In this document: positions 1 through 21,513 of the stretch, piece after piece | How positions within the stretch are numbered: position 1 is the first letter of the stretch | How the letters are laid out: each line of letters begins with the position of its first letter | From: a virus | Virus record (IMG/VR): IMGVR_UViG_3300020419_000094 | Span: 1-21,513 of that record | DNA length: 21,513 nt | Strand: one strand, 5' to 3' | Program-made: the position numbers and the translations under genes | The notes under the pieces: model-generated | Databases searched by the model: none | Told to the model about the DNA's origin: nothing | What the model saw: only the letters and a program-made list of their open reading frames with translations

Positions 1-38
1 CCGATGACGCTATGCGTCAAGCGATGAATAAGCTTTGA
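1..38 (+). CDS. 3' end of an upstream gene (partial)
   Basis: Reading from base 3, an open frame encodes DDAMRQAMNKL and stops at TGA 36-38. Only eleven residues are visible, so no family can be assigned. It is probably the C-terminus of the preceding early gene. In the cyanophage P-SSP7 an integrase precedes a tRNA-Leu att sequence, so an integrase is possible here, but nothing in these residues shows it. Confidence 0.35.
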   Translation, partial: DDAMRQAMNKL

Positions 39-44
39 CAATGA

Positions 45-126
45 TGCACCAGGGGAGACTTGAACTCCCACACCCGAAGGCACATGTACCTGAAACATGC
101 GCGTCTACCAATTCCGCCACTGGTGC
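45..126 (-). tRNA. tRNA-Leu (anticodon CAG)
   Basis: The reverse complement folds as a class II tRNA. The 7-bp acceptor stem GCACCAG pairs with CTGGTGC and the discriminator is A. U8 is present and the D-arm GCG/CGC encloses a GG-containing loop. The anticodon stem CATGT/ACATG has loop TTCAGGT (anticodon CAG, complement of 90-92), followed by a long variable arm closed by a TTCG-type loop. The T-arm is GGGAG TTCAAGT CTCCC. The long variable arm and anticodon identify leucine, reading CUG. No CCA is encoded. It is the only minus-strand gene in the window, opposed to all phage transcription. It may supplement phage translation, or serve as or derive from an attachment site, since tRNA-Leu is the att target reported for P-SSP7-type cyanophages. 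The structure is clear; the role is inferred. Confidence 0.93.
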
Positions 127-362
127 GTGACGGGATGAACCATACATCACGGGCGCTGGGGTTGACAGCTGACATTGCCCCGTTAGAACGGGCTATCCGT
201 CGAACTACGCGGATCTACCACCCCAGCCAAGGGGGCCTTTAAGCCCTGCCCGGTCATGTTGATGACCGCTTTCACCATCATGAAACCCTGTGAAGACCAG
301 GGAACCTGTTCGTTTCATTACATTCAGGTTCTAACTAGCCTCACCTGTCATCAATGCAAGCG
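127..362. other. Hairpin-rich noncoding region at the left end
   Basis: I find no convincing protein gene here. A 60-codon open frame over 60-242 runs antisense through the tRNA and is not credible. The DNA is rich in inverted repeats. An 8-bp helix (155-162 with 220-227) encloses two smaller hairpins (179-182/189-192 and 195-199/210-214). Next come a perfect 7-bp hairpin with a 4-nt loop (251-257/262-268), a 5-bp hairpin (286-290/298-302) and a 6-bp hairpin (303-308/325-330). The region ends at the terminator at 363. It may be a structured RNA or a processed leader; its identity is unknown. Confidence 0.5.
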
Positions 363-385
363 ACCGGGTCACAAGCCCGGTTTTT
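363..385 (+). terminator. Rho-independent terminator upstream of the RNA polymerase block
   Basis: The 6-bp stem ACCGGG (363-368) / CCCGGT (376-381) has a 7-nt loop and is followed by TTTTC. Its last stem base starts the T run. The T run is on the plus strand only, so it would stop plus-strand transcription from the left before the RNAP gene or allow partial read-through. Confidence 0.65.
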
Positions 386-422
386 CAATAGGGGGCTTCA
401 CTCCCGCTTCTGCAAGTGAGTA

Positions 423-581
423 ATGACAGAATCTAATGAGTATTTGACTCAGGAAGAAATAGACAAATTGTCTCCTGAAGATTATTCCTTTTATCTCGCA
501 CATGGTCGGTTGCCTTACATCGCTGATCAAGAAATAGAAGAGTTGTTTTTTAGGGAATCAGACAAGTTTTACGACGTTTAG
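423..581 (+). CDS. Small acidic hypothetical protein (52 aa)
   Basis: An open frame from ATG 423 to TAG 579-581 encodes 52 residues, starting MTESNEYLTQEEID and ending ESDKFYDV. It is markedly acidic, with no cysteine and no membrane segment. It lies 33 bp before the RNA polymerase gene, on the same strand, just after the terminator. I do not recognise the family. Small early proteins next to the RNAP gene in T7-like phages often modify host functions, but nothing here shows a specific role. The start lacks a strong ribosome site (a weak AAGTGAG lies a few bases upstream). The main support is the position, the coding-like composition and the lack of any competing frame. Confidence 0.5.
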   Translation: MTESNEYLTQEEIDKLSPEDYSFYLAHGRLPYIADQEIEELFFRESDKFYDV

Positions 582-614
582 TTCATTAACTCGCGCAACC
601 ACCCCTCGAAATAA

Positions 615-2954
615 ATGACCGAAACACAAGTTGATCCGTATTCACGTCAGCTTCACCTTGAAACAGTCGAACAAAAAGAGGAGGCCCTTGCCCGTCTCAA
701 CTCGAGAACGACGAGAGCCGAACAACGCAGTTATGCCTCGTCAGCCGTGTGGGGTAAGCACGCCCTCAACGGGCATTTATCCGCGTGCGCCAACGTGGTA
801 GCTGAACGACTAGCCCAGATTGGTAACGGGCGGGCAGGCAAGCATTACGCGGCTGTCCGGTCATGTGTCGGGGAATGCGAACCAGAGGTTCTTGCCCTAC
901 TGGCGATGAAGACCTGCCTCGATGTGCTGGGTAAAGAATCGCGGCCGACCTACATCGTGCTTTGCACTCGTGTGGGTCATTCGGTCCAGTCCGAACTCCG
1001 GCTGCGCTTCTACCAGAAAGAGGACCCGAAACTGTTCCACAACATTGAGGGCAGGTTTCATGCCTCTACAGGCAGCCGTCAAAAGCTGACGGTCTTCCGT
1101 AAAGGCTTCAACGACAAGGGCATCCCCTGGGATACGTGGTCAACTACCACACTCCACGAGGTGGGTGCCTGGCTGATTGAGTGCATCCAAAGGGCACGGG
1201 GTTGGTTCTCCACCCAGACAGCCCAGGAGAGCAAGCGGAGACGCGCCACAATCGTCCGATTCTCCGATGAGTTCCTTGACCTCAAGGATCAAATTATGGA
1301 GCGGGCTAGGGAGCTTGCTAGCTGCCTCTGGCCAATGGTTCATGAGCCTGTCGATTGGACAAATGAGTCCATTGGTGGATACCTAACAGGCGTTGAACGC
1401 GGCTACAGACTTGTGCGCGGGGGTTGCACATTACCGCAGGGGGAACTGCCCCTGGAGATGGTCAATCGTCTTCAGAAGACTGCCTACAAGCTGGACAGGC
1501 GTGTGTACGAGGTGCAGGAGCATTGCTTCCGCAACATGATCTCGATCGGAAAATTTAAAAGACAAGAACGGAAAGAGATTTCAAACCCTCTGACCGAGTC
1601 ATCGTCCGAAGAGGAGATCAGGGCCTACAAACGTCAACGTCGAGAGCTTGAGGACAGAAACGCACAGCTTGAGCGAGAGAACGTCAGGACAACTGAGGTG
1701 ATGTATATCGCCAAACGTTTCATTGATGAACCTCGAATCTGGCTTTGCGCAAATTACGATTATCGGGGAAGAATTTACTTCGTTCAACCAACACTTACAC
1801 CGCAAGGATGTGACCCAGAAAAGGCACTGTATTACTTTGCTGATGAAGGACCCATTAACAGATTTTGGGTAGCCTTCCACGTTGCCACCTGCTATGGATG
1901 CGGGCTTGATAAAGCAACGCTAAGTGAACGGATTGAATGGACTGAATCCCATCCCGATCTCATCACCCAAATAGCCACTGACCCCATTGGCAATATGGAC
2001 CTTTGGGCAAACGCTGATGAGCCTTGGTGCTTTCTTCAGAGTTGCTTTGAATGGTATGAATGTTGTCTTGCTTGCACCAAACCAACGTCAGGTTTGATGT
2101 GTGGGGTAGATGCCACCGCCTCCGGGCTTCAGCATCTCAGCTCTGCCACATTGGATCAGACAGCGGCCAGCCTTGTGAATGTTTGTAAGACAGATAAACC
2201 TGTCGATGCTTACGCGATCATTGCTGAAAAGGCAAAAGCACATGTACGACCTGAGGTTCGCGATTGGCTCAATCGCAAAATCACCAAAAGGCCAACTATG
2301 TGTTTGCCTTATGGGATTACTAGGCACACTGCCAGAGGACACATACGGGACGCATTGTTAGAACAAGGCAGGGATTTAAGTGAGAAAGGTTTACTTACCG
2401 AGATCACTACTGCCATCTACGAGCACGCAATCCCTGGTGTGTTTACTGGTCCTATCAAAGTGATGCACTGGATCAAACAGGTTGTCCGTCAAAAGATGAA
2501 CAAGCCTGGAGCAGAGCATCTCCAATGGGTCACCCCTGCAGGTTTCATCGTCCGGCAGGACTTGCGGAAACCAATCACCCGCCGAGTCAACACCCACCTC
2601 ATGGGCGTGGGTCGCATCACCGCCAGTGTCTACCTAGGCCCCGGTGAGGTTGATGTGAATCACCACTGCTCAGCTTCGTCGCCAAATTTGGTGCATAGCT
2701 GGGACTCTGCTCTCCTCATGTTCACGTTCTCCTGCTGGGGTAAACCCTGGACTTCCATCCACGATTGTGTGATGGCCAGGTCATGTGACATGGACGCCTT
2801 GTCTCGGGAGATTCGTCTGCACCACGCCGAGATGTATAAGGGCGAGCCCCTCAAAGAATGGGCAGAACAGATCGGGGTCGAAGTACCTGACGATCTGATG
2901 GTCGGAGATCTGGATGTTGATGAGGTGAACGACTCACCTTATTTCTTCTGTTAA
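615..2954 (+). CDS. T7-like single-subunit DNA-directed RNA polymerase
   Basis: This enzyme would transcribe the phage middle and late genes from phage-specific promoters. At 779 aa it is shorter than T7 RNAP (883 aa). The catalytic motifs are visible and spaced as in T7. Motif A DATASGLQHLS has catalytic D499 (T7 D537). In the motif B region ITKRPTMCLPYG, R554, K558 and Y566 match T7 R627, K631 and Y639 with identical spacing. In motif C, SIHDCV has D717 (T7 D812). The DYRGRIY and VHSWDSALL blocks are also T7-family signatures. The first ATG at 615 gives MTETQVDPYSRQ; no Shine-Dalgarno sequence is visible. The most divergent part relative to T7 is the N-terminal promoter-reading half, so promoter specificity should differ from T7. 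Confidence 0.97.
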   Translation: MTETQVDPYSRQLHLETVEQKEEALARLNSRTTRAEQRSYASSAVWGKHALNGHLSACANVVAERLAQIGNGRAGKHYAAVRSCVGECEPEVLALLAMKTCLDVLGKESRPTYIVLCTRVGHSVQSELRLRFYQKEDPKLFHNIEGRFHASTGSRQKLTVFRKGFNDKGIPWDTWSTTTLHEVGAWLIECIQRARGWFSTQTAQESKRRRATIVRFSDEFLDLKDQIMERARELASCLWPMVHEPVDWTNESIGGYLTGVERGYRLVRGGCTLPQGELPLEMVNRLQKTAYKLDRRVYEVQEHCFRNMISIGKFKRQERKEISNPLTESSSEEEIRAYKRQRRELEDRNAQLERENVRTTEVMYIAKRFIDEPRIWLCANYDYRGRIYFVQPTLTPQGCDPEKALYYFADEGPINRFWVAFHVATCYGCGLDKATLSERIEWTESHPDLITQIATDPIGNMDLWANADEPWCFLQSCFEWYECCLACTKPTSGLMCGVDATASGLQHLSSATLDQTAASLVNVCKTDKPVDAYAIIAEKAKAHVRPEVRDWLNRKITKRPTMCLPYGITRHTARGHIRDALLEQGRDLSEKGLLTEITTAIYEHAIPGVFTGPIKVMHWIKQVVRQKMNKPGAEHLQWVTPAGFIVRQDLRKPITRRVNTHLMGVGRITASVYLGPGEVDVNHHCSASSPNLVHSWDSALLMFTFSCWGKPWTSIHDCVMARSCDMDALSREIRLHHAEMYKGEPLKEWAEQIGVEVPDDLMVGDLDVDEVNDSPYFFC

Positions 2955-2969
2955 TTGAAATCTCGGACA

Positions 2970-3081
2970 GCACTCACCAAGGTTCAGTGGCAACCCGGTC
3001 CGCCTAAAAAAACTAGACAGGGGCAGGGCCGGCACTCACTGAAAAACCACGGACGCAAAAAAACACGCGGCCAAGGCCGCT
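2970..3081 (+). promoter_or_regulatory. Structured intergenic region between RNAP and SSB genes with repeated GCACTCAC
   Basis: The 135-bp gap holds two copies of GCACTCAC (2970-2977 and 3032-3039). It also holds a nested inverted repeat: TTCAGTG 2983-2989 pairs with CACTGAA 3037-3043, and inside it CCGGTCC 2995-3001 pairs with GGGCCGG 3026-3032 (one G-U). A second hairpin GCGGC-CAAG-GCCGC lies at 3067-3080, ten bases before the SSB start. It could be a terminator, a processing site or a phage promoter region. There is no good T run after either hairpin. The structure is seen; the role is inferred. Confidence 0.45.
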
Positions 3082-3089
3082 AATTTCTC

Positions 3090-3659
3090 ATGCCTAATCG
3101 CTACACGTTCAACACCACTCTCGAAGGCTTCATCAACGTCGGTGAGCCTTCAGGCAAGTACAACAACATGTGCTTCGCCTTCATAATTCCCTCAGATGTT
3201 CTTGAACAAGTTGAGCAAGACTATGAAGGTTTGATGGACTGGGCTAAAAGCAAAGTTCCAAACCCGAATCGAGTTTCCATCAACGCCCGTAAATGGGGTG
3301 AAGATGGTCTGGTTAAGTACAGCTTTGGTGGTGACACCAGTCGCCCTGATCTGGTTTTTGTAGACACTGACGGTCAAATCCTTGATACCGCAACGCGCAA
3401 GTCGATTCGCAAAGGCACCAAAGTGCGCCTCATCTGCGACCAAAAGCCGTACACCAAACCTTCTGTTGGAACGACTATTAAGGTTTTGGGCGTTCAAGTT
3501 ATTGAACTTGTCGCCGGAGCCGTAAGCGACTCTGGTGAAATGACTACTGATGACATCGTTTCGATGTTCTCAGAAGATCCTGTTGATGGCTACAAAGCTG
3601 CATCGCCATCACCTAAGGCTGCTGTTGGCGCAAAAGCTGAGGATTACGAGGACTTCTGA
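3090..3659 (+). CDS. Single-stranded DNA-binding protein, T7 gp2.5-like
   Basis: This 189-aa protein would coat single-stranded DNA at the fork and help coordinate polymerase and helicase. It has the layout of T7 gp2.5 (232 aa): an N-terminal body with beta-rich OB-fold-like sequence (YTFNTTLEGFINVGEP near residues 5-20, then YTKPSVGTTIKVLGVQVIEL about 120-140). The acidic C-terminal tail ends EDYEDF with a terminal phenylalanine, the feature that binds polymerase and helicase in T7. It is the first gene of the replication block, and its stop overlaps the endonuclease I start by one base (TGATG). ATG 3090 is the first start and has no Shine-Dalgarno sequence. The family call rests on position, tail and length rather than strong motifs. 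Confidence 0.82.
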   Translation: MPNRYTFNTTLEGFINVGEPSGKYNNMCFAFIIPSDVLEQVEQDYEGLMDWAKSKVPNPNRVSINARKWGEDGLVKYSFGGDTSRPDLVFVDTDGQILDTATRKSIRKGTKVRLICDQKPYTKPSVGTTIKVLGVQVIELVAGAVSDSGEMTTDDIVSMFSEDPVDGYKAASPSPKAAVGAKAEDYEDF

Positions 3660-4012
3660 TGCGCTTCCGCTCCAAATTTGAGGAGCAGGTAGCAAAGTCA
3701 TTCGATAAACAGGGCCATACATATTTGTATGAGCCCTCTAAAATTACTTACGAGTTATCCTGCTCATATACGCCTGACTTTTGTCTTCCTAACGGTATTT
3801 ATCTAGAGACCAAAGGTTTCTTAAAGCCGTCAGATCGACGGAAGCATATAGCGATTAAGGACCAACATCCAGACCTTGATATTCGATTCGTGTTTATGAG
3901 AGATAACAAGCTCTCTAAAAACTCCAAGCACACTTATGTGAGCTGGGCAGAAAAGCACGGGTTTCAAGCATGTGTCTGGCCCAACATCCCACCCGACTGG
4001 TTTGATGACTGA
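3659..4012 (+). CDS. Endonuclease I, T7 gp3-like Holliday junction resolvase
   Basis: This enzyme resolves branched DNA and helps degrade host DNA. The 117-aa protein keeps the T7 gp3 core (149 aa in T7): FEEQVAKSF, then YTPDFCLPNGIYLETKG, then HPDLDIRFVF. The catalytic set E8, D40, E50 and K52 corresponds to T7 E20, D55, E65 and K67. The C-terminal WAEKHGFQACVWPNIPPDW matches the T7 ending pattern. The N-terminal arm that T7 uses for dimer swapping is about 12 residues shorter. Translation is probably coupled to the SSB through the one-base stop-start overlap. Confidence 0.95.
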   Translation: MRFRSKFEEQVAKSFDKQGHTYLYEPSKITYELSCSYTPDFCLPNGIYLETKGFLKPSDRRKHIAIKDQHPDLDIRFVFMRDNKLSKNSKHTYVSWAEKHGFQACVWPNIPPDWFDD

Positions 4013-4166
4013 TCCTTTCAAGGACTATGTCCGACGTGCCACCAAATCTTTGGTGAATCACTTTCTTGATATGGGTGTTCCAACAGACGACATTCTTCCA
4101 GCGATGGATGATGAACTTGACTTCTTTGAGACTGTTGTCTTTGACACGCTGAGTAATGAGGGATGA
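4005..4166 (+). CDS. Small hypothetical protein (53 aa) between endonuclease I and primase-helicase
   Basis: Starting at ATG 4005, which overlaps the endonuclease stop by 8 nt, this gives MTDPFKDYVRRATKS and ends DTLSNEG. The frame is open back to an ATG at 3972, but that start would overlap endonuclease I by 41 nt, so 4005 is preferred. The protein is acidic with a likely helical middle and no known motif. Its stop overlaps the primase-helicase start by 11 nt, consistent with a translated link in a coupled gene chain. I do not recognise the family. Confidence 0.6.
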   Translation: MTDPFKDYVRRATKSLVNHFLDMGVPTDDILPAMDDELDFFETVVFDTLSNEG

Positions 4167-5745
4167 GGAGTCTTATCCCGTTGAGTCACACATCGCCTGT
4201 CCAGATTGTGGCTCTAGCGATGCCTTGACTATCTACAGCGATGGTCATTCGTTCTGTTACTCCTGCGAAAAATTGACACCCGCTGATGATTCCCGCGTAC
4301 CCACCAACGCGGGTTTTTCCTACACAGGAGAGCATCTAGCGATTCGATCTCGCAAGATCTCTCTCGATACCTGCAAAAAGTTCAATGTGCGTGTGGCTGA
4401 AGGGCCACGATTACGCTTCCCTTACACCGCTGAGTCCGGCCAAGTGGTCGGATACAAAGAGCGTGATAAGGAAAAGAACTTCCGCTGGGTTGGCAAGAAC
4501 GCTGAGAAACGGCTGTTCGGCCAGAACCTCTTTGGAGGTCAAAAGAAAACTCTCGTAATTTGCGAGGGCGAAATGGACGCGCTTTCCATCTGGGAAGCCA
4601 GGCCCAAGTGGCCAGTGGTGTCCATCTTTAGTGGGGCTGCCGGTGCCTACAAGGATCTTCAAAACAACCTGAAGTTCTGTCTTGAGGCAGATCAGATAAT
4701 TCTGATGTATGACCAAGACGATGCCGGACAGCAGGCAGCAATCAAATGCGCCTCTCTCTTTCCACCTGACAAATGTCTGATCGCCCACCTCGCTGGGTAT
4801 AAGGACGCTAGTGAAGCCCTTCAAGCCGGTGATGCTGAGGCTATCCGTCAGGCGATATGGAATGCAGCCCCATATACGCCGAAACAAATTATTGATGGAC
4901 GAGACCTCTTTGATGCTTTACGTGCGCCAACGGTTGGCAGGGATGCTGATTGGTTTGTCGATGATCTCAATACCGTTACTGGTGGTCTTCGATTCTCGGA
5001 GCTTGTTCTTCTCACGGCCCCAACCGGTGGAGGCAAGAGCACCTTTTGTGGTGAACAGTGTCAGTCCCTTGTTCAGCAAGGGTTCAACGTTGGCTACATC
5101 GCTCTCGAAGAAAGCGTAAAGCGGACTGGTCTACGGCTCATGACCGTGGAGGCGAACAAGCCTCTTCACCTCGATAACTCCATTGATGAGGATCTCTTTA
5201 GAGATGCCTTTGATAAGAGTGTCGGATCAGGACGTGTGTTCCTGAGAGACGGCTTTGGTAGTTGTGACCCCGATGCAATCATCGCGGACATGAGATACCT
5301 AGTCAAAGCGAAAAATGTTCAGTGGATCATTCTTGATCACTTGTCGATTCTGCTGTCGGGCAACGCAGCACACGACGAGCGACGTCTTCTAGACGAGTCA
5401 ATGACCCGTTTAAGAGCCTTTACGGAAGAGACCCGTATTGGATTGATTTTAATTAGCCATCTCAGGAGGACTACTGGTGACAAAGGTCACGAGGATGGTG
5501 CGATGGACATCTCGCTTTCCCATCTACGCGGCTCGCACAGCGTGGCGCAACTGTCTGACATTGTTGTCAGCCTGCAGAGAAATGTATCGGCAGGAGAAAA
5601 TATGGCAAAGCTTAAAGTTCTCAAGAACAGGTTTAATGGTTCGACTGGCTCATCGGGTCAGCTCTCGTATAACGCTGAGACCGGACGAATGGTTTCAGTC
5701 AAAGGGCAAGAAAGCGATCAAGAATATGAATTTGGGATCGTTTAA
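4156..5745 (+). CDS. Primase-helicase, T7 gp4-like
   Basis: This bifunctional fork protein of 529 aa (T7 gp4 is 566) makes RNA primers and unwinds DNA as a ring. The N-terminal zinc finger has C15, C18, C34 and C37 (CPDC and CYSC). The Toprim domain has VICEGEMDAL (E137/E139) and LMYDQDDAG. The helicase half carries Walker A APTGGGKS (K294), Walker B IILDHLS (D394) and LISHLRR, followed by the SLSHLRGSHSVAQLSD arginine-finger and DNA-loop region. The acidic C-terminal tail DQEYEFGIV ends in hydrophobic residues rather than the terminal F of T7 gp4. It overlaps the upstream small ORF by 11 nt. Confidence 0.96.
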   Translation: MRDEESYPVESHIACPDCGSSDALTIYSDGHSFCYSCEKLTPADDSRVPTNAGFSYTGEHLAIRSRKISLDTCKKFNVRVAEGPRLRFPYTAESGQVVGYKERDKEKNFRWVGKNAEKRLFGQNLFGGQKKTLVICEGEMDALSIWEARPKWPVVSIFSGAAGAYKDLQNNLKFCLEADQIILMYDQDDAGQQAAIKCASLFPPDKCLIAHLAGYKDASEALQAGDAEAIRQAIWNAAPYTPKQIIDGRDLFDALRAPTVGRDADWFVDDLNTVTGGLRFSELVLLTAPTGGGKSTFCGEQCQSLVQQGFNVGYIALEESVKRTGLRLMTVEANKPLHLDNSIDEDLFRDAFDKSVGSGRVFLRDGFGSCDPDAIIADMRYLVKAKNVQWIILDHLSILLSGNAAHDERRLLDESMTRLRAFTEETRIGLILISHLRRTTGDKGHEDGAMDISLSHLRGSHSVAQLSDIVVSLQRNVSAGENMAKLKVLKNRFNGSTGSSGQLSYNAETGRMVSVKGQESDQEYEFGIV

Positions 5746-6028
5746 GCCCAATCACATGGTTCTTGTTCTTGATTACAACAAACATCAGCACCTAAAACTT
5801 GCTGTTGATGAAGCCTTGTGGGGGACTGAAGGTCGCCACCTGATCAGCGTGTTGTTTCACCAAAACCACAACGCAATCCTGGTGTCCTACAAGATCAAAA
5901 CGTTTCCGACACTAATGATCTTTAACTCAAAGATCGAGGAGGTTACACGTATCTGCGATGAAGACCTTCTTACTGTCCCGTTCTTCCGTAAAGCCCTTGA
6001 GATTATGAGTCATGAGGTTACTGTTTGA
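5726..6028 (+). CDS. Thioredoxin-fold protein without redox cysteines, upstream of DNA polymerase
   Basis: This 100-aa protein (MNLGSFKPNHMVLVLDY to MSHEVTV) starts 20 nt inside the primase-helicase gene and overlaps the DNA polymerase start by 17 nt. Residues 11-17, MVLVLDY, resemble the beta strand before the thioredoxin active site. Residues 55-66, YKIKTFPTLMIF, match the thioredoxin cis-proline segment YGIRGIPTLLLF, with cis-Pro at P61. The CGPC motif is absent; the only cysteine is C77, past the cis-proline. It is therefore unlikely to be an oxidoreductase. Placed directly before a T7-type polymerase, it could be a phage-encoded polymerase accessory factor. The fold call comes from these motifs only and needs a profile or structure check. 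An alternative start at M11 (5756) gives 90 aa. Confidence 0.6.
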   Translation: MNLGSFKPNHMVLVLDYNKHQHLKLAVDEALWGTEGRHLISVLFHQNHNAILVSYKIKTFPTLMIFNSKIEEVTRICDEDLLTVPFFRKALEIMSHEVTV

Positions 6029-7775
6029 CATTGAAACAGATGGCCTCTTGCGTCAAATGTCTGTGATCCACTGCCTTGTGGTGATGGACATGGACATTGG
6101 AGCTATCTACAGATTTGACGATACGGGCCGTGAGTCACCCATTCATGAAGGTCTGACCTTTCTGATGGAAGCTGATGAGCTATGGGGACACAACCTGTGG
6201 GGCTTTGACATCCCCGCAATCCAATCGATCGTTCCGTACTTCCACCCACGGTGCAAGGTCTATGACACCTTGATCCTGTCGCGCTTGTTTTTTAATGACA
6301 TGCTCGATCGGGACCTGCGGGCTCGTCCGGCAAACATGCCAGGCAACCTGTACGGACGCCACAGTCTTGAGAGCTGGGGCTATCGCCTCGGTGTCTTTAA
6401 GTCTGAGTTCGGCAAACAGCTAGACGGTGATTGGTCTACCTACACCCCGGAGATGTTGGAGTATTGCGTTGCTGACGTAAAAGCCAACCTCCCCCTGGTC
6501 GAGCTGTTCGTGCCCAAGATCGAGAAGTACCAGCAGTCGATTGATCTGGAGCACGCTTGCGCCAAGATCATGACCTGGCAGGAGATGGAAGGGTTTCCCT
6601 TTCACATCAAAAAAGCACAACAACTGGAGAGCAAGCTTCGTGTGGAGCTGGAAACGCTTTCCGACGAGATGCGCTCAACCTTTGCTTTTGTCAAAGGAAA
6701 CGAGTTCACACCTGCCAGAGATAACAAGACACGGGGCTATGTAGCGGGAGCTTCGATGACGCGGATCAAGGACTTTAGTCCGACCAGCCGTGATCACATT
6801 GCTTTCGCATTCAAAGAGTTTCGTGGCTGGGAGCCTACCGAGTTCACCGATTCGGGTCGCCCCAAGATCGACGAAAAGGTGCTGAAAGAGATCGGCACAG
6901 ACGAGGCACTTAAGTTCGCACGTCTGCTGGAACTGCAGAAGGCCCTTGGCCAGCTCAGTGAAGGTAGGAATGCGTGGCTAAAGCTTGTCGAGTCTGATAA
7001 CCGTATCCATCATTCTTGCTTCTTAAATACAGTCACGGGGCGTAATTGTCATGTTCGACCAAATCTTGCTCAGGTTAATTCTGAGCATGAATACCGTGAA
7101 CTTTTCCATCCAGGTGAAGGAAGAGTACAGCTCGGCAGTGATGCCGCAGGGTTGGAATTACGCTGCCTTGCCCACTACATCGCAGGCTTCGGGAACACGG
7201 ATTTTGGCAAAGAAGTCGTCGAAGGTGACATTCACCAAAAGATGGCGGATATATCCCAAGTCCCAAGAAAGATCCAAAAAAGTATTACTTATGCGATGAT
7301 GTATGGGAGCGGCTCAACCAAGTTAGGCTTAGTTGCAGGCGCTAGTAAGAAAGATGCTGCCAAGCGTGGGGCAGAATTAAAAGAAAAACTGCTGACAGGT
7401 ATTGATGGCTTTAAGGAGCTAGTCACTGCTGTTCAAGCAAAAGCTGAGTCTGGTTATTTGCGGGGGATTGATGGTCGTCCCCTCAAGGTTAGGAAGGCTC
7501 ACGCAGCACTTAATACGCTGCTTCAGGGGTGTGGATCCTCGATCACAAAAGCTTGGGTTGTCCGTGCTAACGAACTTCTCAAGGAAGCAAAGATCGACTA
7601 TTGGCCAATGGCCTTTGTCCACGATGAGATGCAACTAAGCGTCCACCCCGACCACGTTGAGATGGCGTCAGATCTAATAAAAATGGCAATGAAAGATGTT
7701 GAGCATACCTTTCTATTTAGGGTTCCTCTCGACTGCGACGTCCAAACAGGAACCAACTGGGCCGACACCCACTAA
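6012..7775 (+). CDS. DNA polymerase, family A (T7 gp5-like)
   Basis: Replicative polymerase with 3'-5' proofreading, 587 aa versus 704 in T7. Exonuclease motifs are DIETDG (D6, E8), GHNLWGFDIPAI and EYCVADVKAN. The polymerase motifs follow: motif A GSDAAGLELR (D377, T7 D475), motif B RKIQKSITYAMMYG with R419, K423 and Y427 (T7 R518, K522, Y526), and motif C FVHDEMQL (D538, T7 D654). The thumb block TRGYVAGAS...SPTSRDHI aligns with T7 TREYVAGAP...NPSSRDHI. However, the stretch before it, which in T7 carries most of the thioredoxin-binding insertion, is cut down to a short linker. The start ATG 6012 overlaps the preceding thioredoxin-like gene. Confidence 0.96.
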   Translation: MRLLFDIETDGLLRQMSVIHCLVVMDMDIGAIYRFDDTGRESPIHEGLTFLMEADELWGHNLWGFDIPAIQSIVPYFHPRCKVYDTLILSRLFFNDMLDRDLRARPANMPGNLYGRHSLESWGYRLGVFKSEFGKQLDGDWSTYTPEMLEYCVADVKANLPLVELFVPKIEKYQQSIDLEHACAKIMTWQEMEGFPFHIKKAQQLESKLRVELETLSDEMRSTFAFVKGNEFTPARDNKTRGYVAGASMTRIKDFSPTSRDHIAFAFKEFRGWEPTEFTDSGRPKIDEKVLKEIGTDEALKFARLLELQKALGQLSEGRNAWLKLVESDNRIHHSCFLNTVTGRNCHVRPNLAQVNSEHEYRELFHPGEGRVQLGSDAAGLELRCLAHYIAGFGNTDFGKEVVEGDIHQKMADISQVPRKIQKSITYAMMYGSGSTKLGLVAGASKKDAAKRGAELKEKLLTGIDGFKELVTAVQAKAESGYLRGIDGRPLKVRKAHAALNTLLQGCGSSITKAWVVRANELLKEAKIDYWPMAFVHDEMQLSVHPDHVEMASDLIKMAMKDVEHTFLFRVPLDCDVQTGTNWADTH

Positions 7776-8121
7776 GCAGTGTCGAAAGTGTGGCTACACA
7801 TTGCCACTCGATGAGTTCCCACTTTTCTCCCAGAAAGGCACCACAGGCAGACGCAATACCTGTCGGATGTGCGGCAATGAAATGCAGAACATTCGGCGGA
7901 AACTCAAGCGAGACAATCCAGCACCACCTCCTGGACCTTGCCCCGTCTGCGGTAAACACACCACCCACTGGGTCTTAGATCACTGTCATTTCACCAAACA
8001 GTTCCGGGGTTACATCTGCAATGACTGCAACCTTGCACTGGGAAAGTTTGATGACAACCCTCATACGGTCTATAGCGCCTGGCGGTATTTAACCCGCACC
8101 ACCAATGATTCTTTTGGTTGA
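7696..8121 (+). CDS. Endonuclease VII-like HNH nuclease with zinc ribbons
   Basis: The C-terminal half has VLDHCHFTKQFRGYICNDCN followed by LGKFDDNP. This is the signature of the phage recombination endonuclease VII (T4 gp49-like, His-Me finger) family, with D95-H96 in the catalytic core. Structural zinc sites are C82/C85 and C108/C111, and an extra N-terminal pair of CxxC motifs (C29/C32, C56/C59) looks like a second zinc ribbon. It may cut branched DNA alongside endonuclease I, or be a free-standing HNH nuclease beside the polymerase gene. The start is uncertain: the only ATG before the domain is 7696, inside the polymerase gene (80-nt overlap, +1 frame). No ATG lies between the polymerase stop and the first zinc cysteine. 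It overlaps the exonuclease by 17 nt. Confidence 0.85.
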   Translation: MLSIPFYLGFLSTATSKQEPTGPTPTKQCRKCGYTLPLDEFPLFSQKGTTGRRNTCRMCGNEMQNIRRKLKRDNPAPPPGPCPVCGKHTTHWVLDHCHFTKQFRGYICNDCNLALGKFDDNPHTVYSAWRYLTRTTNDSFG

Positions 8122-8827
8122 CGGTGATCCCATCGTCTACAAAGCAGCCGCTGCTGCAGAGGAGGAGCTGGACTTTGATCCAGAACTCACAATCATCACA
8201 GGCAATTTCACCACTGGAAAACGTGTTGTTACTCAAGCCATTAACGATCTTCTTACTCGGTTCGACACGGGTAAGTGCGTCCTTTACTTCACTAGCACGA
8301 CAAATTTCCGTAAGGAGGTTTGTGAGACGTATAAGGGCAACCGCACTAAGAGAAAACCTTGCGGCTACAAAAAACTCAAGCGGTGGGCAATGGAAACGTG
8401 GAAGTCGGAGCAGGTCGAAGGGCTTGAGGCAGATGATCTTCTCGGGATTGCGGCTACCTCTGGCAAATACAAAAGGTTTGTTCTTTGTTCCCCTGATAAG
8501 GACCTGGAGCAATTTCCCTGCCGTATTTGGAATGGCAAACAGGAGTTCACGCAGACTCCAGAAGCCGCTGAACTAAAGCGGTGGATGCAAAGTTTGACCG
8601 GCGACTCAACTGATGGCTACAAAGGCGTTCCGCAATGTGGACCTAAAAAAGCCGAGGCAATCCTCAAAAAGGTCAAGGACGGCAAGTATTACGAGGCTGT
8701 TCTTAAGACTTATTTAGAGGCTGGTCTTACGGAAAAGGATGCGATCACCAATATCCGGCTAGCGACCATTCTTTCCTCAGATGACTGGGATGCCGACAAA
8801 TGCAAACCTATTCTCTTCACTCCGTAA
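8105..8827 (+). CDS. 5'-3' exonuclease, T7 gp6-like (FLAP/PIN family)
   Basis: This 240-aa nuclease (T7 gp6 is about 300) removes RNA primers and degrades host DNA. Metal-binding acids of the flap nuclease family are visible: VDGD at the N-terminus (D6, D8), YKGNR, GLEADDLL, and SPDKDLEQ. The helix-hairpin-helix region is LTGDSTDGYKGVPQCGPKKA. Its start overlaps the endonuclease VII-like gene by 17 nt. It closes the replication block. Confidence 0.94.
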   Translation: MILLVDGDPIVYKAAAAAEEELDFDPELTIITGNFTTGKRVVTQAINDLLTRFDTGKCVLYFTSTTNFRKEVCETYKGNRTKRKPCGYKKLKRWAMETWKSEQVEGLEADDLLGIAATSGKYKRFVLCSPDKDLEQFPCRIWNGKQEFTQTPEAAELKRWMQSLTGDSTDGYKGVPQCGPKKAEAILKKVKDGKYYEAVLKTYLEAGLTEKDAITNIRLATILSSDDWDADKCKPILFTP

Positions 8828-8994
8828 ATGCTTATTGCTTTTACGCTTTTATTCTTTTTGCTGCCATCATCATTATTGATCCAAATGTAGTTGAGTATGC
8901 TTTCTTGCGTCTCAAATTGCTGCGGATCAATACTGCTCTTTTTTGCATGAAGATGCGATTCAAATTGTTCTTTTTATTGCACCGTTTCAAATGA
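8800..8994 (+). CDS. Possible small membrane protein (64 aa), low confidence
   Basis: The 163-bp gap after the exonuclease is AT-rich and open in one frame from ATG 8800 (28 nt inside the exonuclease gene) to TGA 8992-8994. That stop overlaps the next start in an ATGA arrangement. The product has a hydrophobic stretch, FYAFILFAAIIIIDP, that could be one membrane helix, then a basic, leucine- and phenylalanine-rich tail. AT-rich DNA readily gives such frames by chance. A 20-codon hydrophobic ORF in another frame (8828-8890) is equally possible, as is a noncoding spacer with a promoter. No family recognised. Confidence 0.3.
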   Translation: MQTYSLHSVNAYCFYAFILFAAIIIIDPNVVEYAFLRLKLLRINTALFCMKMRFKLFFLLHRFK

Positions 8995-9293
8995 GTAAAC
9001 AGAACCCTGATCATTACAAGACCGCCTTGGTCGAGGTCTGGGACTACATCCACGAAAATGATCTTTGCTATTTCAAAGGTAACATTCTCAAATATGTTAT
9101 TCGAGCTGGCCGAAAGTCTGGTGAGACTGAGCTTGACGACCTGCTGAAAGCAAAAACTTATCTCGAAAAACTAATCGCTCTCAAATCCAATGTCACACCT
9201 GCAAAACGCGATCGAGTTCAGGAAATGTATGACGCAGCCTGTGGGGATGCCCTCAGTTGCGATTCTAGCTTTGCAAACCCGTTTGATCGCTGA
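8991..9293 (+). CDS. DUF3310 family protein
   Basis: From ATG 8991 the protein reads MSKQNPDHYK, then GNILKYVIRAGRKSG and LDDLLKAKTYLEKLI. This is the compact DUF3310 core found in many phages, including within T7 gp1.7, where it is linked to nucleotide metabolism. An ATG at 8943 is in frame, but family members begin at the MSxxNPxHY block, so 8991 is chosen. After residue ~64 it continues for about 36 residues of non-family sequence that overlap the next gene. The position at the head of the nucleotide block fits a role in dNTP supply, but the exact reaction cannot be read from the sequence. Confidence 0.82.
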   Translation: MSKQNPDHYKTALVEVWDYIHENDLCYFKGNILKYVIRAGRKSGETELDDLLKAKTYLEKLIALKSNVTPAKRDRVQEMYDAACGDALSCDSSFANPFDR

Positions 9294-9567
9294 GGAAACA
9301 GAAGAGCTATGCGAAGCAACTCGGATTCTGGCGTTCACTTTGACGAACAAAAGAGCCAGGGAGGATGCTCTGAAAGAGCTGGCAGATGTGGCGTATGTGG
9401 CCTATCAACTTGCAGCAGCTTGCGGATGGGACCTGGACGAAGCTCTGAACAGAGTCCACGCCAGCAACATGAGCAAGCTTGAAAACGGTGCTCCTGTGAA
9501 AGACGAACAGGGCAAGGTTTTGAAAGGCAAAAACTACAAACCACCTACCCTCATTGACTTGGTATGA
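9190..9567 (+). CDS. MazG-like nucleotide pyrophosphohydrolase
   Basis: 125 aa of the all-alpha NTP pyrophosphohydrolase (MazG/HisE-like) type. The helix RLIAEETEELCEA carries the metal-binding ExxEE pattern. A second helix, DALKELADVAYVAYQ, supplies the E and D of the ELxD motif. The family C-terminal block NRVHASNMSKL...GKVLKGKNYKPPTL follows. The N-terminal IEFRKCMTQPVG also fits the family, which supports the start at 9190 despite a 104-nt overlap with DUF3310. It would hydrolyse dNTPs or signalling nucleotides; the substrate is not evident. Its stop overlaps the ThyX start as ATGA. Confidence 0.88.
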   Translation: MSHLQNAIEFRKCMTQPVGMPSVAILALQTRLIAEETEELCEATRILAFTLTNKRAREDALKELADVAYVAYQLAAACGWDLDEALNRVHASNMSKLENGAPVKDEQGKVLKGKNYKPPTLIDLV

Positions 9568-10193
9568 GAACCGTATCGCTTGTCCACCGCACCCATGAAG
9601 CAGAAGATCTAATCGTCTATATGGCGAGGGTGTCTAACCCTGCTTCCCAAAAATGGAATCAAAATGGGGAAAAACTTCTAAAGTATTTGATCCGCCACAA
9701 GCACTGGTCGCCCTTTGAGATGGCGTCTATGTGTGTGGAAATTGAAACTACTCGTGCAATTTCTGCTCAACTTCTAAGGCACAGAAGCTTTTCATTTCAG
9801 GAATTTAGCCAGCGATATGCTGCTGTTACTGAAAGTCCCAAGCTTCCACATTATCGCAGGCAAGACACAAAAAACCGTCAGAACTCTATCGATGATCTTG
9901 ATGAGCATCTGCTTCAAGATTTAGAGATTAAGACACAAGTCTGCTTTAACACCTGCATCGAGTTGTATGACCAGATGCTTGGACTAGGTGTTGCCAAAGA
10001 GACGGCAAGAGAGGTGCTTCCACTCGCCTCCCCTACCCGTCTGTATATGCACGGCACTTTGCGGTCTTGGGTTCACTACATCGAAGTGAGAGCTACTCCA
10101 GAGACGCAACTGGAGCACCGACAGATTGCAGAACAAATAAAAGAAATAATGTATGAACAATTCCCAACAATCTCCGCCGCCGCCTTCGATTGA
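9564..10193 (+). CDS. thyX: Flavin-dependent thymidylate synthase ThyX
   Basis: This enzyme makes dTMP from dUMP with methylene-tetrahydrofolate and FAD/NADPH. The 209-aa protein carries the diagnostic ThyX motif RHRx7S as RHRSFSFQEFS (residues 72-82, followed by QRY). It also has the upstream HKHWSPFEM histidine block and the C-terminal LYMHGTLRSWVHYIEVR segment and TQLEHR block of the family. It is coupled to the MazG-like gene by a 4-base overlap and sits one small ORF ahead of the ribonucleotide reductase, so dTMP and dNDP/dNTP supply are grouped. Confidence 0.96.
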   Translation: MRTVSLVHRTHEAEDLIVYMARVSNPASQKWNQNGEKLLKYLIRHKHWSPFEMASMCVEIETTRAISAQLLRHRSFSFQEFSQRYAAVTESPKLPHYRRQDTKNRQNSIDDLDEHLLQDLEIKTQVCFNTCIELYDQMLGLGVAKETAREVLPLASPTRLYMHGTLRSWVHYIEVRATPETQLEHRQIAEQIKEIMYEQFPTISAAAFD

Positions 10194-10326
10194 GACGACG
10201 GACGATGGCTGTGTAGAAATTACAGTCGGACATTTGAAAGGATGGGTTTCGTCCTTTCACCTAATCGATCAAAAGTTAAATCAATTAAACGCTGTTTGGT
10301 TTCATGAGCACGAGCAACTTTCCTGA
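10153..10326 (+). CDS. Small hypothetical ORF (57 aa) bridging thyX and RNR
   Basis: An open frame from ATG 10153 to TGA 10324-10326 encodes 57 residues (MNNSQQSPPPPSIETT to HEHEQLS). It overlaps thyX by 41 nt and the RNR start by 23 nt, so it fills the 110-bp gap completely. A proline-rich start is followed by a region like GCVEITVGHLKGWVSSFHLIDQKLNQLNAVW, suggesting a short beta strand and an amphipathic helix. No family recognised. The neat bridging of the gap in a phage with coupled genes favours a real gene. Confidence 0.5.
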   Translation: MNNSQQSPPPPSIETTDDGCVEITVGHLKGWVSSFHLIDQKLNQLNAVWFHEHEQLS

Positions 10327-12577
10327 AAAAGCTCCTTCCGCTAATCCTGTCTTTTACCGTACCTACAGCCGTCGCGTTGACGGTGGGAAAGAGCATTGGG
10401 ATGATGTTGTTGAACGTTGTGTAACCGGCCTAAGCAAGGTCGGTAAGTTCACAACCGAGGAGGAGACCCTGGTACGAGACCAGATGCAAGACCTTCATGC
10501 CCTACCCTCCGGCCGTTGGCTGTGGGTCGGTGGTACTGAATGGATTGAACAACAGAAAAACTTCTCCGGTGCCTACAACTGCACCTCAACTGATACCTAC
10601 GACATCCACGCATTCCCTCTTCAGATGGAATTGCTGATGATGGGTTCTGGTACGGGTGCCATCCTGGAACCGCGCTGTATTGATCAGCTTCCAGAAATCA
10701 GTTATAAGTACGATCTCGAAGTTTTAGAGAACATCGGAGAGGCAAAACTATACCGTGAAGAGCGCACTCGGCTGCACATTACTGAGAAGGATCGCGCAAC
10801 TATTTATGTTGGCGACAGCCGGGAAGGTTGGGTCAACGCTTTCTTGTTCCTTCTGAAACTCGCAACTGAGTCGGATTGGGGCGTTGAATATGTCACTATT
10901 GATCTGAGCAACGTCCGTCCACGCGACACCCCTATCAAAGGTTTCGGTGGTGTAGCAAATCCCGTCAAACTCGCCCACTTCTATCGTCGCGCTGGAGAAG
11001 TTCTCCGTAAGGCATACGGGCGTAAACTTACCTCTGTTGAATGCTGTCTACTGCTAGATGAATCTTCTCTTGCAGTTGTGGCTGGCAACGTTCGTCGAAG
11101 CGCTGGAATGCGGCAATTCGATAGCGAAGACCAGCTCGCAGCGGTAGCAAAGGACAACCTCTGGCAACAGGGCGAAGACGGTAAGTGGCGTATTGACCCC
11201 GAGCGTGATGCGCTGCGGATGGCCAACCACACCCGCGTCTACCACCACAAACCGACCTTTGATGAAGTCAAGGATGCGGTGACTAAGCAGTTCTACAGCG
11301 GCGAAGGCGCGATTCAATACGCCCCTGAGGCTATTGCCCGCTCTAACCGTGACCTGCTGGACACTGATGAAAAACGGGATGAGTTCTTGTCTCGCTATGA
11401 GCAGTCCCCCGATGAGGGACGTGTCTACCTGGACCGCCTTGAGCGGGGACAGGACGATCGGGAACTCGAACATCGGATGGGTCGCTATGGCCTAAACCCT
11501 TGTGGCGAGATCCTTGGTAAGGACTTCCACTGCAACCTGTCTGAGGTTCATCTCAACACGATCGACCCCACAGACGACAAAGCTCAAGACGATGCTTTCC
11601 GAGCCGCTGGCCTAGCTGCTGCAGCTCTGTTGCATCATGAGTTTGCTGTCGAGCGCTATCGCTACAGCCGTTCTGTAGACCCGATTGTTGGCGTCAGCTT
11701 CACCGGTCTGTTCGACTTCTTTGTTCTGCGCTTTGGCTATGAATGGCTGGAGTGGTGGAAAGCAGGTCGTCCAGACACTGTCGTTGGCAACATTTATGTC
11801 CGTGCTGAGGCTGAGTATCTGAGCCGTTGGCGGGGTGTTGTTGAGGAAACCGTGGCGGAATACTGCAAGAAACACGGTCTCCGTTGTCCCAACCGGACGA
11901 CAACTGTCCAGCCCGCTGGTACTAAGAGCCTCCTCACTGGAGCCGCCCCCGGCTGGCATCCCCCGAAGGCTGCCCGATTCATTCGTCGCATCACCTTCGC
12001 TAAAAACGATCCGGTGGCATTGGCCTGTGAGGCTTATGGCTACAAGATCATTCCCTCCCAATCTGATCGGGACGAAACCGGCGCTTTGCTGGATGACCCC
12101 CGTGACCTCCGTTGTACTGAGTGGCTCGTAGAGATTCCTAGTGAAACTCCGTGGGCTGACCTGCCTGGCTGCGATTCAATCGACATCAACGCCTTCAGTA
12201 TTGAAGCTCAGTACAAGTTCTATATGCAGGTTCAAACCTTCTACACCACTCACAACACTTCAGCAACGCTGGAGTTCCGTGAGAATGAGATTGAAGACTT
12301 GTCTAAACTGATCCATCAATCGATCGAAAAGGACGAGGGCTACATCTCTGCAGCTTTGCTCGCACGTTTTGATGCAAACGAAACGTTCCCGCGCCTGCCC
12401 TTTGAACCGATTACTAAGAAGGAATATCTGGACCTCCAAACTGGTGTCCTGTCTCGCCGTATCACCAACGACTTTGGTCTTGCTATGCAATCGTTTGCAC
12501 CCATCAAGGACGAAGCTCAAGGCCCTGCGGCGTGTGATTCCGACAAATGTCTCTTCGCTGAAAAATCACCTACGTGA
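10304..12577 (+). CDS. nrdJ: Ribonucleotide reductase class II (adenosylcobalamin-dependent, monomeric)
   Basis: Reduces ribonucleotides to deoxyribonucleotides, using B12 to generate the thiyl radical. The 757-aa single-chain form resembles Lactobacillus RTPR. Active-site cysteines are C93 (GAYNC), C400 (NPCGEI, with E402) and C410 (DFHCNLSE). The redox pair near the C-terminus is C744/C749 (CDSDKC). GNVRRSA and QPAGTKSLLTGAAPG are further family blocks. This class needs no oxygen and no small subunit. It depends on host corrinoid; in cyanobacteria this would be pseudocobalamin. The start at 10304 overlaps the small ORF before it. Confidence 0.96.
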   Translation: MSTSNFPEKAPSANPVFYRTYSRRVDGGKEHWDDVVERCVTGLSKVGKFTTEEETLVRDQMQDLHALPSGRWLWVGGTEWIEQQKNFSGAYNCTSTDTYDIHAFPLQMELLMMGSGTGAILEPRCIDQLPEISYKYDLEVLENIGEAKLYREERTRLHITEKDRATIYVGDSREGWVNAFLFLLKLATESDWGVEYVTIDLSNVRPRDTPIKGFGGVANPVKLAHFYRRAGEVLRKAYGRKLTSVECCLLLDESSLAVVAGNVRRSAGMRQFDSEDQLAAVAKDNLWQQGEDGKWRIDPERDALRMANHTRVYHHKPTFDEVKDAVTKQFYSGEGAIQYAPEAIARSNRDLLDTDEKRDEFLSRYEQSPDEGRVYLDRLERGQDDRELEHRMGRYGLNPCGEILGKDFHCNLSEVHLNTIDPTDDKAQDDAFRAAGLAAAALLHHEFAVERYRYSRSVDPIVGVSFTGLFDFFVLRFGYEWLEWWKAGRPDTVVGNIYVRAEAEYLSRWRGVVEETVAEYCKKHGLRCPNRTTTVQPAGTKSLLTGAAPGWHPPKAARFIRRITFAKNDPVALACEAYGYKIIPSQSDRDETGALLDDPRDLRCTEWLVEIPSETPWADLPGCDSIDINAFSIEAQYKFYMQVQTFYTTHNTSATLEFRENEIEDLSKLIHQSIEKDEGYISAALLARFDANETFPRLPFEPITKKEYLDLQTGVLSRRITNDFGLAMQSFAPIKDEAQGPAACDSDKCLFAEKSPT

Positions 12578-12762
12578 TCGATACCAAAGACCTTGGCCTG
12601 GAGTCCCTTTCATCGGGGACTCTTCGGGGCCTTGTAGCTGAACTAGATGCACTCTTTCCAGAGGTTTATCCTGATTATTTAATCGAACCTCGTGAACTTG
12701 CTTACAAAGCAGGTCAATTATCAATAGTTCGGCTGCTCAAAGCAAAACTCAACAATGATTAG
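12574..12762 (+). CDS. Small hypothetical protein (62 aa), GTG start
   Basis: Starts at GTG 12574, overlapping the RNR stop in a GTGA arrangement. The product begins MIDTKDLGLESLS and ends LLKAKLNND. It is predicted mostly helical, with amphipathic segments (LRGLVAELDALFPEV and LSIVRLLKAKL) and no known motif. It lies between the nucleotide and virion blocks, 2 bp before the next gene. I do not recognise it. Confidence 0.6.
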   Translation: MIDTKDLGLESLSSGTLRGLVAELDALFPEVYPDYLIEPRELAYKAGQLSIVRLLKAKLNND

Positions 12763-12764
12763 CT

Positions 12765-13322
12765 ATGTGTAGCGGCGGCAGCAAAAAACGAAAGAGAAAA
12801 GCTAAAAAACAACGGAGAAAAGAGAAAAAGCGCCAGAAGAGGTACGAAAAGCAGCAAAGGCAGCAATTCGATAGGCAGATCGAGGTCCAACGGGAAGCAA
12901 CTGATCGTGCTGAGGCGCAGCAAGCAGAACAGTTTGCTATTGCTCAACAAACACAACAGGAAGAAGTACAGCGTCAGCAAACAAACTTCGAGACGCAACT
13001 TGCTGCTCAAGCTGAGGCTCAAGAGAAACAACTTGCTCTCATTCGTGAACAACAGGCAATCGCCCTTGAAGCTCAACGGGAAGCTGCAAGAGAAGCCGCT
13101 TTGGAAGCTGAGAAGGCTGCTAATCGTGCTCGTAGTTTTGATGCTGCTACTGAGTCTGGAGTCGTTCGGAAGAGCAAGCAAAAGAAAAAGACCAAGAAAG
13201 CTAAACGAAGGGGCACAAGTGCTCTCATTAATCCACTGACAGCCGGCGCCAATCCAACCTTGGGTATTCAAGGTGGAACGGCTGCTAGTGGGCTAACTAT
13301 TGCTCAATTTAAGAAGAAATAA
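12765..13322 (+). CDS. Basic Gln-rich coiled-coil virion protein, probably T7 gp7.3-like
   Basis: 185 aa. Residues ~6-35 are almost entirely Lys, Arg and Gln. Residues ~35-125 form one long Gln/Glu/Ala coiled coil with no proline. A second Lys patch follows (RKSKQKKKTKKAKRRG). The Gly/Ala-rich end has GTSALINPL...GGTAASGLTI. The position directly before the portal gene, the ESG...RK...basic patch and the closing GL(N/T)I-like motif resemble T7 gp7.3, a small virion/tail-assembly protein (99 aa), which lacks such a long coiled coil. The similarity is short-motif and positional only. The stop overlaps the portal start by one base. Confidence 0.55.
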   Translation: MCSGGSKKRKRKAKKQRRKEKKRQKRYEKQQRQQFDRQIEVQREATDRAEAQQAEQFAIAQQTQQEEVQRQQTNFETQLAAQAEAQEKQLALIREQQAIALEAQREAAREAALEAEKAANRARSFDAATESGVVRKSKQKKKTKKAKRRGTSALINPLTAGANPTLGIQGGTAASGLTIAQFKKK

Positions 13323-14995
13323 TGCACGAAACAGTATCAGCTAAATACGCCCGGCTGTCTGCCAGTAGAACTAACTTCCTAGATGCTGCTAGGGAATGTG
13401 CAAAGCTCAGTGTCCCCTACCTCATGCCGCCTAGCGGTCATGCGAGTGGAGACCGTCTTCATGTTCCCTGGCAAAGCCAAGGATCTCGTGGCGTTAACAC
13501 GATGGCAGCGAAGCTCATGTTGAGCCTTTTCCCTGTCAACGCTAAATTTTTCAAACTACAGATCCAAGATGGGGTTTTATCTCAAGACCCCGACATCGAT
13601 GCACAAGCTCGCTCAGAGATTGATCTGGTCTTGTCCAAAATGGAGCGAGTTGTAATGCAAGACGTGGCTGATAAGGCCGACCGCGTCATGCTGCATCAGG
13701 CAATGAAACACCTTGTGGTGGCCGGCAACGTGCTGGTCTTCATGGGTAAGAAAGGTCTTAAGATCTATCCCCTCGACCGTTATGTGGTCAATCGGGATGG
13801 AGACGGACAGGTAACTGAAATCATCACCGTAGAGGCTATTGACGCCCAGTTCCTGCCGGAGAAGTATCGCACCAATCGTCCTGGTATGCAGCCAGGTAAC
13901 CACGTTGGTGAACAGGGTGGAGGTGACATCCCTGCTGATCTGAAACTTGATTCCAATGGCAACGACGTTGCTGTCTATACCTGTGTCAAGCTGGTAGAAG
14001 GCACTTGGCGTTGGTATCAGGAAGTTGACGGTGAGATCATCGAAGGTTCTGAATCTTCTGCACCTAAAAACGCATCGCCTTATCTCGCTCTGAGATTTAA
14101 TGTGGTCGATGGCGAAGATTACGGAAGGTCCAGAATCGACGAGTTTCGTGGTGATCTTCAGTCCCTAGATGCTCTTATGCAGAGCTTGGTTGAAGGTAGT
14201 GCTGCCGCGGCCAAGGTTGTCTTTACCTTGTCACCCTCTGCCACCACCAAACCCAACCAACTTGCACAAGCTGGAAACGGTGCGATTATTCAGGGCCGAC
14301 CTGATGATGTGGGGGTTATTCAATCTGGCAAATCTGCAGATTTCCGTACTGCATTCGACATGGTGCAGCAACTGACTCAGCGTTTGTCAGAAGCGTTTCT
14401 GATCTTTACTGCTCGCAACAGTGAGCGCACAACGGCTGAAGAAATCAGAGCCACACAGCAAGAACTGAACGAACAGTTGGGTGGAATCCTGTCCAGCCTT
14501 CAGACAGATCTTCTGGCTCCCTACATCGCCCGCAAACTACTTGTGCTGCAACGTCAACGTATGTTGCCCCAGCTGCCTAAGTTCAACGGCAAGCCTGCTG
14601 TCTTCCCGACAGTTGTCGCTGGTCTTGAAGGCGTTGGTCGCGGCCAAGACCGTGAGGCATTGATGTTGTTTATGCAAACCATTGCTCAAACCCTTGGTCC
14701 TGAAGCAATGTCTCAATACATCAACCCTGACGAGGCAATCAAACGCTTGGCAGCGGCTGCTGGTATTGACTATCTAGGTCTGGTCAAAACAAACGAGCAG
14801 CTACAACAAGAGGCAGAAGCCCAGCAGCAAACTCAACAGCAAGAGGCAATGCTGGCGCAAGCCGGTCAACTCGCTAAATCGCCTTTGGCTGACCCTGATA
14901 AAAACCCACAAATTAGACAAGCTCTGGAAGATGGAGGAGAAGAAACCCCAGAAGGCATCCCCGAAGAAGGCCCAATCGGCCCCGAAGGAGCCTGA
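13322..14995 (+). CDS. Portal (head-tail connector) protein, T7 gp8-like
   Basis: 557 aa (T7 gp8 is 536). It would form the dodecameric portal ring through which DNA is packaged and ejected. Conserved stretches run throughout: PWQSQGSRGVNTMAAKLMLSLFP, HQAMKHLVVAGNVLVFM, GEDYGRSRIDEFRGDL, GRPDDVGVIQSGKSADF, and RTTAEEIRATQQELNEQLGG. GLEGVGRGQDREAL follows near residue 440. The tail is Gln-rich and then acidic. It shares a 65-nt overlap with a small downstream ORF. Confidence 0.96.
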   Translation: MHETVSAKYARLSASRTNFLDAARECAKLSVPYLMPPSGHASGDRLHVPWQSQGSRGVNTMAAKLMLSLFPVNAKFFKLQIQDGVLSQDPDIDAQARSEIDLVLSKMERVVMQDVADKADRVMLHQAMKHLVVAGNVLVFMGKKGLKIYPLDRYVVNRDGDGQVTEIITVEAIDAQFLPEKYRTNRPGMQPGNHVGEQGGGDIPADLKLDSNGNDVAVYTCVKLVEGTWRWYQEVDGEIIEGSESSAPKNASPYLALRFNVVDGEDYGRSRIDEFRGDLQSLDALMQSLVEGSAAAAKVVFTLSPSATTKPNQLAQAGNGAIIQGRPDDVGVIQSGKSADFRTAFDMVQQLTQRLSEAFLIFTARNSERTTAEEIRATQQELNEQLGGILSSLQTDLLAPYIARKLLVLQRQRMLPQLPKFNGKPAVFPTVVAGLEGVGRGQDREALMLFMQTIAQTLGPEAMSQYINPDEAIKRLAAAAGIDYLGLVKTNEQLQQEAEAQQQTQQQEAMLAQAGQLAKSPLADPDKNPQIRQALEDGGEETPEGIPEEGPIGPEGA

Positions 14996-15116
14996 TAACA
15001 AATACAAACCGCAAGTCAAGATTCGACCCACCATTGCGGCGTCCCGTGTGGGACAACCCAGCTCCCAACGTGTAACGGGAGCACGAGTTAATTCTGTCCG
15101 AGTAAAACACAACTAA
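14931..15116 (+). CDS. Small basic Lys/Pro/Ser-rich protein (61 aa)
   Basis: Starts at ATG 14931 inside the portal gene and stops at TAA 15114-15116, one base shared with the scaffold ATG (TAATG). The product begins MEEKKPQKASPKKAQS, with a Lys- and Pro-rich start and a basic, Ser/Val-rich end (RVTGARVNSVRVKHN). The exact stop-start coupling and the otherwise empty 120-bp gap support a real gene. No family is recognised; a small DNA-binding or virion accessory role is possible. Confidence 0.6.
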   Translation: MEEKKPQKASPKKAQSAPKEPDNKYKPQVKIRPTIAASRVGQPSSQRVTGARVNSVRVKHN

Positions 15117-15976
15117 TGGCTACCACCAACACCTTTAACCCTATTGACGAATCAGCTGAGGCTGCCCGTAAGGAGCAGGAAGCTAGAGCCCTAGCTGAAG
15201 GCGAACGCCTTATCGCAGCTCAAGAGGCAGCACAGGAGCAAACCTATGAAGATGCTCGCAAGGCTGATCAAGAAAGCTCGCGCTATGCGGGCAAGTACAA
15301 ATCAGCGGAAGAGCTTGAGAAGGCGTACCTTGAACTCCAGAAAAAGCTCGGGGAGCGTTCTCAGGAAGAGACCGCGGAAGAGGAGACCTCCGAACCCACT
15401 GGGGAGGTTGCTGAGGAAGAAACCGACGAGGAAGAAACCGAGGAACCTTCAGAGGTCTACCAAGCGCTTGAATCAGCTAGCCAGGAATATGAGGAAGGCG
15501 GTGAGCTTTCAGAGGAAACTCTTGAAAAGCTTTCACAGCTGGATAGCAAAGAGCTAGTTGAGCAATGGGTTCAATACGTCAATAGCTCTAAGGCAGACCC
15601 TGAACCGGGCACAATGCCTCAGGAAGACGTTGATCGGATCATGGGATCCGTTGGTGGTAAGGATCAATACGAACAGATGATCGGCTGGGCTGCTGATGCG
15701 CTAGCTCCAGACGAGATCGCTGCCTATGACGCTGTGGTCTCCAACGGTGATCCAAATTCTGTATATTGGGCAGTTCAGGGACTTCGATCGAAATACGTCG
15801 AATCCAACGGTTTTGAAGGTACTCAGGTATCTGGTAGCAGGGCACCTCGTCCTGAACCCGGATTCCGTAGCCAGGCAGAACTTGCCCGGGCTATCTCTGA
15901 TCCTCGATACCGCGATGATCCCGCTTATCGAATGGATGTTGAGCAGAAGCTCTCCCGTTCGGGGGATCTCATGTAA
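15116..15976 (+). CDS. Capsid assembly scaffolding protein, T7 gp9-like
   Basis: 286 aa, strongly acidic (T7 gp9 is 307), lying between portal and capsid as in T7. The N-terminal region is helical and Ala/Glu-rich. KYKSAEELEKAYLELQKKLG (residues ~60-80) is a motif common in podovirus scaffolds. A Glu/Thr-rich low-complexity stretch follows. The C-terminal FRSQAELARAISDPRYRDDPAYR forms the helix pair expected to contact the capsid protein. It is assumed to leave the procapsid during maturation. Function is assigned from position, charge and these motifs. Confidence 0.9.
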   Translation: MATTNTFNPIDESAEAARKEQEARALAEGERLIAAQEAAQEQTYEDARKADQESSRYAGKYKSAEELEKAYLELQKKLGERSQEETAEEETSEPTGEVAEEETDEEETEEPSEVYQALESASQEYEEGGELSEETLEKLSQLDSKELVEQWVQYVNSSKADPEPGTMPQEDVDRIMGSVGGKDQYEQMIGWAADALAPDEIAAYDAVVSNGDPNSVYWAVQGLRSKYVESNGFEGTQVSGSRAPRPEPGFRSQAELARAISDPRYRDDPAYRMDVEQKLSRSGDLM

Positions 15977-16057
15977 GTAGTAAACACTAACTTCATGACG
16001 TTACTCGCCACAAGAGATGGCTAGAGGGGTGTCAGCGCGCGAGCGGCCCCATCTCTT

Positions 16058-16271
16058 ACATATAAACCCCGAAAGGGATGGTTTAAGGAAGACGGCTACT
16101 GGTGTCTAGAGAGGGTTCGATTCCCTCTTAGCCGTATGAAGGAAGCTTAGGACCTTGTAAAAAACCAGCCCGAGATCTTGGGCCGCAAACGCGATACCCC
16201 ATATCGGAATAAATTTATTTCCAACTGAATACTTAGACAATAGAGATCTCTTAAATAGGCAACATATAAAC
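16058..16271 (+). repeat. Duplicated 10-mer ACATATAAAC with preceding ATCTCTTA in capsid leader
   Basis: ACATATAAAC occurs at 16058-16067 and 16262-16271. Each copy follows an ATCTCTTA (16051-16058 and 16246-16253), which is itself the right arm of an inverted repeat with AGAGAT. The two copies flank the hairpin cluster. They could be tandem promoters or processing sites, or remnants of a duplication. Confidence 0.6.
16092..16136 (+). ncRNA. tRNA-like minihelix (acceptor stem plus T-arm only)
   Basis: ACGGCTA (16092-16098) pairs over all 7 bp with TAGCCGT (16129-16135). Between them lies a canonical T-arm: GAGGG (16111-16115), T-loop TTCGATT and CCCTC (16123-16127), extended by A16110-T16128. 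A discriminator-like A follows and no CCA is encoded. D-arm and anticodon arm are missing, replaced by the 11-nt linker 16099-16109 (CTGGTGTCTAG), which has a GG that could dock on the T-loop. It cannot decode. It looks like the minimal RNase P substrate or a tRNA remnant. No known name is claimed. Confidence 0.7.
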
Positions 16272-16297
16272 GGTCTATTTTAACTTATTGATTAACA

Positions 16298-17314
16298 ATG
16301 GCAAACATGCTCCTTACGCGCCCCGGCGCGTCTAATGGCGGCAGCGACTCACGCGCTCTGCTGCTCAAGCTCTTCACTGGCGAAGTGTATGAGTCTTTCC
16401 GTAATAGCCTTATCGCCAAGCCCCTTGTTCAGAGCCGCACTCTGACCTCGGGTAAAGAGGCCCAGTTCATCCACACCGGCACTATGACGGCGTCGTTCCA
16501 TACCCCTGGAACTCCGCTGCTTGGTAACGGTGCTGGTACTGATGGCGCTCCTAAGCAAGCTGAGACCACAATCACAGTCGATCAGCTCCTCGTAGCTCAA
16601 AGCTTTGTTTACGAATTAGATGAGGTTTTGGCTCACTACGATATTCGTGGCCCCATCGCTCGTCAAATCGGCCAATCTCTGGCTGAGCACTATGACCGCC
16701 GTATCTTCCGTGTGCTGGATCAAGCCGCTGAAGCTACTGCTGCTGTGACCGGCGAGCCTGGTGGCTTTGAAGTCAACCTGGGTGCAAACAAAGAGTATGA
16801 CGCTCAAGCACTCGTGGACGGCTTCTTTGAAGCTGCAGCTGTTCTCGACGAACGGTCTGCTCCTAAGGATGGCCGTGTGGCTGTGCTTAGCCCCCGTCAA
16901 TACTACAGCTTGATTTCCTCTGTAGACACCAACATTCTCAACCGCGACCTCGGAAACACCCAGGGCAACCTGACTTCCGGCGAAGGTCTGTATGAGATTG
17001 CTGGTATCAAGATCTACAAGTCCAACAACATTCCCTTCCTGGGTAAGTATGGCGTTGGTACTGGTGCAACCATCGAGAACACCGATACCACCAACGAGAA
17101 GAACGATTACGGTGATACCACCGACTTCACCAACAGCTGTGGACTCGTGTTCCACCGCGATGCTGCTGCTTGTGTGGAAGCAATCGGTCCTTCTGTGCAA
17201 ACCTCTGGCTCCGACGTTTCCATCATGTATCAGGGCGACCTGATTGTTGGCCGTCTGGCTATGGGCGCGGGTGCTGTCCGCGTTTCTGTTGCTGGTGCAT
17301 TCCGCAACGTTTGA
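16298..17314 (+). CDS. Major capsid protein, T7 gp10-like
   Basis: 338 aa, near the T7 gp10A length (345), in the HK97-fold capsid family. It has the typical N-terminal region LKLFTGEVYESFRNSLIAKP and the block SGKEAQFIHTGTM...FHTPGTPLLG. These are followed by VDQLLVAQSFVYELDEVLAHYD, the P-domain-like region with RVAVLSPRQYYSLIS, and YEIAGIKIYKSNNIPFLG. It follows the scaffold gene after a long structured leader and precedes a strong terminator, matching the T7 gene 10 / T-phi arrangement. No Shine-Dalgarno sequence is seen at ATG 16298; the leader just upstream is AT-rich and probably unstructured. No frameshift product is evident. Confidence 0.96.
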   Translation: MANMLLTRPGASNGGSDSRALLLKLFTGEVYESFRNSLIAKPLVQSRTLTSGKEAQFIHTGTMTASFHTPGTPLLGNGAGTDGAPKQAETTITVDQLLVAQSFVYELDEVLAHYDIRGPIARQIGQSLAEHYDRRIFRVLDQAAEATAAVTGEPGGFEVNLGANKEYDAQALVDGFFEAAAVLDERSAPKDGRVAVLSPRQYYSLISSVDTNILNRDLGNTQGNLTSGEGLYEIAGIKIYKSNNIPFLGKYGVGTGATIENTDTTNEKNDYGDTTDFTNSCGLVFHRDAAACVEAIGPSVQTSGSDVSIMYQGDLIVGRLAMGAGAVRVSVAGAFRNV

Positions 17315-17321
17315 TTTAAGT

Positions 17322-17346
17322 GGGGCCTCTGGCCCCTCTTTTTTTT
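17322..17346 (+). terminator. Strong Rho-independent terminator after the capsid gene
   Basis: GGGGCC (17322-17327), loop TCT, GGCCCC (17331-17336), then TCTTTTTTTT. It sits 8 bp after the capsid stop, in the position of T7 T-phi, and would lower transcription of tail genes relative to the capsid gene. It could act on phage or host polymerase. Confidence 0.95.
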
Positions 17347-17388
17347 AGTCCCCAGACCGGGACGACCACACTCAGCTAAATATCACTT

Positions 17389-17994
17389 ATGACCGCACGT
17401 ACTACTGTCCTAGATGCCGTAAACCAGATGCTCTCTTGCATCGGCGGAGCGGCTGTTACCACCCTTGACACCGATAACCCGGAGGTCTTTACAGCCAAAG
17501 CCATCTTGGAAGAGACTACGCGGAATGTGCTGGCTGAGGGGTGGAACTTTAATACCGAACTTGAATACCCATTTGTTCGTCAAACGGACAACACTATTGC
17601 TATCCCAGACAACCTGATCAGCTTCACCCTTTCCTTTGCAAAGCACGCAGGAGATAAGAACCTAGTTGTTGAACGGAATGGCAAGTTCTACGATAAAGAA
17701 CAGCACAAGTATGAATTCACCCAGACCCTTTACTGCGATGTGGTTTGGTCTTTTGATTTTGATGAGTGCCCGCAACCTTATCGGGAATACATCACCGCAC
17801 GAGCTTCCAGGATCTACGCCTCTCGTCTTGTCTCCTCTGAGGAGCTTGTCGAGCTGATCTCTGCTGACGAGGCAACCACTCGTGCCGTCTGCATCGAATA
17901 CGACACCCAGACCGCTAAGCCCAACATCTTTGGTATGCAAGATGGGATCAATCGCTATAGCACCTACCAGCCCTACCGCACTCTTATTCGCTAA
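17389..17994 (+). CDS. Tail tubular protein A, T7 gp11-like
   Basis: 201 aa (T7 gp11 is 196). It would form the adaptor ring below the portal. The N-terminal VLDAVNQMLSCIGGAAVTTLD matches the T7 SAVNDILASIGEPPVSTLE pattern, and VLAEGWNFNTE matches the following block. The C-terminal ITARASRIYASRLVSSEELVELI and ADEATTRAVCIEYD fit the same family. The stop shares one base with the next start. The start at 17389 has no Shine-Dalgarno sequence. Confidence 0.93.
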   Translation: MTARTTVLDAVNQMLSCIGGAAVTTLDTDNPEVFTAKAILEETTRNVLAEGWNFNTELEYPFVRQTDNTIAIPDNLISFTLSFAKHAGDKNLVVERNGKFYDKEQHKYEFTQTLYCDVVWSFDFDECPQPYREYITARASRIYASRLVSSEELVELISADEATTRAVCIEYDTQTAKPNIFGMQDGINRYSTYQPYRTLIR

Positions 17995-20393
17995 TGGCTT
18001 CTGTATCACAAAGAATCCCTAACTTCCTAGGGGGCTTTTCACAGCAGCCTGACTCTCTAAAGCTCCCAGGACAGCTCACACGGGCTGATAATTGCAATCC
18101 TGACCCTACCTATGGCTTGCTGCGTAGACCGGGCTTGAAGCTTGTTAAGAGCCTTTCTAACGCAACTGCTGATGGCCAATGGTTCACCATATTCCGTGAC
18201 TCCCAAGAGCAGTACATCGGACAGTTCAGCCCATCAGGTCAACTGAAGGTTTGGGACGCCTTTACTGGAACACAAAAAACCGTCAACTCTCAAACGTCAG
18301 CTGCAACTAACTACATCTCTGGTGTAGCGCGTAGTGATTTTGAGTTGCTACAGATCAATGACTACAACTTTGTTCTCAATCGATCTAAAACTGTCAGCAC
18401 TCTCAACACAACCAGCCCTACTAGGGCTCCAGAAGCGTTGGTGGTTCTTCGTTTGGTTGCTTTCGCTAGTAAGTACACAGTAACGATTGATAACGTCAAT
18501 TACACGTACACCACGCCTGCTACTGGCAACGTTGACGTTAGGTTGATTATTGATAACCTCTCTGCTCTAATACCCTCCTCATTTACTGTTACGAGGATCT
18601 CCAATGTCCTCCATATCAAAAGAGCCAATAACGCAGATTTTACAATCGAAGCTAAAGGTGGCTTGTCTTCAAGCGCCTTAGAGGCGTTCAAAGGTAGTGT
18701 TAGAGATGTTGCAGACCTTCCTGGATCTTGTCTTGATGGGATGGTCCTTAAGGTTCAGAACTTAGACAACCTTGAAGCTGACAATTATTTTGTCAAATTC
18801 TCTGTAGACGGATCTGGTAACACCGGTGCGGGTGCGTGGGAAGAGACTATCGCTCCTGGCATCAAGACAACCATCAACCCAGCCACAATGCCTCACGCAA
18901 TCATCCGTGAGTCGAACGGGTCCTTCACTTTCCGATCTCTTAACGAAGCGGAAAAAGATGGAGAAGACTTGTACTGGGTAGAGCGCAGGGTTGGTGATGA
19001 CACAACAAACCCTATGCCAACACTTGTGGATCGCAAGATCACAGGCATGAGTTTCTTCCGTAACCGTTTGGTGTTGCTAGCTGGTACTAACGTCATCTGC
19101 TCTCAACCGGGTAACTTCTTTAACCTGTTCCGTGTCTCTGCTCTGACCATCTCGGATGCTGACGTTGTAGACCTTGCCTCTGGAACCCTCAAGCCTGTCT
19201 CTATGAGGCACGCGATTGGTGACCAACTTGGTTTGCTGCTGTTTTCTGAAAATGCTCAGTTCATGCTGACGGCTGACGGAGAAGCTTTTGGTCCCCGAAC
19301 AGCATCACTAAAAGTCTTTAGCAACTTCCCTAACAATCCAAACATCGCCCCTGTAGAGACAGGAGCCTCGATTGTCTACGTTGATGAAAACCAAAACTTC
19401 TCAGCTGTGACAGAAATGGTTGTCACATCGCTAGACAACCGACCAACTAAAGCTGACCTTTCGCGAACCTCACCAAACTACGTGCCTGGCAACCTCAGGT
19501 CTGTAGTAGCAAACAGCTCTGCCTCAATGGTGACTTTCCTTGGAGAAGATGATCCAGATGAGGTCTACATATTCAAATACTTCAATAGTGGCAATGATCG
19601 TGTGATGGCTGCCTGGCTCAAATGGCAGCTTCCTGGTGATTGCCTGCTCCAAGCTGCAAATCATGACAAATACTTCTTCGTCACTAATCAGCAGAATGGT
19701 GTTGTCTTGTCAACTTGCACGGTGATTTCTGATGTGGAGGGTACAGCAGTTAATAGTAACGGTATTAATTACGAGTATCGTCTGGATTTATTTACTAGCA
19801 CTCTCACTGTCAGTTACGACTCTGCTAATGACAGAACTAGAGTGTTCTTCCCAGCAGGAACCTACGACTCGACCTTAACACCCGTCGTTGTTGTTGATGA
19901 CACCACCATTTCAAAGGGGACTTTGTATGTAAACCCAACACACGGCGTAAGTGGCGGTTCTAACTATGTAGAAATTGCTGGAAACCGTACAGGAGCTAAT
20001 AAAATAACTCTTGGTTACCAATACACTACCACTATTGGTTTGCCTAAGTTTTTCCGTAAGAGTGCCCAGGCCTCCGGCACTGTTCAAGCTGATGTTGTCA
20101 ACATTCCTAGGGTAACGCGTCTAATTATCCAAAGCTCTGACTCTGGTCCTTTTGACGCTACTGTCGCCTTGAAAGGGAGAACTACAAAATCGTATAGCTT
20201 CCCGCAAACTACCGCTAACGAATATCTGGCAAACTCTGCACCATTGCCTGAAATCATTGATAACACCATCCCTGTCTATGGGAAAGGTACGGATGTCGAT
20301 GTCACAATCACATCTGATACGCCATTCCCAGTTTCATTCGTCGCTGCAACTTGGTATGGAAACTACACCACCAAAGGAATCAGACAAATCTAA
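17994..20393 (+). CDS. Tail tubular protein B, T7 gp12-like
   Basis: 799 aa (T7 gp12 is 794). It would form the tail nozzle. The N-terminal SQRIPNFLGGFSQQPDSLKLPGQ matches the T7 SQSIKNLKGGISQQPDILRYPDQ pattern, followed by GLLRRPG and the FTIFRDSQEQYIGQF block. LYWVERRVGDDT and the FFRNRLVLLAGTNVICSQPGNFFNLF segment are conserved across podovirus nozzle proteins. The end, WYGNYTTKGIRQI, is also family-like. It overlaps the gp13-like gene by 38 nt. Confidence 0.95.
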   Translation: MASVSQRIPNFLGGFSQQPDSLKLPGQLTRADNCNPDPTYGLLRRPGLKLVKSLSNATADGQWFTIFRDSQEQYIGQFSPSGQLKVWDAFTGTQKTVNSQTSAATNYISGVARSDFELLQINDYNFVLNRSKTVSTLNTTSPTRAPEALVVLRLVAFASKYTVTIDNVNYTYTTPATGNVDVRLIIDNLSALIPSSFTVTRISNVLHIKRANNADFTIEAKGGLSSSALEAFKGSVRDVADLPGSCLDGMVLKVQNLDNLEADNYFVKFSVDGSGNTGAGAWEETIAPGIKTTINPATMPHAIIRESNGSFTFRSLNEAEKDGEDLYWVERRVGDDTTNPMPTLVDRKITGMSFFRNRLVLLAGTNVICSQPGNFFNLFRVSALTISDADVVDLASGTLKPVSMRHAIGDQLGLLLFSENAQFMLTADGEAFGPRTASLKVFSNFPNNPNIAPVETGASIVYVDENQNFSAVTEMVVTSLDNRPTKADLSRTSPNYVPGNLRSVVANSSASMVTFLGEDDPDEVYIFKYFNSGNDRVMAAWLKWQLPGDCLLQAANHDKYFFVTNQQNGVVLSTCTVISDVEGTAVNSNGINYEYRLDLFTSTLTVSYDSANDRTRVFFPAGTYDSTLTPVVVVDDTTISKGTLYVNPTHGVSGGSNYVEIAGNRTGANKITLGYQYTTTIGLPKFFRKSAQASGTVQADVVNIPRVTRLIIQSSDSGPFDATVALKGRTTKSYSFPQTTANEYLANSAPLPEIIDNTIPVYGKGTDVDVTITSDTPFPVSFVAATWYGNYTTKGIRQI

Positions 20394-20841
20394 ATACATA
20401 ACTCCTGCCACAATCGAGTTAGCCTGGCAATGTTCCGGGCTACTCCGTTGGCAAGATAAAAGGGAACTGGAGGGTCTTGGACAACCTCCTTTCTACGCCC
20501 TTCCTATGAGCGTTGCATTGTCTAAAGATCCCATTTGTTTCTACAACCCTGACGGGGAGCTTTCCGGCTTTGCTGGTGTGGTTGAGGAAGACAATGGGGT
20601 AGGACGTGTATGGATGCTCACCACACCTGCTGTGGAGACAATGCCAATACTCTTTTTTAAACAAGCCAAAAAATGGCTCGAGGGACAACAGTACACAATG
20701 CTCCATAACATTATGGATCCCAGAAACAAGATGCACCTAAAGATGCTGCACATGCTGGGTTTTAAGCGTTTGTGCTATGTGCCCGTAGGTCCAAAACGTC
20801 TTACTTACGTCGAATTTGCAAAACTATGTGCGATGCCGTAG
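20356..20841 (+). CDS. Internal virion protein, T7 gp13-like (GNAT-type fold)
   Basis: 161 aa from ATG 20356 (METTPPKESDKSKYITPATIE). The frame is open back to an ATG at 20257, but that would bury 137 nt in gp12, so the later start is preferred. The segments GFAGVVEEDNGVGRVWMLTT and KKWLEGQQYTMLHNIMDPRN, then HLKMLHMLGFKRL, follow an acetyltransferase-like order. This is the same pattern as T7 gp13 (138 aa) between gp12 and gp14. Enzyme activity is not implied. It overlaps the gp14-like gene by 16 nt. Confidence 0.82.
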   Translation: METTPPKESDKSKYITPATIELAWQCSGLLRWQDKRELEGLGQPPFYALPMSVALSKDPICFYNPDGELSGFAGVVEEDNGVGRVWMLTTPAVETMPILFFKQAKKWLEGQQYTMLHNIMDPRNKMHLKMLHMLGFKRLCYVPVGPKRLTYVEFAKLCAMP

Positions 20842-21513
20842 CGATAGGTGTTTCTACAGCAATTGTTGGTGCTGTAGCTACCGTTGCAAGTTACCAGCAA
20901 CAAGAAAAGCAAGCTGCTTTTGCTAATGATCAAGCATTTAATCAAATGCAAGCAGCCAACAGAGCAAGAGAAGCTCAAGCGCTCTTTGCTCAGGATCAGG
21001 CTTTCTACAATATGGAAATCCAAAATGATCAAATTGCTGCTGCTAACCTACAAACACTAAATGATTTTATTTTAAGCAACCAACAAACCTCTACAGCAAA
21101 TGCCCGTATTCAAAGAGAGTATGTGCTTGCTCAACAACAACAGAACCAAACAAACCTGCAGAATCAACTGCAGTTCCAACAACAACTTAACCAATCTATC
21201 ATTTCTGAAGAAAGGGCTGAGAACCAGAAACGACTTAACCAGTTGAATCTTAACTCCCAGCTTGAAGCATCTCAAGAGAAGAGAAATGCTGCCAAAGCAC
21301 AACGTGCCTTTGAAGCGGAACGGTTGATGGTTTCTAGCATTGAGGCTCAGGGCACTTTGCTTGCTCAAGGTCGCAGTGGCCAGTCTGTTGGTTTGGGTGT
21401 CCTTAATGAAGGTGCTAAATACGGACGTGATATGCGGATGGCTGAGCGCAACTACTCAATGGCTCTCAGTGATTTCTACGCCGATAACACCAATGCTTTC
21501 TTGCAGCAGGCGC
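20826..21513 (+). CDS. Internal virion (ejection) protein, T7 gp14-like; partial
   Basis: Open frame from ATG 20826 to the end of the window (229 codons, no stop), so the C-terminus lies outside. It begins MCDAVAIGVSTAIVGAVATV, a hydrophobic, probably membrane-inserting segment like the T7 gp14 start MCWMAAIPIAMSG. A long Gln/Asn/Ala-rich helical region without proline follows. The LLAQGRSGQSVG and YGRDMRMAERNYSMAL segments parallel the T7 gp14 C-terminal half. Position after gp13 supports the call. In T7 gp14 forms the outer-membrane part of the ejection channel. T7 gp14 is 196 aa, so this version is longer. Confidence 0.8.
   Translation, partial: MCDAVAIGVSTAIVGAVATVASYQQQEKQAAFANDQAFNQMQAANRAREAQALFAQDQAFYNMEIQNDQIAAANLQTLNDFILSNQQTSTANARIQREYVLAQQQQNQTNLQNQLQFQQQLNQSIISEERAENQKRLNQLNLNSQLEASQEKRNAAKAQRAFEAERLMVSSIEAQGTLLAQGRSGQSVGLGVLNEGAKYGRDMRMAERNYSMALSDFYADNTNAFLQQA

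Follow-up and report, generated by a model that had tools for sequence, protein, structure and literature searches.

A tRNA-like structure (TLS) located between the scaffold and major capsid protein genes of a T7-like cyanopodovirus probably acts as an mRNA punctuation signal cut by the RNase Z and RNase P of the host, as judged from its sequence and from comparison with relatives. The structure is conserved and covaries among related phages, its T-loop lies at a tRNA-like distance from an N|UU boundary, tRNA genes replace it at the same nucleotide position in some relatives, and it recurs at other gene junctions. In general, tRNAs are excised from transcripts by RNase P and RNase Z. If scaffold and capsid are transcribed as one RNA, the host tRNA-maturing enzymes would take the acceptor/T-arm stack for a CCA-less pre-tRNA, and RNase Z cleavage after A16136 would release a capsid mRNA starting at U16137-G16138 (UU in most relatives) and carrying a structured leader. 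Placed directly at the new 5' end, this leader would shield and stabilize the message against 5'-end-dependent decay, and RNase P cleavage before A16092 would trim the upstream message. RNase Z may also set the 5' ends of several early messages.

Anatomy of the tRNA-like structure

The 21.5-kb record analyzed here in full (21,513 nt; hereafter the window) comes from a T7-like cyanopodovirus and covers part of its genome. Its genes for a phage RNA polymerase, a portal, a scaffold, and a Gp10A-like capsid follow the T7 order, and the nearest named phages are the Synechococcus phages S-CBP2, P60, S-TIP28, and Syn5. The TLS sits in the 321-nt gap between the scaffold gene (15116-15976; Pfam Phage_T7_Capsid, capsid assembly, E=3.8e-9), which would supply the upstream message, and the capsid gene (16298-17314; Pfam Gp10A-like, E=1.1e-62), which would supply the downstream one; both genes, the TLS, and the leader features described below are on the plus strand. 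Separately, a tRNA-Leu (CAG) gene lies at 45-126 on the minus strand, upstream of the RNA polymerase gene and opposite to the strand of the phage genes, and is possibly linked to an attachment site.

A scan of either strand for a TTCRANN loop with a T-stem of at least 5 bp and an abutting 7-bp Watson-Crick acceptor returned a single match in the whole window, at 16092-16136, which was also supported by folding and comparison. The initial annotation had placed the element at 16091-16136; its 3' end holds and its 5' end moves by one nucleotide. Sequence and scan agree with the annotated 7-bp acceptor and T-arm joined by 11 nt. The acceptor strands ACGGCTA (16092-16098) and TAGCCGT (16129-16135) form seven Watson-Crick pairs, and the T-arm (16110-16128) consists of a six-pair stem, AGAGGG (16110-16115) with CCCTCT (16123-16128), closed by the loop TTCGATT (16116-16122). 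The linker CTGGTGTCTAG (16099-16109) joins the two, and the discriminator-like A16136 is followed by UG, not UU (16136-16138), with CCA absent. RNase P cleavage is predicted 5' of 16092, and RNase Z cleavage is predicted at 16136/16137 from the T-loop spacing described below.

Chance pairing had been considered unlikely, and shuffling bears this out, as such a TLS appeared in none of 300 dinucleotide shuffles of the window and none of 5000 shuffles of the leader. The 48-nt element has a folding z of -2.7, with equal stability in 1 of 200 shuffles, and it is predicted to fold as a three-way junction, one arm of which, CUGG-UGU-CUAG, comes from the linker. This arm is a small hairpin containing UGG, so the TLS is not strictly armless: the annotated absence of an anticodon arm stands, but that of a D arm does not. 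On this folding model, the window TLS is a tRNA minus its anticodon arm, with a D-like hairpin carrying the UGG of the D-loop, and not a bare minihelix. It is not called a tRNA by ARAGORN and scores 16.2 bits against the Rfam tRNA cut-off of 29; the complete cloverleaf with an anticodon arm and the recognition by tRNA models that it lacks are found in L091, L107, L149, and L071. Both sequence and fold provide the coaxial acceptor-T-arm stack and T-loop of an RNase P substrate, although the window stack is 13 bp, not 12.

Two further elements precede the TLS. A stem formed by AAGAGATGG (16012-16020) and CCATCTCTT (16049-16057), identified from the sequence and the window-clade alignment, spans 16012-16057 and differs among relatives. 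The element GGATGGTTTAAGGAA (16076-16090) is present before the TLS in Syn5 and S-TIP28 as well. This ACGGTTTAAGGAA element (window 16076-16090; Syn5 19804-19816) weakly matches the reverse complement of Rfam PhotoRC-I (E=0.046), and it is possible that PhotoRC-I was modelled on the wrong strand.

The capsid-leader slot and leader RNA in related phages

Searches with capsid genes and with patterns yielded several hundred cyanopodovirus leaders, 185 of them non-redundant; the loci behind the comparative counts are not independent. Automatic classification of the slot gave 63 TLSs, 88 hairpins, 4 T-arms only, and 30 others, most of which are visibly variants of these types. Genuine tRNA genes occupy the slot in NATL1A-7, L107, and L149 (tRNA-Gly) and in L071 and L075 (tRNA-Asn), and the tRNA-Gly of NATL1A-7 is the only tRNA of that phage. 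Cloverleafs that resemble tRNA-Gly or other tRNAs and go unreported by tRNA finders are found in L095, L120, L036, and L072, with the copies in L095 and L120 appearing degraded. Forms comprising an acceptor, a D-like hairpin, and a T-arm are present in the window, Syn5, S-TIP28, L018, and L032. The occupants of this one genomic position range in graded steps from real tRNA genes, via stripped tRNAs, to a hairpin. UGG D-loops accompany UUC T-loops in 21 of 26 cases versus 5 of 16 (P=0.003), an association that is suggestive, post hoc, and confounded by relatedness.

In P60 (L083) and L029, the acceptor partner of the T-arm lies inside the end of the upstream scaffold gene. By our reading, the cloverleaf-like TLS of these two phages extends into the scaffold reading frame, whose stop codon is part of the anticodon-like loop.

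Several other elements were observed around the slot. The capsid leader of L084, L093, L107, L120, L149, L195, L206, L209, L211, L217, and L325 is preceded, at a distance of some hundred bases, by a Glutamine-II riboswitch aptamer. Group I introns (Rfam RF00028, 83-99 bits) lie within the major capsid gene at L012:3430-3654, L014:3430-3654, L024:1085-1309, L209:2400-2627, L210:1593-1819, L211:2400-2627, and L217:1708-1916. A free-standing LAGLIDADG-type homing endonuclease reading frame separates the leader RNA from the capsid start at L022:452-844 (Pfam LAGLIDADG_1, E=1e-4), and similar reading frames are present in L028, L052, L054, and L309, that of L052 being assigned on the motif alone, without a Pfam match.

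The second type of slot occupant is a 10-bp stem closed by the near-invariant 15-nt loop CACCUCAGAGUCGGA. It is found in about half of the leaders (88/185 by the strict pattern and more if loop variants are counted), including L304-L383 and most MPP-B capsid leaders, for example on the minus strand near 20926 in L426 (S-RIP2). Positions 1-10 of the stem are paired, pairing falls to 11% at position 11, and UU begins at 10 + 1 in 128 of 133 cases. TLS and hairpin modules thus share one ending, namely stem, N, UU, and leader helix. The hairpin bears no obvious likeness to tRNA but ends at the same N-UU boundary. The role common to both module types may therefore lie outside tRNA-type processing, or one enzyme may accept the hairpin as its second substrate. 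The tested hairpin variant was essentially absent from 85k prokaryote genomes, with one chance-like match; the idea of a host element was discarded, as this lone match lacks an N-UU leader.

Downstream of the boundary, the capsid mRNA would begin with a conserved structured RNA. Comparison within the window clade places the first leader helix at 16139-16156, where AAGG (16139-16142) pairs with CCTT (16153-16156), and this helix varies within the clade as AAGG/CCTT, GTGG/CCAC, GAGG/CCTC, GAGC/GCTC, and GACC/GGTC. The same comparison identifies the hairpin CCCGA-GATC-TTGGG with a palindromic loop (16169-16182) and the hairpin GGAATAAATTTATTTCC (16206-16222). Between them, a TGGG/CCCA helix around a small hairpin, with a GATA bulge on the 3' side (16179-16201), has a well-supported equivalent, H1, in MPP-B leaders. 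The perfect palindrome AGAGATCTCT (16242-16251) precedes the capsid start, and in relatives its sequence changes while the palindrome is kept. Among MPP-B phages, 132 of 135 distinct leaders form one stem-loop that starts at the base following UU or one base later. Its tetraloops are of the UACG type, an AUAC bulge lies on its 3' side, and its outer and inner stems consist of standard pairs that vary between leaders; pairing of a second hairpin (GAUAGA loop) is kept through GC/UA/CG exchanges. These folds were obtained by folding each sequence and tallying pairs, as length variation of the first helix defeats RNAalifold on MAFFT alignments. The leader RNA defined here is thus conserved and matches no Rfam family in either gathering or E-value mode; elsewhere, Rfam matches were limited to tRNA, group I introns, abiF, and Glutamine-II. 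The two window hairpins at 16169-16182 and 16242-16251, with equivalents in nearly all leaders, are near-perfect palindromes of variable sequence whose 4-nt loops are mostly self-complementary (CUAG, CAUG, GAUC, CCGG, and UCGA). On sequence grounds, this suggests RNA dimerization or a dimeric binder.

It is conceivable that no cleavage takes place and that the TLS, tRNA, or hairpin is a stable helical cap stacked on the first leader helix across a 3-nt N-UU hinge, insulating the ribosome-binding region of the capsid gene or recruiting a protein. The interchangeability of hairpin and TLS at equal N-UU spacing and the conserved fold of the downstream leader fit such a cap. However, it leaves unexplained both the genuine tRNA genes in the slot and the T-loops found at the exact tRNA distance at early junctions, where the downstream hairpin differs, and we consider it unlikely. 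Even less probable is a terminator or attenuator, in which transcription from upstream stops or pauses at the module and a promoter inside the leader starts the capsid message. The modules are indeed G+C-rich intergenic hairpins, and T runs follow some of the hairpin type, but a new helix without a U tract starts directly after N-UU, tRNA genes are not terminators, and the published Syn5 promoter sequence occurs at just two places, 4929 and 44797, both away from the Syn5 capsid gene. A promoter for the Syn5 RNA polymerase was accordingly rejected as a candidate, since neither the window nor the capsid region of Syn5 contains its consensus.

T-loop spacing, early-gene junctions, and candidate enzymes

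Cleavage as a punctuation signal, the reading we prefer, draws on the spacing of the T-loop. UU begins exactly 12 nt plus the discriminator after the T-loop in 43 of 55 non-redundant T-arm modules, and most of the remainder, the window among them, show 13 + 1; the T-loop search behind these counts made no use of UU. Acceptor pairing across the 55 modules exceeded that of 300/300 shuffles whether tRNA-Gly-like modules were included or excluded, although the acceptors of many anticodon-less TLSs comprise just 5-6 bp and are not individually beyond shuffles. An earlier acceptor test that left the linker length free was likewise weak for single loci. A helix directly follows UU in 51 of 55 modules, but by a criterion too permissive to carry weight.

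The same spacing recurs outside the capsid leader. A scan of eight complete genomes and the window returned 11 sense and 2 antisense matches, with 0.6 expected; it demanded UU, so the A|UG copy of the window is not listed. The sense matches lie at gene junctions and are followed by N-UU and, mostly, a hairpin. Those away from the capsid gene lie at early-gene junctions of 9515-10a, NATL2A-133, S-SBP1, S-RIP2, and NATL1A-7, where each TLS carries N-UU and most are directly followed by a 5-7-bp hairpin, often with an ACUGA loop. No sense match was found in 617 kb of other contigs, which are mostly late-region. In a blind search using the downstream hairpin alone, 15 distinct sites had usable upstream sequence; in 14 of them the T-loop was exactly where predicted and its 5-bp T-stem was complete, and in the remaining one it was out of register by one base. 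A search with the gp12 protein returned unrelated phages. The element is therefore not specific to the capsid leader, and the capsid slot itself also takes real tRNA genes and a second hairpin type. Literature searches returned no description of these elements in cyanophages.

The initial annotation had also tied its proposal to compensatory changes in related phages, and such changes are found in both stems. The orthologous junctions of L513 and L515 differ by four double compensatory changes in the acceptor and two in the T-stem, and those of L516, L519, and L526 by three to four in the T-stem. This bears on whether the TLS is a decayed cargo tRNA or an attachment-site remnant. Real tRNA genes in the same slot and the degraded look of the L095 and L120 copies would suit such an origin, but the stem pairing is kept through compensatory changes, the 12-nt ruler is fixed, and genomes carry several copies at junctions, and we regard this as the least probable of the readings. 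The decayed-tRNA, att, and aminoacylatable-mimic alternatives named in the initial annotation are weakened.

A decoy that engages a tRNA-binding host or defense factor (an anticodon nuclease, a synthetase, or EF-Tu) and marks no cut is also very improbable. The acceptor and T-arm are the parts retained, and abiF RNA, likewise defense-linked, is found in the leaders of two relatives. A decoy would nevertheless have no need of a cis location in leaders or of a fixed position ahead of the UU-hairpin at more than one gene junction, and CCA is not encoded. The abiF RNA (RF03085, 52 bits), which is linked to Abi defense genes, lies directly 5' of the TLS at L016:2251-2287 and L021:654-690, and in these two capsid leaders is possibly itself a decoy.

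For processing by cleavage, RNase Z is the enzyme suggested at the capsid end. RNase Z cleaves CCA-less pre-tRNA directly after the discriminator N73 (PMC3161902) and measures the distance from the tRNA elbow (PMC4919913). A C following N73 suppresses cleavage (PMC7479834), and in B. subtilis a U at either of the two downstream positions raises it about 200-fold (PMC10100781). RNase P and RNase Z are both encoded in cyanobacteria (PMC10989914). The distance from T-loop to discriminator is that of tRNA (exactly 12 in 43/55, 13 in the window, and as predicted in 14/15 blind sites), and CCA is absent with U within 2 nt of the discriminator (A|UG in the window), a rule that was established for B. 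subtilis (PMC10100781, PMC7479834). By analogy, N73-UU without CCA is read as an RNase Z cut signature. The fixed T-loop-discriminator-UU distance suggests RNase Z as the enzyme that defines where the capsid mRNA begins. Where a tRNA gene occupies the slot, cleavage after N73 is what normal tRNA maturation would produce, and the phage modules carry the RNase Z signature. The annotated processing signal between scaffold and capsid mRNAs therefore remains the best-supported reading, with cleavage predicted, but the enzymes are reassigned: RNase P, which had been proposed at either end, would fit the 3' end of the scaffold mRNA, and the T-loop-to-N-UU distance assigns the capsid 5' end to RNase Z.

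Relation to known systems and implications

Host RNases cut the transcripts of some phages. T7 has RNase III sites between its early genes; the likeness lies in the proposed host-RNase cutting of a polycistronic T7-like transcript at gene junctions, whereas the RNA structure and the enzyme differ. The tRNA-like structures at the 3' ends of plant viruses (TYMV type) and tmRNA mimic the acceptor and T-arm without a normal anticodon arm. The cyanophage TLS shares this mimicry, but is internal to a polycistronic transcript and has neither CCA nor a tag reading frame. Host RNase P cuts the phage C4 antisense RNA, M3 RNA, and T4 gene 32 mRNA (PMC11143913); these, by contrast, are single cases without a repeated junction element or an RNase Z signature.

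Closer parallels come from mitochondria, where RNase P and RNase Z cuts at tRNAs release mRNAs (PMC8003010). The slot resembles this punctuation in NATL1A-7 and L071, which hold a genuine tRNA gene, but most phage copies lack an anticodon arm and are not tRNAs. Plant mitochondrial t-elements are reported, in a passage of PMC8003010 citing Forner et al. 2007, to mark endonucleolytic mRNA ends. Both they and the TLS are tRNA-like structures between genes that are not tRNAs. The TLS has the acceptor and T-arm of a t-element between two genes, and its structure is kept rather than its sequence, with compensatory changes in both stems and acceptor pairing above shuffles. Conversely, the phage elements belong to cyanobacterial phage genomes, an N-UU and a structured leader are attached to them, and their cleavage is predicted. 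By analogy, the TLS may work as the phage counterpart of mitochondrial tRNA punctuation and t-elements, a class whose membership is defined by mRNA ends, which are here predicted.

We tentatively extend this proposal, with less than even confidence, to a genome-wide punctuation of cyanopodovirus transcripts by tRNA mimicry. In this scheme, a single host machine, probably RNase Z, would recognize tRNAs, anticodon-less TLSs, and the CACCUCAGAGUCGGA-loop hairpin in turn, and each of these would release a message with a 5'-UU and a protective hairpin. If true, the CACCUCAGAGUCGGA-loop hairpin would mimic the tRNA elbow in a new way. The punctuation reading itself would extend the principle of mitochondrial t-elements to phages and make exact mRNA 5' ends predictable from sequence alone. 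Late capsid expression would likewise be tied to host tRNA processing. Thus, the TLS offers a concrete proposal for how transcripts may be cut and stabilized in T7-like cyanophages, which are common marine viruses.
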